From Thermoanaerobaculia bacterium (lineage in GTDB: Bacteria; Acidobacteriota; Thermoanaerobaculia; Multivoradales; J023): a DNA stretch of 64,000 nt. Made by a program: the position numbers and the translations under genes. The stretch is taken from contig JAUIJL010000018.1 of assembly GCA_030431255.1 (NCBI GenBank), positions 1 to 64,000 of the forward strand. Reading direction: 5' to 3'. Below the pieces are notes generated by a model that saw nothing but the letters and a program-made list of their open reading frames with translations, was not told the DNA's origin and did not search any database. Below are positions 1 to 64,000 of the stretch, in pieces. Within the stretch, counting starts at the first letter, position 1. Each line of letters begins with the position of its first letter.

Positions 1-1360
1 CGACGCCGCCGCCCGACGCGAGCTCGAGCTGTACCGCTCCTTACCGCAACCCCGTCTCTTGCCGTCGCCGCCCCGGATATCTTTGGAAAGCTCGTCCCTC
101 AATCTTCCGGGCACGCTGCCGGAGGATCTCCGCCAGGGCCTGCTCGCCCTCGAATCACGGGCCGCGCGTTACGCCCGGGCAGCGGATCAGGCCGACGCCG
201 ATCCCCGCACCGATCCCTTGCTCGACCAATGGCGGGACCTGGCCGAGCGCACCGAGGCTCGGCTCGATCGGGCGGTCCAAAAGGCCGGCGAGCTCGCCGA
301 GCACCTCGAAAGCGCCGGCCCTCGGCACTTGGACTCGGAAATCGAAGACCTGGGCTCCGAAGCGAGGAGGATTCTGCGCATCGACCGGCTGGAACGATCC
401 ATCCGAAGCCTGATCCGGCCACGCGCGGAACCCGAGCCGGAGCTCGACACCTTGGACCGAGCGGTGTCCGAAGCCGCCGAGCGTCGTCGACAACCGTCCA
501 CCGCGCTCGAAACCCTGCACCGAGCCCGACGAGCCGCGATCCGTCTCGACGAGCTGCGAGCCGAGCACGCGGAGAAGGCTGGGCGGCTGCGGTTCCTACC
601 GCCGGTGGAGCGGGTGGAGCAGGAGCTGGAACGTCTGGATCGCGACTTCGAGCACCACCGAGACGAGCTGGTCCGGCGGATCTACCTGCCGAGAGCGAGA
701 CGGTCGGCACGGCATCGACTGGAAGCGGTGCGTCGCGACCACGGCCTGCGCGCCGTCCGCGAGACTCTCGAACGGGAACCGGAGGTCTTCGGCGAGCTCA
801 AAGGCCTGCTCGGTCGCCGAAAAGCCCGCGCTGCCGCCGTCGAGTTGTCCGAGCTCTACGCCGACGGGTCCGAGCAACGCAGCCAGATCTTGGCACCGCT
901 GCTGCGTCGGCAGGAGATCGAATCCCAGCTGTCGGTGATCCGAGAGCAGCTGGCCTCACTGCCGAAAGGCGTCGATTTCGAGCGGATCCAGCTCGAAGCT
1001 TTCGACCGGCTGAGCCCGTCGGAGCGGTCGCTCCTACCCGAAGCGGATCGACGGGCCCTCGAGGAGCTGGACGGCCGACGCCGGACGTTCGAGTCCGATG
1101 TCCGGCGGCAGCTGGAGACGGTCGTCCGGGCGCTCAGTCAAACCGCCGCGGATCTCGTCCGCAGCCGGGCGGAGAACGCCGCCTTGCGTCTGGCTCCGGA
1201 CCCGGTCCGTCGGGCGATCTATGCGGTCAACAACCTGCAAAGCCTGCAACGCAATGCGCCTCGTTTCCTGGTGGGCAGGCTACTGCCGTCACCTCTGCGT
1301 TTGGCTTGGTACTTGGTGCGGACCTACGAGAGGCATTTGGGCCGGGAGCGGACGCTTTGA
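1..1360 (+). CDS. C-terminal part of a coiled-coil, charged protein (5' end outside window)
   Basis: The reading frame is open from base 2 of the window, so the true start lies upstream and any start codon inside the window would be arbitrary. About 450 residues are visible, dominated by Arg, Glu, Leu and Ala in heptad-like spacing, which indicates long coiled coils or helical bundles. There is no signal peptide or membrane segment in the visible part. The last 60 residues turn less charged (around NNLQSLQRNAPRFLVGRLLPSP). I do not recognise the family. The tail of a large helical conjugation or relaxase-type protein, or a cytoskeletal or chromosome-associated protein, would both fit; neither is supported by a catalytic motif. 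It ends about 190 nt before the response regulator, which has its own promoter element, so the two are probably not one operon. Confidence 0.6.
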   Translation, partial: DAAARRELELYRSLPQPRLLPSPPRISLESSSLNLPGTLPEDLRQGLLALESRAARYARAADQADADPRTDPLLDQWRDLAERTEARLDRAVQKAGELAEHLESAGPRHLDSEIEDLGSEARRILRIDRLERSIRSLIRPRAEPEPELDTLDRAVSEAAERRRQPSTALETLHRARRAAIRLDELRAEHAEKAGRLRFLPPVERVEQELERLDRDFEHHRDELVRRIYLPRARRSARHRLEAVRRDHGLRAVRETLEREPEVFGELKGLLGRRKARAAAVELSELYADGSEQRSQILAPLLRRQEIESQLSVIREQLASLPKGVDFERIQLEAFDRLSPSERSLLPEADRRALEELDGRRRTFESDVRRQLETVVRALSQTAADLVRSRAENAALRLAPDPVRRAIYAVNNLQSLQRNAPRFLVGRLLPSPLRLAWYLVRTYERHLGRERTL

Positions 1361-1470
1361 GGCGCGGGCCGACAGTCTTTTGCAGGGGTGATCGAAGAGG
1401 CGGATCGGCTTCGGCGGGGGGAGCGGACGTAGTTGTCGGCAGCCGATCCAAGAGCACCTGGAGAAACAGC

Positions 1471-1496
1471 GGGGAAAACGTGCCCGATCGGACTCC
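1471..1496 (+). promoter_or_regulatory. Bipartite promoter-like element before response regulator
   Basis: GGGGAA begins at 1471 and GGACTCC at 1490, 19 nt start to start. It ends 52 nt before the ATG at 1549. Exact match to both boxes of the element repeated through this window. Confidence 0.75.
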
Positions 1497-1548
1497 CTTC
1501 TAGGTGAAGCAGTCACGCGGACTTGACCGCACCATCTGGAGGAGAGCC

Positions 1549-2010
1549 ATGAGAGCCATCGATCCCAAAACCATCTTGTTGGTCGACGATGACCCAATGG
1601 TTCGAGACGTCACTCGTGCGTTTCTGGAGCGCGGTCCTTATCGGGTCATCGAGGCGGTCGATGGTGATGACGCATTGGCACTGCTGGATCGGCTCGATTA
1701 CGAGATCGATCTCTTGGTGACCGACGTCCTCATGCCGAGGGTCGATGGTCGCGAGCTCGCGATGCGGGTAGCTCGGCACGATCCGAGAATCCCGGTGCTG
1801 TTGATTTCCGGTTTTTGCGGTTTTGAGAAACCTCCGGCAGACATGAGCTTCGAGCTGTTGATGAAACCCTTCGGCCTCAAAGCTCTGCTTTTGACGGTCG
1901 AGCGTCTCTTGGACGCATCCGCTGCGGGGGTAGTCACTCACGATCATGGCCCTCGCGCCGAGCCACTCCCAGACTCTCCTTTCTCCCATTGCTTGTCCAT
2001 GATGGCATGA
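1549..2010 (+). CDS. Single-domain response regulator (CheY-like receiver)
   Basis: A 153-residue protein made of one receiver domain with no output domain. The acidic pair is in VDDDP near residues 13-15, the phospho-acceptor is Asp59 (VTDVLMP), the switch residue is Ser87 (LLISG, Ser instead of the commoner Thr) and the conserved Lys is Lys106 (MKPF). A tail of about 35 residues after the receiver fold has no recognisable domain. The ATG at 1549 is chosen over an in-frame GTG at 1504 because GGAGGAG sits just upstream and because the promoter element at 1471-1496 leaves a 52-nt leader. No kinase is adjacent; the nearest is the hybrid sensor at 17129-21010. It probably relays phosphate by protein contact rather than binding DNA (inference). 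Confidence 0.9.
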   Translation: MRAIDPKTILLVDDDPMVRDVTRAFLERGPYRVIEAVDGDDALALLDRLDYEIDLLVTDVLMPRVDGRELAMRVARHDPRIPVLLISGFCGFEKPPADMSFELLMKPFGLKALLLTVERLLDASAAGVVTHDHGPRAEPLPDSPFSHCLSMMA

Positions 2011-2072
2011 CCTGGGAGCGGGCCAGGCCTCTTCTAAAAGCCTAGCGCCCAGGTGTTCGAACCGAGCGCGCG

Positions 2073-2108
2073 AGCCACACGGCTGGGAGTTGCTGTTCGG
2101 CCGTGGCT
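2073..2108 (+). terminator. Imperfect hairpin after response regulator
   Basis: AGCCACACGGC pairs with GCCGTGGCT allowing a 2-nt bulge. There is no clear U-tract, so this is a weak terminator call; it lies between convergent genes. Confidence 0.35.
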
Positions 2109-2144
2109 TGCTTGCCGTCGATCATCAGACCGTCCAGGTTTCGG

Positions 2145-3698
2145 CTATTCTCGAAAGACTTTGGCCGGAACGATCTTGCCATCGACACGGGGCTCGAAGT
2201 GGAGCTTTCTCAGGCCTGCGTAGAGCGTCATCTGCCAAGCCACCGGCACGACCAAAGATTGCTCGGCGATGCGGCTCGACAAGAGGCCCATCAACTCCTG
2301 CCTCCGCTTTGGCTCGTAGGTCGTCATGCACTCCGAGATCCACTGGTCGGTCAGGCCATCGGAGGATCCTCCGTAATTGGTACCGCCCAGCCCTGAGCTT
2401 TGGTCGGGGGTATGCACAAGATGCTCGCAAACGTCGCAGAGATCCTTGATGTTGTTTCCCCAGCCGATCAAATAAAGATCATAGGCGGAGCTTCGCAAGG
2501 TTTTTTGCAGGTCAACCCATTTCTCGGTGCGCACCTCGACCTCGAAACCAGCTTCGGTGAGCTGATCGGCGATCGCTCGCTGGAAATCCGCTCGCCCTCC
2601 CGCCAGTCGAATTCGGGCAGGGCGGCCTTCGAAGGCGTCTCGGACGAGCGCACGGGCGCGTTCCAGGTCGCGGCGGGTGGGGGTGAGTGTGGCGTCGTGG
2701 CCCGCGCTGCCCGGTCCCGCCAAGTTGGCTGCTGGTCGGGCGTAGTGGGCGAAGATTTCGTCGACGATCGCTCGGCGATCGATCGCCAAGTCGACCGCTT
2801 TCCTCAATCCGGAGTGCGCGAACAGGCCGTCGAAGTTGAAGCCGAGGTAGAAGACAGCCGGGGTGATCTTCGAGTAGATCCACAATCGAGGGTCTTTCTC
2901 CAGGGCCTCGATGGCTCCCGAGCGCATTTCCGACAAATCGATCTCACCGGAAAGCAACAGCTCGACCCGCTCGTTCTCCGGCACCGCCGTCCAGATTTCC
3001 ACTGTGGGCTCTAGGGGCTTAGGGTGGTGTGTTTCTTCGACGCGTTCCAGGTGGATGCGGGTGCCTTCTTGTTTCACCCATCGATAAGGCCCCGTGCCCA
3101 CGGGATGCTCGATCGTCGTCGGCGCGTCCCGGGGAACGACGGCGACGAAGGCCAATTTCTTGAGCATCAGCGGATCCTTGGCCGACAAGGTCAGATCGAC
3201 GGTCCACGGGTCGACCGCTCTGATGCCGTCGACCGACGCCAAGCGAGATCGTAAGGGCGAGGAATTCCTGGCTTGCAGCCTTTCGAGGGAAGCAACCACG
3301 TCGGCGCTGGTGAGCGGGGTGCCGTCGTGAAATCGGACGTCCTTTCTCAGCTGGAATCGGTAGTGAAAAGGGTTCAGCAGTTGCCAGTCCTCGGCCAAGC
3401 CGGGCCGGGCGATGCCGTCGTCGTCGAGCTCGACCAATCGATCGTAGACGCTCGAGAAGACGCTCTCCGTAGCGTAGCTCCAACTGGCGTGAGGATCCGC
3501 GGATTCGAGCCCTTGGTGCAGAGCGATACGCAAGGCCCGGGGTGCGGGCGCTTCAGAAGGGGGCTCGGCACCGACCGCGATGCCGGGAAGCAGGAGGACT
3601 GCCGAGATCCAGGCGGCGAGCTTTGCCAGGGGTAGGAAGGTGGCGATGTGACGTGTGTAAGGGCTTGGTCCGGTGGGGCTCGTTCTCGTTGGATGCAT
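2145..3698 (-). CDS. Family 5 extracellular solute-binding protein (peptide/nickel type)
   Basis: A 517-residue secreted protein of the SBP_bac_5 (OppA/DppA-like) family, which delivers oligopeptides or similar ligands to an ABC importer. The N-terminal hydrophobic stretch (about residues 18-36, ending GIAVGAEPP) is a signal peptide. Family features visible are a start of the mature domain like LRIALHQGLESADPH, then YDRLVELDD, FHDGTPLTSADVVASLERL, GTGPYRW and DLYLIGWG. The ATG at 3698 has AGGA upstream; an in-frame start 75 nt earlier (3773) would place about 25 residues before the signal peptide. No permease or ATPase gene is nearby, so it is an orphan binding protein that either shares a remote transporter or acts as a sensor or scavenger. 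It is transcribed divergently from the kinase at 3956, each gene having its own copy of the bipartite element. Confidence 0.9.
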   Translation of the reverse strand: MHPTRTSPTGPSPYTRHIATFLPLAKLAAWISAVLLLPGIAVGAEPPSEAPAPRALRIALHQGLESADPHASWSYATESVFSSVYDRLVELDDDGIARPGLAEDWQLLNPFHYRFQLRKDVRFHDGTPLTSADVVASLERLQARNSSPLRSRLASVDGIRAVDPWTVDLTLSAKDPLMLKKLAFVAVVPRDAPTTIEHPVGTGPYRWVKQEGTRIHLERVEETHHPKPLEPTVEIWTAVPENERVELLLSGEIDLSEMRSGAIEALEKDPRLWIYSKITPAVFYLGFNFDGLFAHSGLRKAVDLAIDRRAIVDEIFAHYARPAANLAGPGSAGHDATLTPTRRDLERARALVRDAFEGRPARIRLAGGRADFQRAIADQLTEAGFEVEVRTEKWVDLQKTLRSSAYDLYLIGWGNNIKDLCDVCEHLVHTPDQSSGLGGTNYGGSSDGLTDQWISECMTTYEPKRRQELMGLLSSRIAEQSLVVPVAWQMTLYAGLRKLHFEPRVDGKIVPAKVFRE

Positions 3699-3779
3699 GG
3701 TGTCGAGATTCCTGTGTCTCATGCTCGATTTGAAGGGGCCGGTCGGTCGGCCACCGGCGATTTCGGTGCTCATGGATGG

Positions 3780-3805
3780 GGAGTCCGGCCGGTCACCGAT
3801 TCCCG
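3780..3805 (-). promoter_or_regulatory. Bipartite promoter-like element before solute-binding protein
   Basis: On the minus strand box 1 is CGGGAA starting at 3805 and box 2 GGACTCC starting at 3786, 19 nt apart. It lies 81 nt before the start codon at 3698 and 70 nt from the divergent copy at 3875-3900. Confidence 0.7.
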
Positions 3806-3874
3806 AAATTTCAACAGACGATTTGCAAAAATCACCATCGCGTTGGAGGAAGATCCGGATTTGAGGCTCTTTTT

Positions 3875-3900
3875 GGGGAAAAGGAGCGGCTTCGGACTCC
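3875..3900 (+). promoter_or_regulatory. Bipartite promoter-like element before Ser/Thr kinase
   Basis: GGGGAA starts at 3875 within a TTTTTGGGGAAAA stretch and GGACTCC starts at 3894, 19 nt apart. It is 55 nt before the ATG at 3956. If one of the downstream ECF sigma factors recognises this element, the operon is autoregulated. Confidence 0.75.
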
Positions 3901-3955
3901 CTGTCCACGAGTCGGTCGTCACGCGGGGCGGCCGATGATTTGGAAGGAGAACCCA

Positions 3956-5185
3956 ATGGAGCCGAGAGTAGTGACGAATTGGGACGAGATCGAATCGCTC
4001 TTTTTGCGAGCCTTGGAAGTCGACCCCGAGGACCGCGTCGACTGGATAGAAAAAGCCTGCGCGGGTCGATCCGAGCTGCGAGCCGAGCTCGAGTCTTTGC
4101 TCAGGGCGGACTCCGTCCTAGAAGATACCGCTTCTTGCGCGCCTCGATTCCCCATGGGGCCTCTGCTCATGGAGCCGTCCCCCTCGGAGCCCGCCCCGAA
4201 TCTTTCGTCAGGCACCTTGGGCGAGTATCGGCTCCTGCGTCGGCTCGGCAAGGGCGGCGCGGGCACGGTCTACCTGGCCGAGCCCCTCGGGTCCGGAGCG
4301 TCGGCCGATCGGGTAGCGATCAAGCTCTTTCACCGGAGCCTGAATCGCGGAGACCTCCTGAGCCGCTTCGACTCGGAGGTGCGGATTCTAGGCATGCTCG
4401 ACCACACCCACATCGGTCGGCTGCTCGACACGGGTCGAACCGCCAAAGGTTTTCCGTACATCATCTTGGAGCACGTAGACGGCCTCCGGCTGCTCGATCA
4501 TTGCGAAAGGGAAGGCCTCGGCTTGGAGCAAAGACTGAGCCTCTTCATGGATCTTTGCTCCGCCGTGGAGCACTGCCATCGACGGGAGATCGTTCATCGA
4601 GACATCAAGCCTTCCAACGTCATGGTCACCCGCGAGGGCATGGTCAAGCTGCTCGACTTCGGGATCGCCAGGACGGGCTCGGAGGACCGGGAGCGGCGAC
4701 CGACGGTCGAGACTTGGATCGATGATCGGCTGATGACGCCCCGCTACGCGAGCCCGGAGCAAATACGAGGTCGCCGCGCGACTCACCTGAGCGACGTTTA
4801 TTCCTTGGGGGCGCTCCTCTATGAGCTGTTGACGGATAAGTGCCCATATGAGCACGGGCTCACGGGGCACGGCAAGTCGGACATTCGGCGAGCCGTGCTC
4901 AAAGTCGCCCCCCTGCCGCCGAGCCGAGTGGGAACGCTTCTCACCGGGGTCGAGGCCGGGGAGGATCTGGCGGCCCGAGCGAAAGACCTCGACAGAGTCG
5001 TGCTCAAGGCGATGGCCAAACATCCGAAGAGGCGTTATGCCTCGGCCGCGGCATTGCGGAAAGACGTTCGCCGTTTCCTCCTGGGTCGGACCGTTCGAGC
5101 CCGCGGCCTCGCCCCGAGATGGAGAGACCTCCAGGAGCTAGGGCGTTGCCGATTGGCGATGATCTCTTTGCTCGCCGATCGTTGA
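3956..5185 (+). CDS. Soluble Hanks-type Ser/Thr protein kinase
   Basis: 409 residues. A helical N-terminal region (WDEIESLFLRALEVDPEDR..., residues about 9-52) of the type found before the kinase domain in acidobacterial and planctomycete kinases precedes a complete kinase domain at about 91-370: glycine loop LGKGGAG near 98-103, ATP-anchoring Lys123 (AIKLF), HRDIKPSN at 214-221 and DFG at 234-236, then an APE-equivalent ASPEQ. There is no membrane segment and no sensory C-terminal domain; the protein stops about 40 residues after the kinase fold, shorter than the many relatives that carry TPR or WD40 repeats. The start ATG at 3956 has GGAAGGAGA upstream. It is followed by two sigma-factor genes on the same strand. 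Kinase-ECF pairs in these phyla are known as a signalling arrangement in which the kinase controls the sigma factor; that role here is inferred. Confidence 0.93.
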   Translation: MEPRVVTNWDEIESLFLRALEVDPEDRVDWIEKACAGRSELRAELESLLRADSVLEDTASCAPRFPMGPLLMEPSPSEPAPNLSSGTLGEYRLLRRLGKGGAGTVYLAEPLGSGASADRVAIKLFHRSLNRGDLLSRFDSEVRILGMLDHTHIGRLLDTGRTAKGFPYIILEHVDGLRLLDHCEREGLGLEQRLSLFMDLCSAVEHCHRREIVHRDIKPSNVMVTREGMVKLLDFGIARTGSEDRERRPTVETWIDDRLMTPRYASPEQIRGRRATHLSDVYSLGALLYELLTDKCPYEHGLTGHGKSDIRRAVLKVAPLPPSRVGTLLTGVEAGEDLAARAKDLDRVVLKAMAKHPKRRYASAAALRKDVRRFLLGRTVRARGLAPRWRDLQELGRCRLAMISLLADR

Positions 5186-5312
5186 GAAGAGCCGGGGGCG
5201 GCCGAGTCTTCGAGATAGGGGCCGTGCGGGCTCGCGAGCGGCCTAGACAAGGCAACACGAGGCGGTCAAAATGGGGCAAAAGATCCCGACGGAAAGCTGA
5301 AGGTTCTCGCCA

Positions 5313-5921
5313 TTGACCCACCCAGCGCCCCACATCACGGAACGGCTCGAAGACCTCTGCCAAGGCGACCGAGAAGCTGCGACCTGGCTCTACGACGAGC
5401 TCGGGCCACCTCTTTTCAGACGACTGAAGCAGCGCTACATCCGCCTCGGTCTCGACCCCGACGACCTGCTCCAAGACGCCTTCGTTTTTTTCTTCCGAGA
5501 CGACGGGCGCGTGCTCCGCCGTTTTCTCGATGAGACGCCGGAGGGCTCACGCGATCTCGAAAGCCTGGAGAGCTTTCTCTGGAACCAGGCGTGCGGCATC
5601 GCCAGCAACCGGCTTCGCTCGAGGCGTCGGGACAAATCCGTGCCTATCGGTGAGGCGCCCGAGCGTTTCGGCGGCCGCAACCAGGAAAAAACGGCCTTGG
5701 CCAAAGATACCCTGGCTCGTTTGGAGGAATGCCTGGCCAAGGGCGCGGAGCGGACTTACCTTTATTTCAAGCTGCGGTTTTGCGACGGTTTGTCGCCGGA
5801 ACAAATCCGCGAAACTACCGGGTGGGAGAAGAAAGTCGTCTACAAGCTGCGAGACCGGCTCAATGAAGCCGTCGACCGCTGCGCCGGCAAGCTGGGATTG
5901 AGAGGGAGGTCTCTTTCGTGA
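5313..5921 (+). CDS. ECF-like RNA polymerase sigma factor (first of an overlapping pair)
   Basis: 202 residues. Region 2 is visible as the stretch around LGLDPDDLLQDAFVFFF (residues about 44-60) and region 4 as LRFCDGLSPEQIRETTGW followed by KKVVYKLRDRL near 150-180, a helix-turn-helix for the -35 element. The linker is long and includes a basic RLRSRRRDK segment. The likely start is TTG at 5313 with GAAGG about 10 nt upstream; no better ATG exists. The gene begins 127 nt after the kinase stop with no separate bipartite element, so it is probably cotranscribed with the kinase. Its TGA overlaps the GTG of the next sigma gene, which indicates translational coupling. Region 2 and 4 are more divergent than in the next gene, so assignment is good but the promoter it reads is unknown. 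Confidence 0.85.
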   Translation: MTHPAPHITERLEDLCQGDREAATWLYDELGPPLFRRLKQRYIRLGLDPDDLLQDAFVFFFRDDGRVLRRFLDETPEGSRDLESLESFLWNQACGIASNRLRSRRRDKSVPIGEAPERFGGRNQEKTALAKDTLARLEECLAKGAERTYLYFKLRFCDGLSPEQIRETTGWEKKVVYKLRDRLNEAVDRCAGKLGLRGRSLS

Positions 5922-6499
5922 CCGAGGCTCGCTTCCCGCCGGATGACATTACCGAGCTCTTGGGAACTTGGGGAGCGGGTGACGCCGAGGCTCTGGAGCA
6001 GCTGGCGCCGCTGGTCTACGCCGAGCTGCGGGATCGTGCCGTATCCTTGCTCAAGGGGGAGCGTAGGGATCTGACCTTGCAGACCCAAGACTTGGTGCAG
6101 GAAGCGGTGCTCCGGCTGATGGATCAACGGAACACGCAGTGGCAGAATCGATCGCAGTTCTTTGCCGTCGCCGCCCGCATGATGCGCCGGGTGCTCGTGG
6201 ACCATTGCCGGCGAAAGCGTCGAGCCCGGCGGGGAGGGGGTCTCAAGCGGATTCAAATGGAAGAGCTGCCCGACACCACCGACGAAAAGACCTCGGACCT
6301 GATCGCTTTGGATCAGGCCTTGGACGACATGGCGGTCATGGACACCTCCCTGGCGAGGATCGTGGAGCTACACTACTTCGGAGGCTTGACTCAAGAGGAG
6401 GTGGCGGAGGTGGTCGGCACCTCCGAGCCCACGGTCCGGCGGCGCTTAAGAGCGGCCAGGGCGTGGCTCTATCGAAGCATGACGGGAGAAATACCGTGA
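5918..6499 (+). CDS. ECF-type sigma factor (Sig70-like, kinase-associated group)
   Basis: 193 residues. It resembles the ECF-like sigma subgroup common in Acidobacteriota and Planctomycetes: ITELLGTWGAGDAEALEQL at the N-terminus, region 2 with LQTQDLVQEAVLRLM (about 53-67) and FFAVAARMMRRVLVDHCRRKRR (about 81-103), and region 4 with VELHYFGGLTQEEVAEVVG and PTVRRRLRAARAWL (about 148-185). The GTG start at 5918 overlaps the previous stop codon by four bases (GTGA). It is the clearer of the two sigma genes and the best local candidate for reading the GGGGAA-N13-GGACTCC element that precedes its own operon; this link is inference. Twenty-seven bases after its stop another copy of that element drives the next gene. 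Confidence 0.92.
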   Translation: MTEARFPPDDITELLGTWGAGDAEALEQLAPLVYAELRDRAVSLLKGERRDLTLQTQDLVQEAVLRLMDQRNTQWQNRSQFFAVAARMMRRVLVDHCRRKRRARRGGGLKRIQMEELPDTTDEKTSDLIALDQALDDMAVMDTSLARIVELHYFGGLTQEEVAEVVGTSEPTVRRRLRAARAWLYRSMTGEIP

Positions 6500-6525
6500 T
6501 CTCGGTCGATCCGCCGGGGATTTTT

Positions 6526-6551
6526 GGGGAATTCTTCATCTGCCGGACTCC
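6526..6551 (+). promoter_or_regulatory. Bipartite promoter-like element before anti-sigma-like gene
   Basis: GGGGAA starts at 6526 after five T and GGACTCC starts at 6545, 19 nt apart; 86 nt before the ATG at 6638. Confidence 0.75.
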
Positions 6552-6637
6552 TAGTCGATAAGGCCCCAGCAGAAACAGAAATGCAGCCGGTAGGGGCCCT
6601 CTACGGAGACCTGAACTAGACTTAGAGTGAGAACGAC

Positions 6638-7489
6638 ATGAGCACCTCGAAAACGGATATTCCACAAGACCCGGAAGAGCTTCTGTGGAGCTTGGCATCC
6701 AGCCATCGGTCCGTGAGCTCTGGAGAGCAGCCGACGAAGCTCAGCGACGATCAGCTGCTCGCCTACCGCTCCGGGCAGGTGAGTGAATCCGAGCGCCGCC
6801 CGATCGAAAAAGCCCTCGCCCATGATTCGGCCCTGCGAGCACGGCTGATCGAGCTCGCAGGCGTCCACCCCGACGCTCCCTCCGCTGAAACCAGAGCTCG
6901 CGCCTTGGCGGCAGCTCCGGGCGCGGCGGAGCGCCCGGCCGACTCCGGGGGAGGGGGCCGTGTTTTGAGCTGGCCCGGTGCGGCGAGCCGTCGCAAGCAG
7001 TTGACCCTCTTGGCCGCGACTTTGGTGACCGTCCTTGGAGCCTTCCTGGTGCTCCAGCCCGGTTCTCACGAGCCCTTGCCCGACGGCTTCGGGTACAGTC
7101 TGTCGACAACGGGTCTCACCGAGGTCCGCTCTGCGACCTCGACCGAGCGCCTCCAGGCACTCCCCCAGACTCTGGTGAGAATCACTGCCGCCCCGACCGG
7201 GCAAACCATGGCTGATCTGGATTTCGGCCTCTACCGCCGAGATGGCGACCGGCTGGAACGTCTGGACATCGGCAAAGGCATAGAGCTTGAAGTCGTCCGC
7301 GGCACCGCCGAGCTGCGTGCCCGCGCGGTCGATCTCGTAGGCGACAAGCCCGGCACCTACTCCCTGGTGGTTGCCGTCGGCCGTGCCGGCGCGCTACCCC
7401 GCTCGGGGGTAGTGCTCCCGGACGCCGCCGACCCTTCGATCGTGCTGCTCGAGCAAGAGTTGACGATCCTCCCTCCGCAAGATCTCTGA
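6638..7489 (+). CDS. Single-pass membrane protein resembling an anti-sigma factor
   Basis: 283 residues. The N-terminal third has the layout of anti-sigma domains: LSDDQLLAYRSGQVSESERR (residues about 34-53) followed by a helix IEKALAHDSALRARLIEL, matching the shape of the zinc anti-sigma fold but without the His and Cys zinc ligands. A Pro/Ala/Gly-rich linker leads to one membrane segment at about 127-142 (TLLAATLVTVLGAFLVL), then an outer domain of about 130 residues with beta-strand character and no recognised family. Directly downstream of two ECF sigma genes and preceded by its own bipartite element, it is best read as a regulator of one of those sigmas, holding it at the membrane. Function is inferred from layout and position; sequence similarity alone would not prove it. 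Confidence 0.6.
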   Translation: MSTSKTDIPQDPEELLWSLASSHRSVSSGEQPTKLSDDQLLAYRSGQVSESERRPIEKALAHDSALRARLIELAGVHPDAPSAETRARALAAAPGAAERPADSGGGGRVLSWPGAASRRKQLTLLAATLVTVLGAFLVLQPGSHEPLPDGFGYSLSTTGLTEVRSATSTERLQALPQTLVRITAAPTGQTMADLDFGLYRRDGDRLERLDIGKGIELEVVRGTAELRARAVDLVGDKPGTYSLVVAVGRAGALPRSGVVLPDAADPSIVLLEQELTILPPQDL

Positions 7490-7534
7490 GCCGCTGGCTC
7501 CCACTTCTGTCCAGCCGCGGCGCTCCGGTGAGCC

Positions 7535-7560
7535 GGGGAATCGTCCGTCGTAGGGACTCC
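7535..7560 (+). promoter_or_regulatory. Bipartite element before a receiver-domain remnant
   Basis: GGGGAA starts at 7535 and GGACTCC at 7554, 19 nt apart, both boxes exact. The downstream gene is decayed, so this promoter appears orphaned. Confidence 0.65.
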
Positions 7561-7561
7561 G

Positions 7562-7720
7562 CCTCGGCGGCGATGACTTCCTCACCAAGCCGATCTAGAA
7601 ACCCGAGCTACTGGCCCGGATTCAACCTTAGTTGAGGTTGGCGGCGCTCCACCGTAGGTTGGAGGAGCAAGTCAAGTCCCAAGAAGTCGAGATCGAGACC
7701 CTGCACGGATTTCTCTCGAT
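7562..7720 (+). pseudogene. Remnant of a response regulator/hybrid protein (end of receiver plus coiled coil)
   Basis: Conceptual translation gives GDDFLTKPI, a stop, KPELLARIQP, a stop, then LRLAALHRRLEEQVKSQEVEIETL. This is the usual end of a receiver domain (the Lys-Pro region and last helix) followed by the typical linking coiled coil of a signalling protein. Two in-frame stops and the missing first half of the receiver show it is a fragment. It lies just behind an intact bipartite element. The full-length relative in the window with the same receiver end is the hybrid sensor at 17129-21010. Confidence 0.6.
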
Positions 7721-7762
7721 TGCGCCTCGTTCAAGAAGATTTGCGACGATGAAAGTTCTTTC

Positions 7763-7788
7763 GGGGAATCTTCGGGGTGCCGGACTCC
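7763..7788 (+). promoter_or_regulatory. Bipartite promoter-like element before structured RNA A
   Basis: GGGGAA starts at 7763 and GGACTCC at 7782, 19 nt apart. The first stem of the RNA starts only 8 nt after box 2, which fits box 2 being a -10-like element with transcription starting at about 7790-7796. Confidence 0.7.
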
Positions 7789-7795
7789 TCCATAA

Positions 7796-7976
7796 ACGAG
7801 AGGCCCGGCTCGGAGAGGAGCGCTGGGAGCCTACGAGCCGGCGCCTCTCGTCGATGAAACCCGCCTTTTGGGCGATCCGAGAACGGTCGGCCTGGTAAAT
7901 CTACCGCCAGGGTCGCTCTAGGAGGCGGGACTGGGGTCATCGATCGAGCCGCGGAGCTCTTCCGTGGCTTTCGCTT
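7796..7976 (+). ncRNA. Candidate structured noncoding RNA, copy A
   Basis: No convincing coding frame. Paired segments seen by eye: ACGAGAGGC (7796-7804) with GCCTCTCGT (7843-7851); CCGGCTCG (7805-7812) with CGAGCCGG (7834-7841); CCCGCC (7860-7865) with GGCGGG (7924-7929); GATGA (7853-7857) with TCATC (7937-7941). It ends in a terminator-like hairpin AGCCGCGGA/TTCCGTGGCT followed by TTTCGCTTTT. A second copy at 9270-9452 keeps the stems with compensating changes and keeps a 46-nt central core (from GGGCGATCC to CAGGGTCG) unchanged. I could not match it to a known RNA family. It has its own promoter-like element and a separate element precedes the next protease gene, so it is more likely a free small RNA than a leader. 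Confidence 0.6.
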
Positions 7977-8011
7977 TTAGTGCGCTCGTCTTCAGGTTCC
8001 GGGTAATAAAC

Positions 8012-8038
8012 GGGGTAAAAGCTCAGGAGTGGGGCTCC
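8012..8038 (+). promoter_or_regulatory. Decayed copy of the bipartite element after RNA A
   Basis: GGGGTAAAA starts at 8012 and GGGCTCC at 8032, 20 nt apart. The surrounding sequence aligns with the intact element at 9489-9514 after RNA B, so RNA and promoter were duplicated as one block of about 245 nt and this promoter copy has degraded. Confidence 0.4.
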
Positions 8039-8098
8039 TTTTCGGCCATCAACTCGACTGAAGCCGGCAGGCAATCTTTTGAGATATCGAGATTCCTT

Positions 8099-8124
8099 GG
8101 AGATTTTCCAGTGGTGCGGACTCC
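8099..8124 (+). promoter_or_regulatory. Bipartite element (weak box 1) before metzincin gene
   Basis: Box 2 GGACTCC starts at 8118; box 1 at 8099 reads GGAGAT, two mismatches, with the standard 19-nt spacing. It ends 85 nt before the ATG at 8210. Confidence 0.5.
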
Positions 8125-8209
8125 CTATTGATGAAGGCAGAGATAAGCGAACCGGTGTTGTACAGGTCGATATCTCAACAGCAGACTTGAAACTACGAAG
8201 AGGAATCCA

Positions 8210-9121
8210 ATGAAGCACCCACTCTCTCGAATCCTGATCACTTGTGTCGCCATGATTTGCTTCGTTGTACCCGCTGCCATGGCGGTTACCTCGGCCGTGA
8301 AGCCTGTTTACTACATACCGACAGATAAGGCTTGGAGCCCCTGGGATTTCCATGGCGTGCAATGTGGTGTTCGCAACGTTCAGCGCTGGTACTCGCGGGA
8401 GCTGCCGAATGACAATATAAAGTTCGACAAGCTTCTGACTTACTACGGTAATTTCTCTTCGAATCACTGTTTGAACGTCAATATCGGGGATTGCATTGCC
8501 GACGTTACAAACGGCACGGGTATCGATCCCTGGGACCTTGGGCCGGACCGTGCCAAGCTTCTGATTATCGGGCGCGGATTCCAAGGCCTTGCCGGAGGTC
8601 AGGGCGACACGGCGGGCCGCGGATTTGTGGTGGTCGGAGCGGAGTCGTTAATCGCACCGTCCGAATGCGCCGGCCAGCTTTGGTGTAATCAACGGAGATG
8701 GAACGCCACGGTGGCTCACGAGCTCGGTCATGCGTTCTCCTTGTCCCATGTCACCGACCCCGACTCGATCATGGGTTCCATGGAAGACTGGGAGAAGCAG
8801 CATCTCACCGGAAGTGAGCCGTCGACTGTGGCCTCCGATCTCGCGACAGCGGCGAAGGATCCGAACTGGACCCGCTGCGAGTTCGATGAACAATGCGCCT
8901 CGAACCGTTGCGGTTGCAACTGGGGCAACACGATGTACTGTCTACCGAGCTCTGCTTATCCGACGTCTTGCCAAGGGGGATCGATTCCCAATTGGGAGTA
9001 TTGTCGGTTCGATTCCCAGTGCGCGAGCGGCTACTGCGAGCCGGATTGGAAGGGCGAGAACGTTTGTCTTCCCCACACGGGCTACCAATATTGCCCTAAC
9101 ACGAACATCTTCATCCCTTGA
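8210..9121 (+). CDS. Secreted metzincin-type zinc metalloprotease with C-terminal Cys-rich repeats
   Basis: 303 residues with a signal peptide ending near AAMA (about residues 1-25). The zinc site is HELGHAFSLSH at 170-180 (HExxHxxxxxH), followed by a Met-turn SIMGS at about 186-190, the signature of metzincins, with Ser where Gly is usual at position 8 of the motif. The last 80 residues hold two short disulfide-rich repeats of the form CxxDxQCASxxC...CLP. The ATG at 8210 has AGAGGA upstream. A full paralogue lies at 13220-14131 and a truncated one at 49386-49789. It probably degrades protein outside the cell; the exact peptidase family is not resolved. Confidence 0.88.
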   Translation: MKHPLSRILITCVAMICFVVPAAMAVTSAVKPVYYIPTDKAWSPWDFHGVQCGVRNVQRWYSRELPNDNIKFDKLLTYYGNFSSNHCLNVNIGDCIADVTNGTGIDPWDLGPDRAKLLIIGRGFQGLAGGQGDTAGRGFVVVGAESLIAPSECAGQLWCNQRRWNATVAHELGHAFSLSHVTDPDSIMGSMEDWEKQHLTGSEPSTVASDLATAAKDPNWTRCEFDEQCASNRCGCNWGNTMYCLPSSAYPTSCQGGSIPNWEYCRFDSQCASGYCEPDWKGENVCLPHTGYQYCPNTNIFIP

Positions 9122-9256
9122 CACGCCTGGACTTTCCCCGGTTTAGAGGACAAAAATGGTCTTTCGAGCAAGAGAGGTCCCGGTGCCGAACCATGTCCCT
9201 CAAATTCGCCGGAACTTCGCCGAGAGATCGTCGAGTTTGTCCGAGCCGGAGATAGC

Positions 9257-9263
9257 GGACTCC
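9257..9263 (+). promoter_or_regulatory. Box 2 only of the bipartite element before RNA B
   Basis: GGACTCC at 9257-9263, 7 nt before the first stem of RNA B, the same geometry as for RNA A. The expected box 1 position (9238) reads TGTCCG, so box 1 is missing and this copy may be silent. Confidence 0.4.
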
Positions 9264-9269
9264 TTTGAA

Positions 9270-9452
9270 GATGAGAGGCTCGGAGGGGAGCGGTGGGAGC
9301 CCGCGAGCCGGCGTCTCTCATCGACGAAACCCACTTTTATTTGGGCGATCCGAGAACGGTCGGCCTGGTAAATCTACCGCCAGGGTCGTTTCAGGGAAGG
9401 CGGGACTGGGGTCATCGATCGAGCCGCGGAGCTCTTCCGCGGCTTTCGCTTG
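9270..9452 (+). ncRNA. Candidate structured noncoding RNA, copy B
   Basis: Second copy of the element at 7796-7976. Outer stem GATGAGAG (9270-9277) pairs with CTCTCATC (9315-9322); relative to copy A, a C:G/G:C-type pair region changes to U:A on both sides, so pairing is kept while sequence differs. The central core is identical to copy A. The final hairpin AGCCGCGGA/TTCCGCGGCT is followed by TTTCGCTT. Copy B lies upstream of the zincin-lectin gene at 9575, which has its own promoter-like element at 9489. Confidence 0.55.
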
Positions 9453-9488
9453 TTGTGGAGGCGTTTTCAGGTTTCTGGGTAAAAAAAC

Positions 9489-9514
9489 GGGGAAAAAGTT
9501 AAGCGGCAGACTCC
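9489..9514 (+). promoter_or_regulatory. Bipartite promoter-like element before zincin-lectin gene
   Basis: GGGGAA starts at 9489 and box 2 at 9508 reads AGACTCC (one mismatch), 19 nt apart; 60 nt before the ATG at 9575. Confidence 0.68.
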
Positions 9515-9574
9515 TTTCTGTTGACGGGGCGGTGTTGCCCCGAGTCAAGCACCTAATTTCATGAGGACCGCTCG

Positions 9575-11578
9575 ATGAAAATCCCTCGCCTTTCCTCTCC
9601 TCTCACCGTCCTGACCCTGACCGGCGTCGCAATCTTGTCCCTGCTGGTGCCCGGATCCGCTCCAGCCGAGCCTGGTTGTTTCGACTCGTCGCCGGTGACC
9701 CTGACCTATCGTTATGGAACGACACCTTTCACCTCGCGAGCCCAATTGGATGCCCGCGAGCGCCAGATCGCGCTGGCGGAAATTCCCCCGCTGGCGAGCA
9801 TCGACCTGCCGCCTCAAACCAAGCTTGATGCCGACATGATCCGGCAGATCCGTGAAATGCCGGAGTATTGGGAAACCCGCTGTAACCGAAAAGTGCGACG
9901 CCTCGAAGTCGTGATCAGCAAATCGGCTATAGATATCGTCAACTCCAACCAAAGCTTCTTCGGAACCAATATTCAAGAATACTTGCGCGCTCATGTCGCC
10001 TGGATGAACAAAATGGTCTTGGAATCCCAGGGCGAATTCGACACCTTCTGGGAGTTGGACCGGGTGATGGTGGTCAGCAACAACGTGGTGCAAGGGGAAC
10101 AACCCCACCAGTGCCATACGCCTGTGAGTCATGGTTGGCAGGTATGCAACGACAAGAGCTACAGTTGGTGGGCCAACGATCGCCTCAACGGAGTTACCGG
10201 CGATATCCCCTACGACATCGATTCCCGGTGGGTATTGACCGATGATTGGGCCGAATCGATCATGAACAGCTCTACCTGGCCAAAGAGAAGGATGGACCCG
10301 CTCACCGGAAAACGTTTAATGATGGACTTCGCCTTGATCCACGAGCTTTTTCACCACGTTTGCATGGGTGATATCTACCATTATGAGCCTGGAGATTTCC
10401 GAGTACCTATCCCAAATGGTCGCTACCTCAAATTTAGAGAAACTGAAGAAAACGAGAACAGCAATTTTGCCCGTGAAACTTCCGCCTCCAATCTCACCCT
10501 GATTGATGAGCGAGCGAGACAGTACTGCATCGATCACAATCCCAAACTCAAGCGTGCTTGGCAAGACACCGTGGGTTTCCTCAACAGCTCCGACTCCACC
10601 TTACCCGCTGAGGGTTACGTAGAACCCTACGGCGCCTCATTGTCGAGCCCCAAGATTCGGGTCAACTACCACGGATGGAGCGGGAATGTCGAAGGCTGCT
10701 ATTTCGGAAAAGGGCTGGATCAAGTCGTGCAGAGTCCGTCGGCTTACGCCAGTCACAGCTCGACCAGCTGTTCCGTCTACCTTTGGGGAGACTACATGGA
10801 TCACGCGTGGCCAGTGAGCTACGTGGTGCTCAAAGTGAATTGGGGAGGCACTCGCTTCGAGCTGCCGATCGTGATTCAGCGCCTCCTATTCAACGATTTG
10901 GCGTGGAGCAACGATCCCGACGGCTGGCTCCAAATCAGCCTTACTAACCATTTCGGATACGTCCTGGGGCAGTTGCGCAACAAGATCCTCTCTACTGGGA
11001 ATACAGTTGTGAATATCAACGAACCCTACCAGGTGCTGGTGGAGCAGCGGGAAGAAGTCCGTCTGATGACGGACTCACTGAAGGTTTTTGCTCAGGCCCA
11101 ACTGCACGGCTCGTCGAGCGATGCGATTTGGGGGCTGCCGTTCCAGAGCAATCCGCAGAAAGAGATCTGCGACGGGCGGGACAACGACGACGACGGCGGG
11201 ATCGATGAAAGCGACGTTTGTGATTGTCGCACCTACGGACCGTATGAGATCTGCGAGGAGCGCGTGGAATGGGAAGAGGCAAGAACCGCCTGTAAAGCCA
11301 AGGGTAAAGAGATGTTGGTCATCGATTCCGGCACCGACCGGTACTACTTCAGGGATCGCCACCAGCACTTTCTGACCCATTGGAATTATTGGGTCGGCCT
11401 CACAGACCAACTGAACGAAGGGCAATGGCGAGAGCTCGACGGCTCGGCTGCCACCTACAACTATTGGGCCCCCGGAGAGCCCAACGGCGGAACGAATGAG
11501 AGTTGTGCCGTGCTGACCGGCTCGATCACGTGGAACGATCTCTCGTGCCAGTGGGAAAACTCTTTCATCTGCGAATAA
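9575..11578 (+). CDS. Secreted zincin-like protein with MopE-type motif and C-type lectin domain
   Basis: 667 residues with a signal peptide ending near SAPA (residue 31). A zincin motif HELFHHVCMGD sits at about 256-266, i.e. HExxH with Asp eleven residues from the first His, the spacing of metzincins that use Asp as third ligand, but Cys replaces the usual Gly. At about 532 a CDGRDNDDDGGIDE segment matches the Ca/metal-binding motif seen in MopE-like proteins. Residues 553-667 form a C-type lectin domain with WVG, the EPN sugar-binding tripeptide, WND and the closing Cys pair. The EPN triplet usually favours mannose-type sugars in animal lectins. A close paralogue lies at 21277-23271. The likely role is a surface-targeted or secreted hydrolase that binds glycans; proteolysis is inferred from the motif only. 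Confidence 0.82.
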   Translation: MKIPRLSSPLTVLTLTGVAILSLLVPGSAPAEPGCFDSSPVTLTYRYGTTPFTSRAQLDARERQIALAEIPPLASIDLPPQTKLDADMIRQIREMPEYWETRCNRKVRRLEVVISKSAIDIVNSNQSFFGTNIQEYLRAHVAWMNKMVLESQGEFDTFWELDRVMVVSNNVVQGEQPHQCHTPVSHGWQVCNDKSYSWWANDRLNGVTGDIPYDIDSRWVLTDDWAESIMNSSTWPKRRMDPLTGKRLMMDFALIHELFHHVCMGDIYHYEPGDFRVPIPNGRYLKFRETEENENSNFARETSASNLTLIDERARQYCIDHNPKLKRAWQDTVGFLNSSDSTLPAEGYVEPYGASLSSPKIRVNYHGWSGNVEGCYFGKGLDQVVQSPSAYASHSSTSCSVYLWGDYMDHAWPVSYVVLKVNWGGTRFELPIVIQRLLFNDLAWSNDPDGWLQISLTNHFGYVLGQLRNKILSTGNTVVNINEPYQVLVEQREEVRLMTDSLKVFAQAQLHGSSSDAIWGLPFQSNPQKEICDGRDNDDDGGIDESDVCDCRTYGPYEICEERVEWEEARTACKAKGKEMLVIDSGTDRYYFRDRHQHFLTHWNYWVGLTDQLNEGQWRELDGSAATYNYWAPGEPNGGTNESCAVLTGSITWNDLSCQWENSFICE

Positions 11579-11603
11579 CCCCCCACCGTCACTGAGCGAC
11601 CGA

Positions 11604-11645
11604 CGGCCCGGGCATCGCGATTTCGATGCCCGGGCCGTTTTGTGT
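11604..11645 (+). terminator. Strong Rho-independent terminator after zincin-lectin gene
   Basis: CGGCCCGGGCATCG (11604-11617) pairs perfectly with CGATGCCCGGGCCG (11624-11637) around a 6-nt loop, followed by TTTTGTGT. Confidence 0.88.
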
Positions 11646-11711
11646 CTGGTCGCCGAACCGGATTCTCGGCCCGTCGGCCGGGGGTAGAAGCGGTCGGGCG
11701 CGGACTCTTTT

Positions 11712-11737
11712 GGGGAATTGCCCTTCTGGTGGACTCC
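11712..11737 (+). promoter_or_regulatory. Bipartite promoter-like element before glycosidase gene
   Basis: GGGGAA starts at 11712 after TTTT and GGACTCC starts at 11731, 19 nt apart; 58 nt before the ATG at 11796. Confidence 0.75.
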
Positions 11738-11795
11738 TTTTTTACCAGGAGCCGGTTTTCAACCCCCCGGCTTCCGACAAGGAGAAGGAGAACCC

Positions 11796-12845
11796 ATGAG
11801 ACAGAAATTCGCTTGGTGGATGTGCGCCGTCACTCTTTTCTTAGCAGCTGCGAGCACGGCTTTAGCCCAAGGCCCTAATCATCACCGCATCGGCCTCAAC
11901 GTGGGCTGGCAGTTGGTCGCCAATCGTGTGCAAGGGGTGGTCAACGAGTCGGTGGCCATCGGAGTCGGCACCGTACGCATGGACGTCCGTCCGCGCGATA
12001 TTTACGATCCCGCCCAGAATCACATCACGCCGCAGCATTACGCCACGGTGATGGACCAATTCAACGCCGCCGGTATCAAGGTCCTGGTGGTGTTCGGCTC
12101 CCACGGCTTCCACGGCTCGAAACGCGACGCGGCTCATTTCAACGCGTGGGGATACCAGGTTTGCAACCACTACTACCCGACGAGCTGGGGCAACGCCCAC
12201 GTGATGAATTACCTCAACACGATCGCGCCCTACGTCGACGCCATCAAGTACAAGAGCAACTTGGTGGGAATCGAAATTTGGAACGAGGTGACCAACTACT
12301 CCAATCACCTCTGTGCCGCGGATTACGGCTACATGATCACCGAAGCCAAGCTCCGCTGGCCGAGCCTGACGATCGGCATCTCCACCGAGAGCCACAATTC
12401 GTCGGCCTACTCGTGGCAGTACGTGGAGAAGCTCACCAACAACACCGACAAGGTCAACTGGTATAAGCACACCCACGGTTGGCAGGTGCCTTGGGACGTC
12501 GCCATGCACCACCCCTACAGCAACTACCGCAACAGCAACTCGGTGAACAATTACCTGTGGTACCAGTCTTATTACATGAAACAGCGCCAACCGCGGCCTG
12601 TGTGGTTCACCGAGATCGGTTGGACGACCCAATACGGCGTCTACGAGCAGGAAGACCGGCTCGAGGACGCCATCGACCTGACGATCAACAACAATTATGC
12701 CGACAAGGTGTTCTGGTACCAGATGTACAACTGCAACAGCGGTACCGGGGACTTCGGCTTGAAGAGCGGTTGTAACGTCCCGGATTACCCTTGGGATCGA
12801 CGCCCTGCTTGGTGGACCATGGAAAACCGACTGAATTGGAAGTGA
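11796..12845 (+). CDS. Secreted clan GH-A glycoside hydrolase (TIM barrel)
   Basis: 349 residues with a signal peptide (LFLAAASTALAQ, cleavage after about residue 25). A single TIM-barrel domain fills the rest. The clan GH-A catalytic pair is visible: acid/base Glu164 in IEIWNEV and nucleophile Glu273 in WFTEIGW; an early VRMDVRP strand and GIKVLVVFGSHGFHG also fit. There are no accessory domains. The start at 11796 has GGAGAAGGAG upstream; an earlier in-frame ATG at 11718 lies before box 2 of the promoter element and is unlikely. The family could be GH5 or GH39-like; substrate cannot be told from sequence. The two larger glycosidases at 25867 and 28808 share the catalytic layout but not close sequence. 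Confidence 0.85.
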   Translation: MRQKFAWWMCAVTLFLAAASTALAQGPNHHRIGLNVGWQLVANRVQGVVNESVAIGVGTVRMDVRPRDIYDPAQNHITPQHYATVMDQFNAAGIKVLVVFGSHGFHGSKRDAAHFNAWGYQVCNHYYPTSWGNAHVMNYLNTIAPYVDAIKYKSNLVGIEIWNEVTNYSNHLCAADYGYMITEAKLRWPSLTIGISTESHNSSAYSWQYVEKLTNNTDKVNWYKHTHGWQVPWDVAMHHPYSNYRNSNSVNNYLWYQSYYMKQRQPRPVWFTEIGWTTQYGVYEQEDRLEDAIDLTINNNYADKVFWYQMYNCNSGTGDFGLKSGCNVPDYPWDRRPAWWTMENRLNWK

Positions 12846-12854
12846 GCGACCGAC

Positions 12855-12884
12855 GGCGACTCGTCGCTCGAGCGACGAGTCGCC
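12855..12884 (+). terminator. 30-bp perfect palindrome after glycosidase gene
   Basis: GGCGACTCGTCGCTC is followed directly by its reverse complement, ten bases after the stop codon. No U-tract follows, so it could be a terminator, an mRNA-stabilising hairpin or a dyad binding site; position favours transcription termination. Confidence 0.55.
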
Positions 12885-12920
12885 ACCTTACGTGACGCAG
12901 TCACGGCTCGAAACCTGCGG

Positions 12921-13040
12921 TTACCCCTTTGACTTCGCCCCAGCTACCGTTGGGGAAGGAGGGCGTGGAGTCGAACCGACTATCGACCACGGTCAGCAAT
13001 TAAGAATCCATCGAATACAACCTGATGAGCACCGGGCGGG
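12921..13040 (-). pseudogene. Decayed fragment of a LamG-domain gene
   Basis: The stretch aligns by eye, with gaps, to the LamG-coding DNA of the phospholipase-like gene near 38460-38580 and to the glycosidases (shared landmarks: CGCCCCAGC, TTGGGGAAGG, TATCGACCACGGTCAGCAA). No open frame is kept. It is a leftover of a minus-strand copy of that module inserted or left between the glycosidase and metzincin genes. Apart from this and the promoter at 13102 the interval 12885-13219 shows nothing else. Confidence 0.5.
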
Positions 13041-13101
13041 AGCAAACCTTGGTTTATTGCTAAGTGGTAGGTAGCTCTTGGCAGAATTGCCCAAACTTTT
13101 T

Positions 13102-13127
13102 GGGGAATCGTCGAAAGCGCGGACTCC
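13102..13127 (+). promoter_or_regulatory. Bipartite promoter-like element before second metzincin gene
   Basis: GGGGAA starts at 13102 after TTTTT and GGACTCC starts at 13121, 19 nt apart; 92 nt before the ATG at 13220. Confidence 0.75.
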
Positions 13128-13219
13128 TCGTAGGTGTAGGTCGAGATGGACGGTTGGTAATCGTAACCAGTCGACATCGAAGCCAGACGCCCACTCTCTT
13201 AGGATAAAAGGAGAACCCT

Positions 13220-14131
13220 ATGATGAAACCGCTCTTTCGCGCCCTGATTTCCTGTATTGCGCTGAGCGCATTTTTGGCCCCGGCAGCTATGGCGGTGACC
13301 TCGTCCGTCAAGCCGGTCTATTACGTCCCGACGGACAAGTCCTGGAGCTTTTCGGACTTTCACGGCGTGCAATGCGGTGTTCGGAACGTTCAGCGTTGGT
13401 ATTCCCGCGAGTTATTCAACGACAATGCGAGATTCGATAAGGTCATTACCTATTACGGCAACTACTCCTCCAACCATTGCTTGAACGTCAACATGGGCGA
13501 CTGCATCGCCGACGTGGTGAACGGCACGGGCATCGATCCTTGGACCAATGATAAGTATCGCGCCAAGTTGCTGATCATCGGCCGCGGATTTCAGGGCTGG
13601 GCCGGGGGTACCGGTGATACCGCGGGCCACGGCTACGCGGTGGTCGGGGCAGAGTCTTTGGTCGCACAGTCCGAGTGCGCCGGCAATTGGTGGTGCAATC
13701 AAGAAGTCTGGAACGGTACTGTGATTCACGAGCTGGGCCATACCTTCTCCTTGCCCCATTCCGCCGATCCCAACTCGATCATGGGCGCCCACAGCGATTT
13801 CGAGAATAAGCATTTCACCGCCGGCGAGCCATCGACGGTGGCCACCGACCCCGCGACTCCGACGAAAGATCCGAATTGGACCCGCTGCGAGTTCGACGAG
13901 CAATGCGCCTCGAATCGTTGCGGCTGCAACGGCGGCAACACCATGTACTGCCTGCCGCACTCCGGTTATCCGAAATATTGCTCCTCGGGCTCGATTCCCA
14001 ATTGGGAGCACTGCCGGAACGACTCCGACTGCCAAAGCGGCTACTGTGCGCCCGATCATAGGGGCGAATACGCCTGCCTTCCGCACACGGGTTACCAATA
14101 CTGCCCCAACACCGACATCTTCATCCCTTGA
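13220..14131 (+). CDS. Secreted metzincin-type zinc metalloprotease, paralogue of 8210-9121
   Basis: 303 residues, same length and layout as its paralogue: signal peptide ending AAMA, zinc motif HELGHTFSLPH at 170-180, Met-turn SIMGA, and two C-terminal disulfide-rich repeats ending CLPHTGYQYCPN. Two adjacent ATG codons (13220 and 13223) follow AAAAGGAG; either could be used. The proteins are alike throughout, while the intervening genes differ, so they are duplicates that have separated. Likely an extracellular endopeptidase; substrate unknown. Confidence 0.88.
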   Translation: MMKPLFRALISCIALSAFLAPAAMAVTSSVKPVYYVPTDKSWSFSDFHGVQCGVRNVQRWYSRELFNDNARFDKVITYYGNYSSNHCLNVNMGDCIADVVNGTGIDPWTNDKYRAKLLIIGRGFQGWAGGTGDTAGHGYAVVGAESLVAQSECAGNWWCNQEVWNGTVIHELGHTFSLPHSADPNSIMGAHSDFENKHFTAGEPSTVATDPATPTKDPNWTRCEFDEQCASNRCGCNGGNTMYCLPHSGYPKYCSSGSIPNWEHCRNDSDCQSGYCAPDHRGEYACLPHTGYQYCPNTDIFIP

Positions 14132-14159
14132 GTTGAACCGACGCGCTCTCGTCGTCGGT

Positions 14160-14200
14160 GGGGTGGCTCCTGCGTGTTTGGGCTCAGGGGCCACCCCTTT
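14160..14200 (+). terminator. Terminator after second metzincin gene
   Basis: GGGGTGGC (14160-14167) pairs with GCCACCCC (14190-14197) followed by TTT; long loop. Confidence 0.65.
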
Positions 14201-14247
14201 CGGGAAGAGATCCCTTTTAAACGGATTAAAGAATCCAAGGAGAAACC

Positions 14248-15330
14248 ATGGCTGCTCAGGAAGCTTCCGCGGTTTGCTCTTTTGACTCCCGGGGCTGTGA
14301 ATTCCGATCCGTCGGAGCTTGTAGATATCGTCGATATTTCGCTCCGAGACGCGGGCAACCCAGGGCCGCCGACCGCGGCTCGGCTCGACGCGAGCGGGTC
14401 TTGGTGACCGGAGCGACGGGTTTTATCGGCCGATGGACGGCCCGCGCTCTGGCCCAAGCCGGAGCCGACCTGCACGTGGTCGTCCGTCGGGAGACGAGCC
14501 CGTCTTTCGGCGTATCTCATCGGCGAGATCTTGCGCGACCGGGGGAGCTCGCCGAGCTGATCAAGACTCTTAAGCCTTCCAAGGTCTTTAACCTTTGCGT
14601 TTACGGGGTGGACCGCCGCGAGCGCGACGAAAACCTGGCTTGGCGCCTGAATCGAGACTTGGTGCTCGAAGCGGGGCGAGCGCTGGCCGATACCGGTGGG
14701 CGCTTGATTCACGTCGGAAGCGCGTTGGAATACGGAGAGGTGGGCGGTGATCTCCGGGAGACCGGCCCGGTCAACGCCACGACCCTATACGGTCGGAGCA
14801 AATTGGAGGCGAGCCTGGGCCTTCGAGACCTCGCGCGCGAAAAAGGGCTCCAGGCCGTGACCGCGCGGATGTTCTCGGTCTACGGACCGGGAGAGCATCC
14901 AGGAAGGTTGTTGCCGTCTCTGGTGAGCGCTTCTGAAGGTGTGGGAGTCGTGCCGCTCAGCGAAGGGCTTCAAAAGCGGGATTTCACCTACGTCGAAGAC
15001 GTGGTGGAGAACTTGCTCAAGCTGAGCCGAGCCTCGTTCGAGCCCGGTGAGATCGTGAACCTGGCTTCGGGAAGGCTCACGACCGTCCGGGACTTCGTCT
15101 GCGAGTCGGCGAAGCAACTGGGCATCGGCAGAGAGCGGCTAGCTTTCGGATCGGTGCCGGTGCGTGGGGAGGAGATGGCCCACGATCCCATCAACATCGA
15201 TCGCCAGAGAGCGCTTCTCGGGCCCGTGACCTGGGATTCGGTCGCCGGGGGGTTGCGCCGCACGGTGGCGAGGCTGGCGGATGGCTCGCGCCTAGCCGGC
15301 TGCCCGATAGAGCAATTGGAGCATCGCTAA
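14248..15330 (+). CDS. NAD(P)-dependent epimerase/dehydratase (extended SDR)
   Basis: 360 residues. The Rossmann core begins only at about residue 50 with RVLVTGATGFIGRW (TGxxGxxG nucleotide motif); the active-site Tyr-Lys is YGRSK near residue 178, after a Ser in HVGSALEYG; SVYGPGEHPGRLLPS and RDFTYVEDVVENLL are typical of the family that converts nucleotide-activated sugars. The first 48 residues are Arg-, Ser- and Cys-rich and unlike relatives. Although AAGGAG precedes the ATG at 14248, a later start may be the real one. No bipartite element is found upstream. The 3' end overlaps the convergent gene at 15292-16050 by 39 nt. Probably part of sugar nucleotide metabolism for cell-surface glycans. 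Confidence 0.85.
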   Translation: MAAQEASAVCSFDSRGCEFRSVGACRYRRYFAPRRGQPRAADRGSARRERVLVTGATGFIGRWTARALAQAGADLHVVVRRETSPSFGVSHRRDLARPGELAELIKTLKPSKVFNLCVYGVDRRERDENLAWRLNRDLVLEAGRALADTGGRLIHVGSALEYGEVGGDLRETGPVNATTLYGRSKLEASLGLRDLAREKGLQAVTARMFSVYGPGEHPGRLLPSLVSASEGVGVVPLSEGLQKRDFTYVEDVVENLLKLSRASFEPGEIVNLASGRLTTVRDFVCESAKQLGIGRERLAFGSVPVRGEEMAHDPINIDRQRALLGPVTWDSVAGGLRRTVARLADGSRLAGCPIEQLEHR

Positions 15331-16050
15331 AGCGTATTCCAAGCGCTTTCGGGATTCGGCGAGGCTTTGCTCCCTCTCGGCTTTCAGTTTCGCTGCATCA
15401 CGCCCGAGGATGAGGGGATCTTCCCAGGCTAGCCAATCCACGTCCTGGGTGCGGATCTCGTTGCGAAGCATCAAGATGATCGTGGCGATCATGGCAAAGC
15501 CGTCGTCTCGGGCCGCGGGCAGAATTCGGCGCAGGTCTCGGGCTTCGACCACGACGTGGCACCAGGCGAAATCCAGGGATCGACCGAAGAGCAACTTGCC
15601 GACCTCGGTGACCATATTTTCGATCTTGAAGTAGTTGGAAGGGTGGGTATCCCATGCGGCTTCAGATCTTTGGAAAAGCAAGGGCGCGTGGTTTTCGGAG
15701 GCTCGAATGTCTTCGAGAAAGCCGTCGCGGTGCTCGGTTTCCAGTGCGAACGCGATGCGATCGACGAAGCATAGATGCAGATTCTGCCGATCGGGGCACG
15801 CGTGAGCCGCGAATTCGTACAACCGCCGCAGCTTTGCCCCGATGTCGTAGTCCTGTTCCAAGAAAAGGATTTCAAAGAAGTCGTCCGACCCTAGTCGAGC
15901 GAGCGCTTCCGGCAGGGCCGGCCGATGGTCCTCGGGAATACAGAGATACGCCGTGGCGAAGAGGCACTTGAGATCTGGAAGGACCCTCTCCAGGTGCCGA
16001 AACATCACTCCGCTCAGGTCGTTGATCGGAAAGACGACCGCCGGCTTCAT
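15292..16050 (-). CDS. Conserved-looking cytosolic protein of unknown function
   Basis: 252 residues starting at ATG 16050, chosen because GGAGAGAAGC precedes it and the earlier ATG would add residues without a ribosome site. No signal peptide or membrane segment. Features are an alternating helical pattern, an aromatic-rich middle (AAWDTHPSNYFKIENMVTEVG) and a basic C-terminal helix. I do not recognise a domain. It is divergent from the SDR gene at 16120 (70 nt between starts) and convergent with the epimerase, so it may belong to the same surface-sugar neighbourhood; this is only a positional hint. Confidence 0.7.
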   Translation of the reverse strand: MKPAVVFPINDLSGVMFRHLERVLPDLKCLFATAYLCIPEDHRPALPEALARLGSDDFFEILFLEQDYDIGAKLRRLYEFAAHACPDRQNLHLCFVDRIAFALETEHRDGFLEDIRASENHAPLLFQRSEAAWDTHPSNYFKIENMVTEVGKLLFGRSLDFAWCHVVVEARDLRRILPAARDDGFAMIATIILMLRNEIRTQDVDWLAWEDPLILGRDAAKLKAEREQSLAESRKRLEYALAMLQLLYRAAG

Positions 16051-16119
16051 GCTTCTCTCCGAGAGCAAACAGGGGAGGCCGAGCACAAACCATCAACAGC
16101 TGAAAGGTATTGAAAAACC

Positions 16120-16899
16120 ATGGGTATGGATCTCCAGGGCAAAAGGATCATCGTTACGGGCGGTACCAGTGGGATCGGCAAGGCCATTGCGATTCGGGCC
16201 GCCGAATCGGGGGCTGACGTCGCTTTTTGCGGGCTGACGCATGAGGGAGCCGACGAGACTCGCGACTCGATCGATCGAGCAGGCCGAAGAGCTTTCTTTC
16301 GGGCCTTCGACATCGCCGATCTGGCGGCTGCACGCCGGTTTACGGAAGCGGCCGTCGATTTCTTGGGCGGCTTGGACGGCTTGGTCAACAATGCCGGAAC
16401 CTTTTTCGGAGACGGTGTCGCGGGAGCGACTTTTGACGGTGTCGAGAAGTGTTTCATGACCAATTTCTATTCCGCTTGGGCGGTTTCACAGGCGGCTCGA
16501 CCGGCCCTCAAGGCGGCCGGGCGAGGCGTGATCGTCAACATCAGCTCCGTTCACGCGCGGCAGACCGGCCCGGGTGCGTTTCCTTACAACGCGTCCAAAG
16601 CGGCGTTGAGCGCGCTGACCCAGTCGATCGCCTTGGAATGGGGTGTGGACAATATTTTTTCCGTGGCGATCGCACCGGGTTGGGTGCTGACACCACTGAA
16701 TGAAAAGGGCTTTCAGGCAACCGGTAGTCCCGAGGCCGAGAAGGAGCGCATCGAGAGCGGGCACGTCTTGGGCAGCATGGCGCGTCCGGAGCATGTGGCC
16801 TCTTTCGCGGTCTACTTGCTCGGCGACGCCAACGGCTCGCTCAACGGCAATACGGTGATCGTCGACGGCGGCATGCACGGTCGATATCCGTTGCTCTAG
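16120..16899 (+). CDS. Short-chain dehydrogenase/reductase
   Basis: 259 residues, a complete classical SDR. The cofactor motif TGGTSGIG is at about 15-22, NNAG at about 90-93, the catalytic Ser in NISSVHA and YNASK at about 155-159, and the C-terminal FAVYLLGDANGSLNGNTVIVDGG segment is standard. ATG codons at 16120 and 16126 are both possible; AAAGG lies upstream. No bipartite element precedes it. Substrate cannot be assigned; this class covers 3-oxoacyl, sugar and alcohol dehydrogenases. Confidence 0.93.
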   Translation: MGMDLQGKRIIVTGGTSGIGKAIAIRAAESGADVAFCGLTHEGADETRDSIDRAGRRAFFRAFDIADLAAARRFTEAAVDFLGGLDGLVNNAGTFFGDGVAGATFDGVEKCFMTNFYSAWAVSQAARPALKAAGRGVIVNISSVHARQTGPGAFPYNASKAALSALTQSIALEWGVDNIFSVAIAPGWVLTPLNEKGFQATGSPEAEKERIESGHVLGSMARPEHVASFAVYLLGDANGSLNGNTVIVDGGMHGRYPLL

Positions 16900-17128
16900 C
16901 CCGGAGAATTCACCAGCCTTCTGCTGCGGCACCGTATCCACCTGCATCTGCGGCGTCAGAAGCCATTTCTGCTCCTCAACATACAGCGAGTATGCCTGCG
17001 TCGCAGAAGATGTCTTCTTCCTTGCATCTACAGGCGCGGCCGGCTGAGGCGTCTCCGGCGCCTCGCGACGAAGTTGATGAATTTTCCGGGCTAGCCCGGT
17101 TCCAAGGCCTGTACGCAAGCGAAGGTCG
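16900..17128. other. Intergenic stretch with a possible foreign gene fragment
   Basis: 229 nt between convergent genes. On the minus strand one frame reads continuously with a protein-like composition (AYSLYVEEQKWLLTP) that matches neither neighbour, and local codon use differs from the surrounding genes. I cannot identify it; it may be a remnant of a lost gene. No terminator is evident. Confidence 0.3.
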
Positions 17129-20100
17129 TCATGCAGGCTCAACGGCGGCAGTCTTGTTGTCGACCGGCTGTTCGAGCGGCGGCGGGCTCTGGGTTCTAGC
17201 CGCATATTGTTCCTTCCAGGTTTTGAGCTCGGCGAGGGCATCGTCGGCGCAGGGCGGGCACAGCCCGTGGCTGAAGACCAAGTCCGAGCGGACGGAGAGG
17301 AAGCTCTCGATCTGCTCCCAATAGCCTTCGTCGTCACGGATCTTTTTGCATTGCGCGCAGATCGGCAAGAGACCGGCGAGCTGCTTGCGATAGGCGGTCA
17401 GCAATCCGACGTGGGTCCGCACTCGAGCCAGCAAGGCGTCCCTGGAAACCGGCTTGGTCAGGTAGTCGTTGGCCCCTTCGGCCAGTCCGGCGACTTGGTC
17501 CTCTACCTGCGCTTTGGCGGTCAGGAAGAGCACCGGCAGGTCCTCGGCCGGATATCGCTCGCGCAGCTCCCGGCAGACCTCGTAACCCGACATGCGCGGC
17601 ATCATGATGTCGAGCAAAACGAGATCGAAACGTTGCTCTTCGAGGCGGCGCAAGGCTTCCGGACCATCGGCCGCCGCGACGATGCGATACCCCGCGGCGC
17701 CGAGCTGGTTGGCCAGCACGCGGCGGTTTACCGGCTCGTCGTCCACCACCAAGATGCGGATGTCACCGTTACCGTTGACCGAAGAACCGGTCGGGAGAGT
17801 CGGTACTGCGTCGTCGGTAGGGCTCGGCTCGGGGGCCGACAGCACCGACTCCCGGTCGGGCTCGGCGGGCTCTTCCGCGACGCCGAGCTCGACGGCCACG
17901 GGCAGGGTGAAGGCGAAGGTCGAGCCTTCGGGGGAGCTGGAGGCGAGCCACAGCTCGCCGCCGTGTTGCTCCGCCAGCCGCCGACTGACCGCCAGCCCGA
18001 GACCGGTTCCGGCGAAGCGTCGATCGACCGCCCCCTCGGCCTGCTCGAAGGCAGTGAAAATGCGCTCTCGGTCGGCTTCGTCGATGCCGATGCCGGTATC
18101 CGAGACCTCGACCACCAATTGGTCTTCCTGGAGACGTGCCCGCACCTCGACTCGCCCCGACCCGGTGAATTTGATCGCGTTGCCCACCAGGTTGTGCAGG
18201 ATCTGTTGAATTCGCCTCTCGTCCGCCGAAGCCGGCGGCAGGTCTGTAGTGATGGCGTTCTCGAGATCCAGATCCTTGCCGACGGCGAGCGGCCGAGAGA
18301 GGGTGAGCACGATGTCCGCCAGGGAATGCAGGTCGACGGGGTGGCGGTCGAGCACCAGGTCGCCCCGGCGGAGCTTGGAAAAGTCGAGGATGTCGTCCAC
18401 CAACCGAGACAGCCGACGGCCGCTCGACACGATCAAATCGAGATCTTTGTTCACCGAGGCCGGGAGGTCTCCCTTGGCACCGCCGGCCAACGACTCCGCC
18501 AGACCGGTGATGCCGTAGAGCGGTGTGCGCAGCTCGTGGGAGGTGGCGGCCAGGAACTCGTCCTTGAGCCGGTCCACCTCGCGCAAGCGGCGGTTCACCC
18601 GCTGCTCGGCCTCGAGCTTTCGCTGTTGGCCTCGGTGCGCGGCCCGGTGCGCCGCCCGGTAGATGCACCAAATCGCGGTGAGAATCAACACTAGGTAGCC
18701 GGCATAGGCCCACCGACTGCGGTACCACGGCGGTAGGACTTGAAAGAAGAAGCGGTCTTCTCGGCTGAGGGCTCCGTAGGCGTCTCGAGCTTGCACGCGG
18801 AAGGTGTAGTCGCCCTCCCAGAGGTTGGTGTACTCCTTGTGGGGTTGGGTGGTCCAGGCCGACCAATCCGCGTCCTGGCCGTCGAGGCGGACCCGATATT
18901 GATTGCGTTCTGGCGCGTCGAACCGGGGTGCCGCGTATTCGAAGCGCACGGCGTTGTCTTCGTGGGGCCACTCGGTGGGCAGGTCTCCGGGCAAGCCCTC
19001 GTAGCGAACCGAGCCGTCCGCGGTGGTGACGCGTCGGATCCAGACCGGGTAATCGGAGGTGTCGACGGCGGGGTCGCCGGCGAGGCGGATCAAGCCGTTG
19101 GAGGTGCCCACCCATGCCGTTTCTTGCTCGGGCTCTGCGTGGAGCAAGTATTCGTCTCCCATGTCGGCCCGCCGCAGCGCCGTCGGCTGCCACCGATAGC
19201 CGCCTTTGCCCGTGGGAATCGCCACTCCGGAGTCTTCGTCGGCCGCGATCCACACCCGCCCCTGGGAATCTTCAATCAACCGATCGATGCTCTCCGGGCC
19301 TCGGGGCAAGAAAGCGTCGAAAGTCGTATCGGGTACGAAGAGTCGGCGCTCTCCCTGGTGAGAGAGCCGAAACAGGCCGCCCATCGCGCCGAAGGCTCGA
19401 ATCCGGTCGGCGACGATGACGACGAAGATCTGCCCGGCCGGTAATCCCTCGGCGACTCCGAATCGCGTCGTCGTGGGTTCGTACCCAGGGGTGTCCGCCG
19501 GTTCCAAACGAAGAATGCCTTCCGTCCCGCTGCCCACCCAAAGGGTTCCTTCCGAGTCTTCCGCGATGGATTGGGGATGTTGGAAATCCAAGCCCTCCAT
19601 GAGCCCGAGACCGGTCCACCGGTCGTCTTCGAGCCGGACTCGGGCGAGCCCCTGATCGAGCGCCGCGTAGATCAGCCGGGGATCTTTTCGGCTGCGATGA
19701 ATATCGAAAACAATTCCCGGGAGGATGGTCTTTCGGCGGTCCAAGTTGAAGAAGCCGTTGCTGCAGCCGGCCAAGAGGCCCTGGGCGGTCGATGCCAGCG
19801 AGGAGCAGGTCGAGTAGGTTTCGGAGCCCGGGGCCGGCTCAAAGCGCGGCGCGCTTCCCTCGGAACCGGTCACGAGACCGAGAAGCCCCAGGGAAGTCCC
19901 CAGGTAGAGCCCACCGCGGTGCCTCGCCATGTCGAGGACGACGCCTATCTCGTTGTTCCATTGGGACAACGGTGTGCCGAGCTCGACCCGTGCGAGCCCG
20001 TCGTTGAGGCTCAGCCACAAGCCGCCTTGGCGGTCGAGGAAGGAATGCCATACGGCCTCCGAAAGCAGCCCGGACTGCTTGTCGATCCTCCTCAGGAGGT

Positions 20101-21010
20101 TGCCGGATCGATCGAAGAGCAGGATGCCGCCGGACCAAGTCGGGACGACCACCGTGCCGTTGGGTAGCACGTGGGCATTGGTGGGGCGAAGCTCGGCCAG
20201 GAGCCCGACCGAGTCGGGGCTGAACGGGGTGCAGGCCGTCTCTTGACGGAGTTTACACCTGGAGACCGCTTCACCCACCTTGACGATCAGGTAGGACCCG
20301 TCGCCCAGGGGCACTCTCCTGGCGTTGAGCCGACCGCCGAGCGCGTCGGCCGGAGCCGGGTCGAGGGAATCATCGACCAAGCGCATCAACCCGCGATCCA
20401 CCTGTGGAATGTAGAGGGTGTCGTTCAATACCGAGCAGAAACCGAATCGCGTTTCTGCTTGCCAAACCTTCAGGTCGCGGCCGTCCCAGCGGATCAACCA
20501 CTCGTTGGCCTGGAAATAAACCGCCTGCGAGGTCGCCGCGATGGACCGAACCATGCCCAGCTTTCGGTCGCCGAGGTCCGACAGCCGGTCGGTCAGCGAG
20601 AAATAGCCCATGCGACCTAGCGAATCCGGAGCCAGATAGCCGATCTCGTCGTAGCCGGCGACGAAAATCCGACTACCGGTACCGCCGGCGACCGACTCGA
20701 TGGCGACCGTCTCGATGGCGAAGACGGCGCCGCTGTTGGGCAGGCGGATCAAACGCCAGGACATGCCGTCGAATTCGATCACGCCACCGGAGTTGGCGAC
20801 GTAAACGAGGTCGTTCGAGGCTTGCACGGCGGCGAAGCTCTGGCCGCCCGGCCCGCCGCGATCGCCGGTAGGGTGGTTCTGAACGTAGAAATGCCCGGTT
20901 TCCTCGAAATCGAAGGGAAGCTGTGCCCCGGCACCGGCGGCGACGAAGGCCAACACAATCCAGGTGAGCGACCAGCGGAGCCCGCGACTAAAAGATGGTT
21001 CGGTGCCCAT
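17129..21010 (-). CDS. Giant hybrid sensor histidine kinase (propeller sensor, kinase, receiver)
   Basis: 1293 residues. Order: signal peptide (about 1-35); a long extracytoplasmic region with repeated WxS..G/LWVGSGTEGILRL-type blades, as in two-component regulator propellers (about 40-670); a Y_Y_Y domain (RVRLDGQDADWSAW ... YTFRVQARDAYG, about 690-770); one membrane helix (about 780-800); HisKA with phospho-acceptor His825 (TSHELRTPL); HATPase with NLVGNAIKFTGSG and DTGIGI; a linker; a receiver with phospho-acceptor Asp1134 (LLDIMMP) and Lys in LTKPVS; and a C-terminal zinc-ribbon-like tail CAQCKKIRDDEGYW ... FSHGLCPPC found on many signalling proteins. The ATG at 21010 has GGAGGAAAG upstream and a bipartite element 90 nt away, divergent from the zincin-lectin gene. 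Propeller sensors of this kind sense polysaccharide fragments in Bacteroidetes; here that is inference. A truncated paralogue lies at 23416-25657. Confidence 0.92.
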   Translation of the reverse strand: MGTEPSFSRGLRWSLTWIVLAFVAAGAGAQLPFDFEETGHFYVQNHPTGDRGGPGGQSFAAVQASNDLVYVANSGGVIEFDGMSWRLIRLPNSGAVFAIETVAIESVAGGTGSRIFVAGYDEIGYLAPDSLGRMGYFSLTDRLSDLGDRKLGMVRSIAATSQAVYFQANEWLIRWDGRDLKVWQAETRFGFCSVLNDTLYIPQVDRGLMRLVDDSLDPAPADALGGRLNARRVPLGDGSYLIVKVGEAVSRCKLRQETACTPFSPDSVGLLAELRPTNAHVLPNGTVVVPTWSGGILLFDRSGNLLRRIDKQSGLLSEAVWHSFLDRQGGLWLSLNDGLARVELGTPLSQWNNEIGVVLDMARHRGGLYLGTSLGLLGLVTGSEGSAPRFEPAPGSETYSTCSSLASTAQGLLAGCSNGFFNLDRRKTILPGIVFDIHRSRKDPRLIYAALDQGLARVRLEDDRWTGLGLMEGLDFQHPQSIAEDSEGTLWVGSGTEGILRLEPADTPGYEPTTTRFGVAEGLPAGQIFVVIVADRIRAFGAMGGLFRLSHQGERRLFVPDTTFDAFLPRGPESIDRLIEDSQGRVWIAADEDSGVAIPTGKGGYRWQPTALRRADMGDEYLLHAEPEQETAWVGTSNGLIRLAGDPAVDTSDYPVWIRRVTTADGSVRYEGLPGDLPTEWPHEDNAVRFEYAAPRFDAPERNQYRVRLDGQDADWSAWTTQPHKEYTNLWEGDYTFRVQARDAYGALSREDRFFFQVLPPWYRSRWAYAGYLVLILTAIWCIYRAAHRAAHRGQQRKLEAEQRVNRRLREVDRLKDEFLAATSHELRTPLYGITGLAESLAGGAKGDLPASVNKDLDLIVSSGRRLSRLVDDILDFSKLRRGDLVLDRHPVDLHSLADIVLTLSRPLAVGKDLDLENAITTDLPPASADERRIQQILHNLVGNAIKFTGSGRVEVRARLQEDQLVVEVSDTGIGIDEADRERIFTAFEQAEGAVDRRFAGTGLGLAVSRRLAEQHGGELWLASSSPEGSTFAFTLPVAVELGVAEEPAEPDRESVLSAPEPSPTDDAVPTLPTGSSVNGNGDIRILVVDDEPVNRRVLANQLGAAGYRIVAAADGPEALRRLEEQRFDLVLLDIMMPRMSGYEVCRELRERYPAEDLPVLFLTAKAQVEDQVAGLAEGANDYLTKPVSRDALLARVRTHVGLLTAYRKQLAGLLPICAQCKKIRDDEGYWEQIESFLSVRSDLVFSHGLCPPCADDALAELKTWKEQYAARTQSPPPLEQPVDNKTAAVEPA

Positions 21011-21099
21011 TGGTCTTTCCTCCGGTTCATGACGGATGTGATGAGGATCGCCGTGAAACGACTCGGGGAAGATCGGTTTCGGTTCGGCTCTACGGGTAA

Positions 21100-21125
21100 G
21101 GAGTCCGCAAGGACCTAAATTCCCC
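21100..21125 (-). promoter_or_regulatory. Bipartite promoter-like element before hybrid sensor kinase
   Basis: Minus strand: GGGGAA starts at 21125, GGACTCC at 21106, 19 nt apart, 89 nt before the start at 21010. Confidence 0.75.
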
Positions 21126-21183
21126 GGCGAAAGCGTATTCGGTCGCCGTGGTGGCCGGTTGTCGCGACACGGTTCAGAAAAAT

Positions 21184-21209
21184 GGGGAAAACAGGTCGAT
21201 CCGGACTCC
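21184..21209 (+). promoter_or_regulatory. Bipartite promoter-like element before second zincin-lectin gene
   Basis: GGGGAA starts at 21184, GGACTCC at 21203, 19 nt apart, 67 nt before the ATG at 21277. It is back to back with the minus-strand copy at 21100-21125. Confidence 0.75.
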
Positions 21210-21276
21210 TTTCCCATGAACGAGCGGGGGACGTCGCCCCGCGACAAGATCAAATCCCGGACTGAGGACTACGATA

Positions 21277-23271
21277 GTGAAGTATTTTCGTCTCTCTACC
21301 CTGCTGATCCTTTGCAGCTGTGCCGTTTCTTGGACGCTCTTGCCGAGCGAAGCCGTGGCACAGCCCGGATGTTACGACTCGTCGACCGTGAGCTTCACCT
21401 ACGCTTCTGGAACGACACCCTTTTCGACTCGCGCCCAATTGGACGCCGCGGAGCTCGCCCTTGCCAGAGCCGACATGCCCGCACTGGCTCTGGTATCGCT
21501 ACCTCCTCAAACCAAGCAAGACGCCGACACCGTTCGGGCGATTCGCGAGGCGTATTGGGATAGCCGGTGCGACCGAAAGGTGAGGAAGCTCGAATTCGTC
21601 ATCTCGGAAGGCGCGATCCAGAATTTCAACAACAACCAGGCCTTCTTCGGTACCAATATTCGAGACTACCTGCGGGCGCATGTCGCGTGGCTGAACAAGA
21701 TGGCCTTGGAATCTCAAGGTAAGCTCGACGCTTTTTGGGTTTTGGATCGGGTCATGGTCGTCACCGACAACGTGGTCCAAGGTGCCCAGCCCGGGCAATG
21801 CGACACGATCGTGAACCACGGTTGGCAAGTGTGCAACAACAAGAGCTACAGCTGGTGGGCGAACGATCGCCTCAATGGAATCGAGGGTGATATTCCCTAC
21901 GACATCGATTCTCGCTGGGTGCTGACCGACGATTGGGCCCAAGCGTTGCCCGGTTGGGCCGTCCGCAAAATGGATCCCATAACGGGCAATTACCTAAGGA
22001 TGGATTTCGCCCTCATCCATGAGCTCAAACATCACCTGTGCATCGGCGATATCTATTGGTACAACCCCGGCCGTTTCAGCACGCCGATTACCGGTACCAG
22101 CCGGAGGTTGCAATTCGACGTAGCGCACGTGAACCAGAACAACAACTTCTACAACGCCTCGGCCTCCAATCTCACCTTGATGGAAGAGGGGGCGAGTCAG
22201 TATTGCACCGCGAAGAACCCGAAGCTCAAACGGGGCTGGCAAGACGGCATCGGATTCCTCTTCAGCGGCGACAGCACGATGCCGGCAGAAGGTTATGTCG
22301 ATCCCTATACGGCTTCTCAGTCGACCGCGTCGATTCGAGTGAGCTACCACGGCTGGGCCGGATCCGTAGAAGGTTGTTACTTCGGCAAGGGAGTGGATGT
22401 CGGTGGCGTCAACCGCATCCAACCGATCACCTCTTTCCCGGCTTCCCACACCAGCAGTTATTGCCAGGTCAATCTGAGCGGCAACTACATGGACGAGGCC
22501 TACCCGGTCAGCTACATGGTGCTCAAGGTCAACTCGAGCGGCACTCGATTCGAGCTGCCGATGGTGATCCAGCGTCCATTGCTCAACCACTTGAAGTGGA
22601 GCAACGATTCGGACAGGAGGCTCTCGATCAGCCTGACCAACCACTTCGGTTATACGTTGAGCCAATTACGGAACAAAATCAATTCCACCGGCAGCAGCGT
22701 GGTGTCGATCACGGCCCCCTACCAGGTCAAAGTGGAGCAGGGGCAAGAGATCACCCAGATGGTGGATCCGCTGAAGGTCTTTGCCCAAGCCGATCTCTAC
22801 GGCTCGGTGAGTGACGTGATTTGGGGACTGCCCTTCGAGAGCAATCCTCAACTGGAGACCTGTGACGGACGAGACAATGATTTCGACGGCCAAGTCGACG
22901 AAAACAACGTTTGCGATTGTCGGACCTGGTCGAGCTATGAGATCTGCGAAGAGAAGGTGGAATGGGAAGAAGCCAGAACCGCCTGCAAGGCCAAGAGAAA
23001 AGAAATGTTGGTCTTCGACTCTTCCTGGGACAACACGGTTTTCGGTACCTATTACCCGTATTTCCTCACCCATTGGAATTATTGGGTGGGAACTACGGAT
23101 CAATTGAATGAGGGGCAATGGCGAAATCTCAACGGCAAAGCCCCGAAGCCCACCCACTGGGCCGCCAACGAGCCCAATGGCGGCACGAACGAGAATTGTG
23201 TGTCGTTGAGCGGGCCGCTCAAGTGGAACGACCTATCTTGCGGCTGGGAAAACTCGTTCATCTGCGAGTAA
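21277..23271 (+). CDS. Secreted zincin-like protein with MopE-type motif and C-type lectin domain (paralogue)
   Basis: 664 residues, colinear with the protein at 9575-11578. Signal peptide ending near EAVA (about residue 28); zincin motif HELKHHLCIGD at about 248-258 with the same Asp at position 11 and the same Cys in place of Gly; CDGRDNDFDGQVDE metal-binding segment; C-terminal C-type lectin domain with WVG, EPN and WND. The shared unusual Cys in both copies argues that the variant zinc site is functional or at least conserved. It is transcribed divergently from the sensor kinase, so sensor and effector may be coregulated. Confidence 0.82.
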   Translation: MKYFRLSTLLILCSCAVSWTLLPSEAVAQPGCYDSSTVSFTYASGTTPFSTRAQLDAAELALARADMPALALVSLPPQTKQDADTVRAIREAYWDSRCDRKVRKLEFVISEGAIQNFNNNQAFFGTNIRDYLRAHVAWLNKMALESQGKLDAFWVLDRVMVVTDNVVQGAQPGQCDTIVNHGWQVCNNKSYSWWANDRLNGIEGDIPYDIDSRWVLTDDWAQALPGWAVRKMDPITGNYLRMDFALIHELKHHLCIGDIYWYNPGRFSTPITGTSRRLQFDVAHVNQNNNFYNASASNLTLMEEGASQYCTAKNPKLKRGWQDGIGFLFSGDSTMPAEGYVDPYTASQSTASIRVSYHGWAGSVEGCYFGKGVDVGGVNRIQPITSFPASHTSSYCQVNLSGNYMDEAYPVSYMVLKVNSSGTRFELPMVIQRPLLNHLKWSNDSDRRLSISLTNHFGYTLSQLRNKINSTGSSVVSITAPYQVKVEQGQEITQMVDPLKVFAQADLYGSVSDVIWGLPFESNPQLETCDGRDNDFDGQVDENNVCDCRTWSSYEICEEKVEWEEARTACKAKRKEMLVFDSSWDNTVFGTYYPYFLTHWNYWVGTTDQLNEGQWRNLNGKAPKPTHWAANEPNGGTNENCVSLSGPLKWNDLSCGWENSFICE

Positions 23272-23293
23272 CCCTTTGATCGTTCAGTAGAGA

Positions 23294-23331
23294 TGCCCGG
23301 GTATCGAGATTCCGATGCCCGGGCAATTCCT
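23294..23331 (+). terminator. Terminator after second zincin-lectin gene
   Basis: TGCCCGGG (23294-23301) pairs with CCCGGGCA (23318-23325), followed by ATTCCTTTT; same design as the terminator at 11604. Confidence 0.7.
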
Positions 23332-23415
23332 TTTCGAGCTGAAAACCCCGCGGGCGACAGCTCAAGCTCTGCACGCAAACCCAGGCTACGAAGGCCCGGG
23401 TCGGAAAGACTCCGA

Positions 23416-25657
23416 TCAGTTGACAGTAGACGGGCCGCCCTCGAGGGCCTGCGCGCCGTCCTGGTTTTCCCACTCGGTGTCCAGCTCGGCGAGGGTGTCG
23501 TCGGCACAAGGTGGGCACAGGCCGTGGCTGAAGACCAGGTCCGAGCGGCCGGCATGGGGCGGCCCGGTAGTGAGCAGAGCGCGCGACCGTTCAGGCACGG
23601 ATTCCATCTCGGTCGCGGTCTCTCCGGCGGCAATAGGCTCCTGTCGTCACGTTCCGAATCCAAACCGGGTAGTCGGAAGCATCGAGGGTGGGGGCGCCGG
23701 AAAGCTGAACCAGGCCATCGGAAACGCCGACCCACATCTTCTGCCTGTCGGGCTCCACGCGCATCGAATGGACCTCCCCCATGAAAGCTCGGCGTAAGGC
23801 CGTGGGCTCCCATCGATAACCTCCTTGCTCTGTGGGAGTGGCCACGCCGGAATCCTCGTCGGCCACGATCCACACCCGCCCCTGGGAATCCTCCAACAAC
23901 CGCTTGACGCTGCCCGAGCCTCGGGGCAGGAACGGGTCGAAGGTCGTATCGGGTACGAGCTCGGTCGGTTTTTCGCCGGGGCCTGGCCGAAATAAACCTT
24001 TTCCATAGACAGACACCACAGCCCGGCCGGCGATCGTGGTCACGAGGGTTTCTCCGGCGGGTAAGCCCTCGGACATGCCGAAGCGCGTCGTCATCGGCTC
24101 GCCGGTGGGGAGCCCCGGCGGCTCCAAGCGCAGGACGCCGTCGGTCCGACTGCCCACCCACAACCGCCCTCCGGAGTCTTCTGTGATGGATTGAGGATGC
24201 TGGAAGCTCGGCCCTTCAATGGGCCCGAGGCTCGTCCATCGATCGTCGAGCCGCAGGCGGACGAGCCCTTCCTCGAGCGCCGCGTAGATCATCTTCGGGT
24301 CTTTCCGACTACGATGAATCACGATCACATTGCCGGATAGGAGTTGCCGTGGGTGATCCAAGTTGTGAAGGCCCCTGCATCCGGCCAATAGACCCTGTGG
24401 TGTGGACAGCAGCGAGCTACACCCGAAATAGAGCGAGCCCGATGGGTCCAGGAGGGATCGGAATCTCGCCGGCTCACCTTGTGAGCCGGGCTCCAGGACA
24501 GCGAGTCCGGCGGAGGTCGCCGCCACGTAGAGCCGGCCTCGATGCCTGGCCATGTCGACGACCATGCCCAGGTCTTTGGTCCAGGCCGTCAACAAGGGTT
24601 TGCCGAGCTCCACGCGGGACAGCCCGTCGTTGAGGATCAGCCACAGGCCGCCTTGGCGATCCAAGAAAGAATGCCATACGGATTCTGAAAGCAGCCCCGA
24701 ATCCTCGTTGAGAACCCTCAGTAGGCGGCCGTCGCGGTCGAGAAGGACGGCTCCGCCGAACCAGGTCGAGACGACCAAGATACCGCTGGGCAGCACCAGG
24801 GCGTGGGTAGGCCGGAGGTCGGCCAAATAGTCGGAAAGCGCCGAGCCCACGGGAGAGCACGGGTCGTCGCGCGTCACGGGGCACCTGAGGATTCCGTCTT
24901 TATTGGTGACGACCAGGTATTTGTCGTCGCCCCATGCGACCCGCCTCGAATGGAGCCATCTATCTGGGAAATGCGTGGGACCCAAAGCTGCTTCGAGGGA
25001 GTCGCTCTCCAAGCGCATCAGCCCGCGTCCTTCTTGGGAGACGTACAAGACGTCGTTCAAAACGGAGCAACGGCCGAATCGTGTCTCGGCCCGCCACTTC
25101 TTCATCTCGTCTCCATCCCACCGGATCAACCAATCATCGGTTTGAAAATAGACGGCGCTCGAGCTCGAAGCGAGAGTCTTGACTCTGCCGAGGTCTTGTT
25201 CTTCGAGATCTGAGAGGTGGTCGACCAACGAGACGTATCTCACGTCTCCGCGGGATTCCGCGGCCAGGTAGCCGAGCTCACTGAATCCACCGACAAAGAT
25301 TCGGCTCGTAGCTCCCACGTTTGCCATGCCCATGGCTACCACGGGGCTGCCGTCGGGAAGTCGGATCAGATCCCAAGAAACGCCGTCGTATACGAGCACA
25401 CCGTTGGAATTTGCGACATAGATAAGATCGTCCGGACCTTGGAGGGCGGCAAAGTTCTGACCACCCGGCCCCCCGCGCTTTCCGGTCGGATGATTGTGGA
25501 CATAGAATTGCCCGAGCTCTTCGTAGTCGAAGGCAGATTGCGCCTCCACACTGGGGCCGGCCGTCGGCAAGGTCGCCAGCGCGACCAGCAGGCCGATCGA
25601 CCTCGGATTATTTTTTCGTTTCCAGGGCTGCGAATGTCGAAGAGCTACCGTGTTCAT
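23416..25657 (-). pseudogene. Truncated hybrid sensor kinase: propeller region joined to the extreme C-terminus
   Basis: The N-terminal 675 or so residues follow the sensor domain of the kinase at 17129-21010 blade by blade (FYVHNHPTGKRGGPGGQNF, LWVGSRTDGVLRL, ADEDSGVATPT). After WIRNVTTG the frame runs into a stop at 23591. In a different frame just downstream the final segment RSDLVFSHGLCPPC plus about 30 residues resumes. Everything between, namely the Y_Y_Y domain, membrane helix, histidine kinase, ATPase and receiver, is gone. This is an internal deletion with frameshift. The product, if made, would be a periplasmic propeller without signalling ability; it could still act as a decoy binding protein. 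Its promoter element is intact. Confidence 0.85.
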
Positions 25658-25724
25658 GACTTGAAATCGGCTCCTGGGCTAGGTAATTGGTCCGTAGGTG
25701 CGGCAACGTCGGTTCTACCGACGA

Positions 25725-25750
25725 GGAGTCCCCATGGGGAGAAATTCCCC
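25725..25750 (-). promoter_or_regulatory. Bipartite promoter-like element before truncated sensor gene
   Basis: Minus strand: GGGGAA starts at 25750, GGACTCC at 25731, 19 nt apart, 67 nt before 25657. Confidence 0.72.
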
Positions 25751-25791
25751 TTCTAAATGGTTTCTTTCTCAGGCTTGCCGTCAGCCCAAAC

Positions 25792-25823
25792 AAAAAAGGG
25801 GCGACGGGATCTCTCCCGCCGCC
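25792..25823 (-). terminator. Terminator after glycosidase-LamG gene 1
   Basis: On the minus strand GGCGGCGGGA pairs with TCCCGTCGCC (one mismatch) followed by six T. Confidence 0.75.
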
Positions 25824-25866
25824 GCTGTGTGGACGCGCTCAGGCGTCGCTCGAATTGGAGGCTCGG

Positions 25867-28653
25867 TCAGTCGACGACGAGGCCGTCGTTGATCACGATC
25901 TCGGCGATGCCTGGGTTGGCCCCGTGGGCGCTCTGGTCGATGACCACCTTTACATAGGTGGTCTGGCGGGGTGTGAAGGACACCACCGTCGAGCTCTGGC
26001 CGCTGTTTTCAAGCGCGCTGAAAGCCACGGTGGAGCCGTCGCTGAATTCCAAGTGACCGGCCATGACCTGCTCGCCGCAGGCTCGATCCCAAAGCTCCAC
26101 CGACGTGATCTCCGTGGGCAAGTCGAGATCCAGCCGGACCCAGCCCGAGGCTTGAGACTGGGTGGCCCATTCTCCCCAATTGCAGGTACCGTGGACGCCG
26201 TCCATGACCCGCTCGCACCATCCGGATTGGTATTGGGTGGAGCATTGGAAGCCCACCACCCGGCCGGTCTGATCGGGATCGAGGCCTGCGACGTCGTGGA
26301 TTTCTTCCGGCGTCAAGACACGCTCGAAGAGCCGGACGTCTCCGATCGCCCCCTCGAAGGCGCCGAGATGGTTGCCGATGACCAACGGCCGGTCCGACTG
26401 TTGGAGGATGCCCGAAGCGGGCTCCCGGTCGACCTCGATGCCGTTGAGGTAGAGGCGGACCGAGGCACCGTCGTAAACACCGGCGACGTGGGTCCACTGA
26501 CCTTCGACGGCGGTACCGCTGACGCCTTTGGACTCACCCCAGCTGCCGTTGGGGAAGGACACGCTGAAATCGATCCGGCCGTCGACCACGTTCAAGAGGT
26601 ACGAGTCCATGGCGTACCACTTGTTGACCACGGCGTGGGGTCCCCAGATGTTGTCGGGGCGGATCCAGGCGGTGAGGGTCAGGGCGTCGGTGAAGTTGAA
26701 TTCAGGGCGATTGATCAGCTCCACGGCGTCGTCGACCCCGTCGAAGTAGAGTGCCGTGCCGCCGAAGGCCAGCGCCTTGGCGGGCGCCGAGATGGCGGCC
26801 TTGGTGGGAGTCGGTGAGGCGACGGCGGCCGCTGCGCCCGGGCCACAAGCGACCCCGCCGGCAGCCCCTTCACCCGCGTAGGCGCCTCCGAGGCATTCGT
26901 CCTCACTGAGGGCGAGAGAGAACGTCGGCGCCGCGGCGACAGACGGGGTGCAATTGCCCTGGGCGTCGCAGTCGACGGGAGTGGCGGTGAAGGTGCCGGA
27001 GTATTCGACACCCAACGACAGCCCTGTGAAGGAGCCGGAAATTTGCCGAGCGACGTTGATCTGGCCGGTCCAATTGGTGGAGTCATAGTAGGGCCCCACC
27101 GATCCACCGATCAATCCGGTGGGCTGGGCGGTCAGGTCGCCGGTCATGTACGCTTCCACCACCACCGAGCCCACGCATTGGAAGAGCACGGTCGGAATCT
27201 GGAGGTTCTGCACTTGGATGTTGAAGTTGGCTGTGCACGCGCCCGACCCGGGCGCTCCGGATCCCGAGGCTTGCAGGCTTACCTGGTAGGTGCCGTCCAT
27301 GCCGCCGCCAGTGCCACCGCCCCCGCCGGCGGCTGAGTTGCAGCAATATTGGGAGCAGCCCGCTTGGCATCGCGACGTGCCGCTGGGCCGGCATTTTCCG
27401 CTGCAAGCGTAGTAGGCGCAGCTCTGGGTGCCGGAAGAGGCGGCGTTGCACGCGCTCTCATAACCGTCCCAATCGCTGCACGGAGCGGACGCGGGCGAAC
27501 CGTCGCAATAGGAAGAGCAGCCGGCTTGACACTCGGACGTACCCACGGGCACGCACTTTTTCGAGCAAGACGGGTACATGGTGCACTGCTGCTCGTCACC
27601 GGAGTCGTGTTGAACACAAGCGTTGTAGTTGTCGTCCCAAGTGCTGCAAGGCAGCGAGGAATCTTCCTGGGTCAGGGTGATATCCGCGAATGCGAAGCCG
27701 TTCGGCCGAAGACTCTGATCGTGACGGTCTACCAATCCGAACGCGTGGGTCTGCACTTCCCAAGCAGTCCGGTCGTCCCAGGCGAACCAGAAAGCGTGGG
27801 GCACCTTCTGCGGTCCGAGCGCTTTTATGTCCTCGAAGGCGAAGCGCAAATACTGAGCCTGCTCCTCGAAATCTCCGGTTTCCGGGTGGACAGCATGACC
27901 GAATTCCGTCAGCCACACCGGGTGGCCACCGGTGTAGTTCCAGAATTTCTCGACGGCATCCTTCAAAGGCGTGACGCCAGGAGCTATCGGAATGCCGCCT
28001 GCGGATTTGGCATAGGGATGAAATCCGAAGCCGTCGACGTAGGTCTTGTTGACCAGCGGAGCGAGCTCCTGGATGTAATCCTCCCAACCGCCGGCTAAGC
28101 CTCCGGCGATCACTTGGTGACCAGTGAACCCTTCATTGTGCAGAGCGAGTGCCGACTTGTTGATGACCTCGGCGATTTTCTGGGCCGAAAAATAATCCGT
28201 GTGATCCGGCTCGTTCCAGATCTCGAAGGCGGCGACCTTCGAGCCGTAGAAGGTGGCGAAAGTCACCACTTTGTCGGCGAAATCGTCGGCGAATTGGGAC
28301 CAAACCGCGGCGGATGCGGTATCGGGCGGGGTCGTAAGGTTGAAGGATTCCTGATTCAGCAGTGCCAGGATTTTAACGTTGCCGTGATAGGAGTTGTAGA
28401 GGTTGGTAATTTTTCCGTGCTGTCCGACAGTCACCAAGCTGCGGACCCACAGCGGGCCTCCCACCTCGAGGTACTCAGTCGCGTCGGGAGTTTCGTAGGT
28501 GGTCTTGACGTTGATAGCCATGCCCATTTGATCGGCGCACCAGGCTTCACTCGGTACATCGGGCCCTCCGGTTTCCGGGATCGGCTGGGCGACGGACGCG
28601 GAGCCGAGGCAGAGGGCCAAGAGGGATGAATAGAGAGCGGTTCGAACGGACAT
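25867..28653 (-). CDS. Secreted clan GH-A glycosidase with Cys-rich repeats, LamG and discoidin-like domains
   Basis: 928 residues. Signal peptide (cleavage after about residue 22, SVAQ). Catalytic TIM barrel about 35-325 with acid/base Glu148 (FEIWNEPDH) and nucleophile Glu250 (WLTEFGH). Two Cys-rich repeats at about 336-437 of the form C..WD...AC......C.YY.CS..C.P.GTS.CQAGC, then a Gly-rich linker, a beta domain of about 150 residues, a LamG/concanavalin-like domain (about 640-790; LYFDGVDD, TAWIRPDNIWG, WTHVAGVYDG) and a C-terminal module ending INDGLVVD that resembles F5/8-type discoidin domains (CNWGEWATQSQ, VELWDRACGEQV). ATG 28653 has AAGGAG upstream. Probably a polysaccharide-degrading enzyme anchored to its substrate by the C-terminal modules; GH39 or GH5-like. 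Confidence 0.88.
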   Translation of the reverse strand: MSVRTALYSSLLALCLGSASVAQPIPETGGPDVPSEAWCADQMGMAINVKTTYETPDATEYLEVGGPLWVRSLVTVGQHGKITNLYNSYHGNVKILALLNQESFNLTTPPDTASAAVWSQFADDFADKVVTFATFYGSKVAAFEIWNEPDHTDYFSAQKIAEVINKSALALHNEGFTGHQVIAGGLAGGWEDYIQELAPLVNKTYVDGFGFHPYAKSAGGIPIAPGVTPLKDAVEKFWNYTGGHPVWLTEFGHAVHPETGDFEEQAQYLRFAFEDIKALGPQKVPHAFWFAWDDRTAWEVQTHAFGLVDRHDQSLRPNGFAFADITLTQEDSSLPCSTWDDNYNACVQHDSGDEQQCTMYPSCSKKCVPVGTSECQAGCSSYCDGSPASAPCSDWDGYESACNAASSGTQSCAYYACSGKCRPSGTSRCQAGCSQYCCNSAAGGGGGTGGGMDGTYQVSLQASGSGAPGSGACTANFNIQVQNLQIPTVLFQCVGSVVVEAYMTGDLTAQPTGLIGGSVGPYYDSTNWTGQINVARQISGSFTGLSLGVEYSGTFTATPVDCDAQGNCTPSVAAAPTFSLALSEDECLGGAYAGEGAAGGVACGPGAAAAVASPTPTKAAISAPAKALAFGGTALYFDGVDDAVELINRPEFNFTDALTLTAWIRPDNIWGPHAVVNKWYAMDSYLLNVVDGRIDFSVSFPNGSWGESKGVSGTAVEGQWTHVAGVYDGASVRLYLNGIEVDREPASGILQQSDRPLVIGNHLGAFEGAIGDVRLFERVLTPEEIHDVAGLDPDQTGRVVGFQCSTQYQSGWCERVMDGVHGTCNWGEWATQSQASGWVRLDLDLPTEITSVELWDRACGEQVMAGHLEFSDGSTVAFSALENSGQSSTVVSFTPRQTTYVKVVIDQSAHGANPGIAEIVINDGLVVD

Positions 28654-28703
28654 GGTTTCTCCTTTCCAGCGAGGCGAGTTGAGATCGGAGCTTCTACCTA
28701 CCT

Positions 28704-28729
28704 GGAGTCCGGAGCGGAGTGTTTTCCCA
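28704..28729 (-). promoter_or_regulatory. Bipartite promoter-like element before glycosidase-LamG gene 1
   Basis: Minus strand: box 1 TGGGAA starts at 28729, box 2 GGACTCC at 28710, 19 nt apart, 50 nt before 28653. Box 1 begins at the last base of the T-tract of the preceding terminator. Confidence 0.68.
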
Positions 28730-28760
28730 AAAAAAGAAGCGGCGGGATGGCTCCCGCCGC
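28729..28760 (-). terminator. Terminator after glycosidase-LamG gene 2
   Basis: Minus strand: GCGGCGGGA (28760-28752) pairs perfectly with TCCCGCCGC (28747-28739), then TTCTTTTTTT running straight into the next promoter element. Confidence 0.85.
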
Positions 28761-28807
28761 CTGAGTGTGACGTTCTAGCGTCGTTCTAGCTCGAATCCGA
28801 GACTCGA

Positions 28808-31537
28808 TCAGTCGACGACGAGGCCGTCGTTGATCACGATCTCGCCGAGGCCGACGCCGGCACCGTTGATCGATTCGTCGATCACGACCTTGACAAACGT
28901 AGTCGTGCGCGGGGAGAAGGTCACCTTGGTCGAGGTTTGGCCGGTGTCTTCGAGTTGGCCGAAGGGCACCGTGGAGCCGTCGCTGAATTCCAAGTGACCG
29001 GCCGTGACTTGCTCGCCACAGGCCCGATCCCATAGCTCGACCGACGTGATCTCCGTGGGCAGGTCGAGGTTCATCAGCACCCAGCCGGTGGGTTGAGAGA
29101 GCGTGGCCCATTCACCCCAATTGCAGGTTCCGTGGACGCCGTCCATGACCCGCTCGCACCAACCGGATTGGTATTGGGTGGAGCATTGGAAGCCCACGAC
29201 CCGGCCGGTCTGATCGGGATCGAGGCCGGCGACGTCGTGGATTTCTTCCGGCGTCAAGACGCGCTCGAAGAGCTGGACGTCTGCGATCGCACCTTCGAAG
29301 GCTCCGAGGTGGTTGCCGATGACCAACGGCCGGTCCGACTGTTGGAGGATGCCAGAGGCGGGCTCCCGGTCGACCTCGATGCCGTTGAGGTAGAGGCGGA
29401 CCGAGGCACCGTCGTAAACACCGGCGACGTGGGTCCACTGACCTTCGACCGCGGTACCGCTGACGCCCTTGGACTCACCCCAGCTGCCGTTGGGGAACGA
29501 GACGCCGAAATCGATTCGGCCGTCGACCACGTTCAAGAGGTAAGAGTCCATGGCGTACCACTTGTTGACCACGGCGTGGGGTCCCCAGATGTTGTCGGGA
29601 CGGATCCAGGCGGTGAGGGTCAGGGCGTCGGTGAAGCTCAGCTCGGGGCCGTTTTTGATCTCCACGCGGTCGTCGACCCCGTCGAAATACAGGGCGGTAT
29701 TGTCGAGTGCCTGGGCCTTGGTGGGTGCGGACGACGGAGCGACGGCGAGCGGCCGGGGCTCACAACCGACACCCCCGAACCCGCCTTCACCCACGTAAAT
29801 CCCGCCGGTGCAATTTTCAGCTCCCAGGTCGAGGGCGAACGTCGGTGTCGCGGCGATGGACGGGGTGCATTCGCCCTCGTCGTCACAGTCGACGGGAGTG
29901 GCGATGAAGCTCCCGGAATACTGAACACCCAAATTCAGGCCGGTGAACTTACCGATGATCTGCCCGGAGCTGTTGAGGCGACCGGTCCAACCGGTAGAGT
30001 CGGAGTAGGGGCCCACGGAGCCGCCCACCCATCCGTTGGACAGCTCGGTCAGGTCGCCGGACATGAACGCGCTGACCGTCACCGAGCCGATGCACGGAAA
30101 TTGCGTGGTTGGAATTTGCAGATTTTGAATCTCGAAGTTGAAGTCGGCGGTGCACGCGCCCGACCCGGGAGCGCCGGAGCCCGAGGCTTCCAAGCTCACC
30201 CGGTAGGTGCCGTCGAGCCCGTCGAGCCCGTCGCCGCAGCAATATTGACGACAACCGGCCTGGCAGCGGGAGGTGCCGCTGGGTAGGCATTTTTGGCTGC
30301 AGGCGTAATAGGCGCAGTCCAAGCTGCCGGAAGACGCGGCGTTGCAGGCCGCCGGATCGTCGTCCCAACTGCTACAGGAAGCGGCCTCAGTGGGATCGTT
30401 GCAAAATGAAGAGCAGCCGGCCTGGCATCGAGAGGTGCCGGCAGGTACGCATCGATCCGAGCAGGATCGGTAGATGCACTGCTGCTCGTCGCCGGAGCTG
30501 CGGCGCTCGCACGCGGCCGAGTCGCCGTCCCACGTGCCGCACGCCAGGTTCTCTTCTTGGGCCGAGGTGAACGCGCCGAATTCGAATCCGCTGGGGCGAA
30601 GGTTGTGGTCGTGGTCCACCAATCCGTACGCCTCCGTGGCTGGGTTCCAATGCACCCGGTCGTCCCAGGCGAACCAAAAAGCGTGGGGCACGACTTCCGG
30701 CCCGAGCCTCTTCAGGCTTTCGTAGGCGGCCCGGAGGTATTGACCTTGGCGCTCGAAATCCCCGGTTTCAGGGTGCTCCGGGTGGCCGAATTCCGTCAAC
30801 CAAACCGGCCGCTTTCCAGCCAGACCGTGAAATTGGAGGGTGGCCTCGGCCACCGACTGTCCATTGTCCGGAATGCCGGCGGCGGTCTTGGTGTATGGAT
30901 GAAATGCGAAACCGTCGACGAATCGCTTGCTGACCAGCGGAGCGAGCGTCGCGATGTAGGTCGGCCAATCGTTTCCCGCCAGCCCGCCCACCACCACGGG
31001 GTGGCCGGTGAATCCATCGAAGTGCAGCGCGCGACCCACCTTATTGACCACCACGGCGATTTTCTGCGGTGAAAAGTAGTCGGTGTGATCCGGCTCGTTC
31101 CAGATCTCGAAGGCGGCCACGCTCGGGCCGTAGCTCCTGGCGAAGCTCACCACGTGGTCGGCGAAGTCGTCGGCGAATTGCGACCACTCGGAGTCGGACG
31201 CGGTATTGGGCGGAGTGGTGATGTCGAAAGATTGTTGGTTGAGCAGGGCCAGAATCCTGACCTTACCCCGATAGGAATCGTAGAGATCGGCGATCTTGTC
31301 GTGCTCTCCCACCATCACGAGCGAGCGAACCCAGAGCGGGCCCTCGACCTCGAGATATTCGTTGAAATCAGGGGTCTCGTTGGTGGTTTTGACGTTGATC
31401 GCCATTCCCATCTGGTCGGCGCACCAAGCGTCCCTGGGAACGTCGGGCCCCCCGGGGTCCGGGATCGGCTGGGCGATGGCGGGCGCGCAGACGCAGAGCA
31501 CCACGAGGGAAAAATAGAGAGCTTCTCGAAGGGACAT
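28808..31537 (-). CDS. Secreted clan GH-A glycosidase with Cys-rich repeats, LamG and discoidin-like domains (paralogue)
   Basis: 909 residues, tandem paralogue of the previous gene with the same domain order: signal peptide, TIM barrel with acid/base Glu148 (FEIWNEPDH) and nucleophile Glu249 (WLTEFGH), two Cys-rich repeats, beta domain, LamG and discoidin-like end. The start at 31537 follows GGAAAGGAG and replaces an upstream in-frame ATG that lies before the promoter element. The catalytic and repeat parts have diverged, but the DNA of the LamG and C-terminal modules (about 29100-29640 against 26100-26640) is nearly identical to the neighbour, which suggests recent duplication or gene conversion limited to the binding modules. 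Confidence 0.88.
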   Translation of the reverse strand: MSLREALYFSLVVLCVCAPAIAQPIPDPGGPDVPRDAWCADQMGMAINVKTTNETPDFNEYLEVEGPLWVRSLVMVGEHDKIADLYDSYRGKVRILALLNQQSFDITTPPNTASDSEWSQFADDFADHVVSFARSYGPSVAAFEIWNEPDHTDYFSPQKIAVVVNKVGRALHFDGFTGHPVVVGGLAGNDWPTYIATLAPLVSKRFVDGFAFHPYTKTAAGIPDNGQSVAEATLQFHGLAGKRPVWLTEFGHPEHPETGDFERQGQYLRAAYESLKRLGPEVVPHAFWFAWDDRVHWNPATEAYGLVDHDHNLRPSGFEFGAFTSAQEENLACGTWDGDSAACERRSSGDEQQCIYRSCSDRCVPAGTSRCQAGCSSFCNDPTEAASCSSWDDDPAACNAASSGSLDCAYYACSQKCLPSGTSRCQAGCRQYCCGDGLDGLDGTYRVSLEASGSGAPGSGACTADFNFEIQNLQIPTTQFPCIGSVTVSAFMSGDLTELSNGWVGGSVGPYSDSTGWTGRLNSSGQIIGKFTGLNLGVQYSGSFIATPVDCDDEGECTPSIAATPTFALDLGAENCTGGIYVGEGGFGGVGCEPRPLAVAPSSAPTKAQALDNTALYFDGVDDRVEIKNGPELSFTDALTLTAWIRPDNIWGPHAVVNKWYAMDSYLLNVVDGRIDFGVSFPNGSWGESKGVSGTAVEGQWTHVAGVYDGASVRLYLNGIEVDREPASGILQQSDRPLVIGNHLGAFEGAIADVQLFERVLTPEEIHDVAGLDPDQTGRVVGFQCSTQYQSGWCERVMDGVHGTCNWGEWATLSQPTGWVLMNLDLPTEITSVELWDRACGEQVTAGHLEFSDGSTVPFGQLEDTGQTSTKVTFSPRTTTFVKVVIDESINGAGVGLGEIVINDGLVVD

Positions 31538-31582
31538 GACTTCTCCTTTCCGCGGGTCACAGGGTCGGGTCTCTACCTTTCG

Positions 31583-31608
31583 GGAGTCCGAGCAGATGGG
31601 TTTTCCCC
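31583..31608 (-). promoter_or_regulatory. Bipartite promoter-like element before glycosidase-LamG gene 2
   Basis: Minus strand: GGGGAA starts at 31608 right after eight T, GGACTCC at 31589, 19 nt apart, 45 nt before 31537. Confidence 0.75.
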
Positions 31609-31639
31609 AAAAAAAAGCGGCGGAGGCCACCCTCCGCCG
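31609..31639 (-). terminator. Orphan terminator upstream of glycosidase-LamG gene 2
   Basis: Minus strand: CGGCGGAGG pairs with CCTCCGCCG, then a C and eight T. It points along the minus strand although the next gene upstream (31797) is on the plus strand, so it terminates nothing obvious; it may mark a lost gene or insulate the promoter. Confidence 0.6.
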
Positions 31640-31684
31640 ACAGGCAAATTGCTTAGATCTATGGGAGATAAAACTGTCGTCGAT

Positions 31685-31691
31685 GGACTCC
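31685..31691 (+). promoter_or_regulatory. Box 2 of the bipartite element before small metzincin gene
   Basis: GGACTCC at 31685-31691. At the standard distance box 1 is not recognisable; GGAGAT occurs 21 nt upstream. It ends 105 nt before the ATG at 31797. Weak site. Confidence 0.35.
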
Positions 31692-31796
31692 TGATAGCAG
31701 AGGCATTGCTGTTGAAACACGATGCCGAGATGCCGCTCTCGGCCATGTGGCCGGGTCTATATCTTTTACCTTAGCCTTGAAAAATAGGAGCTCGAA

Positions 31797-32657
31797 ATGA
31801 AGCGAATCCAGTCACCTACTTCTTACCTGTCCATACTGTTGTGTTTGCTGTGGGTACCGGCCGTGGCGAGTGTCGGCGCCGCCGATGATAAGAGCGGCAA
31901 AGCGGCCGGGGTCTATCATGTGGGCGATCATCTCGTCGAAACTAACCCTCAATTTACCCGGCAGGGTGAGGTTCGCGACCTGGGGGGTGGAGTTTTCGAA
32001 TTCGACATGGTTGATGCGTTCGGCAAGAAAATCACCATCGTAGATGATCCAAAATTCGAAAACGTCGTGGACGACCCTCGCGACATTCCGGGTCATAAAG
32101 ATTTCCAAGGTTTTGAAATCGAGGAGGATCTGCCCCATGCCTTCGGCAAAACCTCGACCGTTCATATTCCGGTCTACGCCGTTGCCGACGAGGAATACCG
32201 CGCTACCTACCCCGATTGGACGAGTCGACTCTTTCAAATTATCGAAACAGCCGACAACTCCTACTATCGGGACTTTCAAATCAATTGGGTGATTCAGGGC
32301 TACTATGCCTGGACGTCCAACGGTGGCTCGAAAGAGTGGATTCTGATCGACTTATACAACGACTTCCAATGGCTGGGGGACGGCCTGGTGATCGCCGTCA
32401 CTCGCGATCCAAATTTCAATACCGGTGGCCTGGCGATGAGAAACGACACCAACGTCGGCAAGGGATTCTCGGTCAGCTCAGATCAAGGGACTTCTGGGAC
32501 GATTTCTGCCGTCAGGCACGAGGTTGGGCACAACTATGGGCCGGCGGATGAATACGGTAGCCAGGTGTGTGTGATGAACTACAACTATGCCTATTCCATC
32601 GACTACTTCGACTCTCACCACCATGGGATGATCTACTCCCGTCGGCATTGGTTCTGA
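31797..32657 (+). CDS. Small secreted metzincin-like metalloprotease
   Basis: 286 residues with a signal peptide (cleavage near residue 28, ASVGAAD). The zinc site is HEVGHNYGPAD at 241-251, an HExxHxxGxxD motif like that of snapalysin-type proteases, followed by a Met-turn CVMNY. It lacks the Cys-rich tails of the other metzincins. A preceding IDDPKFENVVDDPRD region of about 150 residues may be a propeptide. AGGAG lies before the ATG at 31797. It is the only plus-strand gene in the 25.8-41.7 kb run and ends against the Cys-rich protein gene, separated by a two-way terminator. Confidence 0.82.
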   Translation: MKRIQSPTSYLSILLCLLWVPAVASVGAADDKSGKAAGVYHVGDHLVETNPQFTRQGEVRDLGGGVFEFDMVDAFGKKITIVDDPKFENVVDDPRDIPGHKDFQGFEIEEDLPHAFGKTSTVHIPVYAVADEEYRATYPDWTSRLFQIIETADNSYYRDFQINWVIQGYYAWTSNGGSKEWILIDLYNDFQWLGDGLVIAVTRDPNFNTGGLAMRNDTNVGKGFSVSSDQGTSGTISAVRHEVGHNYGPADEYGSQVCVMNYNYAYSIDYFDSHHHGMIYSRRHWF

Positions 32658-32687
32658 CTGTGTGATCTTTGGATTCGCCATAGAAAC

Positions 32688-32720
32688 AGCCCCCGGCCTC
32701 TCGCGGAGAAGCCGGGGGCT
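32688..32720. terminator. Two-way terminator between convergent genes
   Basis: AGCCCCCGGC (32688-32697) pairs perfectly with GCCGGGGGCT (32711-32720) with a 13-nt loop; it separates the convergent genes ending at 32657 and 32751. Confidence 0.75.
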
Positions 32721-32750
32721 CGTCGATACCTTTCTAAAAGTCCACGTGAT

Positions 32751-33611
32751 CTAGAAGTCCACGTGGCACTGCCTGTTGGTCCAGTTGTACGAGCAACCCG
32801 GCACGGCTTGGCAACCCGAATAGCTTCCGTCGAGAGCTCGGCAATCACAGCTGCCCACAGAGTCCTTGCAACCGGCGAAGCAGCTCGAGGTGCCTTGGGG
32901 ATGGCATTGGTTGGAGCAGGTGTAGTAGTCGCAGGCTGGATCGGACAAGCAGCCAAAGCGATTGCCGTCGTGCCGGCGGCAATTCGAGCAGTATTGCCGG
33001 CAGCCGGCATCGCAGGCGGAGGTGCCCTGGGGATGACACTGGGCTGAGCAACTGTAGTAGGCGCATCTCGAGTCTCGGCTACATGCCGTCGGGTTGCGAT
33101 CCATGTCGCGACAACCGTGAAAATCGACCTTTCGAACCACGACCTCGACACAGTCCTCACCGCGACACACGCCCGTCTCGACTCCGCTGAACACCATGTA
33201 GCCGGGGCGTTGGGTGGAATGCTCCGGATAGAAATTGCTGAGGGTTATATTCGGCCCCAATCCCTGGTTGATCTGCTCGAGCAGATTCCACTTATAGCTG
33301 TTCGGCAAGACGTTCAGGGTTTGATCCTGCAGGAAAAAAACACCGGTCACGTCGTATTGGCGAATCGGGCCGTTTCCGTTCCCCGGATCCACGATCACAC
33401 TGTCTCCGGAAGCGACGGCATCGCAGGGCAGACAGGGATCACCGGGTGGCGTGTCCGCTTGATTGGGTGCCTGGTCGGTCTGAGCTCGGCTCGGCTCGGG
33501 CCCGAGCTCGCCGGCCTGGGCCATCGACAGTGCCGAGACGGCTAGAGTCATCGCCGAATAGGCCAAGACCGGCAATAGGAAGGATGAAGAGAGCGGTCGG
33601 TTGAAAAACAT
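32751..33611 (-). CDS. Secreted protein built of Cys-rich GTS repeats
   Basis: 286 residues from ATG 33611 (AAGGAGATC upstream). Signal peptide about 1-30 (SALSMAQA). A middle domain of about 120 residues (CLPCDAVASGDSVIVDPGNG, TGVFFLQDQTLNVLPNSYKW) is shared with the protein at 49980-51227. The last 110 residues hold three Cys-rich repeats of the same type as in the glycosidases (CAYYSCSAQCHPQGTSACDAGC and relatives), the final one truncated at CHVDF. No catalytic motif. It could be a binding or matrix protein; function unknown. Confidence 0.8.
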   Translation of the reverse strand: MFFNRPLSSSFLLPVLAYSAMTLAVSALSMAQAGELGPEPSRAQTDQAPNQADTPPGDPCLPCDAVASGDSVIVDPGNGNGPIRQYDVTGVFFLQDQTLNVLPNSYKWNLLEQINQGLGPNITLSNFYPEHSTQRPGYMVFSGVETGVCRGEDCVEVVVRKVDFHGCRDMDRNPTACSRDSRCAYYSCSAQCHPQGTSACDAGCRQYCSNCRRHDGNRFGCLSDPACDYYTCSNQCHPQGTSSCFAGCKDSVGSCDCRALDGSYSGCQAVPGCSYNWTNRQCHVDF

Positions 33612-33665
33612 GGAGATCTCCTTCGGGTTCGTCAAGCTGCGTCTGTGGCATCGCTTCACCCCCTA

Positions 33666-33691
33666 GGAGTCCAGGGAAAGACGTTTTCCCT
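33666..33691 (-). promoter_or_regulatory. Bipartite promoter-like element before Cys-rich protein
   Basis: Minus strand: box 1 AGGGAA starts at 33691, GGACTCC at 33672, 19 nt apart, 54 nt before 33611. Confidence 0.68.
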
Positions 33692-33743
33692 GGCTTTTTC
33701 GTCATTCGATCTTCGTTTCAACCTCCCGGCTCTCCGGTTTTCC

Positions 33744-33774
33744 AAAAAAAGCGGCGGAGGTCGCCCTCCGCCGC
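33744..33774 (-). terminator. Terminator after phospholipase D-like gene 1
   Basis: Minus strand: GCGGCGGAGG pairs perfectly with CCTCCGCCGC, then seven T. Confidence 0.85.
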
Positions 33775-33782
33775 CGGTGGAC

Positions 33783-41953: not shown

Positions 41954-43888
41954 ATGCCCATGATTGCCAGCATCGCCGATATTGAGGCGATGGAATCCGT
42001 GCCCTTGTTGGAGCATCAGCTGCCCGAAAGCACCTACGAGGCGGTGAAACGAGCGGCGCAAGCGCATCCGGAGAAGACCGCGCTGTCTTTTTTCCTTCGG
42101 GCCGCCGATTATCACGACGCCTTCACGTGGCGTTACGACGAGTTTCTCGCCGCGATCCACCGCACCGCGAATATGCTCGGGGAGCTCGGGGTCGGGCCGG
42201 AAGATACGGTGACCAGTATCTTGCCGAATTTGCCGGAGAGCTATTTCACTTTGCTCGGTGGGGAAGCGGCGGGCATTGTCAATCCCATCAATCCCTTGCT
42301 CGAGCCCCGCGTGATCGCGGAGATCATGAACGCCGCCGAAACCAAGGTGTTGGTGACCCTGGGACCGTTTCCCAAAGTGGATATGTGGGAGAGAGTCGCG
42401 TCGATTCTCGACCAGGTGCCCACCCTCGAAACGGTTTTGCAAGTGGACCTGGGCCGCTACCTGGGCGGTTGGAAGAGATGGTTGGTGAAGGGCATCGGAC
42501 TGGCGAAACCCAAAGTAAAGGTACGGGCTCGAGTGCTCGATTTCGAGAAGAGCCTGTCGAGACAAGCGGGTGATCGCCTGCTCAGCGGACGCGTGATCAA
42601 GGCCGACGACATCGCCTCCTTCTTTCATACGGGCGGGACCACCGGCGTGCCGAAGCTGGCCCGACACACCCATTTCAACGAGGTCTATAACGGCTGGGCC
42701 GCGGGCGAGGTGATCGATGCTCAACCCGGTCAAACCGCTTATCTCGGATTGCCGCTCTTCCACAATTTCGGCGCCATCGCCATCGGCATCAATTCGTTCA
42801 TCCACGCCGCCCACGTGGTGATCGGAACGCCCCAGGGATTCCGAGGCGAGGGGGTCTTCGACCATTTTTGGAAGATGCTGGAGCACTTTAAAGTCGACTA
42901 TTTCGGCGCCGTGCCGACGGTGTACCAAGTGCTCTCGAACCGGTCCAACGACGGGGTCGATTTGAGCCGGCTCAAGCTGGCGAATTGCGGGGCGGCCCCG
43001 CTTCCCGTGGAGGTGGCGAATCGGTTTACCGAGAAAACCGGGGTACCCATTCAGGAAGGGTACGGCCTGACGGAGGCGACCTCCGTTTGCTCGGTCAATC
43101 CACGGGACGGCGAGAGCCGAGTCGGCTCCGTGGGCTTGCGCCTGCCTTACCAGGAGATGCGCACGGCCGTGGTGTCCGGGGGCGAGATCGAGCGATTCTG
43201 CGAGATCGACGAAGTCGGAGTGGTGGTCATCCGCGGCCCGAACGTCTTCCCGGGTTATAAAGAAGAGGTCCACAATCGAGGTGTTTTCGTCGATTCCGGT
43301 GACGGTGCTGGGCCGTGGCTGGACACCGGCGACATGGGGCGGATGGACGCCGAAGGCTATTTTTGGCTCACCGGACGCAAGAAGGAGCTGATCATCCGCG
43401 GGGGTCACAATATCGATCCGCGGCAAATCGAAGAGCCCTTGGCCGCCCATCCCGCGGTTGCCATGGCCGCCGCGGTCGGTCGTCCAGATCCACGGGTGGG
43501 GGAGGTTCCCGTGGTCTATGTCGAGCTCCATCCTGGAAAATCGGCGACCGAATCGGAGATTTTGGCCTTCGCCGAAGAGCATATCGGTGAGCGAGCGGCG
43601 GTTCCCAAAGCGGTTTACATCGTCGACGCCTTGCCTCAAACGGCGGTCGGAAAGATTTTCAAACCGGAGCTGACCCGTGCTCAAGTGCGGGAAGTCTTCG
43701 ATTTGGAGCTTGGTCGGCTCGACGGAATCGCCTCCGCCTCCGTCCAAGCAGAAGGGGATAAGCGGCTCGGAACCGTGGCGCGGGTCCAAGTGCGGCCGGC
43801 GGCCGACGCCGATCGCGGCGAGTTGGAGGCGTCGATTCGATCCGTCTTGGGGCAATACAGCGTCCATCACGAGCTGGAGATACGGTAA
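41954..43888 (+). CDS. Acyl-CoA synthetase / AMP-dependent ligase (ANL superfamily)
   Basis: 644 residues, full length for the family. The P-loop-like motif FFHTGGTTGVPKLA is at about 219-232, EGYGLTEAT at about 365-373, the adenylate-binding WLDTGDMG at about 455-462, GRKKELIIRGGHNIDP at about 472-487 and the catalytic Lys in QTAVGKIFKPEL near 570. It activates a carboxylic acid with ATP and transfers it to CoA; substrate chain length cannot be read. The last 70 residues extend beyond the usual fold. It has no signal peptide and is the one clearly cytosolic metabolic gene with a bipartite element upstream. If it acts on released fatty acids it could process products of the neighbouring secreted lipases (inference). 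Confidence 0.92.
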   Translation: MPMIASIADIEAMESVPLLEHQLPESTYEAVKRAAQAHPEKTALSFFLRAADYHDAFTWRYDEFLAAIHRTANMLGELGVGPEDTVTSILPNLPESYFTLLGGEAAGIVNPINPLLEPRVIAEIMNAAETKVLVTLGPFPKVDMWERVASILDQVPTLETVLQVDLGRYLGGWKRWLVKGIGLAKPKVKVRARVLDFEKSLSRQAGDRLLSGRVIKADDIASFFHTGGTTGVPKLARHTHFNEVYNGWAAGEVIDAQPGQTAYLGLPLFHNFGAIAIGINSFIHAAHVVIGTPQGFRGEGVFDHFWKMLEHFKVDYFGAVPTVYQVLSNRSNDGVDLSRLKLANCGAAPLPVEVANRFTEKTGVPIQEGYGLTEATSVCSVNPRDGESRVGSVGLRLPYQEMRTAVVSGGEIERFCEIDEVGVVVIRGPNVFPGYKEEVHNRGVFVDSGDGAGPWLDTGDMGRMDAEGYFWLTGRKKELIIRGGHNIDPRQIEEPLAAHPAVAMAAAVGRPDPRVGEVPVVYVELHPGKSATESEILAFAEEHIGERAAVPKAVYIVDALPQTAVGKIFKPELTRAQVREVFDLELGRLDGIASASVQAEGDKRLGTVARVQVRPAADADRGELEASIRSVLGQYSVHHELEIR

Positions 43889-44052
43889 GCCGTTCGTGCC
43901 TCGGACTTGCTCGACAGCCCGACATGGACGCCGCCGGGATCGACCATGAGCGGCCTTTCTTGAAAGCAAAAAAGAGGCGCCGGCGGACCTCATGGGTCTC
44001 CGACGCCCGTGAAAACGCATTGAAACGGTCGGTTTTTCGTGCCCAAGAAAGA

Positions 44053-44085
44053 GGGGACCTCGGTTCTCCTGTAACCGAGGTCCCC
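44053..44085 (-). terminator. Strong hairpin after CARDB protein gene
   Basis: GGGGACCTCGGTT (44053-44065) pairs perfectly with AACCGAGGTCCCC (44073-44085); in minus-strand direction a TCTTTCTT tract follows. It lies between two convergent genes. The remaining 43889-44052 holds a second, imperfect hairpin region with an A-tract (about 43965-44012). Confidence 0.8.
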
Positions 44086-44155
44086 GTTCCAAGAAAGGTC
44101 GATCCGCCGCCGTGGCAGAGCAGCGGGATTCACCTGATGGAGACTTCGCGGTCGG

Positions 44156-45514
44156 TTAGTTGGTGACGTTGATCCAGCGCTCGATCGTGTTGTTGGACTC
44201 GTCCACCTCCGAGACATGGCCGCTGGTGTCGACTCGGAATTTCACGCGATGCAAACCGGTAGTCTTGAAATTCCAAATCAGCGCGCTGTTGCCGTTCAAA
44301 ACCGTGGTCTGACCGGCGACACCGCCGTGACCTCCATGGCCGACTTGTTTACCGTTGACGTACCACTTGACGTTGAACGATCCGGTGTCGGTGAAGCCGG
44401 CGTTCTCGACGCCGGAATTGAAGTGGTATTGCAAACCCGACTTGGTGTAGGTGATGGAGGTGGGCCTCAAGTCTGCGAGACCGTCATCATAAAGAGCGAT
44501 GTAGTGCCACCAGTTGTGCAGCATCATGTCGCCCCCCCACCACTCGTTGTAACCGGAGTTGTTCGGGATGTGAGACAACCACCAGGTCATGAATCCTTCT
44601 TGGGTTCCTCCCCACGCCGAAGAATTGATCGATTGGGATCCGGAACCGTAGGGAAAATTGTCGTACGAAGCGCAGGAGCTGTTGACGTAGCGAGTGTTGT
44701 TGTAGTTGTAATCAGATGTCGCGTTCGGCGGATAGTGGACGTCGCCGCAAGCGGGGTTGGGGCCGTCGATCTCGGTGCAGATAAACATGGTGTAAGGCGT
44801 GTTGTAGCTGCAGCGGTGCCACTCGCCTCGGCCGACCGGAGAGAGGGACAACGCCGATTCGATTCGATGACCATAGGAATGTATTTGGTTGTCGAACCCG
44901 TTCTCAAGAATCCAACCCATGACGAAGTAGGTTCGATTGCTGGTGGGAAGATCTTTCTTGCGACCGTCGTAAAGCCAGTAGTTGTAAGGGGAGGGGTCGT
45001 ACATCGGATCATCGCCGGGGATTTTGAAGGCGAATTCGTCGAAGCCGAAGTATCCCCCGCCGTAGACCCAAACCTCGTCTACTTGCTTGGAGCCGATTCG
45101 ACTGGTGAGGTTCGTGTCGACGTTCATGAGGGTGTAGTAGTCGGCGTCGTCGGGCATGATGCAATTCGAGGTGTTGGCTCGGCAAGCCTGATAGCTGTTC
45201 CAGGTATAGGTTTGGCTGGTGTATCTCTTGGTCGGGAATTTGTCCAAGACGATGAAATCGACGACCTGGTAGTTGAGGTAGCCACCGGAGGTCGAGCTGA
45301 TCAAGCTGACGAAGTCGTTGGTGCGGGTTTGGGCATCGGCCCAGCCCATGTAGTCGCTGAGGCGTTGGCCGGTGGTCGGGTGTTTCGGGTCGTAGTGGAC
45401 GACCGCGACCTTACGAGTCAACGCTTGAGCGGCCACGGGTAGGGCCAAGGCCAAGCAGAGCAGCACAATCAGCAGGTTGAGGCGGCGGTTCAGGCGGTAG
45501 AGCGGTGGTTGCAT
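44156..45514 (-). CDS. Secreted protein with C-terminal CARDB domain, N-terminal domain unknown
   Basis: 452 residues. Signal peptide about 1-31 (LALALPVAAQA). The main domain (about 32-350) contains conserved-looking segments such as VAVVHYDPKHP, VYGGGYFGFDEFAF and SYGHRIESALS, with many Tyr, Trp and Asn residues; no catalytic site is certain, although the His/Glu of GHRIES could be part of one. The last 100 residues form a CARDB-type beta domain (WYVNGKQVGHGG, LIWNFKTTGLHRVKFRVD, EVDESNN). The ATG at 45514 has GGAGGAATCC upstream and a bipartite element 50 nt further. A fragment of this gene is repeated at 49154-49240. Confidence 0.8.
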   Translation of the reverse strand: MQPPLYRLNRRLNLLIVLLCLALALPVAAQALTRKVAVVHYDPKHPTTGQRLSDYMGWADAQTRTNDFVSLISSTSGGYLNYQVVDFIVLDKFPTKRYTSQTYTWNSYQACRANTSNCIMPDDADYYTLMNVDTNLTSRIGSKQVDEVWVYGGGYFGFDEFAFKIPGDDPMYDPSPYNYWLYDGRKKDLPTSNRTYFVMGWILENGFDNQIHSYGHRIESALSLSPVGRGEWHRCSYNTPYTMFICTEIDGPNPACGDVHYPPNATSDYNYNNTRYVNSSCASYDNFPYGSGSQSINSSAWGGTQEGFMTWWLSHIPNNSGYNEWWGGDMMLHNWWHYIALYDDGLADLRPTSITYTKSGLQYHFNSGVENAGFTDTGSFNVKWYVNGKQVGHGGHGGVAGQTTVLNGNSALIWNFKTTGLHRVKFRVDTSGHVSEVDESNNTIERWINVTN

Positions 45515-45564
45515 TGGATTCCTCCAGAGAATGGAAGCAGCCTGAATTAGCTGCTCGATCGGTA

Positions 45565-45590
45565 GGAGTCCGCAACTTTCGATTTTCCCC
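45565..45590 (-). promoter_or_regulatory. Bipartite promoter-like element before CARDB protein
   Basis: Minus strand: GGGGAA starts at 45590, GGACTCC at 45571, 19 nt apart, 50 nt before 45514. Nothing else is seen in 45591-45692. Confidence 0.75.
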
Positions 45591-45725
45591 GAAATTATTT
45601 GGTTTCTCCGAGAACCTGTAGCTCCTCGAAAAAAAGGGGGCCTCTGCCCTGCTACGGACCGAGGCCCTGGAACTGTCTATCGGCCGGCCTTCCGCGACGA
45701 CGGATCGAATCTCTTGGTATCCGGC

Positions 45726-46013
45726 TCAGCAGCAACCCGCCGCGCAATTCGAGGTGCCCGTGGCGTGGCATTGGCCGGAGCATTGGTAGTAGGAGCAACC
45801 CACGGCTTTGTTGCAGCTGTCCACGTCGAGGTCGAAGGCTCGGCGATCACAAAGCTCTTCGCTGCCGCAATTGGCGAAGCACGTCAACCTTTTGAGCACA
45901 CGTTCGTTACAAAGATTGATCAACAGCACTTCCTCGATCGGGCGTAAGAGAGGGCCGAAATTCGATCGGTTCCGGCAAGGGCTCAATCGATGCTGGACGT
46001 TCGAAATGTTCAT
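45726..46013 (-). pseudogene. Fragment of a Cys-rich GTS-repeat protein
   Basis: The last 55 residues (from about CFANCGSEELC to CAAGCC) match the end of the protein at 49980-51227, and the DNA of 45693-45840 is nearly identical to 49948-50094. Upstream the frame continues for about 45 residues without similarity and no signal peptide. A 95-residue open frame remains but the gene has lost its N-terminal 350 residues. It looks like a recently copied tail. Confidence 0.65.
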
Positions 46014-46117
46014 TTGACTGAATTCCAGCATATCGAGATAGGCAGGGAGCGAGATCGCCTATTGCCTACATCCGGCTCGGGAGACGCCCATTCAAATACA
46101 GAACGGATTTGGCTCCA

Positions 46118-46915
46118 TCAGATGGTTTTTTGCGCTTGATCGGTGTCGAGCTCAAGGGTCCTATGGGTTAAGGAAATCATCGACGGGCCCCTCGTCTTGA
46201 TCGGCAATGCCGCGGCATGCAGCTCGAGATCTTGGCGCAATTCATCAACCGAAGGATACTGCTTCCGGGGATCCGGGCTGAGCGCTCGTAGGACGATTGA
46301 GTCTAGGTTGCCGCGCAAGCGGCGGGCGAGGGTGGCTCGGCTCGGACCCGGTGGAGAGACTAGATGGGGCGCAGTGAGCGCGATCACGGCTCTGCTGGGC
46401 GCCAGCGTTCGATAATCGATACCGTTCGACCTGTCGAGGCTCGGCAGACCAGTGATCAAGAGATAGAGTAGCTCACCGAGGGCGCTGATATCTTGGGAGC
46501 AGTCTGGAGGAGCGGGCGGCTCCAGGAAGGAAGTGTCTGCCGCAGAACGCAAGAGACCCCAGCTGATGCCTTGGAGCTTTATCTGTCCGCAGGTGTCGAC
46601 CCACACATTATCTTTCCCGATAGCACCGTGAGCCAAGCCGGAATGATGACAATAGTCCACCGCTCTGCACAATTCGATAAATAGAGCCAGACGTGTTTGT
46701 AACCACAAGCGATTCCGAGAGCAGTACTCGAGCATTGGAACACCGGACATGTTTTCAAGGGCCAGCTGTCCCGCTTCCTGCTCGACCCACCGGCGAAGGT
46801 TTGGATGCTGTAAGGACAGCAGGCGATGGCGCAGAGCTCCCGCCTGATTTTGCTCCGTTCGGTTTTGAATCCGGGCCTCCAGGTGGGCGCGAGGGTCGGT
46901 CGATAATCTTCCCAT
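46118..46915 (-). CDS. Degenerate Ser/Thr kinase-like protein (pseudokinase)
   Basis: 265 residues from ATG 46915, chosen for AAGGAG at good spacing and for its position after the promoter element. The C-lobe of a protein kinase is recognisable (LFIELCRAVDYCHHSGLAHGAIGKDN, then LGELLYLLITGLPS, then LRALSPDPRKQYPSVDELRQDLE) and follows the same layout as the kinase at 3956-5185. The catalytic loop reads HGAIGKDN instead of HRDIKPSN, so the catalytic Asp is Ala98 and the Lys is Gly; DFG is replaced by GIS, and the glycine loop is missing. It cannot be an active kinase. Because the frame is open and the promoter and ribosome site are good, it may be a functional pseudokinase partner; simple decay is the alternative. 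Confidence 0.75.
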   Translation of the reverse strand: MGRLSTDPRAHLEARIQNRTEQNQAGALRHRLLSLQHPNLRRWVEQEAGQLALENMSGVPMLEYCSRNRLWLQTRLALFIELCRAVDYCHHSGLAHGAIGKDNVWVDTCGQIKLQGISWGLLRSAADTSFLEPPAPPDCSQDISALGELLYLLITGLPSLDRSNGIDYRTLAPSRAVIALTAPHLVSPPGPSRATLARRLRGNLDSIVLRALSPDPRKQYPSVDELRQDLELHAAALPIKTRGPSMISLTHRTLELDTDQAQKTI

Positions 46916-47022
46916 GACGTGGCTCCTTCGGCTTTTGGAGTGATCGAGCTGCTTTCGTCTTAGCCCGCCGGCATGGAGCCCGGCCAGGCTCAGCGGATTC
47001 CTGATCAACACTTCATCCATAG

Positions 47023-47049
47023 GGAGTCCGAAGGACGTCGTTTTTCCCT
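47023..47049 (-). promoter_or_regulatory. Bipartite element (one base wider) before pseudokinase
   Basis: Minus strand: box 1 AGGGAA starts at 47049, GGACTCC at 47029, 20 nt apart instead of 19; 107 nt before 46915. The rest of 46916-47250 shows no other feature. Confidence 0.5.
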
Positions 47050-47250
47050 GGCAGTCTGTGGCGGAAGTCTGCCGCGGCCGAGGGCAGCGAATTCGATCTG
47101 TGCCTTGTGCTCGAAGATCCGGGGCTAGGAGAGGCTCTGGAATCCGTTAGAAACCCACATCCACGATCACTCCGAAGCCGAGCTCACCCGTTCGATCTGC
47201 CCCGGCTGTGCCGACGAGCTCGCTTCGGATTTTTCAGAAGCGATCACTCT

Positions 47251-49116
47251 ATGAAAGTTTCAACTCTCAGAAACGCTTTCGTCGTCGCCCTTGGGCTATG
47301 GATGATGCCGCTTTTAGGCCTGGAGATTCCGTCCGATATCCCGGCATCTCAACGCTTATATTCGGCGATCGTCGAAGCCGATGTCGGCATCGAGCCCACA
47401 CCCCGCATCACCTTGCAGTTTTTAGATCACGCCGACGGGTTCGGTTACGTGGTTCACCGCCGGCTGCACGGCGAGGTCGACTGGGGAATGCCGCTGGCCG
47501 AGCTCCCACCCTCCACCATGTCGTGGACCGACACCCAAGTGATTGTCGGCACCATCTACGAATATCAGGTCCGAAAACAGATCGACGACACGGAGGATGC
47601 CGTGGGCTATGTGGCGAGCGGCATCGAGGTCGATCGCACGGCACCCTTGGGACGTTTGCTTCTAGTGGTCGATGAGACCCTGGCGGTGCCGCTGGCGTCT
47701 GAGCTTCTGAGGCTGGTCGAGGATTTGGTGGACGAGGGCTGGACCGTAGAGCGGTTGGACGTCCCACGGGCCATGGGCTGGCAAGACGACTCGAAATCGC
47801 CGCAGGTGCCGGCCGTCAAACAAGGGATTGTGAATGCTTGGAACGCGGCTCCCCTCGAAGACAAACCCAGAGTGTTGTTTCTGTTGGGCCACATTCCCGT
47901 GCCTCGATCCGGACTCGACGGAGAGTCGCCGGACGATCATCCGGAAAACCGAGGCGCCCACCCCACAGACTCGTTCTACGCGGACATCGACGGCACCTGG
48001 ACCGATACCGGCACCGCACCGGAAGGTATGAGGCTCTACCACGACAATATTCCCGGGGACGGCAAGCTGGATCAGGATTTTCTACCGAGCCCCCTCGAAA
48101 TGGCCGTGGGAAGGGTCGACTTCGCGGACCTGGGGGGTTTTTATTCCGACATCGACGAGATCGGGCTCCTGCGCCGCTATTTGGACAAGCTGCACGCCTA
48201 TCGACGGGTGCTCGGAGGTTCCGAGGTCGGCCGACGCTCGCTATTCATTCGAGACGGGTACGTGGAGTCCGTGGAGATGTGTTGGAGGTCCTACGCCGGC
48301 ATATCCGGCGCGGAACATACGCAGGCCGTAACCTTCAGCGACGTCGACGCGGCCGGCGGTCCGGTCTCCTATGTCGCAACGTTCGGTCCGTACATGCTCT
48401 TTGCTCAGAATCAGCGGGGACCGCTGGTTTTCGACCACATTTCCCAAGGTTCCAATGCCCTGATTTGGTCGTCCGATCAGAGCTATTTCGGCCTCTGGGG
48501 GCGAGGAGATTCCGACATCCGAGGCGCTCTGGCGAGCCCTGGAATCAACCTCGCTTGGATTTGGCATGTGGCGCCCAGCTATGTCTTCACGGACCTCGCC
48601 ATGGGTGGGCTGTTGGGCGACGCCGTGCGCCGAACCATCGAGCACCGTCCCGACTATTTATTGTGGGAGCGACCGATCCGAGATTTTGACGATCCACCGG
48701 TCTACAACCGCAACTTCATGGCGCTCATGGGGGATCCCTCTTTGAGAGTGTTTCAAGTGGCGCCGGTGGAAGACGTCGTTGCGAGTCTCGATGACCTGAA
48801 GGCTGCCGTCGAGCTGGAGTGGGCACCTTCTCCGGAAGACGACTTGGTCGGCTATCACGTCTATCGAGCGGGTGATCGACTCGGTCCGTATCAGCGAGTC
48901 ACCGCGGATCCGGTCACCGAGACGAGCTTTTCCGAGCCCTTCAACAGCGAGCTTGCTCATTATCAAGTCAAAGCCGTCAAGCGCGAGACCACCGGCGGTG
49001 GATCGTTCCTGAACCCTTCGATCGGAACCTGGGCCGAGGTTCAAGCCAAAGGTGCCGTGTTTTCCGATGGATTCGAGTCCGGAGATACTGAGCTTTGGGC
49101 TTCAACCAGTCCTTGA
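47251..49116 (+). CDS. Secreted C25-like (gingipain-fold) protein with fibronectin-type end
   Basis: 621 residues from ATG 47251, chosen because a signal peptide (ALGLWMMPLLG) follows at once; no strong ribosome site is visible. An N-terminal beta domain (about 30-130) is followed by a region resembling peptidase family C25-like proteins: LLLVVDETLAVPL, PRVLFLLGHIPVPRSG, HPTDSFYADIDGTWTD, VGRVDFADL and YVATFGPYMLF. A clear Cys-His dyad is not visible (the only His near a Gly is LLGHIP), so activity is doubtful. A fibronectin III-like domain (VELEWAPSPEDDLVGYHVYRAG) and a C-terminal tail FSDGFESGDTELWASTSP close the protein. Tails of the DGFESGDTSxWS type recur at the ends of secreted proteins in some Acidobacteriota-like genomes and may be a sorting signal (from memory). 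Confidence 0.75.
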   Translation: MKVSTLRNAFVVALGLWMMPLLGLEIPSDIPASQRLYSAIVEADVGIEPTPRITLQFLDHADGFGYVVHRRLHGEVDWGMPLAELPPSTMSWTDTQVIVGTIYEYQVRKQIDDTEDAVGYVASGIEVDRTAPLGRLLLVVDETLAVPLASELLRLVEDLVDEGWTVERLDVPRAMGWQDDSKSPQVPAVKQGIVNAWNAAPLEDKPRVLFLLGHIPVPRSGLDGESPDDHPENRGAHPTDSFYADIDGTWTDTGTAPEGMRLYHDNIPGDGKLDQDFLPSPLEMAVGRVDFADLGGFYSDIDEIGLLRRYLDKLHAYRRVLGGSEVGRRSLFIRDGYVESVEMCWRSYAGISGAEHTQAVTFSDVDAAGGPVSYVATFGPYMLFAQNQRGPLVFDHISQGSNALIWSSDQSYFGLWGRGDSDIRGALASPGINLAWIWHVAPSYVFTDLAMGGLLGDAVRRTIEHRPDYLLWERPIRDFDDPPVYNRNFMALMGDPSLRVFQVAPVEDVVASLDDLKAAVELEWAPSPEDDLVGYHVYRAGDRLGPYQRVTADPVTETSFSEPFNSELAHYQVKAVKRETTGGGSFLNPSIGTWAEVQAKGAVFSDGFESGDTELWASTSP

Positions 49117-49153
49117 TTGGATTCTGAGCCCCCGCCTGAAGGCGCTCCTTGCC

Positions 49154-49240
49154 GGGGACCTCGGTTCTCCTGGTGGTCTGACCAGCGACACCGCCGTGAC
49201 CACCATGGCCGACTTGCTTACCGTCGACGTACCACTTGAC
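49154..49240 (-). pseudogene. Scrambled fragment of the CARDB protein gene and its terminator
   Basis: GGGGACCTCGGTTCTCCTG at 49154-49172 equals the left arm and loop of the terminator at 44053, then the sequence jumps to a copy of about 44304-44372 (TGGTCTGACC...CACTTGACG) with few changes. About 230 bases between the two pieces are missing, so it is a deleted copy. Confidence 0.7.
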
Positions 49241-49269
49241 GCGAGTTGCCGATCAGAAAGACCAGAATA

Positions 49270-49295
49270 GGAGAATCGATTTCGATCCGGACTCC
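49270..49295 (+). promoter_or_regulatory. Bipartite element before metzincin pseudogene
   Basis: Box 1 GGAGAA starts at 49270, GGACTCC at 49289, 19 nt apart; 91 nt before the TTG at 49386. Confidence 0.6.
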
Positions 49296-49385
49296 TATTA
49301 GGTTGAACTCGGATCGGTGAAGCTTAGACAAGTTTAATACCGATCTTTCTCTATTGGCTGTTTGTTCATACAAAGGAGAAAATCT

Positions 49386-49789
49386 TTGAACAACGCGATT
49401 TCTCGTCTTCTGATCACCGCCATCCTGGCCGGTGCCTCTCTTGCCCCCGCCGCAAGCCTGCGACCGTGGAAAGCGATCCGTCCACTGTGACGAAGCTCTC
49501 AAACTGGACTGCGTGCGAGTACGACAAGCAGTGCGCTTCGGATGTTTGTGGCTGCAACAACGGCGGAAGCATGCGCTGCCTTCCGGACTCCAGCTACCCC
49601 AAGGGCTGTATTGCGGGTTCTATTTCCAATTGGAACTACTGTCGCACCAACGCCGATTGCCAGAGCGGCTACTGCGCACCCGACTGGAAGGGTGAGTACG
49701 CTTGCCTCCCCCACACGGGCTACCAATACTGCGTCACCGATGTCTTCATTCCCGATGAGACACCGCTGTCTGCTCCCCCTGGAACGTAG
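49386..49789 (+). pseudogene. Metzincin gene with deleted catalytic domain and frameshift
   Basis: AAGGAG is followed by TTG and a signal peptide NNAISRLLITAILAGASLAPAA that matches the start of the metzincins at 8210 and 13220 (ATG changed to TTG). The frame then hits a stop near 49487. In another frame, from about 49466, the C-terminal disulfide-rich repeats resume (ACEYDKQCASDVCGC, CLPHTGYQYC) and end at 49789. The whole zinc-protease domain, about 180 residues, is missing and the two parts are out of frame. A short secreted repeat-only peptide would need frameshifting. Confidence 0.8.
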
Positions 49790-49979
49790 TCTCCTAGGTC
49801 CCTGTGCTTCCCTGTGTTGCACGGGGACCCTTTGACGTCATTGGATGGGATCGACCCGATCCGGACGGTGCACTTCGGAGACGGTGGCCGACGGCCGACA
49901 TTGGCGACCGGGTCGAGCAGGCGCAATCGCACCTCTTCGCGCTCGCCGCGACGGCGGATCGAATCTCTTGGTATCCGGC

Positions 49980-51227
49980 TCAGCAGCAACCCGCCGCGCA
50001 ATTCGAGGTGCCCGTGGCGTGGCATTGGCCGGAGCAGTGGTAGTAGGAGCAACCCACGGCTTTGTTGCAGCTGTCCACGTCGAGGTCGAAGGCGCGACAG
50101 TCGCATAGCTGGTCGGACTTCCGGCAATCGGCGAAGCACTGCGAGGTGCCGGTGGGATGGCACTCGTTGGAGCAGGAGTAATACGAGCAGTTGGGATCGG
50201 CGTTGCAGCCACCGATGTTGTTGTTGTACTTGCGGCACGGGCAATAAGCATCGCAGCCGGCGTCACAATTAGACGTTCCCGTGGGCAGGCATTGGTTGGA
50301 GCAGTGATAGAAGGAACACTCGGGCGCGGCGTTGCAGCCTTGCACGTTAGAGTCGTAGTTTCGGCAACCGTAGAAATCGATTCTCCTCACGACTGTCTCG
50401 ATGCAGCTATTGCCCGAGCACGGCAGCTGATTCTGCCCGGAGAAAACCATATAACCGGGACGGGTTGCAGAGTGGGTCGGGTAGAACGGGCTTAGGGATA
50501 GGCTCGTCAGATCTCCTCCCGTCAACGCGCTGAGGGTTGCGGAGTCGTAACTGAAGGGGAATGTGTGCATTTCGCTGTCTTGGTAGAAGAAGGCGCCCGT
50601 CAGCACGTAGTCGTCCGGCGCACGTCCGCCGCCGCCTGGGTCGACGATCACGGTGGTGCCGTCGTCCACCGCCGAGCAAGGCAAGCAGGGGTCTGAGGGG
50701 GGAAGGGGGTTTTTTTGGAAGATGGAAGGCCAGTCGTCGCCCGCGAGGGTGGCGAGGCGGTCGAGGGCAGAGTCGATTTGACATTGAAGGGTCGAAAGGC
50801 CCCCGCACGCACTAGCGGAACCAGCTTTGGTCAGCTCGGCACCGAGCACAGGCATGAGGGCCGGCAACCCGGTTTCTTGGCTCTCGAAATGCTCGATCCA
50901 ACGGCAGATTTCCGCCAGGAAGAAGGTTTGGTCCGTCGATGTGGGCTCTAGGCTCTTCGCCTCCACCTTCCCGGGGTCCATGCCGGCGAGAAGGGCCGCC
51001 GAGTCTAAGCCGAACCTGAAGGTGCCCAGGCTCCCACAGTCGACGTCGGAAGCCGCGCCGGAGAAGCTTTCGCTGGGGCTCAAGCGGAGCCAGTGGACGT
51101 TCTGCTCGGCCCCGGGTCGACTTTTCGGAACCTGCGGTACCGGCTCAGGGCTTGCGGCAAGGGCGGGCAAGGCCGCGAGAAACAACATAGGTAACCAACT
51201 GACGAGATCGGACCGTAGTTGACGCAT
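49980..51227 (-). CDS. Secreted protein with four Cys-rich GTS repeats
   Basis: 415 residues from ATG 51227 (AAAGGAGACC upstream). Signal peptide about 1-25 (LFLAALPALAAS). An N-terminal helical part of about 150 residues is followed by the same middle domain as in 32751-33611 (DPCLPCSAVDDGTTVIVDPGGG, GYMVFSGQ, ETVVRRIDFYGC) and then repeats of about 38-42 residues: CSFYHCSNQCLPTGTSNCDAGC, CSYYSCSNECHPTGTSQCFADC and CSYYHCSGQCHATGTSNCAAGC are the cores. It ends right after the last repeat. No bipartite element is found in the 110 nt to the divergent CHAT gene. Function unknown; the disulfide density suggests a stable extracellular binding or structural protein. Confidence 0.8.
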   Translation of the reverse strand: MRQLRSDLVSWLPMLFLAALPALAASPEPVPQVPKSRPGAEQNVHWLRLSPSESFSGAASDVDCGSLGTFRFGLDSAALLAGMDPGKVEAKSLEPTSTDQTFFLAEICRWIEHFESQETGLPALMPVLGAELTKAGSASACGGLSTLQCQIDSALDRLATLAGDDWPSIFQKNPLPPSDPCLPCSAVDDGTTVIVDPGGGGRAPDDYVLTGAFFYQDSEMHTFPFSYDSATLSALTGGDLTSLSLSPFYPTHSATRPGYMVFSGQNQLPCSGNSCIETVVRRIDFYGCRNYDSNVQGCNAAPECSFYHCSNQCLPTGTSNCDAGCDAYCPCRKYNNNIGGCNADPNCSYYSCSNECHPTGTSQCFADCRKSDQLCDCRAFDLDVDSCNKAVGCSYYHCSGQCHATGTSNCAAGCC

Positions 51228-51336
51228 GGGAGAGGTCTCCTTTCAGTAAAGAGAATCAGTGTCGGGTCAGGATAGACGCGTCAAAAAGCCAGGAATCCGA
51301 TCAAAAAAATCTGTGAGTAGATAAAATCCATGGACC

Positions 51337-54120
51337 ATGAGCAGCCGCTTTATTCAAAAACGCTTGGCGCTTGGCGTTCTCGCGTGTTTCTTTCTCTCCT
51401 GTGTTGCCGAGGAAAAAGGCGTGGGTGTGGGGCTTCTGGATCCCGCCGAGCTCGCGCCGCGGATCGTCGCGCCCGAGGTTTCATTGGAGCCGGACGGCCG
51501 CCTGATGCCGGTTTTTTTGACCCGGGCAGATGAGCTCCAGCTGTGTTTGACCGCCGACTCGCGGCTCGATACCGGTCAATGGCACCTGGATTGGGATTTC
51601 GAGGGGGACGGTTTCGGGTCGAGCCGGTGGCCGTTGACCCGAAGCCTGGGCTCGACGGTTTGTTTCGACGGCAAGCTGCCTGAGCACCTGCCACTGGACG
51701 AGAATCTCGAGATCTGCCCTCGATTGGCGGATACTTTCGACGACTCCCAGCTCGATCTGCCGTGCAGCCGGATTCGGATCAGCGATCGACTACAAGAGCA
51801 AAAGGCCCTCCGCGGGCGGCTGTCCAAGGTGTTGTCGAGCACCGAGATCGTGGATCTCGACGGGCGGATCGAAGCGATCGACCGGCTGGCGGATGAAGCC
51901 CAAGAGGCGGGATTCTCAATCCTGGACGTACGCTTTCGATTGGTCGGCGTCTACTTTTTGAGGCGCGACGACTCGGCGGAGTCCCAAGCCCGAGCCGGCC
52001 GACGCCTGGAGAGTCTGCCCGAGTGGATCGAGCTGCCGGAAGCGGCGAGCCTCTTCGCGGACGTGCTCAACGAGCGGGCGCTCTTTCACTTGTACAACCT
52101 CCAAGATCTGGCGGGCGCGACGACCTTGCTCCGCCGGGCAGAGGAGACCTTCCGCTCCGTGGCCCAGAATCGGTGGCTGGCGGCGGTCACCTTGCGGGCG
52201 ACGATCCTGACCCGCGTCGGTCTGCATCGAGAAGGCCACGGGATCCTACTCTCTGCTTTGGACGATTGCCGGGCCACTTTCTGCACGCCGGCGGCGATTT
52301 CCTATGCCCAGGGTCAATTGGGTTGGTTCGTGTTGCAAGACCTCGACGCCAACCGGGAGGAGTTGCTTTCGGGTCGTGAGGAGCTTCGCCGCGCCGTAGA
52401 CCACTTATCTCACCAAGATGGGGTCGAGGTGGCCAATCATTGGGTCAACCTGGCTCACTTGGATCTCCGCCTGGGGAAAGACCCCCACCCGGCGCTCGAG
52501 CAGGCCTTTCGCGAGCTGGGATCCGAGACCGGCTCCGGGGATCGACGCCGATTGATCGCCGATTGGGCGGAGCTGGTCGAGGCGCTGGATGTCTTGCAAA
52601 ACGGGGATCCTGGCCGAGCGAAGGAGCGGTGCTTGGACCTCGGGGAGCGGGGGAACCGCCCGGTGCTGATCACCCGGGCATTCAGCTGCGCGGGTGAGGC
52701 CGCCCGCTTGTCGGGGGATTTCGAAGAGGCCCTGGAGCTGATTCGGCAGAGCCTCGTTTACCACGAGCTTTCCGGCAGCGAGGCGCTGACCAACGGCTTC
52801 GCCGCCGACTTCGGGCAGAGGGCCGACGACTACTATTCCGCCGCTCGGTTGGAGGTCGAGCTGGGGCGGCCGGCGGCCGCTTGGCGATGGCTCGAATCTC
52901 TGGACGATCGCTCTTTGGCCGAGCGTCGGCATTGCGCAGCGGGAGCCGAGACATCGGAAGTCCTGGAGCGTCGAAAAGAGAATCGTCGGTCCAGGGAGGC
53001 GGTCTTGCAACGGCTGGAGTCCTTGCCGAGGGTGGGGGAGGGCACACGCAAGCTGCATCTCCAAAGTCGTCGGCGGGCGCTCGAAGACGAGCTGCGGCGA
53101 CTCATTCGCACACAGGAGCCGAGTTGCTCGGCCGACGGCAGCCCCGAGCCAGGTTTTCAGGCCAGGTACCGGGCGTTCGCCACCGTGGACGAGATCGTGG
53201 TTCTCGAGCGAGCCCGAGACGGGAGCGTGACCACGGCTCGGCGCAGCCCGCTCGATCGAGGGGCTTTGATCGAGCGTTTGAAAGAGATCTTGGCTGCCCA
53301 GGAGAGCCGCATCTTGCCCGACGCGGAGTGGCGGCGTTTGACCCGACCGATCTCGGAGGCGCTGTGGGTCGAGGCCTTCGACCGCGGGGAGTCGGTGGTC
53401 GACTTCGCCCTGCACGGCGTGCTGCAGCACGTACCGCTCTCGGCGTTGCCGTCGCCCACGGAGCCGGAGCGCTGGTTGGCGGACGCCACGACGGTCGTCT
53501 TGGTGCCGGTCGGCGCGGGGACCGGGCCCCGTCCTTCCGCGGAGGGCTCGCGGACCCCGCTTTTCGTGGTCGATCCACAACGGAACCTGCCGTCCGGAGA
53601 GGCCTTGGCCGCCCGCTATGCCGAGCGTTTTCCGTCAGCTCGTATCCTCCACGCCGACCGGGCGACCCGCGACGCGTTCCTGCGTGAGATCGCCTTGGCC
53701 TCTCGCCTGCACGTGGACGCCCACGGTGAGTACGAGCCCGGCTTCCCGGAGCTGTCGAAGCTGTGGTTGGCGGACGGTCCCGTGACCTTGATCGAGCTCC
53801 TGGATCGGGATGTGCCCACGGAGCTCGCCAACCTCAGCGGTTGCCAAACGGGTCGCTGGCCGACCACCGCCGACAGCGGTCGCTACGGCCTGGCCGGCTT
53901 GTTCGCCCGCCAAGGCACGGCCTGGGTGATCGGCAGCCGAACCGACCTCGACGACAAAACCGCCGCTCTCCTGAACGGCGGTCTCTACGATCGATTGCGC
54001 GGTGGAGACGCGGTGCTCGAAGCCTACACCGGGGCCCTCGAGCAGGTGCGGGAGGCCCGCCCGGCGGCGGAATGGTCGTCGATACTGTTATTCCGAGGCC
54101 GGCCGATCGCCTCGGATTAG
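51337..54120 (+). CDS. CHAT-domain caspase-like protease with TPR-like repeats, probable lipoprotein
   Basis: 927 residues. The start LACFFLSC resembles a lipobox, so the protein may be lipid-anchored. After a beta domain (about 40-150) come helical TPR-like repeats (about 200-540), then a coiled-coil linker and the CHAT domain (about 610-920). The catalytic dyad is visible: His796 in VDAHGEYEP and Cys836 in LSGCQTG; the final WSSILLFRGRP is standard for CHAT. CHAT proteases are caspase relatives; several act in defence or programmed death systems after activation by a partner, others are general signalling proteases. No effector substrate such as a gasdermin is seen nearby, so a defence role is not supported here. 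ATG at 51337 lies 109 nt from the divergent start at 51227. Confidence 0.88.
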   Translation: MSSRFIQKRLALGVLACFFLSCVAEEKGVGVGLLDPAELAPRIVAPEVSLEPDGRLMPVFLTRADELQLCLTADSRLDTGQWHLDWDFEGDGFGSSRWPLTRSLGSTVCFDGKLPEHLPLDENLEICPRLADTFDDSQLDLPCSRIRISDRLQEQKALRGRLSKVLSSTEIVDLDGRIEAIDRLADEAQEAGFSILDVRFRLVGVYFLRRDDSAESQARAGRRLESLPEWIELPEAASLFADVLNERALFHLYNLQDLAGATTLLRRAEETFRSVAQNRWLAAVTLRATILTRVGLHREGHGILLSALDDCRATFCTPAAISYAQGQLGWFVLQDLDANREELLSGREELRRAVDHLSHQDGVEVANHWVNLAHLDLRLGKDPHPALEQAFRELGSETGSGDRRRLIADWAELVEALDVLQNGDPGRAKERCLDLGERGNRPVLITRAFSCAGEAARLSGDFEEALELIRQSLVYHELSGSEALTNGFAADFGQRADDYYSAARLEVELGRPAAAWRWLESLDDRSLAERRHCAAGAETSEVLERRKENRRSREAVLQRLESLPRVGEGTRKLHLQSRRRALEDELRRLIRTQEPSCSADGSPEPGFQARYRAFATVDEIVVLERARDGSVTTARRSPLDRGALIERLKEILAAQESRILPDAEWRRLTRPISEALWVEAFDRGESVVDFALHGVLQHVPLSALPSPTEPERWLADATTVVLVPVGAGTGPRPSAEGSRTPLFVVDPQRNLPSGEALAARYAERFPSARILHADRATRDAFLREIALASRLHVDAHGEYEPGFPELSKLWLADGPVTLIELLDRDVPTELANLSGCQTGRWPTTADSGRYGLAGLFARQGTAWVIGSRTDLDDKTAALLNGGLYDRLRGGDAVLEAYTGALEQVREARPAAEWSSILLFRGRPIASD

Positions 54121-54205
54121 ACCTGCATCTCACCGATTTCGGTGCGAGGCGGATAGGCCTCGGCTCAACACGATTCCGGCGTCGAAAGAAATCCGATCTT
54201 TTTTC

Positions 54206-54231
54206 GGGGAAAACCACGAGCCCCGGACTCC
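54206..54231 (+). promoter_or_regulatory. Bipartite promoter-like element before M23-like gene 1
   Basis: GGGGAA starts at 54206 after TTTTC, GGACTCC at 54225, 19 nt apart. The leader of about 190 nt to the ATG is the longest of the set. Nothing else recognised in 54121-54421. Confidence 0.72.
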
Positions 54232-54421
54232 CCGTCTATGAGCTAGCAAAAAAAACCGTGTTTTCGATCCGAGGCAAGACCTTCGACCGGTCTCTCCTGG
54301 GCTCGAATCGATGGCCGCCGCACAGACGGAGGACGAGCGCCGTCCTGTTCGAGGCTGCTCCGAAGGGCCGATGTCGTATCGCTCTTCGACGACGACCTGC
54401 TCGTGAAGAAAGGATCGGATG

Positions 54422-55744
54422 ATGAAGAACCCAAGTGTGTTGATTTCGATGTTTTTGTCCCTCGCCCTGCCGGCCGTCGCCTCGGCCGCCGGCTCCGAGG
54501 CGGTCTTCCAAGCCCCGGAAGACGGCCGCGCCGCTTTGTACGTGGAAGGCCCCTCCGAGGGCACCACCGACGTGGCCAACAAGACGACTTTTTCGGTGCC
54601 GGGCGGTTGGTTTGCCGTGGTACCGAACCCACCGGCGGAGCTGATCGACAAGGTCACGGCCGCTTCCACGACCCTCGCCAACTACGACATCGATCGGAGC
54701 CATTCCACCGGGTTGGAGCACAGCTCCCACGAAATGCACGAAAGCATGATCAAGATCGACGTCACCACCCGGGCGGCGGAAGGCCGCACCCTGGAGGAGA
54801 GAGTCAAGGCGATGCGGGTGCCCAACGCGGATCTTCCGTACAACAAATTCATGTTGTCGGACACGATCCCGGTCGACTTGGCCGGCCACAAGGGTTACGC
54901 CTACCGAGCGTCGACCGACCACGGTGACGTGGCGATCGTAGCCCTCGATTGGACCCCGAAAAAGACCTTGGTGGCGAGCCTGAAGATGGGTCGCACCGAC
55001 CAGTTGGAAGAGGCGTTGCGGGTGCTCGACACCGTGCGCGGTGAAGGCGAGCCCTATTTGCCGACCAAGAGCGATTTGCGGGGCATCGCCGATCAGCTGT
55101 CCGCCCTCGGTCTCGAGCAGTCGAAGAGTCTGCCGCTGAAGTCCGGGTATTGCACCCATTGGACCGGCACCGACACCGGCTGGTACGCGCCCAACAGTCC
55201 CATCGGTCTGAACCTGCCTTTCTATTGGGGCACCCGATGGATGGCCGGTGGTTGGGGTGCCTACTTCTGGGGCAACAAGACCCACGGCAACTGCAACAAC
55301 GATTATTTCGCCATCGACTTCAATCGCGCCAACTCGAGCTGCACCGGTTACCTGGGGGACGAAGGCTACTACGTCTACCCGGCACAGAACGGCACCGCTT
55401 ACACCGGTTGGGACGAATACGGCTACGGTAACTACATCAACGTCCAGCATCCGAATGGCATTCGCACCCGCTACGCTCACCTGAAGGACATCTACATCTC
55501 TTACGGCCAGTGGGTCAACGCGAGCACCATCATGGGCACTGTCGGCACCACCGGTAACTCCACCGGGCCGCACCTGCACTTCGGCTTCTACCAAAACGGC
55601 TACTCGCGGTGCGCTCGCTCCGGCGGTTGCCCCAACGGTGAGGCCTCCTCTTGGCCCAACTCGCCGAAGCCCAACGCGATGTTTACCGACCAGGGATGGA
55701 AGACCATGGCGGACGGCCAGTGCTACATCGCCCCGTGGCGCTGA
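54422..55744 (+). CDS. Secreted M23-family (LytM-like) protein with altered metal site
   Basis: 440 residues; ATG 54422 is preferred to the adjacent ATG 54419 because it matches the paralogue at 57901-59226 and sits 7 nt after AAAGGA. Signal peptide ends near ASAAG. An N-terminal domain of about 210 residues without known family precedes the M23 fold: NNDYFAIDFN, then RYAHLK and GTTGNSTGPHLHFGFY. The HxH motif (His384, His386) and Asp299 are present, but the His four residues before the Asp is Tyr295, so one usual zinc ligand is missing. It may bind peptidoglycan or another polymer without cutting it, or use a different ligand. The aromatic and Asn-rich surface resembles M23 members acting outside the cell. 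Confidence 0.85.
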   Translation: MKNPSVLISMFLSLALPAVASAAGSEAVFQAPEDGRAALYVEGPSEGTTDVANKTTFSVPGGWFAVVPNPPAELIDKVTAASTTLANYDIDRSHSTGLEHSSHEMHESMIKIDVTTRAAEGRTLEERVKAMRVPNADLPYNKFMLSDTIPVDLAGHKGYAYRASTDHGDVAIVALDWTPKKTLVASLKMGRTDQLEEALRVLDTVRGEGEPYLPTKSDLRGIADQLSALGLEQSKSLPLKSGYCTHWTGTDTGWYAPNSPIGLNLPFYWGTRWMAGGWGAYFWGNKTHGNCNNDYFAIDFNRANSSCTGYLGDEGYYVYPAQNGTAYTGWDEYGYGNYINVQHPNGIRTRYAHLKDIYISYGQWVNASTIMGTVGTTGNSTGPHLHFGFYQNGYSRCARSGGCPNGEASSWPNSPKPNAMFTDQGWKTMADGQCYIAPWR

Positions 55745-55811
55745 CCTGATCGTAGGGGCGCAGAGACTCGCCGATTAGAACACCCTGAGGCGTGATCTCG
55801 GCCCTCTACCC

Positions 55812-55849
55812 AAGGGCGGTCTCGGAAGGTGCCTTCCGAGACCGCCCTT
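55812..55849 (+). terminator. Strong terminator after M23-like gene 1
   Basis: An 18-bp perfect stem, AAGGGCGGTCTCGGAAGG (55812-55829) with its complement (55832-55849), around a 2-nt loop. Confidence 0.8.
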
Positions 55850-55898
55850 CGTTCCAAACACCTTGAATCGACGACACTCCAATGTGAAAGGACTCGAC

Positions 55899-57089
55899 AT
55901 GACATACCGTCTTCTACACGCCGGCACGGCAGCCGCTTGGCTCTTGTTGCTCGGCACCTCCGTTGCCGACGCCGCGTCGGTGAGCCCGGCGCGGGCCGCC
56001 GACACCCGTGCTTCCCTCTTGGCCGCCACCGAAGCCCGCGGGCCTTTGCTCGATTGCCAAGCTCCGGTATCGGCGAATAAAGCCCTTGCGAAGCCCCAGG
56101 CCCGTCGCCTCTTCGAGATCCAGCGAGACGAGCTGGTGACGCCGCTCGACGACAAGGAATACACCGCCGCGGTGTGGTCGCCCACCGGTGACGCCGTGGT
56201 GTTCGTCGCCCCCACGAACGAGATTCGCCAGCTCGAGGGCGCGCGTCTAGCCGACCCGTCGGTAGAAAGACCCTTCGCCGTGAGCAAGAACGAGCTGTGG
56301 TTTTACGGCATCGAGGATCACACCTGGACCCGGATCACGGAAGACGGCTCCAGCCCGGTGTTCTCCGAGGACGGCGAGACCCTCTACTTCATGTCGGGAG
56401 CGGAGCACATCGTCATGGATACGCGGGATTTCCGCTGGGCGCCGACGGGTCTCGAAAGCCCTGTGACCGACGCCGTGCTTTTCTTCGCCCAGCCCACCGC
56501 GCGAGGCCTGGTGGTGTCGCCCGAGCGCATCGCGGAGCCGGTCAAGGTGCTCGGCACCGCGAGCAAAGCCATGGGCGCTCGATTGGCGTTTTCCGACACC
56601 TTCGTCGCGTCGCCCGACGGTCGCTCCCTGCTGGTCAGCTATAGCGCCGACGGCGACACGCCGCCGTTCAGCGTCCTGCACCGCGCCGACGGCTCCGTGT
56701 TGCCTCTATTTAAAAACTGCCCCTATTCCGGTCACCAGCTCGCTTGGAATCCGAGCCGCGAAATCGTCGCCTATCCGGTGCTCGGGCCCCGCTCCGAGAT
56801 TCGAGTCAAAGATACGGCCTCGGGTGCGGAGCGCGCGGTCCTCGGCCTCGACCAAGCCGACAAAATCCACGGCCTTTCCCTCTCGGCCGACGGCGAGTAT
56901 CTCGCCTTCTCCCAAGGTGACCACCGCGAAGGCTCGTCGAGGCTCGGGGTGCTGGCCCTCGACGGCAGCGGTATGCAATGGCTGACCGAGGGCTTGATGG
57001 CCCAGTGGTCGCCGGACGGTAGCCGATTGCTCTACGCCGTGATCGGTGCGAGCACCCGCCTGGAATGGCGCTTGATGACCCTGCGATGA
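55899..57089 (+). CDS. Secreted beta-propeller (TolB/WD40-like) protein
   Basis: 396 residues from ATG 55899 (AAAGGA upstream). Signal peptide ends near SVADA. Several PD40/TolB-type blades are visible: AAVWSPTGDAVVFVAP, PVFSEDGETLYFMS, FVASPDGRSLLVSY, GLSLSADGEYLAFSQGD and AQWSPDGSRLLYAV. No catalytic residues. Propellers of this type usually mediate protein or ligand binding at the cell envelope. It is followed after 29 nt by the next gene and probably cotranscribed with it; the strong hairpin at 55812 separates it from the M23-like gene. Confidence 0.82.
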   Translation: MTYRLLHAGTAAAWLLLLGTSVADAASVSPARAADTRASLLAATEARGPLLDCQAPVSANKALAKPQARRLFEIQRDELVTPLDDKEYTAAVWSPTGDAVVFVAPTNEIRQLEGARLADPSVERPFAVSKNELWFYGIEDHTWTRITEDGSSPVFSEDGETLYFMSGAEHIVMDTRDFRWAPTGLESPVTDAVLFFAQPTARGLVVSPERIAEPVKVLGTASKAMGARLAFSDTFVASPDGRSLLVSYSADGDTPPFSVLHRADGSVLPLFKNCPYSGHQLAWNPSREIVAYPVLGPRSEIRVKDTASGAERAVLGLDQADKIHGLSLSADGEYLAFSQGDHREGSSRLGVLALDGSGMQWLTEGLMAQWSPDGSRLLYAVIGASTRLEWRLMTLR

Positions 57090-57118
57090 CCGACCGGAAG
57101 AAAGAAAGGAATTGCCCC

Positions 57119-57784
57119 ATGCGTCAAATGCTAAGAACCTTGTCGGTAGGTGCCCTGAGCCTCGCCGTTTCGTGCGTCTTCGTCCAGTCGGCGCTCGCCG
57201 AGCTGCCGGTCAGCTTCACCCACAAAACCCGCTACATTCAGTCCAACGGCTCCTACTCCTATTGGAGCAGCGGCACGGAGGCTTACACCAAGAGCACCTT
57301 GCCCAACGAGTGGTATGCCAGCTGGTCGAACAACACCCTGGACGCCGGCGCGGTCATCATCCGCAGTGGCGTGTATTGGCGAATCAATCGCTCCGTTATG
57401 GGCAGCGGCTGGCCGTTCAACAACTGCTACCGGGTTTGGGTCGGCAGCAACGTTTATTACCACACGGCTCCGACCTCCCGCGGCGGTAGGGAAGAGTGGC
57501 ATCCGAATTCCGGTGTCACCTCCACCAACAACGCCGTCAACCGAACCTATCGGTACCACGCGGAAAAAATTAATCGGTTGCCCGGCGCCCCCGATCCGTA
57601 CGTGGGCTTGCGCTACAACTCGAACATCCAAAACCGGACCGCCAACGGCTCGGGCGGTTGGTTGAGCAAAATCCGCTACGCCTACACCGGCCCGGGATCG
57701 CCCTACGAGCCCTTCGATCCGAACCAGGAGTGCAGCCAAGAGGACGACTTGACCAACAGCGATCCGCAATACGTTAACTACTGA
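57119..57784 (+). CDS. Small secreted Tyr/Trp/Asn-rich protein, unknown function
   Basis: 221 residues from ATG 57119 (AAAGGAATTG upstream). Signal peptide about 1-28 (VSCVFVQSALA). The mature part is rich in Tyr, Trp, Ser, Asn and Arg, with segments such as HKTRYIQSNGSYSYW and WRINRSVMGSGWPFNNCYRVWVG, and ends in an acidic tail. No domain recognised. It follows the propeller gene by 29 nt and may form a secreted complex with it. Confidence 0.72.
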   Translation: MRQMLRTLSVGALSLAVSCVFVQSALAELPVSFTHKTRYIQSNGSYSYWSSGTEAYTKSTLPNEWYASWSNNTLDAGAVIIRSGVYWRINRSVMGSGWPFNNCYRVWVGSNVYYHTAPTSRGGREEWHPNSGVTSTNNAVNRTYRYHAEKINRLPGAPDPYVGLRYNSNIQNRTANGSGGWLSKIRYAYTGPGSPYEPFDPNQECSQEDDLTNSDPQYVNY

Positions 57785-57802
57785 TCGTTCTATTCCAAAA
57801 GG

Positions 57803-57836
57803 CTCGACCCGCTCCGAGAAGTCGGCGCGGGTCGAG
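57803..57836. terminator. Hairpin between convergent genes (1)
   Basis: CTCGACCCGC (57803-57812) pairs with GCGGGTCGAG (57827-57836), followed by TCTT. Confidence 0.65.
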
Positions 57837-57847
57837 TCTTCGAGCTT

Positions 57848-57875
57848 GCCCGGCCCTTTCTCAAATGAGCCGGGC
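57848..57875. terminator. Hairpin between convergent genes (2)
   Basis: GCCCGGC (57848-57854) pairs with GCCGGGC (57869-57875); it serves the minus-strand M23-like gene or both. Confidence 0.55.
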
Positions 57876-57900
57876 ATTCTTGACGCAGACGCAAGTCGAT

Positions 57901-59226
57901 TCAGCGCCACGGAGCGATATAACACCCGCCGTTTTGCATGGTCCTCCAGCCCTGGTGCGTGAACATGGCGTGGGGTTTCGGCGAATTCGGCCAAGAGGTG
58001 GCCTCACCGTTCGGGCAGCCACCGGAGCGGGCGCACCGCGAGTAGCCGTATTGGTAAAAACCAAAGTGCAAATGCGGTCCCGTCGAGTTTCCGGAGCTGC
58101 CGAGCGTTCCCAAGATGGTATTTGCATTGACCCACTGGCCTTGACCGACCCAGATTTGCTTCAGGTGGGCATAGCGGGTGCGGATGCCGTGGACTTGATG
58201 TTGAACGTCGACGTAGTAGCCGTAACCGTAGGTGTCGTAGCCGGTATAGGAGTTTCCGTTCTGCGCCGGATAGATATAGTAGCCCTCATCACCCGCGTAA
58301 CCGTTGCAGCTCGAATTGGCTCCGTTGAAATCGATGGCGAAGTAGTCGTTATTGCAATTGCCGTGAGTCATATTTCCCCAGAAATAGGCGCCCGAGCCGC
58401 CGGAAATCCAGCGGGTGCCCCAAGAGAAAGGCAAGTTCAGGCCGATCGGGCTGTTGGGAGCGTACCAACCGTTGTCCGAGCCTTGCCAGAACGTACATTC
58501 CCCCGCGTTCTGTGGCAGCTTCTTCGAAGCCACAAGCTCGAGGGAGCTTAGGTGCTCGGCGATGCCTCGCACATCTGTCTTGGTCGGCAGGTAAGGCTCG
58601 TCTCCACCACGAACGGTGTCGAGAACTTCCAAGGCTTCTTCTAAGTGGTCGGAGCTTCCCATCCGCAGGCTAGCCAGCAGGGTTTTTCCCGGGGTCCAGT
58701 CGAGCGCCACGATGGTCACGTCACCGAGCTCGGTCGACGCCCGATAGGCATAGCCGTCGCGACCCGCCAGCTTGACCGGAATCGTGTCCGACAGAAGCAA
58801 TCTGCTGTAGTGGAGATTCGCGTCGGGTACCCGCAGCGCCCGAGTCTTCTCCTCCAGCGTCAGACCGTCGGCAGCCTCGGTGGTCACATCGATCTTGATC
58901 ATGCTGTGGTGCATGGAGTGGGTCGTAAACTCGAGCTCGGTCGGCTGAATATGATCGAGGTCGTAGTTGGCGAGGGTGGTCACGCCCAGGGTCACCCGAC
59001 CCTTGAGCTCCTCCGGCAAGCTAGGCAAGACGGCATACCAGCCGGCGGGCAGTGAAAACGCGGTTTTGTTCACGATGTCGAGGGTCTCTTCCGAGGGGCC
59101 CTCGACGTAATTGGCCGCGCGCCCATGTTCTGGGGCGTTGAGGAGCCCGTGGGATCCGGCGCCCACGGCGACGGAGGGTAAAGTGAATACCAAAATCGAC
59201 GAAATCCACACACTGGAATTCTTCAT
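57901..59226 (-). CDS. Secreted M23-family (LytM-like) protein with altered metal site (paralogue)
   Basis: 441 residues, colinear with the protein at 54422-55744 and pointing toward it, with the propeller and small secreted genes between. Signal peptide ends near VAVGAG. The same NNDYFAIDF replaces the usual His-containing motif, while TRYAHLK and GPHLHFGFY are kept. That both copies lack the first His suggests a conserved feature of this subfamily, not decay. The ATG at 59226 is preceded by CCTCCTG with only a weak ribosome site. Confidence 0.85.
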   Translation of the reverse strand: MKNSSVWISSILVFTLPSVAVGAGSHGLLNAPEHGRAANYVEGPSEETLDIVNKTAFSLPAGWYAVLPSLPEELKGRVTLGVTTLANYDLDHIQPTELEFTTHSMHHSMIKIDVTTEAADGLTLEEKTRALRVPDANLHYSRLLLSDTIPVKLAGRDGYAYRASTELGDVTIVALDWTPGKTLLASLRMGSSDHLEEALEVLDTVRGGDEPYLPTKTDVRGIAEHLSSLELVASKKLPQNAGECTFWQGSDNGWYAPNSPIGLNLPFSWGTRWISGGSGAYFWGNMTHGNCNNDYFAIDFNGANSSCNGYAGDEGYYIYPAQNGNSYTGYDTYGYGYYVDVQHQVHGIRTRYAHLKQIWVGQGQWVNANTILGTLGSSGNSTGPHLHFGFYQYGYSRCARSGGCPNGEATSWPNSPKPHAMFTHQGWRTMQNGGCYIAPWR

Positions 59227-59259
59227 CAGGAGGGTCCTTTCTCGGTTGTTTATCTATGG

Positions 59260-59285
59260 GGAGTCCGCGACTCCTGATTTTCCCC
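59260..59285 (-). promoter_or_regulatory. Bipartite promoter-like element before M23-like gene 2
   Basis: Minus strand: GGGGAA starts at 59285, GGACTCC at 59266, 19 nt apart, 33 nt before 59226, the shortest leader of the set. Confidence 0.75.
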
Positions 59286-59371
59286 AAGAAAAACACTGCG
59301 ACTTGTAGGACGCTCCTGCCGCGTGACGGCGACTCAAAAGGCAAAGAAAGAGGTTTTCAAAGCGGGGTGAA

Positions 59372-59394
59372 ATCCCGAGCGCGAGGCTCGGGAT
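59372..59394. terminator. Small hairpin upstream of helical-repeat gene
   Basis: ATCCCGAGC pairs with GCTCGGGAT around a 5-nt loop, no U-tract. Could be a protein binding dyad near the start of the gene at 59419. Confidence 0.35.
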
Positions 59395-59418
59395 CCACTC
59401 AGCTTCCGGAGACCTCCC

Positions 59419-60567
59419 ATGCCGTCGACCCACCCAGCGATCCAGCGAGCCGAGCGACGAGTCGGTTATCTGAGGAAAGCACCGCACCGTATCTTGACCC
59501 ATGAGCGTTATTGGTCGCGGTGGGTCATGCGCCGTCTTTTCGCCGTGGGCGAGTGGTTGCGTTTCGAGGACCCGGACGCGGCGTGGGAGCTGATCCGCCG
59601 GCTGCCGGAGGCGGTCGATCGGGTGCCGGTGGGCAGGGGCGTCGACGACTACGGCTCGGTGGAGGAGCGGTCGGGGGATCGGATCCGGGCCTTGGCGTTG
59701 GTGGGGGAGACGTCGGGACTGGCGTTGCTCGAGCATCGGGCAGAGCAGGCCTTCGAGCAGGCTCGGGTCGAGCTGACCCGAGAGCGGGTTTCGCGTCGGG
59801 TGGCGGCGGAATATCACCAGCGGTTGGCGGCGTTCGTGCTGCGGCAGGGGCGAAGGCAAGAGGCAGCGCGCCTGGCGGATCGGGCGGTGGAGCTGGGGGT
59901 GGATCGACCGTCGGCGGAGGCGCTGTTCTTGGCCGGGGCGGCCCGGGGTGAGGACGGGTTGTCGATCTTGGCCGAATCTCTCGGGGCCCACCGTTTGAGC
60001 CGGCGAAATCGGGTCCAGCAGCGGTTGGTGCGGCAGGCCTTCGCGCTGCTGATTCGCGAGCTCGGAGAGCCGGCTCGACGACGTCGGGTCGGGTTGTGCT
60101 CCGGGGTGTTCCAGGTGTTCTCCCGAGTCGACCCCAAGCTGTCTCGATCTCACCGCGTCGCGGTGGCCTATCGACCTTGGGTGGAGGGTCTGGCGGCCTG
60201 GGGTGCTTGTTGGAACGCCATCGCCGAGCAACGGCTGCGGCGGGCGTGTGAGGTGCTCGCTCGGCGCGGCGATCGACGGGCGGAAGCTCTCGCCAGGATG
60301 GATTTGGTGGATTTCTTGGTGGCGGAGGGGGATCCGGGGGCGGCGGACGAGGCGCGGCGGTTGAAGGAGCAGCTGGGTGCGCTGGGGAATGCCGGAAAGA
60401 CGGGCGCTTTGGAGAGACTCGATTTCGAAGGGCCGACTTCCATGAGCAGAAGCCGGATGTCGAGGCTGCTCTTCGACGAGTCGGCGGATCCCCTGTCGGT
60501 CTATCCCTCAGGTCTGGGTGGCAGCGATCCAGCTGAAGCTCTGATAAAGAGAGAATTCTTTTCATAA
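59419..60567 (+). CDS. Arg-rich helical-repeat (TPR-like) cytosolic protein
   Basis: 382 residues with no signal peptide or membrane segment. Repeated helix pairs rich in Arg, Ala, Leu and Glu (EAARLADRAVELGVDRPSAEAL, RRACEVLARRGDRRAEALARMDLV) fit a TPR-like solenoid. The N-terminal HRILTHERYWSRWVMRRLFAVGEW is distinctive. This type of protein in related genomes often belongs to regulators without a DNA-binding domain (from memory, uncertain). No bipartite element precedes it. The long antisense open frame over it is a codon-bias shadow. Confidence 0.7.
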   Translation: MPSTHPAIQRAERRVGYLRKAPHRILTHERYWSRWVMRRLFAVGEWLRFEDPDAAWELIRRLPEAVDRVPVGRGVDDYGSVEERSGDRIRALALVGETSGLALLEHRAEQAFEQARVELTRERVSRRVAAEYHQRLAAFVLRQGRRQEAARLADRAVELGVDRPSAEALFLAGAARGEDGLSILAESLGAHRLSRRNRVQQRLVRQAFALLIRELGEPARRRRVGLCSGVFQVFSRVDPKLSRSHRVAVAYRPWVEGLAAWGACWNAIAEQRLRRACEVLARRGDRRAEALARMDLVDFLVAEGDPGAADEARRLKEQLGALGNAGKTGALERLDFEGPTSMSRSRMSRLLFDESADPLSVYPSGLGGSDPAEALIKREFFS

Positions 60568-61026
60568 AGTAAAATGCGCAATAAAAAGAAATGTGAAATG
60601 AACCCGCGATCTTTCGCATGCCATAGTGTTCGGATTGAGCAATAAGTTGGGTTGAAGTGGTAAAAGATCGTTCTGATTCGACCATTAAGCCCGTTTTGGA
60701 TCGTTGGCTCTCCGTAATCTCTGACGTAATCTGCCCATGATCTCCTTTCGAAGAAATATCAAGAAAGGTATTTCCTCTCCGATTTAGTTTGTGGTAGTTT
60801 CTCCCCGTCTTGGTTTTCGTGCTCGTAAGAGTTTCATTGATTCAGGGCCGATCAACGGTCTCCGATTCTTGCGCTGACCCACAAGTTGTCGTGTTTCGAC
60901 TGCCTTCCGGCGGTTTTTTGAGCACGGTTTTTCGAGCCCTTTGTGGCTCCTAGGGTTCGTGCGTTCTGAAGAGTCGTGTTTTGAACAGTTGTTGTTTTGA
61001 ACAGTTGTATTTATAGGGACATCACC
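60568..61026. other. AT-richer intergenic region with a tandem 16-bp repeat
   Basis: 459 nt with no coding frame on the plus strand and lower GC than its surroundings. TGTTTTGAACAGTTGT occurs twice in direct tandem at 60977-60992 and 60993-61008, 18 nt before the next start codon. The repeat unit contains a short dyad (GTTttgAAC), so the pair may be an operator or a promoter part. Confidence 0.5.
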
Positions 61027-64000
61027 ATGTCGGACTTTCTCGGCCTTCGGGCGCGTCGCCTTTCCGGACTTTTGATCACTGCTTTGCTCGTGCTCGTCGC
61101 TTTGCTGTCGAGCGCGGCTGCGAGCGCGGAGGTGGCGGCTCCTTTGAGCTCGGCCGAGACATGGTTGCTCCAGCATCAACATCCCAACGGCAGCTTCGGG
61201 GAATCGCGGGCTTTGCGGTCCGCGGATTCGGCGTTGGCGACTCTGGCGATTTTGGGCCAGGGAGCGACGGGTTCCGCGTCGACCCAGGCGTTGATCTACC
61301 TCGACGGGGTGCCCGACACGAGCCTGCAAGCTCGGGCCTTGCGGGCGACGGCGCTCCACCACGGCGGTCGCTCGGTGGAGGGTTTGCTTTCGTCCCTCGG
61401 GGGTTTTAAAAACGGCGGCGGCATGGGGGCCTTCGCCACCCACCAGAGCACTTTGCTCGACACGGCGGCGGCGGTGGAGGCCATGGCGCTCGACGAACGG
61501 GCCTACCTCTTGGATTTGGCCGAGCTGCTCGACTACCTCCAGCTGCACCAAGGGACCGACGGTGGCTGGGGGCTTCTGGCCGACGATCCCAGCGACACGT
61601 GGTATTCGGCCGAGATCTTATTGGCGCTCACCCGCCTCGACGATTTGGTCATCGCTCCGTCGATCCTCGACGGGGCTTCGTCGTATTTGGCCTCCCGTCA
61701 GCAGGCCGACGGCTCGTTCGGCGATGCCGTGGAAACGGCCCTCGCCTACCGAGCTCTGGTGCAGGCCGGCAAGGTGCCGGCGGATTTGCCCTACGGCTCG
61801 CCGGTGGCGGGCTTGCTCGCGGCCCAGGGGACCGACGGCAGCTGGGGGGCCGACGTCTTCACTACGGCCCAGGTGATGCTCGCGTTGCAGCAGGAATTCC
61901 CGGATCTGCGGATCCTCTCCGTGTCGAGCGTGCCCGAGAGCGTGATCCAGGGTAGCCCGATCCGGCTGGTGATCGAGGTGGCCAATCGCGGTCCCGTGGA
62001 CGCGCCCGACTCCGCCCTGGCGATTTATCGGGGCAGCACCGACGGGGAGCTGTTGGCGGAGACCAACGTGGCCGCCCTGGTGTCCGGTGCCACGGCGACG
62101 ATCGAGGTCGATCTCGATACCGCCACCTTTGAGGACGCCCTCGACGTGGTGGTGCAGGTGGACAGCCGCGCCGAGGTGCGCGAGGTGTCCGAGCGCAACA
62201 ACGAGCACAGCTACCGGTTGGACGTGCGCAAGGGACCGGATCCGGCGCTTTTCCCGAGCGATATCGCTTGGTCCGTGGACCCGCCGCGACCCGATGAGAG
62301 CTTCGAGCTGTGGGTGACCCTCAGCAACCTGGGTGACGCGGACCTCGACGGGGTCGACTACGAGATCGTGCGCTTGGAGGCGGATGTGCCCGTGGAGACC
62401 TTGGGATCCGGCACCGCCGGGGCGATCGTCGCCGGGGGCAGCCGCTTGGTGACCACCCAGCTGACCCTGCCGGAAGGGGAGCACGAGATCCAAGTGACCC
62501 TCGACCCCCAAGACCTCTTGGTGGAGCGGTCCGAGGACGACAACGTGCAGCGCGTGCCGATCTTCGTCTACGACTCCCGCTTGGCGGATTTCGAGATCGC
62601 CGACGCGGACGTGATCATCGACCCCGCGGATCCGGCCCCGGGTGAAAGCGTGACCGTCTCGGTGACGGTGCACAACCGCGGTGAGATCGCCGGTGCCGGT
62701 CAGGTTTCCCTCGAGGAGCTGGGTCCCTCCGGCGCGACGGAGATCGAGAGCTTTGCCGTCGACCTGGAGCCCGGTACGTCGACCACGCTGCAGGCCGTAC
62801 GCACCCTGGGTGCCGACGCCTTCGCTTTCGTGGCGACCGCCGATCCGGCGGGCTCGGTGCCCGAGAGCGACGAGTCGAACAACCGGGGTCGCCACTTCTT
62901 CCGCGATCTCGCCGACCTGGCGATCGGCATCGACAATCTGGAGCTTTCCTCCGATACGCCGCTCGAAGGGGATCCGGTGGAGATCCGGGTCACGGTCCGC
63001 AACCAAGGCCGAGCAACGGCGACGGCGCCGACCGTGGAGCTGTGGGCCGACGATCCCGACGCCGGGGGCTCGCTGATCGAAAGCCGCGTGCTCGGCGACG
63101 TGCCGGCGGCGGGCAACCGCACGGCTTCTTTCACTTGGCCCGCGGCGGCCGGTCGCACGGACTTGGTGGTGGTGCTCGATCCCCAGGGGGCCGTCGACGA
63201 GCTCGACGAGAGCAACAACCGGCTGGCTCGCCGGGTGAGCGCCCAACGCTCCGGCGGTGCCAACCTGACGATCACCACCGTCGACACCACGTCTTTGGTG
63301 GATTCCGCCGTCGACTTGAGTCTGGCGGGCACGGTCACGGCCACGGTGTGGAACGACGGCGATGTGGACGTGGATCAACCCTTCGGCGTCCGTCTCTTCG
63401 TCGACCGCGACGCCGACGGCTTGTTCGGCGAGCCGGACGATCTGCTCGCCGCTGCCACGGTGTCCGAGACGTTGGCGGCCGGGGCGTCGACCCCGGTCGA
63501 CCTGAGCGTCGCCGCGACGACCCTGCCTTTCCATCGGCCTGTGATCGTGCTCGAGGTCGACGTCACCGACGTGGTGGCGGAGCGGTTGGAGGACGACAAC
63601 CAACGTTTGCTCTTCGCCGACTGTGCCGAGGACTTGGGCGTTGGAGTGTTGGAGCCGGTGGAGGAGTGGTTCGTGCCCGGGCTCGAAATCGAGACCGCGC
63701 CGATCGTCGTGCAGCTTTCCGACGACGACGGCAACGGTCTGATCGACGGTCGCGACGTGCCGGACGTGGTCTTCCACACCATCGACGGCTCGGGCCGCGC
63801 GGTGGTCGCCCTTTCCGGCCTCGACGGCAGCCGTCTGTGGACCTTCCGCTCGAGCGCCGCGAATCCCTTGGTGCGTCAGCTCGGTCAGGTGGCGGCCGCG
63901 GATCTCGACGGCGACGGCGTCGCCGAGGTGATCGCCATGCAGCGCAACGGTCGTTTGGCGGCCCTCGACGCTTCGGGCGAGCTCTTGTGGGTGAGCGACA
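61027..64000 (+). CDS. Very large secreted protein: terpenoid-cyclase-like toroid, CARDB repeats, FG-GAP repeats (3' end outside window)
   Basis: At least 991 residues, open to the end of the window. ATG 61027 follows a weak AGGGAC. Signal peptide about 15-37 (LLVLVALLSSAAASA). Residues about 40-290 contain helical repeats with QW-like motifs (HQHPNGSFGES, GTDGGWGL, QADGSFGDA, GTDGSWGAD), as in squalene-cyclase/prenyltransferase and alpha-2-macroglobulin toroids. About 295-860 are five or more CARDB-like beta domains (EVANRGPVDAPDSALAIY, VTLSNLGDADLDG, VRNQGRATATAPTVEL). Near 890-991 FG-GAP/VCBS-type repeats begin (DDDGNGLIDGRDVPDVVF, AADLDGDGVAEVIAM). No thioester motif (CGEQ) is seen in the toroid. 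Probably a surface adhesin or scaffold. Confidence 0.85.
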   Translation, partial: MSDFLGLRARRLSGLLITALLVLVALLSSAAASAEVAAPLSSAETWLLQHQHPNGSFGESRALRSADSALATLAILGQGATGSASTQALIYLDGVPDTSLQARALRATALHHGGRSVEGLLSSLGGFKNGGGMGAFATHQSTLLDTAAAVEAMALDERAYLLDLAELLDYLQLHQGTDGGWGLLADDPSDTWYSAEILLALTRLDDLVIAPSILDGASSYLASRQQADGSFGDAVETALAYRALVQAGKVPADLPYGSPVAGLLAAQGTDGSWGADVFTTAQVMLALQQEFPDLRILSVSSVPESVIQGSPIRLVIEVANRGPVDAPDSALAIYRGSTDGELLAETNVAALVSGATATIEVDLDTATFEDALDVVVQVDSRAEVREVSERNNEHSYRLDVRKGPDPALFPSDIAWSVDPPRPDESFELWVTLSNLGDADLDGVDYEIVRLEADVPVETLGSGTAGAIVAGGSRLVTTQLTLPEGEHEIQVTLDPQDLLVERSEDDNVQRVPIFVYDSRLADFEIADADVIIDPADPAPGESVTVSVTVHNRGEIAGAGQVSLEELGPSGATEIESFAVDLEPGTSTTLQAVRTLGADAFAFVATADPAGSVPESDESNNRGRHFFRDLADLAIGIDNLELSSDTPLEGDPVEIRVTVRNQGRATATAPTVELWADDPDAGGSLIESRVLGDVPAAGNRTASFTWPAAAGRTDLVVVLDPQGAVDELDESNNRLARRVSAQRSGGANLTITTVDTTSLVDSAVDLSLAGTVTATVWNDGDVDVDQPFGVRLFVDRDADGLFGEPDDLLAAATVSETLAAGASTPVDLSVAATTLPFHRPVIVLEVDVTDVVAERLEDDNQRLLFADCAEDLGVGVLEPVEEWFVPGLEIETAPIVVQLSDDDGNGLIDGRDVPDVVFHTIDGSGRAVVALSGLDGSRLWTFRSSAANPLVRQLGQVAAADLDGDGVAEVIAMQRNGRLAALDASGELLWVSD

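Follow-up and report, generated by a model that had tools for sequence, protein, structure and literature searches.

A duplicated block of about 180 nt in a Thermoanaerobaculia genome: candidate twin small RNAs of a local sigma-factor regulon

Within the window, by which we mean the whole 64,000 nt stretch of Thermoanaerobaculia DNA that was analyzed, a block of about 180 nt is found twice on the forward strand, at 7796-7976 (copy 1) and 9271-9451 (copy 2). The question raised by this locus is what kind of element the block is: a small RNA, a leader of the genes that follow, a site acting as DNA, a short reading frame or a leftover of duplication. Our analyses indicate that the block is a real, constrained, orphan element. 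An RNA nature is likely and the structure is partly supported. The reading we prefer, to which we give about an even chance, is that of a twin small RNA (sRNA) of about 180 nt belonging to a local ECF sigma-factor regulon, as an extra noncoding transcription unit. Feature coordinates are collected in Table 1.

Duplication and uneven divergence of the two copies

The duplication, noticed earlier by eye, was borne out by blastn, with the copies sharing 89% identity. When copy 2 was searched against the whole 10.2 Mb genome, 40 matches were listed. Two of them were the copies, the query at E 1.7e-96 and copy 1 at E 1.4e-61; the remaining 38 were no better than chance, with a lowest E of 0.038. 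A third copy was not found in the genome with blastn, nor with R1, a covariance model covering the middle and 3' part of the block in 132 columns without hairpin 1. Run within the window with filters off, R1 recovered both copies at E 6.3e-30 or better. Among the 76 rows obtained up to E 10, the next-best (E 0.013) was considered as a diverged third copy and rejected, being coding and having broken pairs. The genome thus holds two highly similar copies of the block, the criterion for sibling sRNA pairs being at least two such copies per genome.

Homology between the copies extends over about 260 bp. It starts with a promoter box 2 (CGGACTCCT, from 7781 and 9256) and stops at the end of box 2 in the promoter-like element that follows (8041 and 9517). 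The duplicated block, 7781-8041 and 9256-9517, is bounded on both sides by a promoter box 2. Judging from this layout, it looks as if the repeated promoter boxes were the recombination points of the duplication.

Table 1. Positions of the block segments, promoter-like elements and genes in the window
Feature	Position	Strand	Remarks
ECF sigma factor	5918..6499	+	PF07638 E 1.4e-48; TIGR02999 E 2e-57
Copy 1 promoter-like element, complete	7763..7788	+	Exact motif; PWM 23.7; rank 20 counted from 0
Copy 1 hairpin 1	7796..7851	+	MFE -39.0 kcal/mol; starts about 8 nt past box 2
Copy 1 invariant core	7867..7914	+	48 nt, 0/48 differences; contains the 46 nt core described earlier
Copy 1 conserved 3' part	7923..7972	+	1/50 differences; terminal hairpin 7946-7970
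Decayed promoter-like element after copy 1	8013..8038	+	PWM 10.4; above non-sites, below likely working promoters
Promoter-like element of the 8210 gene	8099..8124	+	PWM 28.3; leader about 79 nt
Metalloprotease-like protein, 303 aa	8210..9121	+	HELGHAFSLSH; weak Pfam metalloprotease matches below cut-off
Copy 2 box 2, no box 1	9256..9264	+	CGGACTCCT; PWM -8.5; rank 118 counted from 0
Copy 2 hairpin 1	9271..9321	+	MFE -24.0 kcal/mol; 5' arm 5 nt shorter
Copy 2 invariant core	9340..9387	+	Identical to copy 1 core (0/48)
Copy 2 conserved 3' part	9398..9447	+	1/50 differences; terminal hairpin 9421-9445
Promoter-like element of the 9575 gene	9489..9514	+	PWM 20.1; leader about 54 nt
667 aa protein	9575..11578	+	C-terminal Lectin_C E 3.5e-15; HELFH by eye

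Divergence between the copies is distributed unevenly. Differences are found at five of the six positions of the spacer behind box 2, 7/51 positions of hairpin 1, 3/15 of the linker leading to the core, 3/8 of the variable stretch after the core and 17/65 of the flank out to the next box 2. The core itself is free of differences, which confirms the earlier claim of a 46 nt core identical in both copies (GGGCGATCC...CAGGGTCG), and the 3' part with its hairpin holds a single one. The RNA body as a whole carries 14 substitutions in 172 positions against 17/65 for the flank (Fisher P 0.0008), and the core and 3' part together 1/98 against 9/35 for the near flank (P 2e-5), with these P values somewhat flattering as the segments were picked after the alignment was seen. 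Because all parts of a duplication are of the same age, barring gene conversion, such unequal divergence points to selection acting on the block.

Recent gene conversion could likewise keep the core identical, and counts against our preferred reading to that extent. Taken further, the block would be a functionless relic, its copies alike only through recent duplication or local gene conversion. We regard such a relic as improbable. Copy 2 does lack a full promoter, no homologue was found in the collections searched, and just upstream of copy 1, at 7535-7760, lies what reads by eye as the receiver end of a response regulator broken by stop codons (the stretch has no Pfam match). However, a relic sits poorly with a spacer changed at nearly every position and a much-changed flank on either side of a nearly unchanged core and 3' part, although gene conversion tracts limited to the core might produce the same pattern.

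The kind of change also differs along the duplication. In the body 13 of the 14 substitutions are transitions; for the flank the count is 7 of 17 (P 0.007). A transition excess is to be expected in a paired RNA, because G-U pairs are tolerated.

Folding and coding potential of the block

Hairpin 1 of copy 1 begins near the inferred transcription start. The earlier note had read its outer stem as changing from ACGAGAG/CTCTCGT to ATGAGAG/CTCTCAT between the copies, and this proved to be a true double change (C-G to T-A, RNA positions 2/55 by the fold of copy 1). A second double change, A-T to G-C at positions 21/37, sits deeper within the same hairpin. By the fold of copy 1, two of the 14 substitutions are at unpaired positions and the others fall in 10 pairs. 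Of these pairs, two carry double changes, six carry single changes that keep pairing, and two are broken. When substitutions were placed at random on this fold, at least two double changes with at most two breaks occurred in 0.7% of trials (joint P 0.007), and for hairpin 1 only, at least two double changes with no break occurred in 0.15% (P 0.0015). The outcome depends on the fold chosen: the whole fold of copy 2 gives no double change and two broken pairs (P 0.18), and its hairpin 1 folded alone one double change and two broken pairs (P 0.13), neither of them significant. Drawn from two sequences only, the covariation is thin and the structural evidence modest.

The copies also differ in how well they fold. 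Compared with dinucleotide shuffles, the whole of copy 1 is far better folded (z -5.18), whereas the whole of copy 2 is no better than its shuffles (z -0.87). The first 60 nt from the inferred start of copy 1 reach z -4.17, the lowest among 23 promoter leaders; the 60 nt from 9270 in copy 2 reach -2.33, which is not below the leader at 9489 (-2.45). Strong folding as a trait of leaders throughout the regulon was considered and rejected, with the 23 leaders averaging z -0.38 and 60 random positions -0.34.

Consensus folding of the two copies was compared with column shuffles. Shuffles as good as the real alignment numbered 4/300 for the whole block, 2/300 for hairpin 1, 22/300 for the middle (not significant) and 0/300 for the 3' hairpin, which has an alifold z of -4.59. 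These outcomes suggest that both end hairpins are likely real, the structure of the 3' hairpin being well supported and that of the 5' hairpin moderately so. The forward strand gave a consensus z of -2.66 (4/300 shuffles as good) versus -1.79 (15/300) for the opposite strand, and is favoured as the RNA strand. Several stems had been described as common to the copies. This holds for the hairpins at the two ends, with the qualification that a 5 nt indel trims an arm of hairpin 1 in copy 2, and does not hold for the middle stem of copy 1, two pairs of which are broken in copy 2. Likewise, both copies had been said to end in a terminator-like hairpin. The hairpin hardly differs between the copies, but it has a weak T tract. 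A terminator scan was passed by copy 1 only, with copy 2 not flagged, and over 7400-14300 the scan found 6 terminators against a shuffle mean of 6.7, which is no excess.

A conserved protein frame, named earlier as an observation that would speak against an RNA, was looked for, and none of the frames both starts and ends alike in the two copies. One frame stays aligned from the 5 nt indel as far as a TAA that both copies have (...KPAFWAIRERSAW and ...KPTFIWAIRERSAW). A reading of the block as a small protein gene or a leader peptide could draw on the facts that a 3 nt insertion preserves this frame and that seven of the 14 substitutions fall at its third codon position, and also on a TTG in the core, common to both copies, from which 17 codons run open in copy 1 versus 37 or more in copy 2. 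Yet the sole ATG that copy 1 has in the first frame is replaced by ACG in copy 2, leaving no common start codon there, a 2 nt indel gives the TTG frame different ends in the copies, and conservation runs on beyond the common TAA (7899-7914 and 7923-7972, with one change in total). A coding role is therefore very improbable. On the reverse strand, the frame behind an ATG common to both copies extends over at least 50 codons in copy 1 but over 13 in copy 2. A Pfam/NCBIfam scan of the two forward-strand frames returned no family except a 15-residue Pfam match below cut-off (E 0.07).

Promoter motif, sigma factor and downstream genes

The promoter-like elements of the window follow the motif GGGGAA-N13-GGACTCC, with a purine-rich stretch about 6 nt further on. 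With spacers of N13-16 allowed, 14 of the 15 exact matches in the genome fall inside the window, and reversed-pattern controls gave 0 and 3; the fifteenth, on another contig, is about 80 nt ahead of a 356 aa open frame. When the N13 form alone was searched in 40 genomes, the own genome included, it was matched 15 times in the own genome (control 0) versus 0-2 times in each of the other 39, three of which had a control match. The regulon, with its bipartite motif and a start-site signature, spans positions 1471-59285 on both strands, the 14 exact matches being contained in these 58 kb. Near matches to the motif precede metalloprotease-like, C-type lectin, LamG/DUF7402 multidomain and M23 peptidase genes, as well as a kinase gene and an anti-sigma-like gene.

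Sites were scored with a position weight matrix (PWM) built from 20 hand-picked sites. Those around the RNA copies (7763, 8012/8013, 8099 and 9489) were left out of the training, as were five doubtful sites (7535, 20036, 31666, 37679 and 49566). Every position of the window was scored on both strands, which is the basis of the ranks in Table 1. The matrix separates sites from background, the best non-sites reaching 3.4 (a site shifted by one base) and 3.2. The start of the response-regulator-like remnant at 7535 has the exact motif but a poor score of 11.1. According to the earlier note, the first stem follows box 2 of a promoter-like element by 7-8 nt in both copies. Box 2 (CGGACTCCT) does stand ahead of both, but box 1 is found at copy 1 only.

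The ECF sigma factor encoded upstream of the block likely reads the motif, a link made by proximity only, since the genome contains 60 PF07638 (ECF sigma) matches at E <=1e-10. A sigma-like gene at 5313-5921, whose best match is below cut-off, overlaps the ECF gene in tandem, and the open frame of a Ser/Thr kinase (3776-5185) lies ahead of both. ECF factors associated with kinases are a topic of the literature (PMC8999054). The gene that comes after the sigma genes, at 6638-7489, has a weak anti-sigma match below cut-off (E 0.0018).

Each copy had been placed upstream of a secreted metalloprotease gene. The upstream position is correct, and the protease assignment needs amending for the 9575 product, which has a C-type lectin domain and in which the protease motif HELFH was seen by eye. 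Secretion of both products was judged by eye from their N-termini. The 8210 gene has a paralogue at 13220-14131 (75% identical) with a promoter-like element and a leader of about 86 nt, and the 9575 gene one at 21277-23271 (66% identical) with a promoter-like element and a leader of about 61 nt. Ahead of both paralogues the RNA block is absent, as searched within the window using R1 with filters off, a model that excludes hairpin 1; the RNA is thus not tied to these gene families. By eye, the leaders of the two 303 aa protease paralogues (8123-8209 and 13128-13219) appear to have a stem in common, GATA/TATC in one and GATG/CATC in the other. The metalloprotease was sought in seven genomes of the family, the own genome included, and found in the own genome only; across genome contigs, seven pattern stretches were obtained and no relative.

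These data bear directly on whether the block could be a cis-acting leader of the attenuator or riboswitch-like kind, in which the 3' hairpin would stop or allow transcription that comes from 7763 and heads for the 8210 gene. Each copy is followed by a gene of like orientation, the 3' hairpin is conserved, and in both copies pairing is possible between the 3' hairpin region and the 5' arm of hairpin 1 as an alternative partner (-25.9 and -28.1 kcal/mol, values computed without a shuffle control). However, both genes have a nearer promoter-like element, located between the RNA copy and the start codon and leaving a leader of ordinary length, which would put the RNA outside the main 5' UTR, the paralogues have such elements and no RNA, copy 2 is without box 1, and there is no Rfam match. 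Because of the nearer elements, the RNA-free paralogues and the missing box 1, a leader role for the protease genes is not favoured on the sequence at hand, and we hold the cis-acting leader to be possible though unlikely.

Alternatively, the conserved block could be a DNA element, for example an upstream activating region of the downstream promoters, in which the hairpins are incidental. It is located upstream of promoters, and the conserved part of copy 2 stops about 40 bp short of a good promoter-like element. Short palindromes such as ATCGAT and CGATCG can be seen by eye in the 3' part. This explanation has to contend with the decayed element right after copy 1, where the block has been kept nonetheless, and with the search by R1, which showed no third copy of the block at other promoters of the window. 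The two double compensatory changes and the preponderance of transitions suit RNA pairing better, and we find a DNA element rather improbable.

Under the preferred reading, that of twin sRNAs, the promoter at 7763 would drive copy 1, whose transcript would have a hairpin at its 5' end followed by the invariant core and would stop at or near the 3' hairpin. Such a unit would be ahead of, not inside, the main transcription unit of the 8210 gene, though some read-through into that gene may occur. That the hairpin starts where motif-driven transcription should start agrees with this. Copy 2 would stem from a duplication that reached from box 2 as far as the following promoter. As it lacks box 1, any transcript of it would come from read-through of the 8210 gene and might form the 3' end of that mRNA. 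While the sigma factor is active, the core would work as an RNA, most likely through mRNA pairing or protein binding. The duplication, the uneven divergence, the promoter-motif layout and the structure-compatible changes in the end hairpins are observed features, and from them we infer transcription, termination and action in trans. Against the same reading stand the thin covariation, the indel in hairpin 1, the missing box 1 and poor whole fold of copy 2, the weak T tract, the non-significant middle domain, the lack of a target signal and the failure to find a homologue in the collections searched.

Searches for relatives and comparison with known systems

The earlier note could assign the block to no known riboswitch or sRNA family, and comparison with Rfam gave none either: in Rfam 15 (4227 families), the window had no match at the gathering threshold and the region 7600-9700 none up to E 5. 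The covariance search of this genome and its relatives, proposed at the same time, was run and detected no homologue besides the genome's own two copies. The own genome was the sole match for R1 among 72 genomes of the order (E 0.1) and among 396 genomes of the phylum including it (E 0.01), the 395 others giving none; searches of more than 40 genomes used stricter filters and scored 47 or 8 candidates per genome, settings that distant relatives could escape.

With blastn, 14 of 98 genomes, made up of the own one and 97 relatives, were matched at E 0.01. Outside the own genome there were 14 matches of 20-42 nt in 13 genomes, the best (E 9.7e-6) covering 33 nt of the 3' hairpin. As 13 of these 14 short matches are inside open frames of at least 251 codons, they were taken as chance rather than as relatives. 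The exact 46 nt core was not found in other genome contigs, nor an exact 27 nt core in viral contigs, and a distant blastn search against plasmids and phages gave no relative of the block. Antisense targets were sought by a duplex scan of the core against 32 start regions, which yielded no signal (mean z +0.22, best -1.71). The genome has one Hfq gene, which permits action in trans but gives no support for it.

If transcribed, the block would add an unnamed small RNA to a local sigma regulon of probably secreted proteases, lectin proteins and cell-wall peptidases. The order promoter, RNA, promoter, gene would mean that a noncoding unit can join such a regulon without being a leader. A bolder and doubtful proposal is that the block represents a new orphan class of structured RNA belonging to one sigma-factor island, having a 5' hairpin at the first transcribed bases and carried on a promoter-to-promoter cassette copied by recombination at the repeated boxes, so that RNA units would join the regulon separately from genes. 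The wider value of the locus lies in the island-confined regulon, whose motif is sharp enough for experiment, and this is perhaps a better story than the RNA.

Orphan structured RNA candidates have precedent in the phylum. Acido-1 and Acido-Lenti-1 (RF01686 and RF01687) were reported as structured noncoding RNA candidates of Acidobacteria, and Acido-1 was noted for a phylum with few genomes (PMC2864571). The block is likewise an orphan structured RNA candidate. The window matches none of the Rfam families, and the comparison serves as a lead only.

The likeness to two better-known groups, the sRNAs of sigma-E and the sibling sRNAs, is one of logic and not of descent, with no sequence relation claimed. 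Sigma-E is a sigma factor of the ECF kind. RybB and MicA, under this envelope-stress sigma factor, act beside its mRNA regulon and are described as highly conserved with known targets (PMC1804206). Similarly, the block is a candidate sRNA beside a sigma-factor mRNA regulon. Unlike RybB and MicA, it is found in one genome only, is longer and more folded, and has its sigma link inferred from motif and proximity.

Sibling sRNAs such as OmrA/OmrB, PrrF1/PrrF2 and AbcR1/AbcR2 occur as two highly similar RNAs of a genome, each with conserved and with variable stretches. They are often neighbours, and duplication is given as their likely origin (PMC4211561). The copies of the block differ from these in being about 180 nt long with a gene between them, in one being without a full promoter and in being known from sequence alone. 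Like sibling sRNAs, the block comes in two highly similar copies, each with conserved and variable parts.
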